Source: a virus
Strand: one strand, 5' to 3'
DNA length: 41,614 nucleotides
IMG/VR virus record: IMGVR_UViG_3300020060_000017
Location: 1-41,614 of that record
In this document: positions 1-41,614 of the stretch, one piece after another
Layout of the letters: the number at the start of each line of letters is the position of its first letter
How positions within the stretch are numbered: the first letter of the stretch is position 1
Notes under the pieces: model-generated
Databases searched by the model: none
Seen by the model: only the letters and a program-made list of their open reading frames with translations
What the model was told of the DNA's origin: nothing
Translations under genes and position numbers: made by a program

Positions 1-514
1 CGAGACGCGAATTCTGCGCGTCGCTGAGTTGGCCTTGCCCTTCCTGAATTTGCAGCCCGGTGAGCGATTGCTTGAGTTTGTCCATGTCGATCCCGCGCGC
101 CCGGTCTTCGATCGCGAAACCCCGGTCTTGGCGCTGGTCCAAGGTCGGCTGATACAGGGCGTCAGCGCCGCCGACTTTCGCAAGCACGTCCGAAATCCTG
201 CCGACAGTGTCGAGAATTGAGCGACGCTCCCGAGGTGCGGGCGTTGCAGCGGCCGGTGGGGCTTGTGCAGGAATTGCGGCATCGGCGGGTGCTCCTGTGT
301 TAAGGGCTTGAAGCGCGTTCACCTGTGGTGCTTCCGGCATCGGCGCGGGAACCCCCGTGACTGCCTGTTGCGGCATCATGGGGGGCGCGGCCGGCGGCTG
401 CGGAATAGGTGGGGCTGCGCCGAAAGCATTTTGCACGGGAGCCGGCGGCGCAGGAGAGAAACCTGCGGCCGGGCTCGCACCGCCTAGCAATTGCGCGAGA
501 AAATTGAGGTTCAT
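1..514 (-). CDS. N-terminal part of 722-residue virion/ejection protein with lytic transglycosylase domain (continues at 41614)
   Basis: ATG at 514 shares one base with the stop of the gene upstream (TAATG). The frame stays open to base 1, where one base of a codon is left. Joined to base 41614 it continues as GCC-GGA-ATG into the open frame 41609-39960, so both pieces are one gene across the circular map, 722 residues in all. This part (about 171 residues) begins MNLNFLAQLLGG, then has a proline/alanine-rich stretch to about residue 95, then a helical, charged section (RRSILDTVGRISDVLAKVGG and onward). Low-complexity N-termini like this are common in podovirus internal or ejection proteins. 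The location next to other ejection-type genes supports that; the role is inferred. Confidence 0.85.
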   Translation of the reverse strand, partial: MNLNFLAQLLGGASPAAGFSPAPPAPVQNAFGAAPPIPQPPAAPPMMPQQAVTGVPAPMPEAPQVNALQALNTGAPADAAIPAQAPPAAATPAPRERRSILDTVGRISDVLAKVGGADALYQPTLDQRQDRGFAIEDRARGIDMDKLKQSLTGLQIQEGQGQLSDAQNSRL

Positions 515-1239
515 TAGAGTGCCCCATAGTTGACTGTGCGGTAGCCCGCGACAATGCGGCCAAGCGCCCATGGACGGAGCTTTGCCACTTCGTCAGCCAT
601 GACGCCGCGCATCCGGTTTTTCTGCCCGATGTAGCGATAGGTGTAAATCCCGAGCCCGTCCGCGAATTCCCCAACCTTGCGAATTGCGGTTTTCAAGCGG
701 CGGTCGGAGAAAATCGAGGCGATACCGCCCACGGTGGACGCGATCGAGCCTATGGTTGACGGGCTGCCCCCCGTGCTGTTCGATTTCTGCCCGGCGTTGG
801 CGACGAGCCCGCCAGCCTGCAACCCGAGCCCCGACAGGCCGGAAAGCTGTTGCAGATAATTATTGAAATATTGCTGATTAAGTTCAGCGCCGCGCGACTG
901 AAGGGCCTTCGTCGTCGCACCGCTGTTGAGTAGCCCCGCCGCCGCGCCCTGGCCCGTGACGCCCTGCGCAAGCTGGCGCATCGCCGGGGCATAGCCCGCG
1001 TTCTGAAGATAATTCTGGTAACCTGCCTGCGCGCCGCCGGCATCGGCAATAGCATTCGCCCCCTGACCGATTTGAGCGGCCCCGGATGCCACGCCCCCCG
1101 GCGAAACGCCGAGTAGCTGAGACAGGAAATTCGTGGCGCCCGTGCCCTGCCCCATCTGCCCGCCATAGGTGGACGTGATCAGCCCGTTATTCGTATTTTC
1201 CGATGAGGATGTGGCGGGCTTCGGCTTAAGGAAACTCAT
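514..1239 (-). CDS. Virion protein with C-terminal S74 (endosialidase-type) chaperone domain
   Basis: 241 residues. Start ATG at 1239 chosen because it overlaps the upstream stop by four bases (ATGA); the longer frame to 1332 lies inside the upstream gene. Residues 1-177 are rich in Gly, Ala, Gln and Ser (GQGANAIADAGGAQAGYQNY), as in P22-type DNA-transfer proteins and short tail proteins. From about residue 178 the sequence SDRRLKTAI, then GVMADEV and GYRTVNYGAL, matches the peptidase S74 intramolecular chaperone, which cleaves itself just before the Ser of the SDxRLK motif after helping a fibre or ejection protein trimerise. Here the upstream part is short and has no obvious beta-helix, so it is more like the S74-tailed ejection proteins of podoviruses than a tailspike. 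Confidence 0.75.
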   Translation of the reverse strand: MSFLKPKPATSSSENTNNGLITSTYGGQMGQGTGATNFLSQLLGVSPGGVASGAAQIGQGANAIADAGGAQAGYQNYLQNAGYAPAMRQLAQGVTGQGAAAGLLNSGATTKALQSRGAELNQQYFNNYLQQLSGLSGLGLQAGGLVANAGQKSNSTGGSPSTIGSIASTVGGIASIFSDRRLKTAIRKVGEFADGLGIYTYRYIGQKNRMRGVMADEVAKLRPWALGRIVAGYRTVNYGAL

Positions 1240-1628
1240 TTCAAGGCACTCCACATTTCTTTGGATAATACATAAAGCTCGCACGGCCCTTCGGGGGTGT
1301 CGCGCTTCCCTGCGAATTTTCCGCCTACCCATCGGGACATGATTTTCACGTCGCGGCGGAAATCGGGCACCATTCCGAAAATCAATTCGGCCTGGTGATC
1401 TTCGAACATTTGGCGAAAGGCTTCGGTGATGAATTCGACCGCCGCGCGGCCCTTCGCCTGAAAGAGCAGATGCACCTGATAGGTGCCTTCACCTTCGCCG
1501 TCGAAAAGCACAACGTCACCGTTGCAGGCGAAATGCTTGTTCGCCGGATCGGCCATCCATGCGGCGCCACTAAGCCCGCGATTAAGCGGGCTGTTGTCGA
1601 TCGCGTGAATAACGGCTTCCGGGGACAT
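1236..1628 (-). CDS. GNAT-like acetyltransferase-fold phage protein
   Basis: 130 residues, ATG at 1628. The order of segments fits the GNAT fold: a strand (TYQVHLLFQAKG), a helix (RAAVEFITEAFRQMFED), the strand and turn AELIFGMVPDFRRDVKIMSR with a following helix, and a last strand (CELYVLSKEMWSAL). Small GNAT-like proteins recur next to internal virion genes in podoviruses. No classical acetyl-CoA loop (Q/RxxGxG/A) is clear, so enzyme activity is doubtful and a structural role is possible. It overlaps the next gene by ATGA and belongs to the late leftward unit. A 117-base gap separates it from the tail-fibre gene upstream; that gap shows no convincing gene. Confidence 0.6.
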   Translation of the reverse strand: MSPEAVIHAIDNSPLNRGLSGAAWMADPANKHFACNGDVVLFDGEGEGTYQVHLLFQAKGRAAVEFITEAFRQMFEDHQAELIFGMVPDFRRDVKIMSRWVGGKFAGKRDTPEGPCELYVLSKEMWSALK

Positions 1629-1745
1629 GCGCTAAATAATCCAGAGTGCCCCTAAATTCCCGGTGGGGCTGTTCTGAAAGCGCACGATGGCGGCGGGAAC
1701 GGGCGGACGTTACGCTGCGCCGCCGGTGCCGTCAATAGGGGCCTA

Positions 1746-2681
1746 TTACGATCCTAAAAGTTCGATGATCCCGGCGGCGAACTGCCCGCCCGAAAAAGTG
1801 AAGGCAATATCCCCCGACGTGGCCTTGTCCGCATTTAGGTGAATAGCTTGTAACCTACGGGGAGAGTTGGTGGCCGTCGTGCCGGTTATGTCAACGTCGG
1901 TTGTATAAGTAGGAACCGCGAACGCAGTATTGCTGCCGCCCCTAAATACCCCTCCTATGAACAAGCTTGCGGCTCTCGTGCCGGATATTGCAATGTTAAA
2001 AGGGGATGCGGTATCCTCTTTAACTAGCTGAACATTTATGGGCATCGTGCTCAGGGCGTCGGCCACCTCATAGATAACGACCGCCGAACCACTAACGCCC
2101 CCGATAAAAGGGATTTGGGTCACGGTATCTGTTGAGGTTACGGCCTTCACCGCCGCACCAATGCCGTCCACGGTTATGCCGCTAAGGTCCCGCAATAGTG
2201 TCCAGCCGGCTCCCACACTATTGATATTGTTCCAGTGAACGGCAATAGCGATTAGAAAATTTCCCGGAGTGGGAACGCTAGGCATGGTTACTGTGAAGTT
2301 GTTACCGATCAAGGTCCCTACTTGGACCACAGAGGGGCGAGTAACGCCGCCGCCACTTGAACCGTTCGCTGCATCGGTAATCCGGCCTTGCTGATCGACG
2401 GTAATGTTGGCGTTTGTGTAGCTTCCCGGTGTAACGGCAGTATCCGCTAAATCTATCGTAACGTCCGCCGACAGGTCGCCGCCTCCAGTCAATCCAACGC
2501 CGGCCACAATGTCTCGCAGCGCTGCCCAATCATTGATAAGCTGTTGCGCCTCTTCGGCAGTGATCCCGGAGACGATATCCATTTGCCGTTGCTGCGCCCA
2601 ACGTATAAAATACTCCGTAGGCACCCCGTCCGGTGTAACTATCTTTTGATTGTTGACGAGTGGCTGAAGATTACCGGGCAT
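1746..2681 (-). CDS. Tail fibre / appendage protein
   Basis: 311 residues. The N-terminal part has a coiled segment (ITAEEAQQLINDWAALRDIV) followed by the head-fibre/tail-fibre pattern GVGLTGGGDLSADVTIDLAD and SYTNANITVDQQGRITDAAN. Such 'LTGGGDLS..TIDLA' and 'NANITVDQQGRIT' repeats are typical of phage fibre shafts. The rest is Ser/Thr/Val/Gly-rich beta structure with no known enzymatic motif and is the likely receptor-facing part. It starts 11 bases inside the end of the upstream gene (ATG at 2681), so the two are probably translated together. The receptor is unknown. Confidence 0.7.
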   Translation of the reverse strand: MPGNLQPLVNNQKIVTPDGVPTEYFIRWAQQRQMDIVSGITAEEAQQLINDWAALRDIVAGVGLTGGGDLSADVTIDLADTAVTPGSYTNANITVDQQGRITDAANGSSGGGVTRPSVVQVGTLIGNNFTVTMPSVPTPGNFLIAIAVHWNNINSVGAGWTLLRDLSGITVDGIGAAVKAVTSTDTVTQIPFIGGVSGSAVVIYEVADALSTMPINVQLVKEDTASPFNIAISGTRAASLFIGGVFRGGSNTAFAVPTYTTDVDITGTTATNSPRRLQAIHLNADKATSGDIAFTFSGGQFAAGIIELLGS

Positions 2682-3522
2682 CGTCGTTCATTTCCAGGCT
2701 GTCGATCCGGGTAAATACCCCATTATCGGTGATACGGAAGATTCGGCCGGGCGAGGCTATTTGACCGAGGGAAAGCCACTCGTACGCTTGATCGGCGGTG
2801 TCCGCCGTCACGGTGATGGTTTCGTGCGCGTCGAACGTCCGGCCTTGATCGTCGCTGGTCTCCAGCGTGACGCCTGGCGTGAAATCCGTGGCTACAAGTC
2901 CGTAATTATCCCCGTCCAGAAAAAGCGCATAGCACGGGATGAATTCCCGGCCCCGCGCAACAACCTGCCCGGTGATGATGCGCTCGAACGCGAGTTGCTG
3001 CGGTACCCGCGCTTCGTCGGGGTGCTCGTCATAGGGCTGTTCGGGATCGAGAAACCACAAGAGCCCGAACAAGTCGTCACCGGCCACGATATTCGAGCCA
3101 TAGGTGCCCGCTAGAGCTTCGCCGCCGATCCAGTTCATTCCGGACGTTGCGCGCCAGAAAGGAAGCTCCGGGCTCGTCCACTCCACCCATTGCTCGGAAT
3201 AGGTGTCGTAAACGAGCGTCGCAAAATCTCCCAGGCGCAACACATAGTTGTCGTGCCCGTCGAGCGTGAATTTCCACACCCGCAAATGTGTGTTCGCCAC
3301 GCGACCCCTGACGATCGCAAAAACCCGAGCCTCGGAAATCTCCTGCACGCCTGGCGCCGACGCGACCGCATAAATCCGAGCTTGGGATATCCGCTGCTCT
3401 ATCGCCGGAAGATTATAGACCGCAAAGACACGCCCGCCGGATATTCGCAGCGATGGCGTGGTGGCGCCACCGATGTAGAATACTCGGCCTTCCGAGATTT
3501 CCTGTTGGGTCGTCGCGACCAT
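2671..3522 (-). CDS. Tail hub/appendage beta-propeller-like protein with N-terminal tandem repeats
   Basis: 283 residues; ATG at 3522 forms TAATG with the upstream stop, which decides the start over the longer frame to 3576. Residues 7-75 are four tandem repeats of 16-18 residues with the core IS-x-[GA]-R-[VI]-[FY]-x-[IV]. The remainder has beta-rich segments: VWKFTLDGHDNYVLRLGD, the YDTYSEQWVEW segment, SDDQGRTF, and near the C-terminus GRIFRITDNGVFTRIDSLEM. The SDDxGRTF plus closing IDSLEM pattern occurs in phage gp10-like hub or propeller proteins. It lies between the lectin-like protein and the fibre gene, so a baseplate/tail-tip adaptor is the likely role. Family assignment is by pattern only. 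Confidence 0.6.
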   Translation of the reverse strand: MVATTQQEISEGRVFYIGGATTPSLRISGGRVFAVYNLPAIEQRISQARIYAVASAPGVQEISEARVFAIVRGRVANTHLRVWKFTLDGHDNYVLRLGDFATLVYDTYSEQWVEWTSPELPFWRATSGMNWIGGEALAGTYGSNIVAGDDLFGLLWFLDPEQPYDEHPDEARVPQQLAFERIITGQVVARGREFIPCYALFLDGDNYGLVATDFTPGVTLETSDDQGRTFDAHETITVTADTADQAYEWLSLGQIASPGRIFRITDNGVFTRIDSLEMNDDAR

Positions 3523-4577
3523 TATAGCGTCCTGTCGATTTTCAGCTTGGCCGAACCTGCGGCGGCTGGCGTCCACGATGCATCAGTGTCCGGATCAAGT
3601 TCGTGCACATCCTCATAATAGACGAATGCCGAAGTCATCGGCCGGTCGGCCCCTTCCGCCGTATCCACCGCCGAAATCAGGCTCGCTTGAAAATTGCCGT
3701 CACCGCCGTCGATATTCCGAACGCGGCACTGCGTGATTAGCGCTTTAACGGTGGTAATGTCCGCAGGGAGCGCCGATAGGCCAAAAGAACTCGGCCCCGG
3801 CGGTGGATTTTCCGCAGACAGATACGCGGTATCGTCAAGCGGCGGGCTGTTGTCGAGTAGCGCAAAACCATCCGTGCCGATCGACGGGGTCCATCCCGTA
3901 AGATCGTCGCTTATCGGCGTGCGGCCTATGACTTGCACCGAGCCGAGGAAGTCGTTGTTTTCGGTTCCCAGGCTATCCCACACTACCAAATCCTTGATAT
4001 AGTAGGTGAGCGTAGTTGCAGTAGAGTTGGGATTGTCAACGCCGATCTGCCAATAGTCGCCCGCCCCGGTATCTCCGCTTCCCTCCAATACCGTCACGCC
4101 GTTAACCCGAACCTCATAGGTGCCGGCAATTTCATCGGCGGCGAATTTGAATTCTATGTGGTTCCACGAATGGGCGACAATAGCCGGCGCTGACGGCGCA
4201 CCTAGTTCAGTGCCCGAATTATTCGCGCGCCCTGTCCATAGCTGGATACGTCCGATGGTATCGACCATCACCGAAACCAGGGTATCGCTTGCCGCATCCA
4301 ATAGGACGAAGGAGGGGATATTAATGTTATTGGGTGGAAGATTTTCCAGCCACAGCCTAAAGGCTACGCCGACAATTGTCCGCGCTCCTGAAAGGACCCG
4401 GCGCATTCGGTAGCCATCCGTGGCATTGGCGACAATGAAATAGACGGTGCCGGAAGCGTTAGGGTCCGGGTCTTCCGTCAAGCCGGTAGAGTTGTTGATT
4501 TGAGCATAAAGGCCGTCCAGCATCAACGCTTTGGTGGTGCCGAAGCCTTTGAAGTCGTCGCAAAATTGAATCGTCAT
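3522..4577 (-). CDS. Tail protein with concanavalin-A/LamG-like lectin domain
   Basis: 351 residues, ATG at 4577. Residues about 10-200 follow the jelly-roll layout of phage LamG-like proteins: FCDDFKGFGTTKA, then FRLWLENLPPNN, HSWNHIEFKFAADEIAGTYE, VRVNGVTVLEGSGDTGAGD, then IKDLVVWDSLGTENNDFLGS. This is followed by a second beta-rich part beginning VQVIGRTPISDDLTGW. Such proteins are found in tails of many proteobacterial phages and probably bind glycans. It shares one base with the next gene (TAATG). No catalytic glycosidase residues are evident. Confidence 0.65.
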   Translation of the reverse strand: MTIQFCDDFKGFGTTKALMLDGLYAQINNSTGLTEDPDPNASGTVYFIVANATDGYRMRRVLSGARTIVGVAFRLWLENLPPNNINIPSFVLLDAASDTLVSVMVDTIGRIQLWTGRANNSGTELGAPSAPAIVAHSWNHIEFKFAADEIAGTYEVRVNGVTVLEGSGDTGAGDYWQIGVDNPNSTATTLTYYIKDLVVWDSLGTENNDFLGSVQVIGRTPISDDLTGWTPSIGTDGFALLDNSPPLDDTAYLSAENPPPGPSSFGLSALPADITTVKALITQCRVRNIDGGDGNFQASLISAVDTAEGADRPMTSAFVYYEDVHELDPDTDASWTPAAAGSAKLKIDRTL

Positions 4578-4588
4578 GGTGGTGCCCC

Positions 4589-5845
4589 TTAAATGAGTTG
4601 CTGTGCCGCAAGGGTGATCGCCTGCCGAATACGTTCCTCTATGCTCGGATTGCTAATCCGCTTCAGTCCGCCGGCAATCTGAAAAACTCCGCCGTCGCTA
4701 TCGACGATGATCATGCTTTCCTTAATCTGGATCGCGGTACCTTCCCACGATCCCCGATCGAACGTCACGCCCTGCAAGCGGAGCACTGGACTGTCGGCAT
4801 TTCCGGTAAAATACCAAACTTCGGTGGTGTTGCTGCCTGGCAACCAAAACTGATCGCCGAAAACCACAACGTCGAAAATCGGATCGGGAGCCCGTTCGGC
4901 CGTCGCAAAATCGAACGGGTCGATCGTGATTTCTCCGGGGTTGATCCAGAAAAAGCGACCGTTGATCCCTTCGCCCTGTGCCGGAATACAGACGACATAG
5001 GACGCGATATAGCCGAGCGAAATAATGCCTACATCGTCGGGCGTTTCGACAGCTAGCACGGACGGGTCCCCACCATCTTCCAGCGTGCCTGCGGTCCAGG
5101 CAATCGCCGCTCCGGTTTCCAGCGTTACAATGGCGTTGCCGGTGATGCCCACCGCAATCGCTCGAACGGAAACCTGCGTTGCGGTGACTGCATAGGCGGT
5201 TACGCTCGGATTTGCCGTAAGCGCCGTACTGTACTGCGTGCCCGGATCGCCGTCCGCGCCGATCGCCGATCCGAAATTATCCCAGGATATCGCCGCATCA
5301 CCGCCCAAGGCCACTAACCAAGGATTTGCGAGCGTCCCTGCCGGCGCGCCAGCATCCACCGAGGCATTCGTAAATTTATAATATACTGCACCCGTCTGCA
5401 CGGTGTTGTTATTCGCGGGCGTGCCGGAAATCGTTCCCCTGGCATAGCCGTTTTCGCTATAGACGAAAAGATTGCGGCCATCGGCGAGAAACATGAATTC
5501 GGGCGTTGCGCCGATCGTGCCTGTTCCCGCCATGCTCACGCTTCCGGCGCCTGCCTGCAAGCCGGACTGAATCAAGGTTTTTGTGCCGTTCTTATCCACG
5601 CGCCACCATTCCGTGCCGCTGACGACAAAGAGCGCATCGGAAAAGCTGCCCGGCTGACTGTAAATTCCCCGGATCGGACCTTCACCGACGTACATCCAAC
5701 GTCGCATGCCTGGCCTTGCGATCAGTGCGGTCGTGGTCGCCGTGAGAACCGGGTTTTGCTCGAAATACCTGTTGCGCGTCTGGATACGCGCCTCTTTCGC
5801 TACCGTGCGGTGATAGTCCGCCCGGCCAAGGGGAATATCGGCCAT
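4589..5845 (-). CDS. P22 gp10-like packaged-DNA stabilisation / tail hub protein
   Basis: 418 residues (P22 gp10 is 472). It has the repeated beta-blade character of the gp10 propeller: GPIRGIYSQPGSFSDALFVV, GTEWWRVDKNGTKT, and later FGDQFWLPGSNTTEVWYFTG, ADSPVLRLQG and VDSDGGVFQIAGGLKRIS. The segment with a 'place in sequence space' probe followed by xxxTxEVWYFTGxAD is characteristic of this family, whose members close the head after DNA packaging and carry the tail. It is immediately downstream of the gp4-like adaptor (no gap), as in P22, where gp4 binds the portal and gp10 binds gp4. Confidence 0.75.
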   Translation of the reverse strand: MADIPLGRADYHRTVAKEARIQTRNRYFEQNPVLTATTTALIARPGMRRWMYVGEGPIRGIYSQPGSFSDALFVVSGTEWWRVDKNGTKTLIQSGLQAGAGSVSMAGTGTIGATPEFMFLADGRNLFVYSENGYARGTISGTPANNNTVQTGAVYYKFTNASVDAGAPAGTLANPWLVALGGDAAISWDNFGSAIGADGDPGTQYSTALTANPSVTAYAVTATQVSVRAIAVGITGNAIVTLETGAAIAWTAGTLEDGGDPSVLAVETPDDVGIISLGYIASYVVCIPAQGEGINGRFFWINPGEITIDPFDFATAERAPDPIFDVVVFGDQFWLPGSNTTEVWYFTGNADSPVLRLQGVTFDRGSWEGTAIQIKESMIIVDSDGGVFQIAGGLKRISNPSIEERIRQAITLAAQQLI

Positions 5846-6604
5846 TTACTGATACTCCCCGCGATTGAACTGGTGTTGCGACGTAAAGCTGCGCTGTGTG
5901 TCGTAGCCCTGCGTGGACATGAAAGGCCACGAAATACTGTCGTCGATTTCCAGCGGCATCGCCTGAAGGTAGCGGGCGACAAATTCCCGCTTGTTCTGCT
6001 TCAGCGCCGCGACGCTTTCCGCCGGCAGTGCCCGGCCGTAGCGCGGGCTAAGGCGCATCGCGAGCAGGATGACAAACATGGTATCGAATTTGTCGGGGAA
6101 CGGATTTTCGTCCGCCGCGACCACGTTGGAGACTTTCATCCAATCCCCAAGGTCCGCGCGATACATCCATTCTTGAAAGGTCCCGTCCGTATCGAGCAGC
6201 ACGTTGGGCGTGCCTTCGATCGTCCGGCCGTTGCCGTCGAGTGTGATGGGGAACGCCTCTAGCCGCGAAAAGGGATCGGCAACACCCATGCGGGCGCCGT
6301 CCTGCGGCCTCAAAGCGAAATGAACCCTTATCGCCTCATCATTCACCGCGATCAGCCTGCGGTTGATTGTCGGGTGCCGCAAGCGATAGTCGGTAAAGGG
6401 AAGCGGGCAGGTGGATTCACGGTCGAAATTCCCAAGCGGCCAATCGGTCAGGCCCTCGCCTGCATCGCCGCCGAAAACGGCGGTCAGCGTCGCGTTGTGA
6501 AGCTGAAGCGCTTCCGTGCTCTGGTTAGCGTTCGGTTCCTTGCCCAATGGGAGCATATTGCATTCCCGGTAGGCTTGCAGAATGATAGACGATACCAAAG
6601 TCAC
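5846..6604 (-). CDS. P22 gp4-like head-to-tail adaptor
   Basis: 252 residues, GTG start at 6604 with AGGAG about eight bases upstream. The helical N-terminus (SSIILQAYRECNMLPLGKEPNANQ then ALQLHNATLTAVFG) and the segment near residue 180 (FDTMFVILLAMRLSPRYGRALP) match the gp4/tail-accessory family, in which xxLAxRLAPRYG is the typical helix. The protein binds as a ring under the portal and helps seal the packaged head. Adjacent gp10-like and coat genes fit. It is longer than P22 gp4 (166 residues), the extra length being mostly in the middle. Confidence 0.7.
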   Translation of the reverse strand: MTLVSSIILQAYRECNMLPLGKEPNANQSTEALQLHNATLTAVFGGDAGEGLTDWPLGNFDRESTCPLPFTDYRLRHPTINRRLIAVNDEAIRVHFALRPQDGARMGVADPFSRLEAFPITLDGNGRTIEGTPNVLLDTDGTFQEWMYRADLGDWMKVSNVVAADENPFPDKFDTMFVILLAMRLSPRYGRALPAESVAALKQNKREFVARYLQAMPLEIDDSISWPFMSTQGYDTQRSFTSQHQFNRGEYQ

Positions 6605-6628
6605 GGAAGTTCTCCTAGTGCTCGAGAA

Positions 6629-7135
6629 TTACGACGCGGCGCCCTTGATCACGGCGAAATTGATGACCGGCGTTTCCGTGGTCGTCCCTCCCGTCGTGAA
6701 AAAGGTAATGCGGAACGATCCCGCCGCCGTCGCGGTGACGTGCAGTTCGAGCAAATCCGTGCCCGTTTTCTGCGAAAGCACCACAACGTCGTTTGCCCCC
6801 ACGCTGCTATTCGTCACCGTGAACGACGCAGGGGTAGCCGATCCCGCCGCCGAAACGAGCGTCACCGTGCCGGCGAGCGAATTCAGCGTTACGCCCGTGG
6901 TGCGCGACGTAATCTGGACGACCGCGCCGCCGGCCGTATAGCCGACGCCTGCGGTGTTGAAAACGTTCGTCACCGCGACGGCGCCTGGCGATCCCACACC
7001 GTTCGCATCGACCCGCGAAAGGATGATAAGATCGTTGCTATCCGGCGCCGTCAGGTTTTGCGCCATGACCGCACCGGGTGCGCACGCTGCGAGCAGCGCG
7101 CATGCCGCAAAGCAGCCGAGTAAAAGTTTCTTCAT
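6629..7135 (-). CDS. Beta-sandwich phage protein with lipoprotein-like signal peptide
   Basis: 168 residues, ATG at 7135 with a strong AGGAGG just upstream. The N-terminus MKKLLLGCFAACALLAACAP has a Lys-Lys start, hydrophobic core and a LAAC lipobox, so it would be read as a secreted lipoprotein or at least as a signal peptide. Residues about 60-168 match a beta-sandwich common in phage structural genes (TGVTLNSLAGTVTLV, FTVTNSSVGANDVVVLSQ, GSFRITFFTTGG, PVINFAVIKG), normally cytosolic and thought to be a minor structural or decoration protein. A signal sequence on this domain inside the head gene cluster is odd. Either the signal is real and the product acts at the host envelope, or the hydrophobic stretch has a virion role. 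Confidence 0.65.
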   Translation of the reverse strand: MKKLLLGCFAACALLAACAPGAVMAQNLTAPDSNDLIILSRVDANGVGSPGAVAVTNVFNTAGVGYTAGGAVVQITSRTTGVTLNSLAGTVTLVSAAGSATPASFTVTNSSVGANDVVVLSQKTGTDLLELHVTATAAGSFRITFFTTGGTTTETPVINFAVIKGAAS

Positions 7136-7171
7136 GCTTTCCTCCTGTTGAAAATTGACGATCGGGGCGGA

Positions 7172-7540
7172 TTACAGGTCGAGGGTGGGTTTCGGAAAAC
7201 CTTCCTTCGGGGCCGGCCGGGTAGCGCCGACTTTCATGCGCCACAGGTCGGCCTTGGTGCGGCTCTGCGTCGCGGCGTGGATTTTCGGATCGAAAGGCCA
7301 GCCTCCCGCGTCCACACCGCCCGTGCTGGTTTCGGTCGTCGCGACCTTTACGGCTGGCGCGGCGGGGGCTGGCGTTGCGGGTGCCTTGACGGCTGGCGCG
7401 GGCGCAGGCGCCTGGTCCTTCCCGCTAACCTTCGTCGGGTGATCCTGCCAGCCGGCCGGCACTTCGCCGGCACTCTGGAAAATCTCGGCCCGGCCGTTGG
7501 GGCCGTAGCGCCACGCGGGCCATTCTACTTTCTCGGTCAT
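7172..7540 (-). CDS. Phage protein with PWD-IH-LWR motif
   Basis: 122 residues. Residues 1-35 (WPAWRYGPNGRAEIFQSAGE then VPAGWQDHP) are a segment typical of short proteins in phage head clusters, where a chain is annotated from its own sequence as 'W-x-YGP-x-G'. It is followed by an Ala/Pro/Lys linker. The C-terminal part VDAGGWPFDPKIHAA then LWRMKVGATRPAPKEGFPK is closely matched by the early-region protein at 31126-31830. This xxGxPWDxxIH...WRxK motif recurs in phage proteins of unknown role. It ends in -TLDL, one of the C-termini discussed in the findings. Probably a small virion or assembly protein. Confidence 0.55.
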   Translation of the reverse strand: MTEKVEWPAWRYGPNGRAEIFQSAGEVPAGWQDHPTKVSGKDQAPAPAPAVKAPATPAPAAPAVKVATTETSTGGVDAGGWPFDPKIHAATQSRTKADLWRMKVGATRPAPKEGFPKPTLDL

Positions 7541-7567
7541 TTTCTTTCTCCGTAAGGTCAGACGAAA

Positions 7568-7855
7568 TCAGGCGTCCTGTCCGACTGTGTAACTTACCGC
7601 TAGCGAGCCTGAAGCGGTTACGATTGCGAAATGTGTCGCCCCAACCGGAATCTTGAAATTCTCGGCATTCGGAGAAACCCGCATATCGTTCGGCGTAGCG
7701 ACAACCGTACTGTCCCCGAATTTGACGAAAGGGACAATGCCGGTGCTACCTAACAGCCGCAACGCGCCGGTTTCGGGGTCGGCCGTGGAAATATCCACTG
7801 CCTGCGATGTTGCGTTGGCCATCAAAGTCCCGGAAATTCCGTTCGGGCAAAACAT
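7568..7855 (-). CDS. Small structural-region protein, unknown function
   Basis: 95 residues. ATG at 7855 is preceded by GGGAG at the right spacing, which decides it over the longer frame to 7915. Beta-rich sequence (STADPETGALRLLGSTGIVP, VKFGDSTVVATPNDMRVSPN, then NFKIPVGATHFAIVTASGSL). It has the look of a small head decoration or accessory protein and lies between coat and the signal-peptide protein. I do not recognise a named family. Confidence 0.6.
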   Translation of the reverse strand: MFCPNGISGTLMANATSQAVDISTADPETGALRLLGSTGIVPFVKFGDSTVVATPNDMRVSPNAENFKIPVGATHFAIVTASGSLAVSYTVGQDA

Positions 7856-7866
7856 ATTTTTCTCCC

Positions 7867-8121
7867 TTAAAGCAGCAAGGTGCCTGCCGCGCCGCCGGCA
7901 AGCTGCACCGTGCACCCGGCGCTCGTGTTGAGCATAATCGGAATGCTGTTGAAGCCAATTGCGACGGGTAGTGCGTCCACGTGAACCGTACCGTCCGCAT
8001 CAGTGACCGTGATATTTCCCGCTGTCTTGGCGAGAAAGCCGGCCACATGGATGCTTGCCGCGAGGTAGCTGGAATCTGCCGCCATCGGCTGCGGACGATA
8101 ATATTGCCTGACAATACCCAT
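7867..8121 (-). CDS. Small structural-region protein, unknown function
   Basis: 84 residues, ATG at 8121 with GGGAGAAAT just upstream. Two or three beta segments are apparent (AGNITVTDADGTVHVDALPV, FNSIPIMLNTSAGCTVQLAG). Like its downstream neighbour, it follows the coat gene after a hairpin terminator, a usual place for decoration or head-completion proteins. No motif allows a firmer call. Confidence 0.6.
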   Translation of the reverse strand: MGIVRQYYRPQPMAADSSYLAASIHVAGFLAKTAGNITVTDADGTVHVDALPVAIGFNSIPIMLNTSAGCTVQLAGGAAGTLLL

Positions 8122-8165
8122 TGGATTTCTCCCCCGCCCGAAAATTCTTGCTCTCCAAAGCGAAA

Positions 8166-8198
8166 CGGCCCTCCCTGTAGCGGGAACAGGGAGGGCCG
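8166..8198 (-). terminator. Stem-loop terminator/attenuator after the coat gene
   Basis: Perfect 12-bp stem (CGGCCCTCCCTG with CAGGGAGGGCCG) and a 9-base loop. On the minus strand it is followed by TTTCGCTTT, so it can act as a partial intrinsic terminator. It sits 39 bases after the coat stop codon, suiting a step-down in transcription after the most needed protein. Confidence 0.75.
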
Positions 8199-8236
8199 AT
8201 CAACCTTCGCCCGGAGAACGAAACGAAGCCGCGGAT

Positions 8237-9547
8237 TTAACCGCCGTTGATGCGTGCAATCCGGAAGCGATCCCGAACGTTCACGTTGAGCGCCACATCG
8301 AAGCGAACGCCATGCTCGCCTGTGTGGAAATCGCTGTGCTGCCACATGCGAACGGTCAGCGGGATTTTCGACAGCTTCCGGCGCATGGACGTGTCCGAGG
8401 CCGGCAAAATCAGCGGGACCGTGTTGACGACGATCGACTGTTTCTGGATCACGACGCGGGGCGAAAGGTTCGTGGCCGGCGCCCCGATGAACGTCAACAC
8501 CGCGTCGTTGGCCGGGATGGCCGAAACGGTGGCGTGCGCGATATTGATGTTGATATTGTCACCCGCGCCCGAACCCGGCACGATGATCGCCGGGAAAATC
8601 ACGAGCGTGACCGCGCCGCCGACTGCCGTTGCGTCCGCCACGACGGTAAACTGTTGCAGCCGGGCCGGCGAAACGAGCGCCTGCTTACGGTTGTCATAGG
8701 CGAAAACACCGGGGATCGTGAAAACCTCGCCTGCCTTATACGTCTTGACCCCGGCGTCGGCGAGCAGAAGGTTCTGCGTCAGGCGCCGGCCGTTGACGGT
8801 GCCGGCCTTGGCAACGTCGGCATAGTTGACGTTCTGCGCGCCGCCGTCAACGGTCGCTTCCGCCGTTGCCGTCCGTGTGCCCGTGAGCAGATTCGGAAGC
8901 TGGTTCGTGAACATCGTGCGGATGCCGTTAAGCTCGCCCGAAAAGCCCTTCCGGAAAGTCGCGGTCGAAAACTGGTCCGGCCCTGGCAGCTTCACAACCT
9001 GGTCGCCAAGCTGTTGCAGATCGAAATAGTTCAGGATGTAGGAAAGCTCGTCGTCACCAACGCCGTTTTCCTTGAGGCGGGTATAGCCGGCGACGGCGTC
9101 CACCCAATTGCCCACGGCGTTGTTCGGCGTCCCCGTCCAGTCGGCCGACGCAAGGACGGCTTTCTGCATAACATAGGCGTCGATTTTCTCGGCCATGCTG
9201 GTCGCGGCGCCGAGCAGCGCCTTGCTCTGGCGAGCTTCGCCAATCGACTTGATCTTGACGAAATCGCCCCAACCCATGTTGGCGTTGAAAGTGCCGGTGA
9301 TTTCGAAAAGCTCGGAGCCGAAAACCGTGCCATCGGTGCCGGCGGAAAGGTCTTTCACACCGTTTTCGGTGCGCGTCACGTTGTAGCGCGGCGTGACCTG
9401 TTCGAGCACCTGAAGCCCGTTGCGGTCGTCCATTTCGCCGTCCATCTCGTTCCACGAGACGGCTTCAGCGGTCACGAGGTTGTTTTGCAACACCATCGCG
9501 AAAGAATTCAGCACCAATTTCTGCTGTTCGGTTGTTACGGCACCCAT
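8237..9547 (-). CDS. Major capsid (coat) protein, P22-type
   Basis: 436 residues (P22 coat is 430). It begins MGAVTTEQQKLVLNSFAMVL and has the family's N-arm (LEQVTPRYNVTRTENGVKDL), a long helix (EARQSKALLGAATSMAEKID, then AYVMQKAVLA), the segment FRKGFSGELNGIRTMFTNQL, a beta domain rich in Val/Ala, and a C-terminus FDVALNVNVRDRFRIARING resembling the closing strand of HK97-fold coats. It lies directly after scaffold and portal in transcription order, the canonical place. ATG at 9547 has AGAAGGG upstream, inside a hairpin. Confidence 0.85.
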   Translation of the reverse strand: MGAVTTEQQKLVLNSFAMVLQNNLVTAEAVSWNEMDGEMDDRNGLQVLEQVTPRYNVTRTENGVKDLSAGTDGTVFGSELFEITGTFNANMGWGDFVKIKSIGEARQSKALLGAATSMAEKIDAYVMQKAVLASADWTGTPNNAVGNWVDAVAGYTRLKENGVGDDELSYILNYFDLQQLGDQVVKLPGPDQFSTATFRKGFSGELNGIRTMFTNQLPNLLTGTRTATAEATVDGGAQNVNYADVAKAGTVNGRRLTQNLLLADAGVKTYKAGEVFTIPGVFAYDNRKQALVSPARLQQFTVVADATAVGGAVTLVIFPAIIVPGSGAGDNININIAHATVSAIPANDAVLTFIGAPATNLSPRVVIQKQSIVVNTVPLILPASDTSMRRKLSKIPLTVRMWQHSDFHTGEHGVRFDVALNVNVRDRFRIARINGG

Positions 9548-9548
9548 G

Positions 9549-9590
9549 GGGATTTCCCTTCTCTGCTAAATTGCCGATCGGGGAAATCCC
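9549..9590 (-). promoter_or_regulatory. Hairpin in the coat-gene leader
   Basis: A 10-bp inverted repeat (GGGATTTCCC at 9549-9558 and GGGAAATCCC at 9581-9590) spans the ribosome site of the coat gene; on the minus strand the second arm ends two bases before its ATG. Folding would bury the AAGGG ribosome-binding bases, so it may tune coat translation. Seen in sequence; effect inferred. Confidence 0.5.
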
Positions 9591-9602
9591 TTTCGGCGCC
9601 GA

Positions 9603-10712
9603 TTACTTGCCCTTGGAATCCGCTATCCAGGCTTTCTCGAAATCGTCGAGATTGTCCGTTGACGGATTAATCCGGGTTCGGGAATTGGCGCCTCGCGTCG
9701 TCGTGGACGGTGGGGCGCCAGCCCCCGGAATTCGCCGAGGCTTCGCCTTCAGGCCGATTTCGGTGTCCCTCTCCAAGACGTATTTCGCCTGACCGTATGG
9801 GGAAAGCTCCGCGACGCGCTTTGCTTCCTTTTTGTCCTGCGAAAGATCATAGAGAATTTGAACGCCGTTCTCCGCTTCAAAGGCCGCTTCGAAGGTCGGT
9901 TGTTCGAGACGCCAATCGCCCCGCATCCCTGCTTCAACAACGGCTTCCTGAAAATCGTCGAACTGTTCGGAGCCGCGCGAAGAAAGGTCATCGACCTTAT
10001 CGAGCAATTCGGCGTGCTGCCTTTCGGCGTTCGCCTTCTGCTCGCTCTCCTGCTGACGTTGCAGGACCGCGTCGGCTTGCCCGGCTGCCTTTTTGGTGGC
10101 GAGCCATTCAAGCTTATCCTCGATATAACGGTCGTCGAGGTGCCCGAGCGGGTAGGTTTCCAAATCCTGTGGATCGGGAGCTTTCCCTATGTCGGCGCCT
10201 GAATTACCACTGCGCGCGCCACCGGGCAAGAGGCTTTTTTCCAGGGCATCCAAACGGGCGTCCGAGGCAAGCCGCAGACGCTCTTCCTGGCGCAGCCGCT
10301 TGTTCAATTCCCTGATGCGTTCCGACGCCTTGGGCTTCGGCTTGGGCTCGGGCTTTTCGTCGTCATCTTCGTCTTCGTCGCCCTCTTCGCCTTCGTCGCC
10401 GGCCTCGCCTTCGTCGTCCGCTTCACCGGGCTTTTCGGCACCCTTCGCCTTTTCAGCGGCGGCTGCGGCTGCCTTGTCGGCGGCGGGCTTGGGGGCCTCG
10501 CGTGGACCGCGCCCGCTGCGCGCAGGCTTTTCCTCTGGCGCGTTGCTCTCGATACCGGCGGCGCTGCCTACCTCAACGGAGCCGGCCGCTTCGAATTCGG
10601 CGAAACCGCCGTCATCGGCACCGTGATCCGGGGCACGCATGTAGCGCCCCATTTGCCGCTCCGCTGCGGTCATGGCGCCGATCGCAGCACCCATCAAAAG
10701 GAATTTCTTCAT
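9603..10712 (-). CDS. Scaffolding protein
   Basis: 369 residues, ATG at 10712, which overlaps the portal stop by ATGA and has GGAG upstream. Very acidic, low-complexity middle (EGEAGDEGEEGDEDEDDDEK then PEPKPKPK, residues about 95-130), then a coiled coil (ASERIRELNKRLRQEERLRL), charged helices, and a basic C-terminus (TRGANSRTRINPSTDN then FEKAWIADSKGK). This architecture and position between portal and coat are those of P22-type scaffolding proteins, which bind coat through a C-terminal basic helix-turn-helix and leave the head after assembly. The hydrophobic start MKKFLLMGAAIGAMTAA is unusual for a scaffold. Confidence 0.75.
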   Translation of the reverse strand: MKKFLLMGAAIGAMTAAERQMGRYMRAPDHGADDGGFAEFEAAGSVEVGSAAGIESNAPEEKPARSGRGPREAPKPAADKAAAAAAEKAKGAEKPGEADDEGEAGDEGEEGDEDEDDDEKPEPKPKPKASERIRELNKRLRQEERLRLASDARLDALEKSLLPGGARSGNSGADIGKAPDPQDLETYPLGHLDDRYIEDKLEWLATKKAAGQADAVLQRQQESEQKANAERQHAELLDKVDDLSSRGSEQFDDFQEAVVEAGMRGDWRLEQPTFEAAFEAENGVQILYDLSQDKKEAKRVAELSPYGQAKYVLERDTEIGLKAKPRRIPGAGAPPSTTTRGANSRTRINPSTDNLDDFEKAWIADSKGK

Positions 10713-12925
10713 GATTTTTTCTCCGTTTTGTTGGCAGGCTTCCGCTTAGGTTTTTCGGTCGGCGCGGCCTGTGCCTTTTCGCGCAAACTGAAATCTCGGT
10801 CACTATTCGCAGCCCCCGAAATCTTGTCCACCACAGCCAACTCTTGATTGTGGTTTTGATCGTCGGCGCGCAGGGCAAAATCGCGGTCCTGCGCCTCCAA
10901 GTCGTTATGCTGATCGAGCGATTTCAGCACGTGCTGGAAATCCTTGTCTTCGATTTTCCCTTCCACATCGGCGCGGCGGGATTGAGCGTCGAGAATTGCC
11001 TTGTACGCCTGCGCCTGCGCCAAATAGCCCCGCGCGTTGGCGTCGCTGGCCTTGGCGGTATCGAGCGCGATTTTCGCCTGCATCTGCGCTTGCTCGATTT
11101 GCTGTTGCATCTGCGCTTGCTGTTGGTTCTGCGCCTGCATTTGCTGCATTTCCGGCGTCATCTCGTCGGCAGGGATCATTCCCGGCGGCAACATCATCTT
11201 GAAGCGGCGGGCGAATTCGGTCGCCTTCGGCCAATCCTGCGCTTCGGCTACAAGGTCCATGACCGTCCCGGCGCTCTGCGGAGCGGCATTTACGAAAGCC
11301 ATCATCTGCTCATTCGCGAGCGCCCGCTTGGTTTCCGTCGCCGGGCCAACCGTGACGGTGACACCGTATTTTCCCATCGTCACGTCGGAATTCGGGTTCG
11401 ACGGGTCATTGATCACCGTCATGAGGGTTTTGTCGTCCCGTCCCGTGATCGCAATCGTGCGCTGCGTGTCGTAAATATAGGGGATAAGCTCGTTCACGTT
11501 CGTTGCGCACCGGGTATCTGCCAGCCGCAAGCGATCGGTATAAATGAACGTGCCCACGTCGGAGACCATTTGCCGCTGTTGGATCGCGACCTTGGAAACC
11601 TCATTCGACGGCATTCCAAGCGCGGCTTCGTGGATATTGGAAATATCCTTCATATCCTGCGTGGAAATCGCGGCTTCGTTGACTAGCGCGGCGTCGATCC
11701 CCGGCGGCGGAATGTGAATCGGCGCTTGCTCGCCATCGTTGAAATACAAAAACGGGTCGTCGCTGGTCGGCGCACGGCGCCATTTTACCTCATGGCCCTT
11801 CACGGCTTCCGGCGTCGTCAGCCATTTGTTGCGTGGCGCGGCGACAAGCTGCTCTGCAACGGTCGAGCGCCAATAATTGTGCAGGCGTTGCGGGTCCTTC
11901 AGGAACCGGATCAAGCCCCAACGGTGGACGCGCTCCCCGTCGTTCAATTCCCACCCAGGCACCCGGTAAACCGGTAGCGACGAGACGGGATAATCATAGG
12001 GGCCTTCAAGGATCGCGTTGCCTGAGCAAATGTAGAGCCTGGCAAGCCGGCGCGGCACCTCGCGGGTATATGGCGAACCGTCTGACCGCGTTTCGACCAT
12101 ATGGAGATATTCGAATTCTTCCATATCCGAAACGTCGTGGACTGTGCCGTCCTGATAAAGCGCCAGCGTGCGAACACCCTCCGTCATCATGCGCCAGAAC
12201 GACACGATCCGAATGGTATCGTCCTGAAGCCAAAAGCCGGAATTGTTCCATGAACGCTCGTCCATGAACGAGACTTCCGCCGCCCATGGGTAGCGATGCT
12301 TGAATTCTTGCTGCGGAATATCGTCGCCGACAAAAGCCCACTGGCAGTCGGCGCCAGACGGCTCGATACCGAGCGGATCAAATACGACGGCATAGGGATC
12401 GGTGACAGCCTGAAGCTTTAATTCCTGCTCGAACACGTCGTCAGAGGTGTATTGGATCGACAGGCAATAAGCCCCCTGCCCGCCGACGACCTGATACTTG
12501 TGCGCTTCGTCGCGGGCAAAGTCGGCGTTGCCGTTCTTAAAGATATTGCGGATCAAGCCTTCCCGGATTTCCGCAATTTCCTTTGTGCCTGCCTTGTCCG
12601 GACTTACCCGAATTTCCGTCTCGTTCATGAGACGGTTTCCGACGATCTGCGCAACAAAGGCGATCAGTCGGTTAAAGGTCAAGACCGGCTTATTCGCGTC
12701 CTGGCGGCGCTGTTGAACTACCGGGTCCCATTGATTGCCTACAGTGAATTTCGCATCGTCTTTGCCGGCGAGGATATTGTGCTCATTAAAGCTATAGCCG
12801 AATTCATATTTCTGCCGCATATCGCGCAAATAGGCGTCAATGCTTTCCCACCCTGTCGGGGTGCGTGTTACCTTTGTGGGCGCCGGCCCAACGTCTGCGG
12901 CGATCGCGTCGCGGTATCCAGCCAT
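10709..12925 (-). CDS. Portal protein, P22-type
   Basis: 738 residues (P22 portal is 725). The N-terminal third has the family pattern FTVGNQWDPVVQQRRQDANK, then PVLTFNRLIAFVAQIVGNRL, and DPYAVVFDPLGIEPSGADCQ. The C-terminal part (about residues 590-660) is Gln/Met/Ala-rich and helical (MQQMQAQNQQQAQMQQQIEQ and following), as in the long helical barrel of the P22 portal. The dodecamer forms the DNA entry channel and binds terminase and the gp4-like adaptor. Downstream of terminase large by 17 bases; overlaps scaffold by ATGA. Confidence 0.88.
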   Translation of the reverse strand: MAGYRDAIAADVGPAPTKVTRTPTGWESIDAYLRDMRQKYEFGYSFNEHNILAGKDDAKFTVGNQWDPVVQQRRQDANKPVLTFNRLIAFVAQIVGNRLMNETEIRVSPDKAGTKEIAEIREGLIRNIFKNGNADFARDEAHKYQVVGGQGAYCLSIQYTSDDVFEQELKLQAVTDPYAVVFDPLGIEPSGADCQWAFVGDDIPQQEFKHRYPWAAEVSFMDERSWNNSGFWLQDDTIRIVSFWRMMTEGVRTLALYQDGTVHDVSDMEEFEYLHMVETRSDGSPYTREVPRRLARLYICSGNAILEGPYDYPVSSLPVYRVPGWELNDGERVHRWGLIRFLKDPQRLHNYWRSTVAEQLVAAPRNKWLTTPEAVKGHEVKWRRAPTSDDPFLYFNDGEQAPIHIPPPGIDAALVNEAAISTQDMKDISNIHEAALGMPSNEVSKVAIQQRQMVSDVGTFIYTDRLRLADTRCATNVNELIPYIYDTQRTIAITGRDDKTLMTVINDPSNPNSDVTMGKYGVTVTVGPATETKRALANEQMMAFVNAAPQSAGTVMDLVAEAQDWPKATEFARRFKMMLPPGMIPADEMTPEMQQMQAQNQQQAQMQQQIEQAQMQAKIALDTAKASDANARGYLAQAQAYKAILDAQSRRADVEGKIEDKDFQHVLKSLDQHNDLEAQDRDFALRADDQNHNQELAVVDKISGAANSDRDFSLREKAQAAPTEKPKRKPANKTEKKS

Positions 12926-12942
12926 TTCCCAAGCTCCCTAAA

Positions 12943-14727
12943 TTAGCCCATCCAGCCGTGTTCACCGGCGGCGCCATCGTAATATTGCCCGAAGTCGGTA
13001 TGATCAATTAACTGCGGTGCCCCGTTGAGCCCTACCATGGTGGGCGCCCCGGTGCCAAATCCTTTATCCGGCCTTGGCTTCGACCACGTTTCGAAAAACT
13101 CCGTCACGGAAAAGGTTAGGGCGCAGGCGTCGGACAAATCCGACGACCGTAGGCCGCGAGCCTTCATTTTCGTTTTGCTTTCGAGCAACCAATCATTGTT
13201 GGCACGATATTCGATCTTTGGCCCGCTCATGTCGGTTGCCAAGTCGTCGTCATCCGGAATCGCGCCGCCATCCTTCAGGAAGTCTAGAAGCTTTCCGTAA
13301 ATCTCGGCACGAATATTCCATGGGCCGGCACGCTTTGGGTGCGCGATCTTGGCCTTGGACGTGCCGCCGAAATCTATGCCTTTGACTACGTCGGAATATT
13401 TCCGGTTGAGTGCACGCAGCGAGGCGATAATCGCCTGCCCCATGCTCCCGCGATCGATGCACATGCGGTTAGGCTGCCACTCATCGATAATCGTCGAAAG
13501 CCACGCTACGGCGTCGTGGATTTCCAGCTTATTGCGGAACACGACCTTGAAAATGCAATCGCCGCGCCGGAACGCTACCGCGAAACGGTCGCCCCCGCTG
13601 CCTGCCGGGTCCACGCCGATGATCAGCGGGGCGTCGGGGATTTCGTTGCTGCGCTTGCGCGCCTTCAGCACGAAGGACGGCTTGATAAACACGTCGGCAA
13701 TGTCGGCGGCGGCGAACGCTTCGACAACGTCGATCGGGTATTCCTGGCGGAATTTGCCGAGCCCGCCTAGCTCGTGGATTTTGCCCCGGCGCCAGAGCAT
13801 TTGCGCATCGGAGAGTTGATAGGCTTCCTGATACTCAAGTTCGGAAAGTTCGCCCTCTTCGTCGGGCTCGCTCGATGCGACGAAACCGCCGGAATGGTCC
13901 ACATACTCGGCCTGCACCGTCCACGGCACGAAGGCGGCACGGTAGCGGCCGATTTTCTTCATCGCGTCGGTATAGCGCTTGTAGAATTCGCCCATCGGGC
14001 CGGCGCTGGTTGTCTCTAGCCAAATTTCCGAAGGCGGCTTTACCCACCCTTCGATTTCGCCTTTTCCCCGCTCAAATGGCAGTGGATTGGTCGGCTCGCT
14101 CCACAGGACGCCCCACACGCCCCGGACTTCGTCCACGGCCTGCACGGACGCGGAAAAGTGATCGGCGGCGTTCGTCCACCAGGCAACCTCGGACCCGTGG
14201 AAAAAGCTGATGCCGCCGCCACGCCCGCCGGCTTTCTGCCCGGCCGTCGCGACCGTGTAGGTTGAGCCCCGCTTGGGGAATTCTAGCTCTTTCGCATTGT
14301 CGGCACCCACCTTGGGCGGGAACGGGTGTTTTTGCTGCATCAAATCGACCATGTCGAACAATTTGGTCGAGGCCGTCATTTCGTGCGACAGGATATAGAT
14401 ATTCTGCCGGTCCCACAGGGTTGCCCGCCAATATCCGCGCGCCGCGACCATGGTAGAAAAGCCCTGGCGCCGGCCCTTGAGCCCCGCGAGGCGCACCCAA
14501 CGTTCCTCGCGCAATTGGGCCTCTGCGGCGTTGTGCAGAATGTCCTGCGCTTCGTTCAGCACGAGCGGCGCCAAATCGCCCTCTTTCGTCCGGATGCGGA
14601 TTGCCTCGCGGCAAAACCGCTTGAAGTCCGATTTCCAGATTGCCGCGCGCAGCGTCAGATAGCGCTCCCGTACGGCGTCGATCGAGATATTTGCGTCAAG
14701 GGCGATTTGTTGCAGGTCAAAAGCCAC
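12943..14727 (-). CDS. Terminase large subunit
   Basis: 594 residues, GTG start at 14727. ATPase half: Walker-A-like GLKGRRQGFST near residue 82, Walker-B-like ISFFHGSEVAWW near 185, coupling segment WLETTSAGPMGEFYKRY near 245. Nuclease half: IIGVDPAGSGGDRFAV near 370 supplies the first metal Asp, RMCIDRGSMGQAIIASLR the second, and SDLSDACALTFSVTEFF the last. This is the RNase H-like headful-type nuclease found in P22-like and T4-like terminases. It powers DNA packaging into the portal and cuts the concatemer. With the circularly permuted map (in-frame ends) a headful mechanism is likely. Confidence 0.88.
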   Translation of the reverse strand: MAFDLQQIALDANISIDAVRERYLTLRAAIWKSDFKRFCREAIRIRTKEGDLAPLVLNEAQDILHNAAEAQLREERWVRLAGLKGRRQGFSTMVAARGYWRATLWDRQNIYILSHEMTASTKLFDMVDLMQQKHPFPPKVGADNAKELEFPKRGSTYTVATAGQKAGGRGGGISFFHGSEVAWWTNAADHFSASVQAVDEVRGVWGVLWSEPTNPLPFERGKGEIEGWVKPPSEIWLETTSAGPMGEFYKRYTDAMKKIGRYRAAFVPWTVQAEYVDHSGGFVASSEPDEEGELSELEYQEAYQLSDAQMLWRRGKIHELGGLGKFRQEYPIDVVEAFAAADIADVFIKPSFVLKARKRSNEIPDAPLIIGVDPAGSGGDRFAVAFRRGDCIFKVVFRNKLEIHDAVAWLSTIIDEWQPNRMCIDRGSMGQAIIASLRALNRKYSDVVKGIDFGGTSKAKIAHPKRAGPWNIRAEIYGKLLDFLKDGGAIPDDDDLATDMSGPKIEYRANNDWLLESKTKMKARGLRSSDLSDACALTFSVTEFFETWSKPRPDKGFGTGAPTMVGLNGAPQLIDHTDFGQYYDGAAGEHGWMG

Positions 14728-14729
14728 GA

Positions 14730-15035
14730 TTATTTCCCGAGCATGTCCACGTCGCGGCCGGCGGTGAAAATTGCCGGTACTTCGGGAAGGTCATTCGCCG
14801 CGAGCGGTTTCACGCTTGCGGAGCGCTGGCGCTCGAACGGCATTTGCTGGACGCCGCCGAATTCCTTCAACACCCAAATGATAAATTCGATGTTGGAATT
14901 GAACGTCCCGCCGAGCAGTACCGCCGCCGTCTGGATTTCGTCGTTGCCGCTCGCCATGTGCATGTCGCGATACTGCATTTGCAGCGTGACACCGAGGCGT
15001 TTCGCCGCCTCTTTGCGATCCCTGGCGGCGGTCAT
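14730..15035 (-). CDS. Small protein upstream of terminase, unknown function
   Basis: 101 residues, ATG at 15035 overlapping the upstream stop. A charged N-terminal helix (TAARDRKEAAKRLGVTLQMQ) is followed by NDEIQTAAVLLGGTFNSNIE, FIIWVLKEFGGVQQMPFE. It is two bases upstream of terminase large, a place where the small terminase subunit could lie, but I see no helix-turn-helix. Function not recognised. Confidence 0.55.
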   Translation of the reverse strand: MTAARDRKEAAKRLGVTLQMQYRDMHMASGNDEIQTAAVLLGGTFNSNIEFIIWVLKEFGGVQQMPFERQRSASVKPLAANDLPEVPAIFTAGRDVDMLGK

Positions 15036-15280
15036 GCGATCACCCGCTTGAATAGGTCGGACTTGACGATTTCGCCCTTGTCCAAGTCGAGCACGATTTT
15101 TCCGAAGAGCCCGAAACCCGCCGAATATAGTTCGCCGTCTTTGGCGATCGTGTCATGCCGCAAAATCGTGCCCGCCGGGATGATGATATCCTTGAGTGTC
15201 TGGTAGCAGACGGGCGAGCGCTTGGCCGACAGGCCAACACGGATTTTCGCTTGCTGCGGATTTTTGGTTTCTTCGGTCAT
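15032..15280 (-). CDS. Small conserved-looking phage protein, unknown function
   Basis: 82 residues; ATG at 15280 forms ATGA with the upstream stop and follows GGAG in the junction GGAGTTCGACCTATGA, which decides it over 15307. Contains KDIIIPAGTILRHDTIAKDG and IVLDLDKGEIVKSDLFKRVI, a small beta-rich body. No family recognised. Confidence 0.6.
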   Translation of the reverse strand: MTEETKNPQQAKIRVGLSAKRSPVCYQTLKDIIIPAGTILRHDTIAKDGELYSAGFGLFGKIVLDLDKGEIVKSDLFKRVIA

Positions 15281-15492
15281 AGGTCGAACTCCAATGTTTT
15301 TTCCCACTCTTCGATTTCCGGCTCGGGCGCCGCGACCTTCGCTGGCTTGCCATTGAGGGCGTCAGCGGCGGCTTGAAGGTCGGCGATCAGCCCTAGACCG
15401 ATCCAAGGCAACGAACGATCTTTTCCCAGGCGGTTGCGCCAATCGTCGAGCCGGTCTGCGAGCCCCTCACGGGCTCCGTATTTCAGTGTCAT
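15277..15492 (-). CDS. Small protein ending in -EFDL, unknown function
   Basis: 71 residues from ATG at 15492 (GGGGG lies 8-12 bases upstream). A TTG at 15516, overlapping the previous stop as TTGA, would add eight residues and fits the junction style of this genome, so the start is uncertain. Helical N-terminus (GAREGLADRLDDWRNRLGKD) and an acidic tail ending EEWEKTLEFDL. Function unknown. Confidence 0.55.
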   Translation of the reverse strand: MTLKYGAREGLADRLDDWRNRLGKDRSLPWIGLGLIADLQAAADALNGKPAKVAAPEPEIEEWEKTLEFDL

Positions 15493-15512
15493 GATTTCAG
15501 CCCCCAAGGCAT

Positions 15513-15872
15513 TCAAAGGTCGTAAGACGGTGTCACGTCCACCACGTCGGCATATTCGCCTTCGTCCATCCGTTCAAGCCGGCTAATCGCATCGTCGATC
15601 GTCAGCGTTCCGGAAACGTCCACTTGCTGCGATCGCGAAATGACTTTCGGCAAAAGCTTGGTATAGAAATCGGTCGGGTTCTGGTCCGCCCACGAGGCCA
15701 TGCGCGGGGCACCGCCGATCATCTCGAACACGGACAGCACGAGAGCGCCGCTGAAGCGCCCTAGGTGCTGATACTGCTCTGCGCTGATCACTGGCAGTTT
15801 TGCCAGATCGCGCGACGGAAGCTGCATGTCCGTCCGTGTCGTCGCCAAGGGGTTTTTGCTCTCTTCGGTCAC
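15513..15872 (-). CDS. Candidate small terminase / packaging accessory protein
   Basis: 119 residues, GTG or ATG-type start at 15872 overlapping the upstream stop. The segment MASWADQNPTDFYTKLLPKV followed by ISRSQQVDVSGTLTIDDAIS resembles the C-terminal part of phage proteins often found just upstream of terminase large ('...NPxDFYtKLxPKxI... sG-x-L-T...') and sometimes called small terminase subunits. The N-terminal half lacks a clear HTH. Ends in -SYDL. The small subunit, if one exists, recognises the packaging start on the concatemer; this is the best candidate in the window but unproven. Confidence 0.5.
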   Translation of the reverse strand: MTEESKNPLATTRTDMQLPSRDLAKLPVISAEQYQHLGRFSGALVLSVFEMIGGAPRMASWADQNPTDFYTKLLPKVISRSQQVDVSGTLTIDDAISRLERMDEGEYADVVDVTPSYDL

Positions 15873-16249
15873 GTGCCACTTTCCCGGATCAAGTTCATGG
15901 CCTCAAGGCATAGTCCCATTTGCGCGTGATGGCGATAGCTTCCCGCTTGTAAAAACTTGGTCCACGAGCAGCCTTCGTCGCCTACGTCGCGGCCCATGAG
16001 TATCTGAATATGCAGGGGCTTGGTTTCCTGCGCATCGAACCATTCCAGCGCCGCTAGGAGGGCCGTACGGGGATCGAGATGCGCCGGATGGGTCGCGCGG
16101 TTGAACCTGGCGGCGTCGAGGCTGGAAACCGGCGTGGGGCGAAGCGGGATCGGGGCGTTAGGGCATCCGGGCTTGTGGACTACCCTGTCTTCCATGAAGC
16201 TGAAAAAGCCCCCGCATTTGCCGCACGCGGGATCGAGAGTGGTGGACAT
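15869..16249 (-). CDS. Cys/His-containing small protein, unknown function
   Basis: 126 residues. ATG at 16249 chosen because it begins two bases after the upstream stop; the longer frame overlaps that gene. It has CGKCGG and HKPGC near the N-terminus (residues about 8-30), a possible zinc knuckle, then a helical body containing LLAALEWFDAQETKPLHIQI and AGSYRHHAQMGLCLEAMNLI. Function not recognised. Confidence 0.6.
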   Translation of the reverse strand: MSTTLDPACGKCGGFFSFMEDRVVHKPGCPNAPIPLRPTPVSSLDAARFNRATHPAHLDPRTALLAALEWFDAQETKPLHIQILMGRDVGDEGCSWTKFLQAGSYRHHAQMGLCLEAMNLIRESGT

Positions 16250-16251
16250 TT

Positions 16252-17073
16252 TCAATGCTCCAAAAATGCTACGGTTTTGTTGGTGCCCCAACACAGGCCG
16301 CAGGTATCGCAGCCGAGCGTTTTTCCTGTTTGCTCGGGGCAGACGAAGGCGTGCGCGGGCTTTGACGCCACCGAGCCGATTGACGCAGTATTCATGCGCT
16401 TGCCCTTGCCGTTGGAAAACCGGATCATGCTGCGCTTGGGAAAATCCTTGTTCATTTCGTTGATCATCCAGCCCATCGGCGTGCCCGAGAGCCGCGCGGT
16501 ATAGCCGTAGATCGAGAGGTTAGGGAATTCCGCGAGCAGGGCGCCCCAAAAATGAATGTAGGCAGGCGAGTAGAAATCGCCGAGCGCGTGCAGCCGCACC
16601 AAAATTCCCGAACCGCGCTTCGTGGCCGTCGCGCAGCGCACGGCAATGGCCTTTGCGAGCAGCGGCAGGAAATCTTTGTGCGTATGATCGACGCGCTTCG
16701 CGAACGGCATATTGTTGCCATAGCAGCTTTGCCAGTGCTGACACGATGACGGGCAGGTTTTCCGCTCTTCCAGTGATAGCGTATAAATCCAATATCCCCG
16801 GAACGCGCCCTTGCGGACGATTTTCCCGATTTTGATATTGCTGTGGCCCGATACAAGAATATGCTCATTGGGCGCTCGCACCGATTTGGGAAATTTCGTG
16901 CGGCCTTCCTGCACGAAGAGGCTTTCGAATCCGGGCAGGCGGGGCTTGTTCACGCGGCGCTTGCGCTCCGTGCCGGGCGTCTGTGCGACGCGGACGAACC
17001 GTGCACGGGGATCGTCGCCCTTCGACGTGTAGGCTTTGCGGTAGCCCTTACCAAGCAATATCCCGTTAGACAT
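16252..17073 (-). CDS. GP88-like cysteine-rich phage protein
   Basis: 273 residues. ATG at 17073 has GGGAGGG upstream, whereas the longer frame to 17310 runs under the next gene. Key features: CPSSCQHWQSCYG (Cx3Cx5CY) near residue 100, the segment VRLHALGDFYSPAYIHFWGA near residue 160, IYGYTARLSG, and a C-terminal CPEQTGKTLGCDTCGLCW. This set is that of the 'gene product 88' family known from actinobacterial and proteobacterial phages, of unknown function; the cysteine clusters suggest a metal or Fe-S site. It lies among accessory genes upstream of the packaging genes. Family call by motif memory only. Confidence 0.6.
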   Translation of the reverse strand: MSNGILLGKGYRKAYTSKGDDPRARFVRVAQTPGTERKRRVNKPRLPGFESLFVQEGRTKFPKSVRAPNEHILVSGHSNIKIGKIVRKGAFRGYWIYTLSLEERKTCPSSCQHWQSCYGNNMPFAKRVDHTHKDFLPLLAKAIAVRCATATKRGSGILVRLHALGDFYSPAYIHFWGALLAEFPNLSIYGYTARLSGTPMGWMINEMNKDFPKRSMIRFSNGKGKRMNTASIGSVASKPAHAFVCPEQTGKTLGCDTCGLCWGTNKTVAFLEH

Positions 17074-17096
17074 GTTTACGCCCTCCCAAGCGTGGA

Positions 17097-17390
17097 TTAA
17101 TCGGAAATCAGGTCCGACAGGAATTTGTCCCCGGCGGGCGTTATGTGCAGATCGTTGGGCGTGAGATTGCCGGTCTTGATACGGCGATCTTCGATAAGCC
17201 CCTTGTCCACGAGCACGCTTATTGAATGCTGGATATTGGACCGGGTCTTGTAGCCTAGCTTGCGGGTCAGTTCGAGCCCCATCATGCCTGGCGTCTCCCG
17301 CACGGCCCATAGAACGAGCACGTAGCGTTGCGTCAGGCCGGCGTCATCGATCCGGCGCAGCTTCAGCATAAAATCAAGTGTCCGGCTCAT
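17097..17390 (-). CDS. Winged-helix (MarR-like) DNA-binding protein
   Basis: 97 residues, overlapping the upstream gene by ATGA. It shows LTQRYVLVLWAVRETPGMMG, then LELTRKLGYKTRSNIQHSIS as the HTH pair, VLVDKGLIEDRRIKTG as the wing, and HITPAGDKFLSDLI. This is the order of a MarR-type winged helix, with a length close to the bare DNA-binding domain. It could control late transcription of the phage or host genes. Its position near the start of the leftward unit fits an early or middle regulator. Confidence 0.72.
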   Translation of the reverse strand: MSRTLDFMLKLRRIDDAGLTQRYVLVLWAVRETPGMMGLELTRKLGYKTRSNIQHSISVLVDKGLIEDRRIKTGNLTPNDLHITPAGDKFLSDLISD

Positions 17391-17593
17391 AATGTAACAT
17401 CCTTGTCGGTTTCACTGACCCCGGCCTTATCCTCGGATGCCACCGCCGGCTTGATCGTCAGCGCTTCCAGCCGCGCAATCTCAGCCCGGATCGCCGCACA
17501 GTTTTCCTTGAACTCTTTCTTGCCTTCCCTGGCTGCGAGTTTCCGCTTCAGGTCCGCGATCCGCTTGGGAACGCCGTGAAGTTCTTCCAGCAT
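17387..17593 (-). CDS. Short coiled-coil protein, unknown function
   Basis: 68 residues; ATG at 17593 preferred because the longer frame runs into the terminator. Sequence is almost one helix (MLEELHGVPKRIADLKRKLA, then FKENCAAIRAEIARLEAL) with an acidic end. May partner the winged-helix protein that it overlaps. No family recognised. Confidence 0.55.
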   Translation of the reverse strand: MLEELHGVPKRIADLKRKLAAREGKKEFKENCAAIRAEIARLEALTIKPAVASEDKAGVSETDKDVTL

Positions 17594-17660
17594 GATAGCG
17601 CTCCGCTTATTCTTCCCCTGGCCGTGCTCCCTAATGACCGATTTCGTTCCGGCCCGCAAG

Positions 17661-17706
17661 ACAAAAAAGAGCCCCCGGCAGTCGCGCTACCGAGGGCTCT
17701 TTCCTT
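17661..17706 (-). terminator. Intrinsic terminator
   Basis: AGAGCCC (17668-17674) pairs with GGGCTCT (17694-17700), continued by CGG/CCG inside. On the minus strand the stem is followed by TTTTTTGTC, a good U-tract; the plus side has only a weak T-run. It would stop leftward transcription after the gene ending at 17751, dividing the accessory genes from the regulator and late genes. Confidence 0.75.
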
Positions 17707-17750
17707 CCTTGGGAGGGAAGCCGGGTCAATATCGTTTTACCGATATCGGG

Positions 17751-17993
17751 TCAATCCACCTTATCGACGAAATATTCATCGTCGAGCAGTCCGGCAAGCG
17801 TTGCCTCGGACACTTCCACCTCGCGGCCGGAATGCGACTGCGTGAGCACGAGCCCGCCGCCGCGCACGCCGAGGGAAATGCGATCCCCGATGCGGAATTG
17901 CCCCTGCATGTCGAGCCCCGAATGGCTAGCGGCTGGATCGGGGTTGTCGAGGCCCCGCGTGCCCCGTGCGGTCTTATGGGATTTGTCGGTCAT
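17751..17993 (-). CDS. Small basic-acidic protein, unknown function
   Basis: 80 residues, ATG at 17993. Contains MQGQFRIGDRISLGVRGGGL and VLTQSHSGREVEVSEATLAG, LLDDEYFVDKVD. Beta-rich middle and acidic end. Last gene before the terminator. No family recognised. Confidence 0.55.
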   Translation of the reverse strand: MTDKSHKTARGTRGLDNPDPAASHSGLDMQGQFRIGDRISLGVRGGGLVLTQSHSGREVEVSEATLAGLLDDEYFVDKVD

Positions 17994-18055
17994 GGTTCTC
18001 GCTCCTGTCGGATGGTCCCGCTAGGCCCGGAACCGACAAACCCCGGATTGGTTCC

Positions 18056-18496
18056 TTAGCCGATGTTCGGAATGTCCTTGTCGCGCAGAGTGTCGGTTTC
18101 CCTGGCAATATCGGCGCTAGCCGTGGTCTCTTGGCCGCGCACGGTATTGGCGTATTCCTGTCCGGTCTGCCCGCCGAATTTACTGAGAGTTTCGATAAAT
18201 TCGGCGGGCGTGGCGCCTTCCTTGCCGACATAAATCTCGTCGGGCGACGGCTTGGTGCCCTCGTTCATTTTCTGCGTCTCCTGGCGCATCTGGATTTCTT
18301 CCAGGGCGCGCGTCAGGTCCCACACGGGATCGACGCCGGCAATGCCGTAGCCTCCCCGCTGGTCTCCGAGGGCGAGGATTTGCCCGATCCGGTCATAGGC
18401 TTCGGCCTTGGGGGTGAGGGCGTCGATTTCCCGGCGCTGTTGTTCGATCGTGAATTTCGCGTCGCTCAACAGGCGGTGGAGTTGATTGTCGTTCAT
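18056..18496 (-). CDS. Phage protein with N-terminal coiled coil, unknown function
   Basis: 146 residues from ATG at 18496, which has GGAG at eight bases; the frame to 18649 would overlap the upstream gene. N-terminal helix NDNQLHRLLSDAKFTIEQQR then REIDALTPKAEAYDRIGQIL is typical of small phage accessory proteins. Middle: DPVWDLTRALEEIQMRQETQ. C-terminal: EIYVGKEGATPAEFIETLSK. Function unknown. Confidence 0.6.
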   Translation of the reverse strand: MNDNQLHRLLSDAKFTIEQQRREIDALTPKAEAYDRIGQILALGDQRGGYGIAGVDPVWDLTRALEEIQMRQETQKMNEGTKPSPDEIYVGKEGATPAEFIETLSKFGGQTGQEYANTVRGQETTASADIARETDTLRDKDIPNIG

Positions 18497-18549
18497 GGGA
18501 ATTCTCCGTTGAAGTTGGTAATCCTCGAAATCGTCCGAGAATAAAAGCA

Positions 18550-19032
18550 TCAGGAAAAGGGGATCGGCTCTTCGGAGTGATCCGGGCCTTTCACGACGGG
18601 TTCGCCCAACGCGGCCGGCTGATATTCCTGCCTGGCACGGTCGCGGCAAATGTCCTGCATGGTACTATTGCCGTTCCGGACCCACAAGGGCTTTTGCTCG
18701 GGATCGCCGAGACTTGGGCGATAGTCCAGGCTCTCGTAGATTTCCTGCGCGCGGCGCTCGATATCGGGATGGTACCGGCCCGACATGGACGGGGCCACGG
18801 GGACGTTGGCGCGGACGGCGGCGTCCTTCGCCTCAAGCAGCTTGCGCAGCGCTACCGAGCGTTCGGCGTTCTGTGGCAGACTGATAATCAGTTTCGCCAG
18901 CTTGCAGAACGGAGCGGAAACCGCCGCCAGTCCCACGGGCAAATGCTGATAGTGGAAATAGCGAAGGATCGGGTCCGCGTTCAGTTGGGCGTCCGTGAAT
19001 TCCACGGGCGCCGGATGAATTTCATTTCCCAT
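18550..19032 (-). CDS. Acb2-like cyclic oligonucleotide sponge (probable anti-CBASS protein)
   Basis: 160 residues, ATG at 19032. Residues about 24-75 read YFHYQHLPVGLAAVSAPFCK, LAKLIISLPQNAERSVALRK, LLEAKDAAVRA. This is the helical hairpin pattern (HLP..L..VS..F..LA......P...ER..ALRKLLEAKDAAVRA) of the Acb2/Tad1-hairpin family, in which hexameric proteins bind cyclic di- and trinucleotide signals and block CBASS defence. The protein carries an additional C-terminal region (YRPSLGDPEQKPLWVRNGNS and beyond) not needed for the domain. It is in the accessory cluster, where anti-defence genes are expected. Binding activity is inferred from family resemblance. Confidence 0.68.
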   Translation of the reverse strand: MGNEIHPAPVEFTDAQLNADPILRYFHYQHLPVGLAAVSAPFCKLAKLIISLPQNAERSVALRKLLEAKDAAVRANVPVAPSMSGRYHPDIERRAQEIYESLDYRPSLGDPEQKPLWVRNGNSTMQDICRDRARQEYQPAALGEPVVKGPDHSEEPIPFS

Positions 19033-19278
19033 TATATTTCTCCCAAGGGTTAGTGGGGCGCGGCGCCAAAAATGCCTCCCGCTTTAAACCCGGTCAATGG
19101 TCCCCGGATACCCAAACAGGCTGGCAGACTATTACCGGCGCAGGAGGATGAACAACCGCACCACTTGAGTTTCCCCGCTTGACCGGCTCAAGAATGGCCG
19201 GCCGGCGGGTCGCACTCGCCCGGTCTGCCGGCGGAAGCGAGCCCCGATTAATGGCGAGGCCACCGCAGCCCGTCAAGC

Positions 19279-19548
19279 CTAAATCTTGGTGTGCTCATAT
19301 TTACCGAGGATATTGCTGTGCAGGAATGAGCCCTTGCTCTGTGCCGCCGCGAACTGGTCCGCTATATCCTGCTTTACCCCGGCATAGCGGTAGCGGCGTC
19401 CGCCCCTGAATATGACGGTGAGGTGTTCCGTTTCGGGACTATATTCATGGCCTTCGATATTCGCGGCTCGGGTGTCGATCTTGAGGTTGGGCTTTTTCAC
19501 CGCCCGGTGCTTCGTGGCGAGGCTCTTGGGTTTGGGAAGCTTGCGCAT
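19279..19548 (-). CDS. KTSC-domain protein
   Basis: 89 residues from ATG at 19548 (AGGA upstream; a TTG two codons earlier is less likely). Basic N-terminus, then NIEGHEYSPETEHLTVIFRG, GRRYRYAGVKQDIADQFAAA, QSKGSFLHSNILGKYEH. This matches the KTSC domain (short beta-rich domain, 'Y....L.V.F..G..Y.Y..V........F..A.S.G.f....I...Y'), common in phages and bacteria, of unknown biochemical role though sometimes fused to RNA-related proteins. A 246-base stretch upstream of the next gene (19033-19278) shows no gene I can support. Confidence 0.72.
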   Translation of the reverse strand: MRKLPKPKSLATKHRAVKKPNLKIDTRAANIEGHEYSPETEHLTVIFRGGRRYRYAGVKQDIADQFAAAQSKGSFLHSNILGKYEHTKI

Positions 19549-19560
19549 AGTCAAAATCCT

Positions 19561-20022
19561 CTAGCTGCGTCTTGCCCTACGTCGCTTGCGGGCGCCTTGG
19601 GCGGAATAGGGTGCGGTGATAGCCCGGTCAATGGACCAACGGCGTAGCCTGGTCTGGAAAACGGAGACGGGGATATTAAGCTCCCGAGCCCATGCGACGG
19701 CCGATTGGGTCCTTATTCCCCATGTTACCGATATGGCCGCGTATTTGTTGGGCGGGGTGACGGCCCATACGCAATTGAAGGGGTCGAAATTTCCCAGGGG
19801 GTCAACGCGCACAATCTGGTGCTCGGGCGATGGGCGGGGTCCCATGTCTCGGGCGAAATTCCGGAAATCCCACCAACGTTCGTCCAGTGTGATGCCACGC
19901 CCGCCTATCATGGGATAGTGGGTGTCCGAGGAATTAAAACACATGTGGCGAATTTTCAGCCACTCGGAATAAAGCGGGTGACGCTCGTTCGCGTCGTCGA
20001 GCCGGGGGCGACCTCTAGGCAT
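19561..20022 (-). CDS. HNH/AP2-homing-type DNA-binding protein with C-terminal HTH
   Basis: 153 residues, ATG at 20022. Contains HPLYSEWLKIRHMCFNSSDT, IGGRGITLDERWWDFRNFAR, DMGPRPSPEHQIVRVDPLGN, FDPFNCVWAVTPPNKYA. That order (GGRGI...W..F..F..DMG.RP......R.D..G.f.P.NC.W) is typical of free-standing phage genes related to HNH/homing proteins. The C-terminus VAWARELNIPVSVFQTRLRR followed by WSIDRAITAP is the HTH often found with it. The usual LDRID is IVRVD here, and a complete HNH triad is not clear, so nuclease activity is uncertain. First annotated gene of the leftward arm. Confidence 0.62.
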   Translation of the reverse strand: MPRGRPRLDDANERHPLYSEWLKIRHMCFNSSDTHYPMIGGRGITLDERWWDFRNFARDMGPRPSPEHQIVRVDPLGNFDPFNCVWAVTPPNKYAAISVTWGIRTQSAVAWARELNIPVSVFQTRLRRWSIDRAITAPYSAQGARKRRRARRS

Positions 20023-20129
20023 GGTGAAAATCCTTTCGCATCATCGTGGTTGGGATGCTCTGGATAGTCCGGTGACGGAGGGGAATATATAATCATGGGG
20101 AATTAGGGGAGGGGGCAAAATTGCCACCG

Positions 20130-20159
20130 ATATGGTTCTAAGAGGTATGGCTGTGTCAA
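20130..20159 (-). promoter_or_regulatory. Candidate leftward promoter
   Basis: On the minus strand TTGACA (20159-20154) matches the -35 consensus, followed after 18 bases by CCATAT (20135-20130), a weak -10. Transcription would begin about 100 bases before the gene starting at 20022. Only the -35 box is strong. Confidence 0.35.
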
Positions 20160-20408
20160 AAATGGGTGGTGCTCTCCCCGCCGGTTGGAATGGTTGTGAC
20201 GCATTAGGAACGGCGGAATTGTGCGGAGGGAGCCCCGCCGGGAGGGTGGTGCCGTTGAGGGATTAGAATAGATTGGGATGTTCCGTAAGGGAAGGGGTTG
20301 GGGAAATTTGGGGAATATAGCGCGGCACGACCCCGCCCGGCCTTCCGCCCGCCGAAAAGAACCTATCCCCCCTCCCCGGCGAGAAATGCCTACGGGTCCC
20401 CGGCCCAT

Positions 20409-20471
20409 TATGTGACGCTGCGTGATATGTAATGGTTAACGAGGCATAAGCATGTGCCCATGCGTCACATA
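20409..20471. repeat. Inverted pair of TATGTGACGC sites
   Basis: TATGTGACGC at 20409-20418 and its exact reverse complement GCGTCACATA at 20462-20471, 43 bases apart. Further partial copies: GTGACGCATT near 20196-20205 and TGCGTCACAT at 20639-20648. Candidate binding sites for a phage or host regulator. Confidence 0.55.
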
Positions 20472-20489
20472 TAGTTAAGGCAATGCTGC

Positions 20490-20627
20490 TTATTTTAACC
20501 AATTCGAATTTCCCCGATATCCCGAACGGGCTAGCTCCCGCCGTGCGATGACGTGATGATATGCCTGAAGCCGGGTAATCCCGAGCAATTCAACCAAATC
20601 ACGAATTTCCTTATCCATCTGCACCAT
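20490..20627 (-). CDS. 45-residue HTH-like protein, candidate autoregulator
   Basis: A short leftward gene inside the control region. ATG at 20627 with CGGAATATGG just upstream; stop TAA at 20492-20490. Sequence begins MVQMDKEIRDLVELLGITRL and continues QAYHHVIARRELARSG, then YRGNSNWLK. The run IRDLVELLGITRLQAYHHVI has the spacing of a helix-turn-helix (helix, Gly turn, recognition helix). Coding quality (regular Leu/Ile heptads, few rare residues) is better than in any other frame here. A TGCGTCACAT site lies 12 bases upstream of its start and two more just past its end, so it could bind these sites. Function inferred. Confidence 0.55.
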   Translation of the reverse strand: MVQMDKEIRDLVELLGITRLQAYHHVIARRELARSGYRGNSNWLK

Positions 20628-20638
20628 CCATATTCCGT

Positions 20639-20648
20639 TGCGTCACAT
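20639..20648. promoter_or_regulatory. TGCGTCACAT site upstream of the HTH-like gene
   Basis: Third clear copy of the GCGTCACA motif, placed 12 bases before the start codon of the 45-residue HTH-like gene, where a bound repressor would block it. Confidence 0.4.
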
Positions 20649-20898
20649 CTGTCTAGCCGGGAAACGTAAAGAAAGCGTAAACGCCGGATAATTTCGGCGC
20701 GGGTGACAAACGGGAATGCCAGCATGCACCCAGGATCGAACGAGCGGGAAATCGGAATTAGGGAAATTGGAATTGATCAGAATTTTTCCAGGTAATCTAA
20801 AGCTCGGCGAACGGGGGAGAATGAGCGGAGCGGCGGAGCGAGCGTCAGCGAGCGGGAGACGCGCAGCGTTGTCACATGCCTTACCGCGCCCGCGCATT

Positions 20899-20940
20899 AT
20901 GCGAGAGACAAGGGCGCAGTTTATATAATCTGGCCCATTA
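20899..20940 (+). promoter_or_regulatory. Early promoter-like repeat A
   Basis: TGCGAGAGACAAGGG followed 9 bases later by TATAAT (20924-20929) and then CTGGCCCATT. No TTGACA is present; instead GACAAGGG begins 17 bases upstream of the -10 box. The same arrangement recurs in repeat B about 95 bases downstream, which supports a real element. Confidence 0.45.
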
Positions 20941-20995
20941 GATGCAATCGCCGTCATTTTGTTATTGATTTGTTAATAATCAGCGCCTAGAAGGG

Positions 20996-21033
20996 TGCGA
21001 GACAAGGGGCCGGAACATATAGATCGGGCCATT
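20996..21033 (+). promoter_or_regulatory. Early promoter-like repeat B
   Basis: TGCGAGACAAGGGG, then CATATAGATC and GGGCCATT, an imperfect direct repeat of element A. The -10-like TATAGA starts 17 bases after GACAAGGG. It ends about 20 bases before the first early ATG (21053), so transcription from here would give a short leader. Confidence 0.45.
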
Positions 21034-21052
21034 GATACGGAAGGAACGGGAA

Positions 21053-21271
21053 ATGTCGCTCAACACAAAATTCGCCGACATGCCGGCCGGCATTCAAACG
21101 CAATGGCGCACATGGGCTAATTCGCACGATTGGGGCCAGCGCAACCCGGCTCGCACTACGGCGGAAGGGATGCATGTCGAGTGTGTTGAAATCGCCGCAG
21201 ATGGCAAGCAAACGATCGTTCCCTTCGTCGCTCGCACGCCCAAGGAATTGCGCGATTGGGCCGGTTACTGA
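21053..21271 (+). CDS. First early gene, small protein of unknown function
   Basis: 72 residues; ATG at 21053 with GGAAGGAACGGG upstream (the frame opens at a TTG at 21032). Sequence MSLNTKFADMPAGIQTQWRT, WANSHDWGQRNPARTTAEGM, then a beta-rich half HVECVEIAADGKQTIVPFVA and FTPKELRDWAGY-like end. Being the first gene after the promoters, it is a candidate host-takeover or regulatory protein. No family recognised. Confidence 0.6.
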   Translation: MSLNTKFADMPAGIQTQWRTWANSHDWGQRNPARTTAEGMHVECVEIAADGKQTIVPFVARTPKELRDWAGY

Positions 21272-21282
21272 TTTTCCCTTGT

Positions 21283-21298
21283 CCCGCTTTCGAGCGGG
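21283..21298 (+). promoter_or_regulatory. UUCG-loop hairpin in intergenic leader
   Basis: CCCGCT-TTCG-AGCGGG, a 6-bp stem with a UUCG tetraloop, 11 bases after the stop codon and before the AGGAG of the next gene. Closely matched by the leader at 22187-22245. Confidence 0.6.
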
Positions 21299-21324
21299 GC
21301 GAGATTAAACTCAGGAGATTTGAA

Positions 21325-21567
21325 ATGATCGCTGACACGCAATCAATCTGCCGGATAGGGCGAGCAAGGCAGAAATTGATTGAGGCCATGGACAGGCAGT
21401 TTCGCGCAGCAAATGATTTCGACTGGTTACAGGATCAAAACGCGATTGATGGCGCGTGCGCGGAGTTGCGCGGTATCGCCGGTTGCGATTTCGCCGCTGA
21501 ATACGCTATCGCTGAAAAGGCCGTAGCACATAGGCAAATGGCCTATGGAAACGACGGGGAGTATTGA
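21325..21567 (+). CDS. Small early protein, unknown function
   Basis: 80 residues; ATG at 21325 follows CAGGAG. Mostly helical (ICRIGRARQKLIEAMDRQFR, AANDFDWLQDQNAIDGACAE, FAAEYAIAEKAVAHRQMAYG). No family recognised; lies between two structured leaders. Confidence 0.6.
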   Translation: MIADTQSICRIGRARQKLIEAMDRQFRAANDFDWLQDQNAIDGACAELRGIAGCDFAAEYAIAEKAVAHRQMAYGNDGEY

Positions 21568-21579
21568 GATAATGAGTGC

Positions 21580-21668
21580 GCGGAGAAATCCGCCGCTCAA
21601 ATGAAAGGCGCCGCGTAACCGGCCGGCTCTACAGGGTCAACTCCTGTATCCCGCCTTTCATTTGAGTG
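21580..21668 (+). ncRNA. Candidate structured RNA (long closing stem with internal hairpins)
   Basis: First a GCGGA-GAAA-TCCGC hairpin with a GNRA tetraloop (21580-21593). Then a perfect 15-bp stem (21596-21610 with 21652-21666; arms begin CTCAAATGAAAGGCG), extendable to 17 bp with one wobble pair. Inside it are a weak CCG/CGG hairpin and a 6-bp TACAGG/CCTGTA hairpin with the 7-base loop GTCAACT. The last arm resembles a tRNA T-arm, but there is no anticodon arm or 7-bp acceptor, so it is not a normal tRNA. It lies between early genes, just before AGGAG of the next. A leader switch, processed small RNA or cruciform DNA site are all possible. Confidence 0.6.
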
Positions 21669-21684
21669 ATTAGGAGAATTTTTC

Positions 21685-21897
21685 ATGGCGCGCAAATCAG
21701 ACTTGCGGGAATGTGAATACATTTTCGGCGGACCTTATCGCACCTATGCGCGCGCAGATGAAAGCAGGCTAGATTCGTTCGCCGATGGCGAAATCGATCA
21801 TAGCTCAAATCCTCGCGTTGCTGCCCTGCGCGACCATAGGGGCAAGGTTACGGGATATGCGCTTGTACTAACCGACAATGGCTTGAAGGGATATTGA
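21685..21897 (+). CDS. Small early protein, unknown function
   Basis: 70 residues; ATG at 21685 with TTAGGAGAA upstream, right after the structured RNA. Sequence ARKSDLRECEYIFGGPYRTY, ARADESRLDSFADGEIDHSS, VAALRDHRGKVTGYALVLTD. Separated from the next ATG by one base, so co-translated. No family recognised. Confidence 0.58.
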   Translation: MARKSDLRECEYIFGGPYRTYARADESRLDSFADGEIDHSSNPRVAALRDHRGKVTGYALVLTDNGLKGY

Positions 21898-21898
21898 A

Positions 21899-22186
21899 AT
21901 GTCCAATGTGTATGATGTAGAATATACCGATACGTTCGGTGGAGAGGCTAATTATTCATGGGTGCGTCGCGCGACAATCTCGGTTCCTGAATTGACGCAC
22001 TATGGATATGATGGAAGCTCGGGCTTTGTGAAGGCCGAGAAAATCGCAAACCGTGAGCTTATGAAGGCCGCGAAGGCCGCGATGGGTTTGACTGGCGTGC
22101 GTGGCGTCACCTATCATCGCGGCGATATGAGCGAGTTTCGCCCCTACCGCGCATGCACGGTTATGTTTGTAAACTTTCGAAACTGA
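21899..22186 (+). CDS. Small early protein, unknown function
   Basis: 95 residues, ATG at 21899. Begins MSNVYDVEYTDTFGGEANYS then WVRRATISVPELTHYGYDGS, helical KAEKIANRELMKAAKAAMGL, ends VTYHRGDMSEFRPYRACTVM FVNFRN. The alternation of aromatic beta segments suggests a compact alpha/beta fold. No family recognised. Confidence 0.6.
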   Translation: MSNVYDVEYTDTFGGEANYSWVRRATISVPELTHYGYDGSSGFVKAEKIANRELMKAAKAAMGLTGVRGVTYHRGDMSEFRPYRACTVMFVNFRN

Positions 22187-22196
22187 TTTTCCAAGA

Positions 22197-22216
22197 GGCC
22201 GGCTTTCGAGCCGGCC
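22197..22216 (+). promoter_or_regulatory. UUCG-loop hairpin in intergenic leader (second copy type)
   Basis: GGCCGGCT-TTCG-AGCCGGCC, an 8-bp stem with the same GCTTTCGAGC core and the same context as at 21283: TGATTTTCC immediately before, and an A-rich run with GGAG and ATG after. Confidence 0.6.
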
Positions 22217-22245
22217 CGATGATAAAATCTAGCGGAGCAATGGAT

Positions 22246-22548
22246 ATGACGCCTAAATTCATCATGCCATCGGGCTATGTCACGCGCACTGTTGAGCTTG
22301 TGCTAGCGCCCGTTGAAAAGGGTTGGCGCTTTTATGGGCGGGATCATCAGGGATATGCGGTTATAGCGCGCACGCCGGAAGGAAAATTGCTCTTTGGGGG
22401 TGCCGACACATTCCGCACGAAAAAGGACGCAGCGTCGGTAGCGCGCACGCTCAACCTGCCAGCCTATGCAACGTGGAACGGGCGCAAGCATGCCTATGAT
22501 GGCAAGGGCGCGGAATTTGTCGCTGTCGCACGGGACGCGCAGTCATGA
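22246..22548 (+). CDS. Small early protein, unknown function
   Basis: 100 residues; ATG at 22246 is eight bases after GGAG, better than the ATG at 22240. Contains FIMPSGYVTRTVELVLAPVE, GWRFYGRDHQGYAVIARTPE, FRTKKDAASVARTLNLPAYA. Last four bases overlap the next gene (ATGA). No family recognised. Confidence 0.6.
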   Translation: MTPKFIMPSGYVTRTVELVLAPVEKGWRFYGRDHQGYAVIARTPEGKLLFGGADTFRTKKDAASVARTLNLPAYATWNGRKHAYDGKGAEFVAVARDAQS

Positions 22549-22787
22549 CCGCGTGCGATCGTGCAGCGGCTCGGGAGAACGTCGGGCCTAGCTATCTGCA
22601 AAAGCTTCGCGACATAGCGCACGAGATAGGCCTTATGATTGAGTATAAGGAAACCTTGCGCGTTCGTGGGTGGCCTCAAAAATCATCAAAGCCGTGGAGC
22701 TTGCGCTATAGTGACGGGACCTTGCTTTGCTCGTTCGCCACCCTGGCGCAGCTAGAGCGCAATCTCCGCGCTAGAGCCGGCTGCTAA
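22545..22787 (+). CDS. Small early protein, unknown function
   Basis: 80 residues, ATG at 22545 in an ATGA overlap. Helix YLQKLRDIAHEIGLMIEYKE, then RVRGWPQKSSKPWSLRYSDG and a C-terminal helix TLAQLERNLRARAGC. No family recognised. Confidence 0.58.
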   Translation: MTACDRAAARENVGPSYLQKLRDIAHEIGLMIEYKETLRVRGWPQKSSKPWSLRYSDGTLLCSFATLAQLERNLRARAGC

Positions 22788-22788
22788 G

Positions 22789-23091
22789 ATGCCTCGCGCC
22801 TATTATGCCGGCGGCGCCCGCGTCGTGATCGATACCGTCCCCATGAAGCTCGCACGCAAGCCTAGCGCCCATAACGTGGCGTGGATGAAAGACGCGGCGA
22901 AACCTGGCGCGAGCTATTTGAACGCAAGGGAGCGAGCCGACGCGCGGGTTAAGGACGCGCAACGCGTGATACAGATTTACGCGGAAACTTTGGGCATAGA
23001 TGTTAAGGCCGCTAAGGCTCGAATCGAACGCCAGCGCTTGGATATTTTGGCTAATCCCGTTGTGGATTTGTCTATGGAGTATGATTTATGA
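22789..23091 (+). CDS. Small early protein ending in -EYDL, unknown function
   Basis: 100 residues, ATG one base after the previous stop. Starts PRAYYAGGARVVIDTVPMKL; the centre is helical and charged (NARERADARVKDAQRVIQIY, IDVKAAKARIERQRLDILAN). Its last codons TGGAGTATGATTTATGA hold the ribosome site and overlapping ATG of the next gene. No family recognised. Confidence 0.6.
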   Translation: MPRAYYAGGARVVIDTVPMKLARKPSAHNVAWMKDAAKPGASYLNARERADARVKDAQRVIQIYAETLGIDVKAAKARIERQRLDILANPVVDLSMEYDL

Positions 23092-23657
23092 ATATCTATG
23101 AGCTAGGCAAAAAATCCGGCCTCCCGCTAAAGACGTTGCGCATGCTTGATAAGCTTGGCGCGCTCAAGGTCGAGGCGGACACCGGCCCATTGTCGGCAAT
23201 GATTTTCCATATGAAAGGCAACATGTTTTTCACCACAGGAATGTTGCTACAGTTATTGGATAATCCTGCCCTGGTAGGCGAACTAGCCTATGTGAGCCCG
23301 CGCTATGAAAGGCGGGCACGGGCGCAGATAGACGAATTGGGCGACGTTGCGGCCTCGCATGCACCTAAAAGCGTTACAGCCGAGATTGCGCAAGCGGCCA
23401 AAGGTGACGATGACGCGGCGCTAGTGATTGCGCAATGGCTCATGGCTGCTTTGCCATCCGATCCCGTCCCGCATCATTGGGCGGCTATTCGCCTGCTCGC
23501 TCCGCTTAATGAATTCTTGCGGGAACAAAACGGGCGCTTGATTTCCCTGGCGCTTTTGAATGTGCGAAAGCTGCCTGAATTCGCGCCCTATTGGCGTTCG
23601 GAAAAGGTCGGCACGCGCAATCAAGTAAAATATTTTCGTCCCGAGCTTGACCTGTAG
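23088..23657 (+). CDS. Protein with N-terminal MerR-like HTH, unknown function
   Basis: 189 residues, ATG at 23088 overlapping the upstream stop. The N-terminus MNIYELGKKSGLPLKTLRML then DKLGALKVE resembles a MerR/excisionase-type HTH. After it come a hydrophobic segment (MFFTTGMLLQLLDNPALVGE), then helices (AEIAQAAKGDDDAALVIAQW, HHWAAIRLLAPLNEFLREQN). Ends in -ELDL. Possibly an early transcription or replication regulator; DNA binding is an inference from the first 30 residues only. Confidence 0.6.
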   Translation: MNIYELGKKSGLPLKTLRMLDKLGALKVEADTGPLSAMIFHMKGNMFFTTGMLLQLLDNPALVGELAYVSPRYERRARAQIDELGDVAASHAPKSVTAEIAQAAKGDDDAALVIAQWLMAALPSDPVPHHWAAIRLLAPLNEFLREQNGRLISLALLNVRKLPEFAPYWRSEKVGTRNQVKYFRPELDL

Positions 23658-23682
23658 CTCACGTTAGGGCACATTCTGATTA

Positions 23683-23704
23683 TCAACCCGCTTTCAATGG
23701 AGCG
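23683..23704 (+). repeat. Repeated early-gene leader, copy 1
   Basis: TCAACCCGCTTTCAATGG then AGCG, directly upstream of the ATG at 23711. CGCT/AGCG can pair and the GGAG ribosome site falls at the hairpin's 3' side. Identical at 21 of 22 positions to 24109-24130. Confidence 0.6.
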
Positions 23705-23710
23705 CACGCA

Positions 23711-23959
23711 ATGGAAGTTTTCCTTCAATTCGGTTCGGGCAATGGCCCCTTTCAGACCGTTAAGGTAATTCACGAGATTACCGAACGTCCCTATAGTGGG
23801 CGCACGCAAACCGGATACGGCTATCGCATGCCTACGGACATTCGCGTTCGGTGGGAGGGCCGGTGGCGTCGCGTCTATGTCTGCAACTATGGCAATTCCG
23901 GAACGGCCTATATCGGCCGCAACCTGGCAGAATGCGTTGCTAAAGTGGGTTGCTACTGA
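23711..23959 (+). CDS. Small early protein, unknown function
   Basis: 82 residues, ATG at 23711, GGAG eight bases upstream within the repeated leader. Beta-rich and aromatic: MEVFLQFGSGNGPFQTVKVI, GYRMPTDIRVRWEGRWRRVY, VCNYGNSGTAYIGRNLAECV. Its stop shares one base with the next ATG (TGATG). Confidence 0.6.
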   Translation: MEVFLQFGSGNGPFQTVKVIHEITERPYSGRTQTGYGYRMPTDIRVRWEGRWRRVYVCNYGNSGTAYIGRNLAECVAKVGCY

Positions 23960-24105
23960 TGCGGTACCAGATTATCTGCCGCGAAGGCAGGGGCGCTAAA
24001 TGGTCTTTCGTGGCGCATGGCGCCACCTATGGGAGCGCCGCAGCAAAGGAATTCGCCGAACGCGTTAAGGCGAGCGGGCATCAGGTCCGCTTACTTCCTA
24101 TCTAA
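23959..24105 (+). CDS. 48-residue early protein, unknown function
   Basis: Small gene found in the gap: ATG at 23959 within TGATG, stop TAA at 24103-24105. Sequence MRYQIICREGRGAKWSFVAH, GATYGSAAAKEFAERVKASG, HQVRLLPI. The pattern strand-helix-strand, with W and F in the core, looks like a folded mini-domain similar in style to DUF-type phage small proteins. Followed by the second copy of the repeated leader. Confidence 0.6.
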   Translation: MRYQIICREGRGAKWSFVAHGATYGSAAAKEFAERVKASGHQVRLLPI

Positions 24106-24108
24106 TTC

Positions 24109-24130
24109 TCAACCCGCTTTTAATGGAGCG
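24109..24130 (+). repeat. Repeated early-gene leader, copy 2
   Basis: TCAACCCGCTTTTAATGG then AGCG, 21 of 22 bases as in copy 1, again ending in the GGAG ribosome site, here for the ATG at 24138. Confidence 0.6.
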
Positions 24131-24137
24131 AAACAAA

Positions 24138-24383
24138 ATGACCGGCGAAGACCATATTGTAACGTGGATTGAGTCGAGCGGACCGCACTATGCGAGATTG
24201 CTTAGGCTTTCCGTCCCTGGCAATTTCATCAATGACGCGCATCGGGCGCAAGAGGCCTCTAGCCTCGCCATCATGGCCTATCGGGAAATGGTGCGGGGCG
24301 GCGATGCCTATGCAAGCGACCATGACGCCAGCACCATATTAGGCGCCGCGCTGGCGCTTACGAAATGGGAGCTTGTGGAATGA
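24138..24383 (+). CDS. Small early protein, unknown function
   Basis: 81 residues from ATG at 24138, nine bases after GGAG; the ATG at 24123 is inside the leader repeat and less likely. Helical: HIVTWIESSGPHYARLLRLS, EASSLAIMAYREMVRGGDAY, STILGAALALTKWELVE. Overlaps next gene by ATGA. Confidence 0.58.
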   Translation: MTGEDHIVTWIESSGPHYARLLRLSVPGNFINDAHRAQEASSLAIMAYREMVRGGDAYASDHDASTILGAALALTKWELVE

Positions 24384-24595
24384 GGGCGCATTATACTTTG
24401 CTCGGGACTATCGAAGAGCACGAGGGCGCGATATGCTTGCGCACCCTATCCGGCCGCACGTGGTATCCCCTAGAAGGAAACTCAGGGATTGCGGCGGATT
24501 TCTGCGAAGCCTTCACAGCCCCACAGAAAAGCGACGTAGGACGCAAGCTCTATAGAGTGAAGCCGGGCGGACACCTAGCTATGGATGGAAGCTAA
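24380..24595 (+). CDS. Small early protein, unknown function
   Basis: 71 residues; ATG at 24380 overlaps the upstream stop. Sequence MRAHYTLLGTIEEHEGAICL, RTLSGRTWYPLEGNSGIAAD, FCEAFTAPQKSDVGRKLYRV. Probably a small beta-barrel-like fold; no family recognised. Confidence 0.58.
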   Translation: MRAHYTLLGTIEEHEGAICLRTLSGRTWYPLEGNSGIAADFCEAFTAPQKSDVGRKLYRVKPGGHLAMDGS

Positions 24596-24599
24596 AATA

Positions 24600-24743
24600 A
24601 TGAGCCAGAAAATCAGAAAAGAGCGGATTACTAAGCGGGAATGGTACGATAGGGGCGGCTTTGCCAACTCCGCATTGTTCCGCTTGCAATCGCGCGGCGG
24701 CGCCTGGCGCTACTACGTCAACCTTGATCGGAGGGAGCCATGA
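24600..24743 (+). CDS. 47-residue early protein, unknown function
   Basis: Short gene from ATG at 24600 to TGA at 24741-24743, which overlaps the next ATG (ATGA). Sequence MSQKIRKERITKREWYDRGG, FANSALFRLQSRGGAWRYYV, NLDRREP. Strongly basic with aromatic residues; may bind nucleic acid. Ribosome site is weak (GGAAGC). Confidence 0.55.
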   Translation: MSQKIRKERITKREWYDRGGFANSALFRLQSRGGAWRYYVNLDRREP

Positions 24744-25219
24744 GCCGCACAACTTCCCGCGAGCTTCGCGAAATCACGGAGCGCTTGAAGGCCATGACCG
24801 GCCCGATTTGTGAATTGCGAGAAATCGCAAAACCAATCGGGAGCTATACCGAATCCAGAATGGACCGCGCGCTTTCGTGCATTATGGAGGCGCACGACTG
24901 TTTCACCTACGCACTGGGAAATTTCGAAACCTATGCGTCACCTGATGAACGGGACGCAGCGGCGAAAAAATTGTTGGCTGCCATGGAGCTCCCGATCAAG
25001 CCACCTGTCGCAGGCTATATAGTCACGCTCGAAACTGAACATTTTGTATTCGAAGCGGACGGCGTAACCGAGGAAGAGGCTAACGAGGCGATGGGCCGGC
25101 TGCTCAATATTCACCGGGATCAATATTATCTGTCCGATGAGTGGTGGACAGATTATGATTTTTCAACTCGGAAATTTGTGCCCGGTGTCGCAACCCGCAA
25201 TGGGGACATTCCGCTATGA
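24740..25219 (+). CDS. Early protein of unknown function
   Basis: 159 residues, ATG at 24740 preceded by GGAGGGAG. N-terminal half is helical (SRELREITERLKAMTGPICE, DRALSCIMEAHDCFTYALGN); second half is mixed (GYIVTLETEHFVFEADGVTE, EEANEAMGRLLNIHRDQYYL). The second part looks like a small ferredoxin-like phage domain with a strand-helix order. Overlaps the next gene by ATGA. Confidence 0.6.
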   Translation: MSRTTSRELREITERLKAMTGPICELREIAKPIGSYTESRMDRALSCIMEAHDCFTYALGNFETYASPDERDAAAKKLLAAMELPIKPPVAGYIVTLETEHFVFEADGVTEEEANEAMGRLLNIHRDQYYLSDEWWTDYDFSTRKFVPGVATRNGDIPL

Positions 25220-25572
25220 GCCGGCGCCGCAACAAATCCCGCAAGCGGATACGTACGGGCCGGCCGGATATTCCACAGCAAGCGCCGCGCATAAAGTTCC
25301 TGAATAAGCCTATCGATTTCGAAAGCTGTTCTCCCATGGCTTCACGGCTGGCGCAGCACATAGACGATAAGCTTATAATCGGGTATGATCCGGGCGGGCT
25401 GGATATGTCGGCGGTAGCTGTTCGCCATCCGGACGGGAGGTTAGAAATCGCCTATCAGGGCCGTGACATTTATGCAGAATTAGCGGATGTCATTTATTCC
25501 GCGCCCTCTGCGTCTCGCGCTCCCGGAAAACGTGCGGCATTGGGTGCATCCTTTGGAAAGGCGAAACCATGA
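25216..25572 (+). CDS. Small protein with RNase H-like first-strand motif, unknown function
   Basis: 118 residues, ATG at 25216. Basic N-terminus (SRRRNKSRKRIRTGRPD), then DDKLIIGYDPGGLDMSAVAV followed by RHPDGRLEIAYQGRDIYAE. The IIGYDPGGxDxSAVAV segment matches the first beta-hairpin of RNase H/RuvC-like nucleases (compare IAGIDPGKTGALAI in the resolvase at 38431 and IIGVDPAGSGGDRFAV in terminase), but the protein ends before the other acidic residues would come, so it is not expected to be an active nuclease alone. Truncation relic or independent binding module. Confidence 0.5.
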   Translation: MSRRRNKSRKRIRTGRPDIPQQAPRIKFLNKPIDFESCSPMASRLAQHIDDKLIIGYDPGGLDMSAVAVRHPDGRLEIAYQGRDIYAELADVIYSAPSASRAPGKRAALGASFGKAKP

Positions 25573-25706
25573 GCCGCCGCATTGATCATGAACGCATCTG
25601 CGTGCCGGCTATACGCCGGCGCCGGGAGCGCGAGGGCAAGCCGCCGGCCGCATGGGTGGTTGATGCCTGGCGTATGGCGCAAAGGCGTAAAACATACCGC
25701 CCCTAG
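25569..25706 (+). CDS. 45-residue basic protein, unknown function
   Basis: Small gene from ATG at 25569 (ATGA overlap) to TAG at 25704-25706. Sequence MSRRIDHERICVPAIRRRRE, REGKPPAAWVVDAWRMAQRR, KTYRP. Highly basic with about 14 Arg/Lys; likely nucleic-acid binding. Last gene of the first small-gene island. Confidence 0.55.
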   Translation: MSRRIDHERICVPAIRRRREREGKPPAAWVVDAWRMAQRRKTYRP

Positions 25707-25785
25707 TGGGCAAGGTTAATTCCGGCCCCATAATATGGCGGGCTTGCTATATTACACTGCGGCAAGGTATGTAGGTTGCTCAGGC

Positions 25786-25826
25786 AAAGAAAAAGGCCCC
25801 CGTCCCGGCTGGAAACGGGGGCCTTA
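25786..25826 (-). terminator. Terminator-type hairpin oriented against the early genes
   Basis: Stem AAGGCCCCCGT (25793-25803) with ACGGGGGCCTT (25815-25825), 11 bp, loop of 11. On the minus strand the stem is followed by TTTTTCTTT, a proper U-tract; on the plus strand only CTTAGATTG follows. It would stop antisense transcription or act weakly as an attenuator for the rightward genes. Confidence 0.6.
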
Positions 25827-25854
25827 GATTGCGCACTATTGGGGAGTGGCGAAA

Positions 25855-25908
25855 GTGAATATAGCGGGGGCATTCGAACAACGCAAGGTGCGTTTCGGCT
25901 CGTGCTGA
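25855..25908 (+). CDS. 17-codon leader peptide overlapping the primase start
   Basis: GTG at 25855 has a well-placed GGGGAG eight bases upstream and encodes MNIAGAFEQRKVRFGSC before TGA at 25906-25908. The stop overlaps the region of the primase GTG (25902), which itself has no good ribosome site. Translation coupling by reinitiation is the likely purpose. A lost longer N-terminus of the primase by frameshift is an alternative. Confidence 0.45.
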   Translation: MNIAGAFEQRKVRFGSC

Positions 25909-27803
25909 ACATCCCTGAAATCCTTAAGGGCGCTAAGATTTTCCCTTGCTCGCCGGGCACAAAAGACCCGGCAACGTCTCACGGGTGGAAAGACGCAAGC
26001 GACGATCCCGAGCAGATTCGGGAATGGCTAAAAATCAATCCCGACTTCAATTGGGCCGTTGCTTGTGGCCCTAGCGGGCTTTTTGTTTTCGATATCGACC
26101 CGGCCGGCCTTGATTGGTGGGCGAAGCTCCTGGCGCGTGATCCGGTCATTAAAGCCGCCGTCGATCGCGCGTTTCAGGTCCGGACGCCGAAGGGCGGTCT
26201 GCATATCTATTTTCGAGGCGAAGGCCCCTCAACCGCTAGCCGCATCGCCGAAGGGATCGACACGCGCGGCGGGATTACCCGTAACGGCGCGATGGTCTCG
26301 GGCGGTTATGTCATCTTGCCGGGCTCCGCGACGAAAGCCGGGCCGGGTCGCGTGGACGGTATTTATGAGGCTTTGCCGGGCGGCGTGCTGGAAGCCCTGC
26401 CAGATTTCATGTCGGCGATCGTTCCGGAGCGGAAGAAATCCGACACGCTAGGGTTGGATAAAAACCCCGACGCAGACAAGCCGCGCAATGTCTCTTGGGC
26501 TGTGGATTTGCTCACAGGCTATGTGAAATCGGGCCGCGTCGCGGTGCAGGGCAGGGGCGGGGATAATCTGACCTTTCAGGTTGCCGCGTCGATCCTAGAC
26601 AAAGCGATTTCCCCCGGCCTGTGTTTCGACCTTATGTGGGAGCACTGGAACCCGCATTGCTCCCCGCCTTGGGATGATTGGGAATTAGAGACGAAAATCC
26701 GCAACGCGGTAAATCACGGGGAAGATACTGCCGGCGGGGTAAAGGGGTTTCTCGAAAACGAAACCGCGTTTGCCTCCTATGTAGGTTTGGAATTCGAGCC
26801 GCCGGCCCCCAAGCCGCGCGAGCGCGACAAGCTCATGTGGCTGCACGATTACGCGGATGGCGTGCGCGACCCGGCATGGCTAATCCCGAACATGATTCCG
26901 GCCTACGGTATCGGCATGATGTACGGCGCGAGCGGGAGCTATAAATCCTTTCTCGCGCTCGATATGGCGCTTTGCCTGTCGTTTGGCATTCCGGGGCAAT
27001 GGCGCGCCCCGCCGGTTAAAAATGACGTACTGTTCATGGCGGGCGAGGGTTCGGTGGCGACGGCGAAAAAACGTTGGCCGGCCTGGATGGAATGGCAGGA
27101 AATCGAATTCCGGAATGATCATCGTATGATCGTCAAGGACCGCGTACCGTTCTATACCGATAGCGAAGGGTGGGAAAACGTCAAAGCGGACCTAGCGGAA
27201 TTGAAGGCCAAGCCCGCACTGATCGTGATCGACACCATGGCGCGGCTTTCGACCGGCATGGACGAAAATTCATCCAAGGACGCAACACTGATCACAACGT
27301 TCATGGAAAATCTGGCGCGCTATTACGAGTGTTTCGTGCTCGGCATCCACCATGAAGGCAAAGACAGCAATAAGGGTGCGCGAGGATCGTCAGCTTTCTA
27401 CGCGAACATGGACGCGGTAATTTCCACGAAGCTGCGCCAAGGCGGGACAGAGTTGCGGGTGCGCAAGCAAAAAGATGCTGACGTGTCCGACGACGTGAGC
27501 TATTTTCAAATCAAGGAAATGTCATCTTCGATTGTCTTGGAGCGGTCGGCCGCACTGCCGGCGGAAGTCGTCAACGGTGCCGGCAAGAGCCGCTACGGAT
27601 GGGCGAGCGCGCAAGAGGTGGTTAAGACGCTTGAAGGTTTGGGCGGACGGGCTACCATGGGCACGCTGGCGCAGGAAATTGCGGGCCGGTTCGGGATCGA
27701 CGTCGAGCTAGTCCGCAAACAGCTTTTCAAGAATGATGATCTGACATGGCTTCGGCCCGATAAAAACAATTGGGCAATCCCTACGCAGGATTATGACCTA
27801 TGA
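25902..27803 (+). CDS. Primase-polymerase / replicative helicase fusion
   Basis: 633 residues from GTG at 25902. N-terminal prim-pol domain: KGAKIFPCSPGTKDPATSHG, the DxD-type metal motif FVFDIDPAG near residue 60, and KGGLHIYFRGEG with the catalytic His. C-terminal RepA-like (AAA_25) helicase domain: Walker A YGASGSYKSF near residue 345, Walker B ALIVIDTMARLST near 440, and GIHHEGKDSNKGARGSSAFY near 480. The end carries a winged-helix-like part (QEVVKTLEGLGGRATMGTLA). It would prime and unwind at the fork. Same fusion is known in many phages and plasmids. It follows a leader peptide and hairpin, and its last bases hold the junction cassette for the next gene. Confidence 0.82.
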   Translation: MLNIPEILKGAKIFPCSPGTKDPATSHGWKDASDDPEQIREWLKINPDFNWAVACGPSGLFVFDIDPAGLDWWAKLLARDPVIKAAVDRAFQVRTPKGGLHIYFRGEGPSTASRIAEGIDTRGGITRNGAMVSGGYVILPGSATKAGPGRVDGIYEALPGGVLEALPDFMSAIVPERKKSDTLGLDKNPDADKPRNVSWAVDLLTGYVKSGRVAVQGRGGDNLTFQVAASILDKAISPGLCFDLMWEHWNPHCSPPWDDWELETKIRNAVNHGEDTAGGVKGFLENETAFASYVGLEFEPPAPKPRERDKLMWLHDYADGVRDPAWLIPNMIPAYGIGMMYGASGSYKSFLALDMALCLSFGIPGQWRAPPVKNDVLFMAGEGSVATAKKRWPAWMEWQEIEFRNDHRMIVKDRVPFYTDSEGWENVKADLAELKAKPALIVIDTMARLSTGMDENSSKDATLITTFMENLARYYECFVLGIHHEGKDSNKGARGSSAFYANMDAVISTKLRQGGTELRVRKQKDADVSDDVSYFQIKEMSSSIVLERSAALPAEVVNGAGKSRYGWASAQEVVKTLEGLGGRATMGTLAQEIAGRFGIDVELVRKQLFKNDDLTWLRPDKNNWAIPTQDYDL

Positions 27804-27988
27804 AATATGCTTTCTTACGCAGGCAGGTTGTCGAAACCCCGGTTTGGTTTACCGCCGCCACGGAAGCCGAGGCATGGGCAAAGGCGCTTGACGGGGATAG
27901 GGCTGATGAGGCGGGAGACCATATGGCCGGCCGGCTTCCAGTATTCCGCCGCACGCCTAAACTCGACGAACCGGAGTTTGACCTGTGA
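27800..27988 (+). CDS. Small protein ending in -EFDL, unknown function
   Basis: 62 residues, ATG at 27800 in an ATGA overlap with the primase. MKYAFLRRQVVETPVWFTAA, TEAEAWAKALDGDRADEAGD, then RRTPKLDEPEFDL. Strand-helix pattern with ATEAEAWAKAL typical of small phage proteins that alternate one strand and one helix. First gene of the second small-gene island. Confidence 0.6.
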   Translation: MKYAFLRRQVVETPVWFTAATEAEAWAKALDGDRADEAGDHMAGRLPVFRRTPKLDEPEFDL

Positions 27989-28116
27989 AAATTAAGCATC
28001 CTGTCGTGCGGCTGCGCCCGCAATCGGAGCCCGCCCTGTTCAGTGAGCGTAACCGGCGAATGTTCGTGATCCCGCTTTTCTTCGGCTGGCGCATCACGAT
28101 TAGGAAAGTCGCGTGA
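27985..28116 (+). CDS. 43-residue basic protein, unknown function
   Basis: GTG start at 27985 (GTGA overlap, CGGAG eight bases before), TGA at 28114-28116. Sequence MKIKHPVVRLRPQSEPALFS, ERNRRMFVIPLFFGWRITIR, KVA. Beta-rich and basic, with one hydrophobic run too short for a membrane span. Supported mainly by the tight overlaps on both sides. Confidence 0.58.
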   Translation: MKIKHPVVRLRPQSEPALFSERNRRMFVIPLFFGWRITIRKVA

Positions 28117-28556
28117 CGGATTTTTGGCAATCGGAAACCTATCGCATCGTGCAGGCGATGAAGGCCACCGGCAACCAGCCGGGAATCGTCGGGCTATGGA
28201 AAGTCACTATCGAGCTTTGGGCCAACGAAGCGCCGCTCGACGCGGACAGAGCCGCCGTGCTCGCATGGCTACCTCATTGGCAGGTGCGCCCGTTTTATAC
28301 CGCTGCGGAGCTTGCCCCTATATTTCCCCCGCTCGCGATCATGCTAGGCATCTCGACACGGTTGACGCCGATCAAGGGGGCTAACCGCCTGGCGAATGAA
28401 TTGATTTTTGCAGGCTTGCCGATCCTCGGCACCTATTACACCCACACAACTGTTCCGCAGAGATTTTTCATTGTCGAGCGCTGCCACTATTGGCGCGATC
28501 GAACGTTGACACAGGCGGATTTTGAAAAGGAATTTTTCGATGCCTCACACGGTTGA
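28113..28556 (+). CDS. Early protein of unknown function
   Basis: 147 residues, GTG start overlapping the upstream stop. MTDFWQSETYRIVQAMKATG, VGLWKVTIELWANEAPLDAD, RAAVLAWLPHWQVRPFYTAA, ELAPIFPPLAIMLGISTRLT. Contains LANELIFAGLPILGTYYTHT and a C-terminal acidic helix. Aromatic-rich, probably a folded cytosolic protein. No family recognised. Confidence 0.6.
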   Translation: MTDFWQSETYRIVQAMKATGNQPGIVGLWKVTIELWANEAPLDADRAAVLAWLPHWQVRPFYTAAELAPIFPPLAIMLGISTRLTPIKGANRLANELIFAGLPILGTYYTHTTVPQRFFIVERCHYWRDRTLTQADFEKEFFDASHG

Positions 28557-28866
28557 TGAAATGTGCCGGGCCGGGTGCGCAACCCGCCGGGCCGTCCGTT
28601 TTTGGGAAGATGAGGGCTTGCTAGGTCCGGTCGCGCGATCGGCCGGCGACACGCGGCAATATACGCCCGAGCAGCTTAACCGCGCACGGATCATCGCGGC
28701 CGGTCAATTCGGCGGCTTCGACCTGGCGACGATCAAGGCTATGATAGGCGAATATGGGAGAGAGGTTTACGAAGCCCTTTCGATCCGGCTTGACGATCAG
28801 GTGCGCGCAGCGATCCGGTTACAGGAAAGCCTCCCTCTTCCGCCGGCTGCGGAGTACGACCTATGA
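28540..28866 (+). CDS. MerR-type transcription regulator
   Basis: 108 residues from ATG at 28540 (the upstream gene ends 17 bases later). HTH and wing: TVDEMCRAGCATRRAVRFWE, DEGLLGPVARSAGDTRQYTP, EQLNRARIIAAGQFGGFDLA, TIKAMIGEYG. This is the MerR DNA-binding domain, in which an ordinary MerR dimer twists long-spacer promoters; the short C-terminal helix (IRLDDQVRAAIRLQESLPLP) could serve as the dimer coil. No metal-binding cysteines at the usual place. Ends -AAEYDL in a junction cassette. Confidence 0.75.
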   Translation: MPHTVDEMCRAGCATRRAVRFWEDEGLLGPVARSAGDTRQYTPEQLNRARIIAAGQFGGFDLATIKAMIGEYGREVYEALSIRLDDQVRAAIRLQESLPLPPAAEYDL

Positions 28867-29048
28867 GCGGCAAACCTTTCGATTGCGCCACTTGCGGCAA
28901 GGATATGTTATTCGAACTTCCGCAATCCCTCTATCGGTGGAATAGCCCAACAGACGAACGGGTTTTCTGCTCAGGCAACTGCATCACGCAGAGCAAGGCG
29001 GCGCCAGACACGAAAACCTATACGCCGGCTGCGGAGTATGACCTGTGA
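28863..29048 (+). CDS. Small zinc-ribbon-like protein
   Basis: 61 residues. MSGKPFDCATCGKDMLFELP, then RVFCSGNCITQSK gives two Cys pairs (CATC and CSGNC) about 30 residues apart, suitable for one zinc ion. Ends TPAAEYDL; the last 8 residues are nearly those of the upstream MerR-type protein (PPAAEYDL), including the DNA GCGGAGTAYGACCT. Function unknown. Confidence 0.62.
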   Translation: MSGKPFDCATCGKDMLFELPQSLYRWNSPTDERVFCSGNCITQSKAAPDTKTYTPAAEYDL

Positions 29049-29278
29049 AAATCGAAATCGGAAATCCGACGGAACCGGGCATTTATGCCGCGCGCCAGTG
29101 GTATGCCTGGCGCATTCTCGAATGGCACGGCGGCGAATGGTGGCATCCCGGCCGCGCCTCGAAATGGGGCAGCGCGGAAATCGAGGCGTTCACCGGCCCG
29201 CTGCCGGTGATTTCCAAGGATTACACAAAGCCGCCGCTCGGCAAGCTGCGCGTCGAAACCCCGGAGTTTGATTTATGA
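29045..29278 (+). CDS. Small protein of DUF551-like type, paralogue 1
   Basis: 77 residues, GTG start at 29045 in GTGA. MKIEIGNPTEPGIYAARQWY, AWRILEWHGGEWWHPGRASK, then IEAFTGPLPVISKDY. The arrangement 'P-x-PGIY...W..G.W......I..f.GPLPV' resembles the DUF551/phage small beta domain. It resembles the next gene at the same positions. Ends in -PEFDL. Confidence 0.58.
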   Translation: MKIEIGNPTEPGIYAARQWYAWRILEWHGGEWWHPGRASKWGSAEIEAFTGPLPVISKDYTKPPLGKLRVETPEFDL

Positions 29279-29511
29279 ATCTTTTCCCCAACACGGGCGA
29301 CCCGATCATTGACGGGCGTTACGTCGCTTTCATCCGGTGCGAGGCGTCGCAAGCGAAAGCTTGGGTTGAGCCGGTAATCATGACTTGGCACGATCGGCGG
29401 TGGCACTCGACGTTCATTCCGCAGCGCCGCGTCATCGGTTGGCTTGGGCCGTTGCCCGTGCTTAAAGTCGAGGATATCGAGGTCGCTGCACCGCCGGCTT
29501 TCGATCTGTGA
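29275..29511 (+). CDS. Small protein of DUF551-like type, paralogue 2
   Basis: 78 residues, ATG at 29275. MNLFPNTGDPIIDGRYVAFI, RCEASQAKAWVEPVIMTWHD, RRWHSTFIPQRRVIGWLGPL PVLKVEDIEV. The shared W-H..RW and (I)xx[WF]xGPLPV with the upstream gene suggests tandem duplication. Ends PPAFDL in the junction cassette of the helicase gene. Confidence 0.58.
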   Translation: MNLFPNTGDPIIDGRYVAFIRCEASQAKAWVEPVIMTWHDRRWHSTFIPQRRVIGWLGPLPVLKVEDIEVAAPPAFDL

Positions 29512-31124
29512 AAACGTCCGCTAATCAGGGGCACTATATTCTGGAAGTGCCGGCGGCTCGGAAATCCGAAATCGCGGCGCTGATGGCCTATCGCGGCGCA
29601 GCCTTCAGCCTGTCCGCCTCGAACCGTGAAAAGGCGGTGCTCTTTTCCGACAACCCCTATGCCTTTTGCGATCTAGGCGACGCGCCTGAGCTTGCCGCGT
29701 ACAAGCGAGAGATTGAGCTATCGCGGGCACTCGACGGGGTCGGCACGCGGAAACTTCCGCCGGGCAAAGCACTGTGGGATTACCAAAAGGCCACGCTAGA
29801 TTATCTCCTGGCGCGCGGCGGCGGGATCGACGGGGATCAGCCCGGCTTGGGAAAAACCCCCACGGCGATTGCGTTCTGTAATGAACTAGAGGCGGCGCGC
29901 GTGCTCGTGATCGTGCCGGCGTCCGTCCGCATCCAGTGGGGCGAGCGTATCCGGGAATGGTCCACGATCCCGAAATGCAACGTCTCGATAATGCTGAAGG
30001 TGAAAGACGGCATCCACCCGACTGCGAATTATCAGGTCATCTCCTACGACTCGGCGCGAAACCCGGCGATCATCCGGGCCATTGCCAAGCATCAATGGGA
30101 CGTGCTGATTTGCGACGAAGCCCACAAGATGAAAAATATCGAGGCGCTGACGACGCGGGCCGTGCTCGGGAACACGCGCGGGGAATATCAGCACGGCAAT
30201 GTCAAGATGCCGGCGATAGCCAAATACTGCACGCACCATCTCGCGCTTACCGGCACGTTGCTACTCAACCGCCCGAGCGAATGCTACGTGCTCTTGCGCC
30301 ATTTCGATTGGCAGGCGATCGACTTCGCCAGCGAAGAGCAATTCAAAAACCGCTACAATAAACAGGCGGACATGCAGACGATCGAGGGGAAGCGCTTCAA
30401 GCTGGAAAGTACCAGCCTGGAAAACGAATTGCAGAACCGGCTGCGCGCTAACATCATGGCGCGACACGAAAAGCGCGACGTGCTGCCCTGGATGAAAGTC
30501 CCGCGCTACGCCATCGTGAAATGCGAGGAAAATGGCGCGGTCAAGGGCGCTCTCGACGTTGAGGGGATGCTAGGTCTATCGATCGACGAAATCCAGACGA
30601 CCAAGGATATTGAGGTTTTGGGCCATATCGCGGAGGCCCGCCGGCTGATGGGATTAGCCTTGGCGCCGCAGATTATCGACTATGCGGCGGACTTCCTTGA
30701 AGGGTCGGAGGAAAAGCTCGTAATCTTCGGCTGGCACATAGACGTGCTTAGTTTATTCGAGGAAGGGTTGTCCCGGTTTGGTACCGTTCGTTTCGATAGC
30801 CGAAAATCGGCAAATGCGAAGCAACAGGCGGTTGACGATTTTATCGCCTTGCCTCATAAGAGGGTATTCATTAGCAATATCCTCTCGGGCGGGACCGGAG
30901 TTGATGGCCTACAGAAAGTCTGCTCACACTGCTACCTTGCAGAGCCCGATTGGGTTCCGGCGCAGAATGAGCAAGCGGTCTCCCGTCTCGATAGGATCGG
31001 ACAAGAGAATTTAGTCAACGCCGAAATTTTCGTAGCCCCCGGCTCCATATCGGAGAAAATTCTAGTCCGGGCGCTTGAAAAAATGAACGCGATACACCGC
31101 GTTCTAGACCAGAAGGAAAAGTGA
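29508..31124 (+). CDS. SNF2-family (SF2) DNA helicase
   Basis: 538 residues, GTG start. Motifs in order: I DQPGLGKTPTA near residue 107, Ia VIVPASVRIQWGERIREW, II ICDEAHKMKN near 205, III LALTGTLLLNRPSE near 245, V FISNILSGGTGVDGLQKV near 465, VI NEQAVSRLDRIGQ near 492. Compact SNF2-like translocase of the kind found in phage replication clusters, acting on dsDNA during replication or recombination. Follows a junction cassette; one base upstream of the next gene. Confidence 0.85.
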   Translation: MKTSANQGHYILEVPAARKSEIAALMAYRGAAFSLSASNREKAVLFSDNPYAFCDLGDAPELAAYKREIELSRALDGVGTRKLPPGKALWDYQKATLDYLLARGGGIDGDQPGLGKTPTAIAFCNELEAARVLVIVPASVRIQWGERIREWSTIPKCNVSIMLKVKDGIHPTANYQVISYDSARNPAIIRAIAKHQWDVLICDEAHKMKNIEALTTRAVLGNTRGEYQHGNVKMPAIAKYCTHHLALTGTLLLNRPSECYVLLRHFDWQAIDFASEEQFKNRYNKQADMQTIEGKRFKLESTSLENELQNRLRANIMARHEKRDVLPWMKVPRYAIVKCEENGAVKGALDVEGMLGLSIDEIQTTKDIEVLGHIAEARRLMGLALAPQIIDYAADFLEGSEEKLVIFGWHIDVLSLFEEGLSRFGTVRFDSRKSANAKQQAVDDFIALPHKRVFISNILSGGTGVDGLQKVCSHCYLAEPDWVPAQNEQAVSRLDRIGQENLVNAEIFVAPGSISEKILVRALEKMNAIHRVLDQKEK

Positions 31125-31125
31125 A

Positions 31126-31830
31126 ATGGATATTCGGATTACTCACGTTATCGAGCTTTCGGGGCCGCTCATGTCCCTGCTCATGTCGTCGGTCGCGGGC
31201 GCCGCAATTTCCGCTGGCGCATCCGTCAGCCGCGCAGCCTCGGCGAAAAACGTCGAACCTGCCCCAAACGCTGCGCCGGTTGCGGATGCTCCGTCCGGTG
31301 GCGACACTGTTGGCGCTGTCTCGGGTGAGGTGGACGCGGCCGGCTGGCCCTGGGACGAGAGCCTGCACGCTTCGACCAAGGGCACGACCAAGGACGGCCT
31401 GTGGCGCATGAAGGTCGGCGTTTCCCGTCCGGCGCCGAAGCCGGGTTTTCCCAAGGAAACTGGTGGCACTGGCACGCCGGCCAATGGAACGATGCCCGCT
31501 GCTTCCGCCACTGCGTCGAGCGCGCCTGCTACTTCGACGGGTGAAGATGACGACGAATTCGCGGCGTTCCGTGCGGCGGCTGACAAGGCCAACGGCACCG
31601 ACGCGGCGGCGGCTGCGTCCATCCCGGCCCGCAAGTGGACCGACGCCGATCTTGGCGCGCTCTGCAATCAGGCAGCCGTGAAGCTCGGCGATCCGGCGCC
31701 CGTCAAGGCGCTGATCGCGGAATTCGTTCCGGACGGCATCGTGCCGCACTCGCGGAACATCCCGGCCGACGAGCGCGAGAATTTCGCGCAGGCGGTCGAG
31801 TTGAAGGCGGGGATCGAATTCGCCGGGTAA
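31126..31830 (+). CDS. Early protein with the PWD-IH-LWR motif, unknown function
   Basis: 234 residues. N-terminal hydrophobic/Ala-rich segment (SGPLMSLLMSSVAGAAISAG), then a linker rich in Ala/Pro, then DAAGWPWDESLHASTK and DGLWRMKVGVSRPAPKPGFP (residues about 70-105), closely matching the late protein at 7172-7540. A C-terminal helical part (DADLGALCNQAAVKLGDPAP, VKALIAEFVPDGIVPHSRNI, ERENFAQAVELKAGIEF) follows. In other phages, proteins with this xPWDxxIHxxxKxxxxDGxWRxKxG motif are often near recombination genes. Here it is between helicase and exonuclease. Confidence 0.62.
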   Translation: MDIRITHVIELSGPLMSLLMSSVAGAAISAGASVSRAASAKNVEPAPNAAPVADAPSGGDTVGAVSGEVDAAGWPWDESLHASTKGTTKDGLWRMKVGVSRPAPKPGFPKETGGTGTPANGTMPAASATASSAPATSTGEDDDEFAAFRAAADKANGTDAAAAASIPARKWTDADLGALCNQAAVKLGDPAPVKALIAEFVPDGIVPHSRNIPADERENFAQAVELKAGIEFAG

Positions 31831-31855
31831 AATCCCCCGCTCGGTGAATCCCGCT

Positions 31856-31901
31856 GGCAGACCGGGGCCGGAAATTGCCCCTCAATTTCCGGTAGTCTGC
31901 C
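31856..31901 (+). promoter_or_regulatory. Two-stage hairpin between early genes
   Basis: GGCAGAC (31856-31862) pairs with GTCTGCC (31895-31901). Inside, CCGGAAATTG (31868-31877) pairs with CAATTTCCGG (31883-31892) over a CCCCT loop. No U-tract follows, so it is more likely an mRNA stabiliser, processing or attenuation structure than a simple terminator. Confidence 0.6.
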
Positions 31902-31935
31902 ACTCTAGCCATGTAAGTAGCCAAAGGAAATCGCC

Positions 31936-32343
31936 ATGAAGCTCTCAGAGCTATCTTTCCGTGAATATATCGCGCTTGAGGCCTTGCCCGCGATTATCGC
32001 CGCCACGTCCGCCGGCCAACATCAGCCTGGCGCAGGATACGCGCCGGATGGCGCCAACATTGACGCCCGCATTTGCTTCGACGCTTTCCGCATGGCTGAT
32101 GCTTTTCTCAAGCGTGCCGGCCGTGAGCACGACAAAATCGCTGAAATCAAGCGCGAGTGCGACAAGCTGGAAGCGCAAAATTCCCTGTTGCTCCACATGA
32201 ACGAAGATGGGCAATTCGCCGCCCGTGTCGCCCTGTCGGAGATTTGGGAATTTCTCGGCGCCGCCCACCAAACCGAAGCGATGCAGGCGCTCCGCCAGCT
32301 AAAGGCGGAATTATCCGTTGCCGAGGAACACCCTCATGATTGA
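31936..32343 (+). CDS. Phage accessory protein of unknown function
   Basis: 135 residues, ATG at 31936 with AAAGGAAA upstream. The N-terminus LSFREYIALEALPAIIAATS followed by CFDAFRMADAFLKRAGREHD is a widespread pattern in phage early genes ('xxRDYxAxxALPxL...A..AY..ADxML.xR'). C-terminal helix and coiled coil KRECDKLEAQNSLLLHMNED. Overlaps the exonuclease gene by eight bases. Confidence 0.62.
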   Translation: MKLSELSFREYIALEALPAIIAATSAGQHQPGAGYAPDGANIDARICFDAFRMADAFLKRAGREHDKIAEIKRECDKLEAQNSLLLHMNEDGQFAARVALSEIWEFLGAAHQTEAMQALRQLKAELSVAEEHPHD

Positions 32344-33553
32344 GCTTGAGCACAGCCCGCTAGGCGGGAGCGGCGCGCACCGCTTCATAAATTGCGAAGC
32401 TTCGTTCCTACTTCAGCGCGAGCAAATCGAAGACGGGCAATTCGAGGATGTGCCTAGCGAATTCGCCGCGCTCGGGACCGCCGCCCATGAGCTAGGTGCG
32501 GAAGCCATCGCCACGGCAATCGAGCCCTATGAATTTCTCGGCGAAGAGTTCAACGGCTATAAGGTCGGGTGGGAGGGCGAAATCAATTTGGATGCTGTCC
32601 AGATTTATTTCAATGCGTGCATGAAAATCCTCGCTGCTCGGCAAGAGCCTGGCCGGCTGTTGATCGAAAACACGATCAAGCTTCCCAACGTTCACCCGCT
32701 CTATAAAGGTACGGTCGATTTCGGCTGGTGGGGCAAGCTGCAAGGCGTGTTCCTGCGCGACTACAAGAATGGCGAAGGGATCGGCGTTTCGGTCGTCAAC
32801 AATGAACAGATGCTCTATTATGCGTCGCTGTTGATTATGAGCGAACCCTTCCTGCAAGAGCCGGCGCAGCGCGAAATGCCCGTCAATCTCGGGATCGTCC
32901 AGCCGAATTTCTATGGGATTTTCGAAGAGCCGGAAATCTGGATCGTGACGGTCGGGTTCGTGCGTGACTGGCTTCACAACGAATTGCTGCCCCGCATGAA
33001 CGCGCTCTACGCCCGGCGCGAGCCCGTCACCGATGACGATCATGTGCCTGGCGAGCATTGCCAGTTCTGCCCGGTGCTGCTTTCCTGCATCAAAATGCAA
33101 CGCGCGTTCCGCACTTATGCCGACGCTTCCGAGGATTTTGTCACCCTGCTTACGAACGAAGAATTGGACGAGCTTTATGAGCAGCGCGAACATGCGCGGC
33201 GGTTCATGAAGGTGCTCGAAACGACCGTGCATCACCGGATGATGACCGGCGGGAAAATCACGAGCGCAAAGCTCGTCGAGAAACAGACGGCGCGCGTATG
33301 GAAGCCCGGCGGCGTCGCGGCAATTCAGGCGGCGTTCGGTGAAAAGGCTTTTGCCCCGCGCAAAGAGCTTTCGCCGGCCGCGATCGAAAAGCTTTCGAGC
33401 CGGGGTAAAGAATTGGCGCTGGAATACGGCTACAAGCCCGATAGCGCCGGCCTGGTCGTCGCCCCGCTTACCGATCGACGCCCGGAAGCCAAGCCCGCCG
33501 GAAACGCTGGTGTGTTCGCTGCTCACGCGGCGGCTGCGATAGAGGATTTCTGA
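32336..33553 (+). CDS. DUF2800-type Cas4-like PD-(D/E)XK exonuclease
   Basis: 405 residues from ATG at 32336. Features in order: GSGAHRFINCEASFLLQRE, GTAAHELGAEAI (the HE motif near residue 55), LYKGTVDFGWWG near 125 (metal Asp), LRDYKNGEGIGVSVVNNEQM near 145 (K and Q motif), and the cysteine group EHCQFCPVLLSCIKM near 240 (Fe-S or zinc). This is the DUF2800/Cas4-like exonuclease found with DUF2815 SSB-like proteins and A-family polymerases in phages; both are present downstream. It would resect DNA ends for recombination. Ends -IEDF, the GAGG of which serves the next gene. Confidence 0.8.
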   Translation: MIELEHSPLGGSGAHRFINCEASFLLQREQIEDGQFEDVPSEFAALGTAAHELGAEAIATAIEPYEFLGEEFNGYKVGWEGEINLDAVQIYFNACMKILAARQEPGRLLIENTIKLPNVHPLYKGTVDFGWWGKLQGVFLRDYKNGEGIGVSVVNNEQMLYYASLLIMSEPFLQEPAQREMPVNLGIVQPNFYGIFEEPEIWIVTVGFVRDWLHNELLPRMNALYARREPVTDDDHVPGEHCQFCPVLLSCIKMQRAFRTYADASEDFVTLLTNEELDELYEQREHARRFMKVLETTVHHRMMTGGKITSAKLVEKQTARVWKPGGVAAIQAAFGEKAFAPRKELSPAAIEKLSSRGKELALEYGYKPDSAGLVVAPLTDRRPEAKPAGNAGVFAAHAAAAIEDF

Positions 33554-33554
33554 C

Positions 33555-33701
33555 GTGGAAAAGGTCCTCGCCTCTTTAGAGGAAAAAATAAAGGCCCAAA
33601 TCGCTATGGAGTATCATAGTGAAGCTGCGCAGCGCGACCGCTTTGAAAAGCTCACCGTGCCCGAACTATTAAATATGCTTGCATATATGTTCGCGAAATA
33701 G
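33555..33701 (+). CDS. 48-residue early protein, unknown function
   Basis: GTG at 33555 with GAGG at suitable distance in the end of the exonuclease gene; TAG at 33699-33701. Sequence MEKVLASLEEKIKAQIAMEY, HSEAAQRDRFEKLTVPELLN, MLAYMFAK. Two amphipathic helices. Supported by spacing and amino-acid pattern; no family recognised. Confidence 0.55.
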   Translation: MEKVLASLEEKIKAQIAMEYHSEAAQRDRFEKLTVPELLNMLAYMFAK

Positions 33702-33777
33702 TAATTCTAGAACCTCCTGCCGGTGCTGCGCCCCGTACAGGCAAGGGAATTCAACAGGGCAAAAGGAAGTAGCTAAA

Positions 33778-34494
33778 ATGGCCGAAACTCATCGCTATAC
33801 GCTGACTAAGCCCGCCCGTCTGCTCTACTCGTCTGTGACGGTTAAGAGCGCGCCACGGGACACGCCAAACGCCGTCGCCAAATTCTCAGGAACCTTCGGG
33901 ATCGAGGATGTGGACATGGCAGCCATCATCGATATCATGGTGCAGGCGATCAAGTCCGAGACGGGCAACTTCACCAGTCCCGCCGATTATTACCTCGCCT
34001 GCCAGAGCGGCAAGACTGCCGGCAAGCGGGCAATAATGACGGCGGATTTCAAGGCGCAGGGCAAATCGCCCGACGAAGTTTTCAAGCTCAAGGAAAAGGC
34101 GGAAGCCCGCGCAAAGCTCTATGAGCCTTATGCCGGCATCCTGACCGCGTCGTCGCAATTCGACGTGGAGCTTGCGCGCCTGGAAGGTGGGAAGATTATC
34201 GATATCCCTGCCGAAGAGCATGCACGTGCGCAGGCCGGGAAGGATTTCTTCTATCCGGGCGCGATCGTCGTTCCGGCCGTCGCCTTCAAGGGCTTCCGCC
34301 GCAAGACGCTAGAAGCAAAGGACGGCTGCACCGCCTACCTTCAGAATGTGCTGTTCGTCCGCAAGGGCGAACGCCTGGCGTCGGGCGGGTCGAACAATAA
34401 CGACGTGTTCGGCGGCTACGCCGGATATTCCGATTTCGACCCCACCGCTAACGCACCGTCGAATTCCGATTTGGTGGACGATGTAGCTTTCTAA
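33778..34494 (+). CDS. DUF2815-type single-stranded DNA-binding protein
   Basis: 238 residues; ATG at 33778 with AAAGGAAG upstream. OB-fold-like body: HRYTLTKPARLLYSSVTVKS, then FSGTFGIEDVDMAAIIDIMV, YEPYAGILTASSQFDVELAR, FFYPGAIVVPAVAFKGFRRK, and an acidic C-terminus NSDLVDDVAF ending in Phe, as in T7 gp2.5 and SSB tails that bind partner proteins. DUF2815 proteins accompany DUF2800 nucleases, as here. It would coat ssDNA at the fork and help annealing. Confidence 0.8.
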   Translation: MAETHRYTLTKPARLLYSSVTVKSAPRDTPNAVAKFSGTFGIEDVDMAAIIDIMVQAIKSETGNFTSPADYYLACQSGKTAGKRAIMTADFKAQGKSPDEVFKLKEKAEARAKLYEPYAGILTASSQFDVELARLEGGKIIDIPAEEHARAQAGKDFFYPGAIVVPAVAFKGFRRKTLEAKDGCTAYLQNVLFVRKGERLASGGSNNNDVFGGYAGYSDFDPTANAPSNSDLVDDVAF

Positions 34495-34575
34495 TCGGTA
34501 CGCCCCAAAGCCGGGGTATGGTGCGGGAATAGGCGAGTTTAAAGCCGTACCACTTTTTCGCTTGGGAGGCGATCC

Positions 34576-34755
34576 ATGAGAAATCAATACCCTGGCAAGT
34601 GCTACCGCTGCGGCTGCAACGTCGAGACAGGCAAGGGCCATTTCGAGCGCTTCGGCAACGGCTGGCGCCTTCAGCACGCCGGCTGCGCGATCACGCACCG
34701 CGCCCGGAAGTCGAAGGCCAGCACAGCAATTCCAAATAGTCGGGAGGATTTCTAA
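34576..34755 (+). CDS. 59-residue cysteine-containing protein
   Basis: ATG at 34576 (GGGAGG upstream), stop TAA sharing a base with the next ATG (TAATG). MRNQYPGKCYRCGCNVETGK, GHFERFGNGWRLQHAGCAIT, HRARKSKASTAIPNSREDF. CYRCGC and the later HAGC form a probable zinc knuckle like those of small phage HNH-related or 'ribbon' proteins. The C-terminal REDF is encoded by the next gene's GGGAGG site. The 81-base leader before it contains a GGTACG/CGTACC pairing and a T-run, a possible weak terminator. Confidence 0.62.
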   Translation: MRNQYPGKCYRCGCNVETGKGHFERFGNGWRLQHAGCAITHRARKSKASTAIPNSREDF

Positions 34756-35171
34756 TGTCTTGGGAACAGCACCGCTATGCCGTCGAGCGTGCGCGGGACC
34801 GCATGAAGCGGCACCACGACGCGGCGATACAGGCTAACGAAGGTGTGAGCCTTCAGAGCGAGGCAGCCGGCAGCGACGCCGAAATGCTCGACGAAGTGGC
34901 GGATTTCCTGAAATCGCTTGAGGGCAGCAAGGCCCGCGATATTTGGGAAAACCCTGGCGAGGCGTTCGTGGCAGATTGGAATAAGGCGATTTGCGAGCTT
35001 TCCAACTTCTGTGCCGCCTGGAATTTGCCGAAACCCGACATGGTTTTTCATCCCCTTTGGCGGGTGCGCATGAGTACAATTGCCGGGCAGCAAATCGGCT
35101 CCCCGCTAATTTATGCCGGTGTGCGGGTGCGCTTCGGACAGTTCGAATCCTGCGACGTGCTTCGCCCGTGA
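34755..35171 (+). CDS. Early protein of unknown function
   Basis: 138 residues, ATG in TAATG with GGGAGG upstream. Helical N-terminus (WEQHRYAVERARDRMKRHHD, DAEMLDEVADFLKSLEGSKA, FVADWNKAICELSNFCAAWN) and a beta-rich end. Overlaps the next gene by GTGA. No family recognised. Confidence 0.6.
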   Translation: MSWEQHRYAVERARDRMKRHHDAAIQANEGVSLQSEAAGSDAEMLDEVADFLKSLEGSKARDIWENPGEAFVADWNKAICELSNFCAAWNLPKPDMVFHPLWRVRMSTIAGQQIGSPLIYAGVRVRFGQFESCDVLRP

Positions 35172-35383
35172 CGCGCGGGCACTCCTGCCCTATTCCCGGC
35201 TGCACAAGGCCGGCGAAAGAGCACCAACTTATGTGTTGGCCTCATTGGCGCAGAGTGCCCCGTGCGCTTAACAAAGCAATTTTCTATACCTACCGCACCA
35301 ATAGCGCCGACTACCGGGCGAATGTTGCTGCCGCAATTTCCGCTGTCACGGCGAAAGAGTGCAATTGGGAATACGACCTGTGA
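35168..35383 (+). CDS. Small zinc-binding phage protein
   Basis: 71 residues, GTG start at 35168 (GTGA). MTRGHSCPIPGCTRPAKEHQ, LMCWPHWRRVPRALNKAIFY, TYRTNSADYRANVAAAISAV. The C-PIPGC ... LMC-x-HW arrangement is common in small phage proteins and probably binds one zinc. Ends -EYDL in the cassette for the next gene. Confidence 0.62.
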   Translation: MTRGHSCPIPGCTRPAKEHQLMCWPHWRRVPRALNKAIFYTYRTNSADYRANVAAAISAVTAKECNWEYDL

Positions 35384-35607
35384 TCCATTTCCTAAATATT
35401 CACGATTTTCCCTCGGTCAATCAAATTGCCACGGTGCCTATGCTTTTGTGGTGCCCGGCGACGGGCTGCGGCGAGCGGCATATCGACGCCGGGGAATTCG
35501 CCGATAAGCCCCATCACACTCACGCCTGCCAACGTTGCGGGCACGTGTGGCGCCCGGCGCTGCTCAACACGCACGGCGTTCAATTCCTCCCTGGATTTAA
35601 AAACTGA
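35380..35607 (+). CDS. Zinc-ribbon phage protein
   Basis: 75 residues, GTG start at 35380 in the junction GGGAATACGACCTGTGA. LLWCPATGCGERHID then HACQRCGHVWRPALLNTHGV QFLPG. Two Cys clusters (WCPATGC, CQRC) form a ribbon; the ending 'THGVQFLPG' is shared with a class of small phage proteins. Precedes DNA polymerase with a one-base overlap (TGATG). Confidence 0.62.
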   Translation: MIHFLNIHDFPSVNQIATVPMLLWCPATGCGERHIDAGEFADKPHHTHACQRCGHVWRPALLNTHGVQFLPGFKN

Positions 35608-37619
35608 TGCGTAGCGCCGTCGTCGATTTTGAAACCGCCTCCCGTGCCGATCTGCAAAAGATTGGCGCGTGGAAGTATGCGGCCGACATGACGACGTTTA
35701 TAACGCATCTTTCGATAAAGCTCATCGTCGATAAGCGCCCGAGCCCTTCGCGCTGCATGATGGAGGCGGCGCTGCACGCTATCGATCCGCAGCTTATGGA
35801 ATTGGCGAAGGATCCGAATGTAATTTTCATCGCCCATAACGGTGGGTTCGAGCAAGCAATGTGGCACTTCCACATGGTGCCTATGGGCTATCCGCCGCTA
35901 GGCCCGGAGCGCTGGCACGACACGATGGCCGTGGCCGCTATGAAGGCCCTCCCGCTCGGCCTGGATGCCTGCGTGTCCGCTCTAGAACTTCCGGTCAAAA
36001 AGGACATGGAAGGGCATGTGCTCATGATGAAAATGTGCAAGCCCGACAAGGATGGCGGTTGGTCGCAACACACGCCGGAAAATCTCGCCCGTGAAGCGGA
36101 ATATTGCAACGGCGATACCGACGCGCAATATGGTGTCTATGTCGCCACGCAGGAGCTAGGGCCGTCCGAGCGCCACACGTGGATACTCGACCAAACGATA
36201 AATCAGCGCGGAATGAAAATCGACACGGATTTCGTCGAGGCGTGCATTGACGTGCTGGATCAAGTCCGAATCCCGATGACGGAGCGTTTCCGGGAATTGA
36301 CCGGCCTCAACCCGACGCAGCGCGAGAAAATCCTAAATTGGGTCGGGGACCAAGGTATTCCCCTGGCGGATATGCGCAAGGCCACGCTCGACGCGATCCT
36401 AGACCCCGGTGACGAATTCGATATTAGCGATTTCCAAGAGCCGTTGCCCTACCACATCCATGAAGTGCTGACCCTGCGCCGCTCGCTCGCGTCGTCGTCC
36501 GTGGCAAAGCTCGAAAGAATGTTGCTTTGCGCCGGCAGTGACGGGCGCGTGCGCTACACCACACAATACCACGGCGCCCGCACCGGACGCGACGCCGGCC
36601 GGCTAATCCAAATTCAGAACTACCCCGTGGGGGAGATCGGCGATCGACAGGGTTTGACCGCCGAAGCGCTTGCCGACGCTATCCTTACTCGCGATTTAAG
36701 CACGATTCGGGATGTGTGGGGGCCGGACATTTTCACGGCCGTCATTTCCTCGCTGCGCTCGTGCATCATCGCGGATAGGTCCGTGGACAAGGACAAGGTT
36801 CTAGTGACGGCAGATTATGCCGCCGTCGAGTGCCGCAACTTGCTTTCGATGGCCGGGCAGCACGACCGGGTGGATCAAATGCATAGCGGGCAGGACGTTT
36901 ATTCCGAAGTCGCGAGCATGATTTTCAAGCGGCCGATCAACCGTAAATTGCCCGAGCACTACAAAGAGGGGAAAATAGGCAAGCAAACCATTCTCGGCTC
37001 AGGCTACGGGCTCGGGCCGGTTGGCTTCCGGGCGCGCTTTGCGCCGAAAGACAGTATCGAGCTAGCCAAGCTCGCTATCGACACTTACCGCAAAGACGTG
37101 GCGCCGCTCGTGCCGAAATTCTGGTACGGGCTCTGGCAAGCGAGCGTTGACGCGGTGTGGTGCGATCACGCGAAAACCTATAATTATGTCGGCATCGAAT
37201 TCCGCAAGGAAAATGAATTCCTGACGATGCGTCTGCCAAGTGGGCGGAAAATCTGGTATCACCGGCCGCGCAAGTCGAAGAGCCTTAATCCGGTGACTGG
37301 CGACGAACATCCGTCATGGACATTCATGTCCTATCAGGGCAAGAAATTCCGCCGTCACGTCGCCTGGCACGGCATGGTAACGGCGGACTGCATCCAAGGC
37401 AGCGCGCGGGACCTGTTGAAGGGCTTCGAAAAGCGCGCGGAAAGTGCCGGCCTTTCGACGATTTTCCGGGTTCACGATGAGTTGGTTTTCGAAGAGCGCG
37501 ACCGGCCGGGCCTATGCGAGATGGTAAAACAAATCGCAGAGGATATCGAGCCTTGGGCGCTTGAGCGGAAATTCAAGGTCAAGGCAGAGGTGAGCAGCAT
37601 GTTCAGGTATGCGAAATAA
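35607..37619 (+). CDS. DNA polymerase I-type (family A) replicative polymerase
   Basis: 670 residues. 3'-5' exonuclease: Exo I VVDFETASRADL at residue 4, Exo II IAHNGGFEQAMWHF near 74, Exo III EYCNGDTDAQYGVY near 168. Polymerase: YHGARTGRDAGRLIQIQNYP near 320 (T/GR motif), motif A TADYAAVECRNLLSMAG near 398, motif B (O-helix) GKQTILGSGYGLGPVGF near 455, motif C FRVHDELVFE near 622. No 5'-nuclease domain, as in T7-like and P22-mosaic phages. The residue equivalent to T7 Tyr526 in the O-helix is Tyr. Replicates the phage genome with the prim-pol/helicase and DUF2815 SSB. Confidence 0.92.
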   Translation: MRSAVVDFETASRADLQKIGAWKYAADMTTFITHLSIKLIVDKRPSPSRCMMEAALHAIDPQLMELAKDPNVIFIAHNGGFEQAMWHFHMVPMGYPPLGPERWHDTMAVAAMKALPLGLDACVSALELPVKKDMEGHVLMMKMCKPDKDGGWSQHTPENLAREAEYCNGDTDAQYGVYVATQELGPSERHTWILDQTINQRGMKIDTDFVEACIDVLDQVRIPMTERFRELTGLNPTQREKILNWVGDQGIPLADMRKATLDAILDPGDEFDISDFQEPLPYHIHEVLTLRRSLASSSVAKLERMLLCAGSDGRVRYTTQYHGARTGRDAGRLIQIQNYPVGEIGDRQGLTAEALADAILTRDLSTIRDVWGPDIFTAVISSLRSCIIADRSVDKDKVLVTADYAAVECRNLLSMAGQHDRVDQMHSGQDVYSEVASMIFKRPINRKLPEHYKEGKIGKQTILGSGYGLGPVGFRARFAPKDSIELAKLAIDTYRKDVAPLVPKFWYGLWQASVDAVWCDHAKTYNYVGIEFRKENEFLTMRLPSGRKIWYHRPRKSKSLNPVTGDEHPSWTFMSYQGKKFRRHVAWHGMVTADCIQGSARDLLKGFEKRAESAGLSTIFRVHDELVFEERDRPGLCEMVKQIAEDIEPWALERKFKVKAEVSSMFRYAK

Positions 37620-38137
37620 TGGCCCGGCCAAATAAAATCTACCAGGGCGAGGAAAATCACCGTTATCGCCCGGCGCTCGAACGCTTCGCCATGAAGTGCC
37701 GCTTCGACCCGCTCACGGGCTGCGTGCTGTGGACCGGGGGCACGTCAGCCGGCCACGGCAATTCGGCCCGCTACGGCGCGTTCTGGTATGCCGGGGAGCG
37801 TTGGGCTGCGCACCGTTGGTCGGCGGTCCATATCAAGGGGCTGGCGCTCGGATCGAACCAGGCGGGCCACTGTTGCCCGGCCGGCCCTAACACGCTCTGT
37901 GTGGAGCACGTGACCGGGCAAACGCAGCTTGAGAACCTAGACGAGTTAAACGGCCGGCTGAAAGCCAAGGCACAGCAATCGTCGGCCGACAGACAACATT
38001 GGCTATTCGTGGCGATCGGAATCGAGCAGGCGCCGGCCGGGCAGGAAATCCACCCCGACGCCGTTCCGTTCTATGAGCCGCCCGAATGGCTGAAGCCTTT
38101 CATGTCCGCAATGGAGAATACTAATGAGCCGTTTTAG
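37619..38137 (+). CDS. HNH endonuclease-like protein
   Basis: 172 residues, start in TAATG after polymerase. Core: TGCVLWTGGTSAGHGNSARY, GAFWYAGERWAAHRWSAVHI, then HCCPAGPNTLCVEHVTGQTQ. The pattern C-x-xWTG...YG.f...G....AHR....... H.C....C.NP.H of HNH_3-type phage nucleases is present, but the canonical N-P-x-H is here LCVEHV, so the metal site may be altered. Free-standing HNH genes beside polymerase are common. Its end overlaps the next gene by 14 bases. Confidence 0.7.
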   Translation: MARPNKIYQGEENHRYRPALERFAMKCRFDPLTGCVLWTGGTSAGHGNSARYGAFWYAGERWAAHRWSAVHIKGLALGSNQAGHCCPAGPNTLCVEHVTGQTQLENLDELNGRLKAKAQQSSADRQHWLFVAIGIEQAPAGQEIHPDAVPFYEPPEWLKPFMSAMENTNEPF

Positions 38138-38267
38138 CGAAATCTGGTGCAACCTTTTGCACCATTTCTGGTGGCGGGTCGATTGGTATGAAGTCGGCGA
38201 CCCTCCTATTTTCTTTGTCGGCCGGGGAATGCGCTGCGATAAGTGCGGCAGAAAGTGGGAGCCATGA
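38124..38267 (+). CDS. 47-residue protein with CxxC end, unknown function
   Basis: ATG at 38124 with GGAG eight bases upstream, TGA at 38265-38267 overlapping the next ATG. MSRFSEIWCNLLHHFWWRVD, WYEVGDPPIFFVGRGMRCDK, CGRKWEP. Tryptophan-rich start and a single CDKC pair near the end; a zinc site shared between two chains is possible. Supported by tight overlaps. Confidence 0.6.
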   Translation: MSRFSEIWCNLLHHFWWRVDWYEVGDPPIFFVGRGMRCDKCGRKWEP

Positions 38268-38434
38268 GCCCTTCTGATGTGACGGTGAAAACTGTAGAGG
38301 AAGCTGCGAGCGAAATAGGCGATCAAGCTTTTCGCATTCCCTCCGCTCCCTACCCGGAGCGCAATATCTGGTGGAAAATCGATTATATCGAGGATGGGAA
38401 AATCATCCTGAAGCAGGCGGAGCGACAGACATGA
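38264..38434 (+). CDS. Small protein before the resolvase, unknown function
   Basis: 56 residues, ATG at 38264 in ATGA. MSPSDVTVKTVEEAASEIGD, QAFRIPSAPYPERNIWWKID, YIEDGKIILKQAERQT. Helix then beta hairpin. Overlaps the resolvase start (ATGA). Confidence 0.58.
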   Translation: MSPSDVTVKTVEEAASEIGDQAFRIPSAPYPERNIWWKIDYIEDGKIILKQAERQT

Positions 38435-38916
38435 TCATCGCCGGCATCGATCCGGGTAAAACCGGCGCCCTCGCAATCTCGTTCCCCGATGGCTTCCATG
38501 AATTTTATGACGTGCCCCGTGTCGAGGTGAAGGGAAAAGACGTGCCGGCCTGGTCGCAATGGAGTACCGAATGGTCGAACGCGCTGGAATTTGCCGGCGT
38601 CGATCTGGTAATGATCGAGCTTGTGACGGCCGGACAAAACGGCGTGAAACAGGGCGTGCAGAGCATGTTCAATTTCGGGGGGACACTGCGCTTCGCCCAC
38701 GCGATCGCTCTAGGTGTCCGTCCCCGGCCGCGCGTGGAATTCGTGACGCCGGCAGTGTGGAAAGCCAAGCTCGGGCTGCTCAACAGTGGCAAGGGCGCGA
38801 GCCGGGAGAAATGCCGGACGATATACCCCGGAACGGCTAGCAGCCTCGTGCGCGTCAAGGATGATGGTCGCGCCGAGGCTGCCTTGATCGGCCACTATGG
38901 CCGAAATTTCCTGTAG
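38431..38916 (+). CDS. RuvC-like Holliday junction resolvase
   Basis: 161 residues from ATG at 38431. IAGIDPGKTGALAI supplies the first Asp, LVMIELVTAGQNGVKQGVQS the Glu after the second strand, FVTPAVWKAKLGLLNSGKGA the region binding DNA, and KDDGRAEAALIGHYG the last acidic pair. This is the phage RuvC family, similar in size to endonuclease-type resolvases that debranch replicated DNA before packaging. Last gene of the rightward arm, ending three bases from the oppositely directed lipoprotein gene. Confidence 0.82.
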   Translation: MIIAGIDPGKTGALAISFPDGFHEFYDVPRVEVKGKDVPAWSQWSTEWSNALEFAGVDLVMIELVTAGQNGVKQGVQSMFNFGGTLRFAHAIALGVRPRPRVEFVTPAVWKAKLGLLNSGKGASREKCRTIYPGTASSLVRVKDDGRAEAALIGHYGRNFL

Positions 38917-38919
38917 GTA

Positions 38920-39225
38920 TTAACGCAGTTGCGGCGGCGCGGCGATTGGATCGGTCGCGAGCATTTCCGGGCTGATCGATACCGTGACGGCGTCGGCCGG
39001 AATGATCGAATTCGGGCACGCCTTCACCAGCGCAAGCTGAATATTCGCCGTAGCGATCGACGCATTGCGCAGCGTCTCGTCCTTGATCTTGTCGGCGTTG
39101 GCGAGTGCGAAATTCGCCCCGGCAACTGTCGAAATCTGGTGCGTGCAGATATAGTCGGTCAACTGGCGATCGGCGCAGCCGGCGAGCATCGTGGCGCCCG
39201 CGAGGGCTAGGATTGCAAACTTCAT
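38920..39225 (-). CDS. Small lipoprotein of the lysis cassette (possible o-spanin)
   Basis: 101 residues, ATG at 39225. MKFAILALAGATMLAGCADR carries a lipobox LAGC at residues 14-17, so a mature lipoprotein of about 85 residues attached to the outer membrane is expected. The body (TDYICTHQISTVAGANFALA, DETLRNASIATANIQLALVK) is helical. A free second Cys (ICTH) and a third (VKACPN) could pair. As the last gene of the lysis cassette it may be the outer spanin or a related disruption protein; unlike typical Rz1 it is not Pro-rich. Confidence 0.6.
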   Translation of the reverse strand: MKFAILALAGATMLAGCADRQLTDYICTHQISTVAGANFALANADKIKDETLRNASIATANIQLALVKACPNSIIPADAVTVSISPEMLATDPIAAPPQLR

Positions 39226-39461
39226 TTCTTGTCTCCGTTGTCGCTAGCGCGCTTGGTAAACCACGCCGCCATTGCTAACCCTACAAGGCCCTGGACGACG
39301 ATCGCCTGCGCGAGCGTTTTGAACAGGTCATTGTTTGCAAGGGCCGGGTCGTTCCTCAACATTAGAAGAACAACGGCGGTGAGTAAGAACACGCCCGCGC
39401 CTGCGACGTGTTCTGTTCGGATTTGGCTAAACTGCTTATCCAGAAATTGCCAAAAATTCAT
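39222..39461 (-). CDS. Holin
   Basis: 79 residues, ATG at 39461 overlapping both neighbours by ATGA. MNFWQFLDKQFSQIRTEHVA then membrane span 1 (GAGVFLLTAVVLLML, residues about 20-36) and span 2 (TLAQAIVVQGLVGLAMAAWF, about 50-69), with a charged C-terminus KRASDNGDKK. Two short spans with charged ends, in a lysis-type position, suggest a class II holin, which forms membrane holes at lysis. Confidence 0.68.
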   Translation of the reverse strand: MNFWQFLDKQFSQIRTEHVAGAGVFLLTAVVLLMLRNDPALANNDLFKTLAQAIVVQGLVGLAMAAWFTKRASDNGDKK

Positions 39462-39946
39462 ACATCCTCCGGCTTTTGGGGTAAAATCCCATCCTCTATA
39501 TCTGTAATCTTTCTGTCCGCCATATACAGAGTTGAGTCGGATGCTTGTACTTCGTTCCGGATCGTCCCTTTGGCGCTGTTCAGCCTACGCATGCGCTTCA
39601 GGAAAGCAATCGCAGCCCGTTCAGCAATCTTGCGGATGGCCGGCGTCTCGGCAAACAATACCGCCTCAAGGTGATCCAGCGATTGCTGGAAATAGAAGAA
39701 GTGCTTTTCCAAATCCCGCAAATTGCGCAGTTCTTCGCGAACCCCCTTCATTTCCGTATAGGCTACGCTCACTTCGCTGCGTGCCGCCTGCAAGAGTTGG
39801 AAGGTAAGATTGTCCTGATGGATTTCCAGCCGATCGTCCTTTTCTTCCTTTTTGTCCCGCTTCGCGTCGCGATACTTCCAAGCCGCACCGATCCAGCCGA
39901 CTAAAGCGGTCACTATTGCAAACGGTGCTGCGCCCCAAATATCCAC
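39458..39946 (-). CDS. Membrane-anchored coiled-coil protein (i-spanin-like candidate)
   Basis: 162 residues, ATG at 39946. An N-terminal span (APFAIVTALVGWIGAAWKY, residues about 6-24) is followed by a highly charged coiled coil (RDAKRDKKEEKDDRLEIHQD, LTFQLLQAARSEVSVAYTEM, GVREELRNLRDLEKHFFYFQ) to about residue 105. The topology N-in, C-out with a long periplasmic coiled coil is that of inner-membrane spanins, although the size is larger than Rz-type. Could also be a lysis regulator. It lies just after the lytic transglycosylase part of the preceding gene and overlaps the holin. Confidence 0.55.
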   Translation of the reverse strand: MDIWGAAPFAIVTALVGWIGAAWKYRDAKRDKKEEKDDRLEIHQDNLTFQLLQAARSEVSVAYTEMKGVREELRNLRDLEKHFFYFQQSLDHLEAVLFAETPAIRKIAERAAIAFLKRMRRLNSAKGTIRNEVQASDSTLYMADRKITDIEDGILPQKPEDV

Positions 39947-39959
39947 GTTGCTATCCTCG

Positions 39960-41614
39960 CTATGCTACTTTGCGGACATAATCCTGAGTTTCCGCCGGGA
40001 CCGCTGCGAGCCAATTTTCACCGTGGGATTTTAGTGCGGCTTCAATGCGACCCGGCCCGGCATTATAAGCCGCCGTGGCTTTGGCTACGTCACCGTCATA
40101 GCGGCGCAGCAATTCGGACAAATAGGCAATGCCGATCAGCTTATTATAGGCGGCATCATTTCGATAGGCATTATCGTCGAAGGGCACGCCGGCAAGCCTG
40201 GCAGCTTCCGGCGCCGTGTCGGGCATGACCTGCATAACGCCGATCGCCCCTGCGCTCGACGTGATCGGCGCGCCGCTTTCATCGAATTGACTATCGCCGC
40301 TCTCCTGACCGGAAACCCGCGAAATCAGGTCCAGCATTTCCGGGCTTTCATTGTCGTAAATCGACTGAAGCTGCGCCGAATAGGGGCTGTTGCTTTCGTC
40401 CACCGGGCCGGCCGCGCTGGCGTCAGGCTCTTCGTCACCGATATCGGCTGCGGCAGACGGAATATTCTCGTCAGCCTGCAAATCATCTTCGACGCTAGGG
40501 CCGGTATTTTCCGGTTCCGCAGCGGCACCAACGCCGCCGGCAGTCATGCCTGTGACACCCGACAGGTATTTCAGGAAGGTGGCGCCGTTTTTCTCGTTCC
40601 CGACTGCGGAAATCGCACGCCGCACCATGGCGGGATTTTGCGAGAAAATCATGTCCACCATGGTTCGAGCACGAGATTCGGGAATATAGGTCATATCCAG
40701 CAATTTGCGGATGGCCCCGGCCTTCGTCGTGATGAAAGACGACGGGTGCAGCCCGGCAAGCGCCGACACGAGTGTTTCCGCGTTGGCCGCTTCCCCACCG
40801 CCGGATTGCGCCGTCTGTGATGCGGAAGCCAACGCTTGGGCGCTCGTGTCCTGTGCGCGCGCCGCCGCCATGATTTGATTTGCTTCGTCGGCCCCGACAT
40901 TCTGCGCAAGCTGCCGGCCGGTGGAATTCCGGCTCATGCCCACGGTCGCCCGCAAAGCCTCTTCCGGCGATCCTTCCAGATTTCCGAGCACGCGATTTCC
41001 TTGCCCTAGCGCGCGGCCGGACGTGCCTTCAGCGCTGTCATAGGCGTTGCGGACACGGCGTGCCTCGCGGCGGCTCGTGCCTACCTGTACGTCGTCACGC
41101 ATCCGGGTAGCCGCGCCTTCCTGCATGCCCTCTGCCATGCGCGATCGAGCGGCATAGGCAGCGTTCATTTCCCTGGCGGCGGCGCCGGCTTCCGGTGCGG
41201 CTTCGTCGAGCATATCGTGCAGATGGGCAATCGCCCGTTCCGCCGTGCGCCCTTCGATACCGCCCCGGCCCAAATCGCCTTGCAGCGTGGAAATCATGTT
41301 CGAGATTTCGCCCGCCGAAATACCGGCATTTTCTGCACGGCGCGTCAACGTGCTGGCGGCAGAGCGGATGACCGCCGAAACTTCCGGGTCCGTCGAAATC
41401 CGCGCGGTGCCATCCGGCGACGGAACGGACGGGTAAAGCTCGTCAAGATTATCCACGACGGGCGTATTTTCGTGTGGCCCCATAATCGCGCGGGCTTCGG
41501 CGTCGCGCAGTTCGAGCATGTCCGTGGGCGAGTGCGCCGCATTGCCGGCCAAGGCGGCATCGCCGGCATCAGGCGTACCGCCGCGAGCTTGGGTCAGGTC
41601 CCGGCGCATTCCGG
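39960..41614 (-). CDS. C-terminal part of 722-residue virion protein with lytic transglycosylase (SLT) domain (continues from base 1)
   Basis: This frame has an internal ATG at 41609, but reading upstream through the circular join it is in frame with the gene running from 514 to 1, so ATG 41609 is codon 174, not a start. Central part (residues about 190-560) is helical and charged with an acidic, Ser/Ala-rich stretch (ENTGPSVEDDLQADENIPSA). The C-terminal 125 residues form a goose-type/SLT lysozyme domain: SRVSGQESGDSQFDESG with the likely catalytic Glu near residue 609, GAIGVMQVMPDTAPE, YNAGPGRIEAAL, and ETQDYVRKVA at the very end. Domain order differs from T7 gp16 (SLT at the N-terminus). 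It would open the peptidoglycan during DNA entry, and being next to the lysis genes, may also serve lysis. No separate endolysin was found. Confidence 0.85.
   Translation of the reverse strand, partial: GMRRDLTQARGGTPDAGDAALAGNAAHSPTDMLELRDAEARAIMGPHENTPVVDNLDELYPSVPSPDGTARISTDPEVSAVIRSAASTLTRRAENAGISAGEISNMISTLQGDLGRGGIEGRTAERAIAHLHDMLDEAAPEAGAAAREMNAAYAARSRMAEGMQEGAATRMRDDVQVGTSRREARRVRNAYDSAEGTSGRALGQGNRVLGNLEGSPEEALRATVGMSRNSTGRQLAQNVGADEANQIMAAARAQDTSAQALASASQTAQSGGGEAANAETLVSALAGLHPSSFITTKAGAIRKLLDMTYIPESRARTMVDMIFSQNPAMVRRAISAVGNEKNGATFLKYLSGVTGMTAGGVGAAAEPENTGPSVEDDLQADENIPSAAADIGDEEPDASAAGPVDESNSPYSAQLQSIYDNESPEMLDLISRVSGQESGDSQFDESGAPITSSAGAIGVMQVMPDTAPEAARLAGVPFDDNAYRNDAAYNKLIGIAYLSELLRRYDGDVAKATAAYNAGPGRIEAALKSHGENWLAAVPAETQDYVRKVA

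Follow-up and report, generated by a model that had tools for sequence, protein, structure and literature searches.

A branched intergenic structure in the early operon of an uncultured phage, a candidate mRNA processing or insulating site

The gap between two small early genes of an uncultured phage contains an element (positions 21580 to 21668) that is very probably a real, nonrandom, and functional structure. Our tentative reading is that it acts in cis within the early polycistronic mRNA, most likely as a site of RNase III-type processing or of insulation, although this assignment, which is made by analogy, stands somewhat short of probable. By the same analogy, covarying mRNA structures found at other junctions of the phage group make an RNA-level role of the element likely.

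Genomic setting and architecture of the element

The whole stretch of DNA analyzed here (the window) is a 41.6-kb virus record from a soil-type phage. Late genes, including those for the large terminase, portal, and major head protein, occupy the left half of the window, mostly on the minus strand, and from about 21 kb onward the plus strand carries the replication genes (primase/helicase, helicase, exonuclease, and DNA polymerase). Neither of the two genes flanking the element, gene A and gene B, matched Pfam or PHROG, and tblastn against the fetched loci of related phages found no relative of either. The junction contains the following features.

21325 to 21567, plus strand: gene A, an orphan early gene of 80 amino acids, with a Shine-Dalgarno (SD)-like CAGGAG upstream
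21572 to 21604, plus strand: possible 10-codon upstream open reading frame (ORF), MSARRNPPLK*, with its stop inside the 5' arm of P1
21580 to 21593, plus strand: GAAA tetraloop hairpin of 5 bp (GCGGA-GAAA-TCCGC)
21594 to 21610, plus strand: 5' arm of the closing stem P1, from complementarity and fold
21610 to 21627, plus strand: inner hairpin P2 of 4 bp (21610 to 21613 with 21624 to 21627; pair probability about 0.65)
21630 to 21648, plus strand: inner hairpin P3 of 6 bp with a 7-nt loop (TACAGG-GTCAACT-CCTGTA)
21652 to 21668, plus strand: 3' arm of P1, from complementarity and fold
21672 to 21676, plus strand: AGGAG, the SD sequence of gene B, read in the sequence
21685 to 21897, plus strand: gene B, an orphan early gene of 70 amino acids

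The element covers 89 of the 117 intergenic bases. The GAAA hairpin comes first; P1, which encloses P2 and P3, follows, and AGGAG and the gene B start lie beyond it. The core arms of P1, CTCAAATGAAAGGCG (21596 to 21610) and CGCCTTTCATTTGAG (21652 to 21666), are complementary at 15 of 15 positions, and outward extension by G21595.U21667 and C21594-G21668 gives 17 pairs with one wobble. P1 ends 3 nt before AGGAG, which is therefore outside the stem. A sequence-only reading had described the GNRA hairpin, the perfect 15-bp closing stem (17 bp with one wobble), the 6-bp hairpin with its 7-base loop, and the nearly complete occupation of the gap, and we found every one of these items where it had been placed. 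P2 was absent from that reading; with it, the element becomes a three-way junction, and in the minimum-energy fold that includes P2 the closing stem has 16 pairs. The arms are separated by a 41-nt structured spacer, and the element occurs as a single copy in the genome.

Fold statistics

Perfect stems of at least 15 bp with a spacer of at most 60 nt are expected 0.03 times per shuffled genome, and one was observed. Among 2,131 windows of 100 nt scanned on the transcribed strands, the top-scoring one starts at 21580 (z = -5.8) and outranks a clear terminator at 17661 to 17760 in stability relative to shuffles. The core of the element gave a z-score of -6.9 (0/300 shuffles as good) and the core plus the GAAA hairpin one of -7.4, again with no shuffle as good. 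Both the stem statistics and the shuffled-fold z-scores thus uphold the earlier view that the element is structured. Because RNA of the minus strand folds about equally well (z = -6.2), the fold alone cannot separate a role as RNA from one as DNA. The GAAA hairpin was also checked for enrichment as a recurrent motif, and none was found.

The element does not have the form of an intrinsic terminator, a G+C-rich stem with a run of T directly behind it. P1 is followed by ATTAGGAG, and the element is absent from the terminator-like sites, in agreement with the earlier statement that it has no U-tract.

Searches for known classes and homologues

At the gathering cutoff of Rfam 15, no family matched the element; the best subthreshold scores (17.4 of 100 and 10.1 of 270 bits) are at chance level. 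The only other copy is in contig IMGVR_UViG_3300020061_000093, which shares 99.8% identity with the window as a whole and carries the element unchanged. In exact-pattern scans of IMG/VR, the 5' arm gave 47 matches, a chance level, while both arms together were found in L039 only, as was the P3 hairpin.

Loci of relatives (designated by L numbers) were gathered via the primase, the terminase, a 95-amino-acid neighbor, and the exonuclease. Gene B, the 95-amino-acid neighbor, and a 189-amino-acid neighbor used as baits retrieved relatives, but gene A, gene B, and the element were absent from all of them; BLAST for these three in the collected loci found none, and the element had no blastn match among phages or plasmids. 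A covariance model of the element's structure (R1) was run on the fetched loci, on about 50 complete viral records, and on 149 genomes from Bradyrhizobium, the genus of L107, and detected no homologue. Two weak R1 matches (L152 and L153) have nonpairing positions, lie within long open frames, and were judged to be chance. The start region of the early genes is mosaic among these phages. With a sole second copy that is identical and no diverged homologue among the sequences searched, the covariation test cannot be applied to the element, and its function is assigned by analogy.

Covarying structures at gene junctions of related phages

Downstream of the homologue of the window gene at 31126 to 31830 and before the exonuclease gene, relatives carry a hairpin of 7 to 8 bp with an 8-nt loop of consensus CGNKWAAW (L114, L115, L119 to L126, L130, L134, L138, L140, L141, and L145 to L149). 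Since MAFFT misaligned these 8-nt-loop hairpins, pairs were counted in register by script. In 19 copies, 16 of them distinct, each of the eight pairs occurs in two or more pair types, with changes in both arms, and 95% of cells pair, compared with at most 36% when the partner is slid by 1 to 2 bases. Copies at a second junction occur in L121 (4528), L128 (4527), L145 (4813), and L051 (21651), the L121 copy lying directly before AGGAG. The hairpin has no match in Rfam and probably serves the phage group as an mRNA operator or processing signal; its conserved loop speaks for protein recognition over mere double-strandedness at that site.

The window has its own form of this hairpin, with an extra 11-bp helix in the loop; L113 and L117 have shorter extra helices there. 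It lies in the early junction at 31831 to 31935.

31855 to 31902, plus strand: second early-operon intergenic hairpin, with 8 bp, a 4/1 internal loop, and 11 bp (z = -5.1), and no U-tract

A scan for a 7- to 8-bp stem with a CGNKWAAW loop did not list the element at 21580 to 21668. A word, GCGTAAY, common to the element's inner loops and the relatives' hairpins was dropped, since the stems do not correspond.

At the junction before the exonuclease gene, L121 (2356 to 2425), L148 (2115 to 2184), and L149 (2373 to 2444) have a three-way-junction RNA in which 9 of 21 pairs are changed on both sides, with compensatory changes in all three helices and a conserved GTGGTA hairpin loop; 0/500 shuffles reach any of five measures. 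The covariance model of this RNA (R2) found its own seed loci and one chance-level match, and the window element was not matched. The junction RNAs of relatives that were tested have no Rfam match.

Long stems are also found in the gaps of relatives. Perfect 14-bp stems close two hairpins each in L132 (2208 to 2291) and L144 (2394 to 2468), the latter structure sharing only two short loop words with the L121-type three-way junction, of which it may be a rearranged form. In L058 (35 to 127), a 17-bp stem, branched inside, is followed by 3 nt, an SD sequence, and a gene, the same plan as in the window, and L157 (9359 to 9409) has a 17-bp perfect stem. All four are unrelated to the window element in sequence, and the intergenic stems of relatives are free of U-tracts. 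In the phage group, perfect stems of at least 13 bp number 11.0 per 100 kb in noncoding, 2.2 in coding, and 0.16 in locally shuffled sequence, rough densities given that the coding mask includes many spurious frames. Most early junctions of the window are without such a long stem. Three arms of one 12- to 17-bp sequence in noncoding DNA of L053 (6487 to 6594) could form two mutually exclusive hairpins.

On the minus strand of the window, a 10-bp hairpin (9549 to 9590; arms at 9581 to 9590 and 9549 to 9558) precedes the major head protein gene (8237 to 9547) and encloses its ribosome-binding site and start. The hairpin is present in 6/6 tested relatives (L058, L059, L060, L061, L065, and L164), whose arms differ yet remain mutually complementary, and translational control of capsid synthesis is its probable role.

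Few phages (T7, T4, and lambda) have had the posttranscriptional control of their early genes worked out in detail. In this uncultured group, one gene of which has relatives in Bradyrhizobium genomes, several mRNA structures are under selection at specific junctions. The element at 21580 to 21668 alone is a single, lineage-specific case, but the covarying junction hairpins supply a tractable group of RNA motifs not represented in Rfam, for which a binding partner or nuclease can be sought, and they merit separate study.

A proposed early-mRNA processing or insulating site

The position and strand of the element and the structures at neighboring junctions favor action in early mRNA. It is the strongest fold of the genome, lies on the coding strand of the early operon 3 nt before a ribosome-binding site, and belongs to a phage group in which covarying RNA structures point to selection at other junctions. 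We rank RNase III-type processing or insulation first because of the junction stems of unrelated sequence and the T7-like hairpin at 31855. The occupation of comparable positions by such unrelated stems favors an RNase III-like nuclease, one that senses double-strandedness, over a sequence-specific binder.

We infer that the element is transcribed, folds in the cell, and is acted on by RNase III. In transcripts spanning both flanking genes, it would fold into the three-way junction with a closing stem of 16 to 17 bp. P1, perhaps lengthened to about 22 bp by stacking on P3, would be a host RNase III-type site or a stabilizing boundary, and either cleavage or protection at this point would split the message of gene A from that of gene B. 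The former may thereby gain a stable 3' end, and the latter would keep a short leader with AGGAG free.

RNase III processes between the early genes of T7, where site R1.1, between genes 1.0 and 1.1, has a 4/5 internal loop (PMC6121014). Like R1.1, the element would form a long hairpin without a U-tract between two cistrons of an early operon, ahead of the downstream gene, and its predicted fold has the structure of a T7-type signal, namely, a long double-stranded hairpin in an intercistronic gap. R1.1 consists of one hairpin that contains an asymmetric internal loop, whereas the element is predicted to be a perfect 15- to 17-bp stem closing a three-way junction. The hairpin at 31855 to 31902 is closer to R1.1 in outline, with two helices around an asymmetric internal loop. 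Against this reading, RNase III from rhizobia favors duplexes longer than those preferred by the Escherichia coli enzyme (PMC6121014), and P1 alone is only 16 to 17 bp long.

Among the roles suggested by the sequence-only reading, an RNase III-type candidate site fits best, while a DNA structure used in replication found no positive support; overall, the interpretation given in that reading is partly supported.

Alternative roles

The main rival, to which we give a modest chance, is an RNA operator in which a phage or host protein would bind the junction, the inner loops, or the GAAA hairpin and thereby control how gene B is translated or how stable the mRNA is. In this group, mRNA operators linked to a protein or to the ribosome are plausible, as covarying hairpins adjoin gene starts: the conserved 8-nt-loop hairpin of relatives, with its fully covarying stem, lies just upstream of genes and recurs at a second junction, and another covarying hairpin encloses the capsid-gene ribosome site. 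However, the element has no convincing sequence likeness to the relatives' hairpins, model R2 does not match it, and the AGGAG of gene B is outside P1. The mRNA operators of T4 gene 43 and MS2 replicase, hairpins near start codons that bind a known protein, resemble the element in lying beside a ribosome-binding site, but they include or touch the SD sequence or start, whereas the SD sequence of gene B is free.

It is also conceivable, though rather unlikely, that the element belongs to an undescribed class of junction mRNA structures serving phage-specific posttranscriptional control, perhaps read by a phage-encoded RNA-binding protein; the class would comprise the long-stem three-way junctions, the CGNKWAAW-loop hairpin, and the capsid-start hairpin.

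Unlikely, too, is a translation insulator or leader control, in which P1 would stop ribosomes that have translated gene A or the 10-codon ORF and gene B would start independently, or a ribosome stalled on the ORF (21572 to 21604) would open P1. The arrangement is suggestive: the ORF has GGGGAG upstream (21556 to 21561), its ATG at 21572 begins 4 nt past the stop of gene A, its own stop is in the 5' arm, and P1 ends 3 nt before AGGAG. Yet an ORF of 10 codons easily arises by chance, and this one may have done so; an alternative hairpin clearly hiding AGGAG did not turn up.

We consider a DNA element, be it paired inverted operators, a cruciform, or a replication site, a poor candidate. An inverted repeat is equal on both strands, the minus-strand RNA folds nearly as well as the plus-strand RNA, and inverted repeats in L053 (7098 to 7209) overlap promoter-like sequence. 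In the window, a weak promoter-like match (9/12, at 21546 to 21573) lies ahead of the inverted repeat rather than between the two arms, and such matches are at chance level (14 found versus an expected 10.6 from shuffling). The sign of the GC skew switches around 15 to 20 kb, near the change in gene direction, but not specifically at the element, and a site just before a ribosome-binding site inside an operon suits mRNA better.

A small RNA excised from the early mRNA or acting in trans, including a tRNA-like molecule, is the least probable role: the fold is compact and self-contained, but there is no Rfam match, and ARAGORN found no tRNA or tmRNA, in keeping with the earlier statement that the element is not a tRNA; it has no CCA and no anticodon arm. 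The earlier reading had likened the P3 loop, GTCAACT, to a tRNA T-loop; T55, C56, R57, A58, and Y60 of the consensus (TTCRANY) do fit, but position 54 is G, not T.

Comparison with start-associated repeats and further observations in the early region

In cluster K mycobacteriophages, extended start-associated sequences (ESAS) are 17-bp inverted repeats immediately upstream of the ribosome-binding sites of small nonstructural genes; their function is unknown, and the authors who described them saw little evidence that they form RNA hairpins (PMC3203893). ESAS occur in many copies per genome with a common consensus and, in most sites, a 4- to 13-bp spacer, and they are tied to a 13-bp start-associated sequence (SAS) (PMC3203893). 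The element resembles them as a 17-bp inverted repeat next to the ribosome-binding site of a small gene, but it differs in its single copy, 41-nt structured spacer, and perfect arms. An assignment to ESAS was rejected, as no recurrent 17-bp consensus beside a repeated 13-bp SAS is found and the element is single in the genome.

A start-associated motif that includes the SD sequence, CGCTTTCAAYGGAGYG, precedes early genes in the window at 23689 to 23704 and 24115 to 24130 and is also present in L051, L053, L056, L060, L061, and L106, often with a TTGAC promoter-like box upstream. In concept it resembles the SAS of cluster K mycobacteriophages. Derivation of the 3' arm of P1 from this motif was discarded, the likeness being weak (score 10) and equaled at several other places.

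Between the divergent gene blocks, window positions 20100 to 20960 are noncoding; patches match relatives as translated DNA, with no evident gene. Imperfect direct repeats at 20901 to 20939 and 20997 to 21033 flank a possible early promoter (TTGATT at 20965 and TAGAAG at 20988) and are possible operators. A comparable pair of repeats, different in sequence, surrounds TTGACA-N17-TAGAAG in L056. Finally, a strong coding-region hairpin with a second GAAA tetraloop (24800 to 24842; z = -4.7) lies within the gene at 24740 to 25219.
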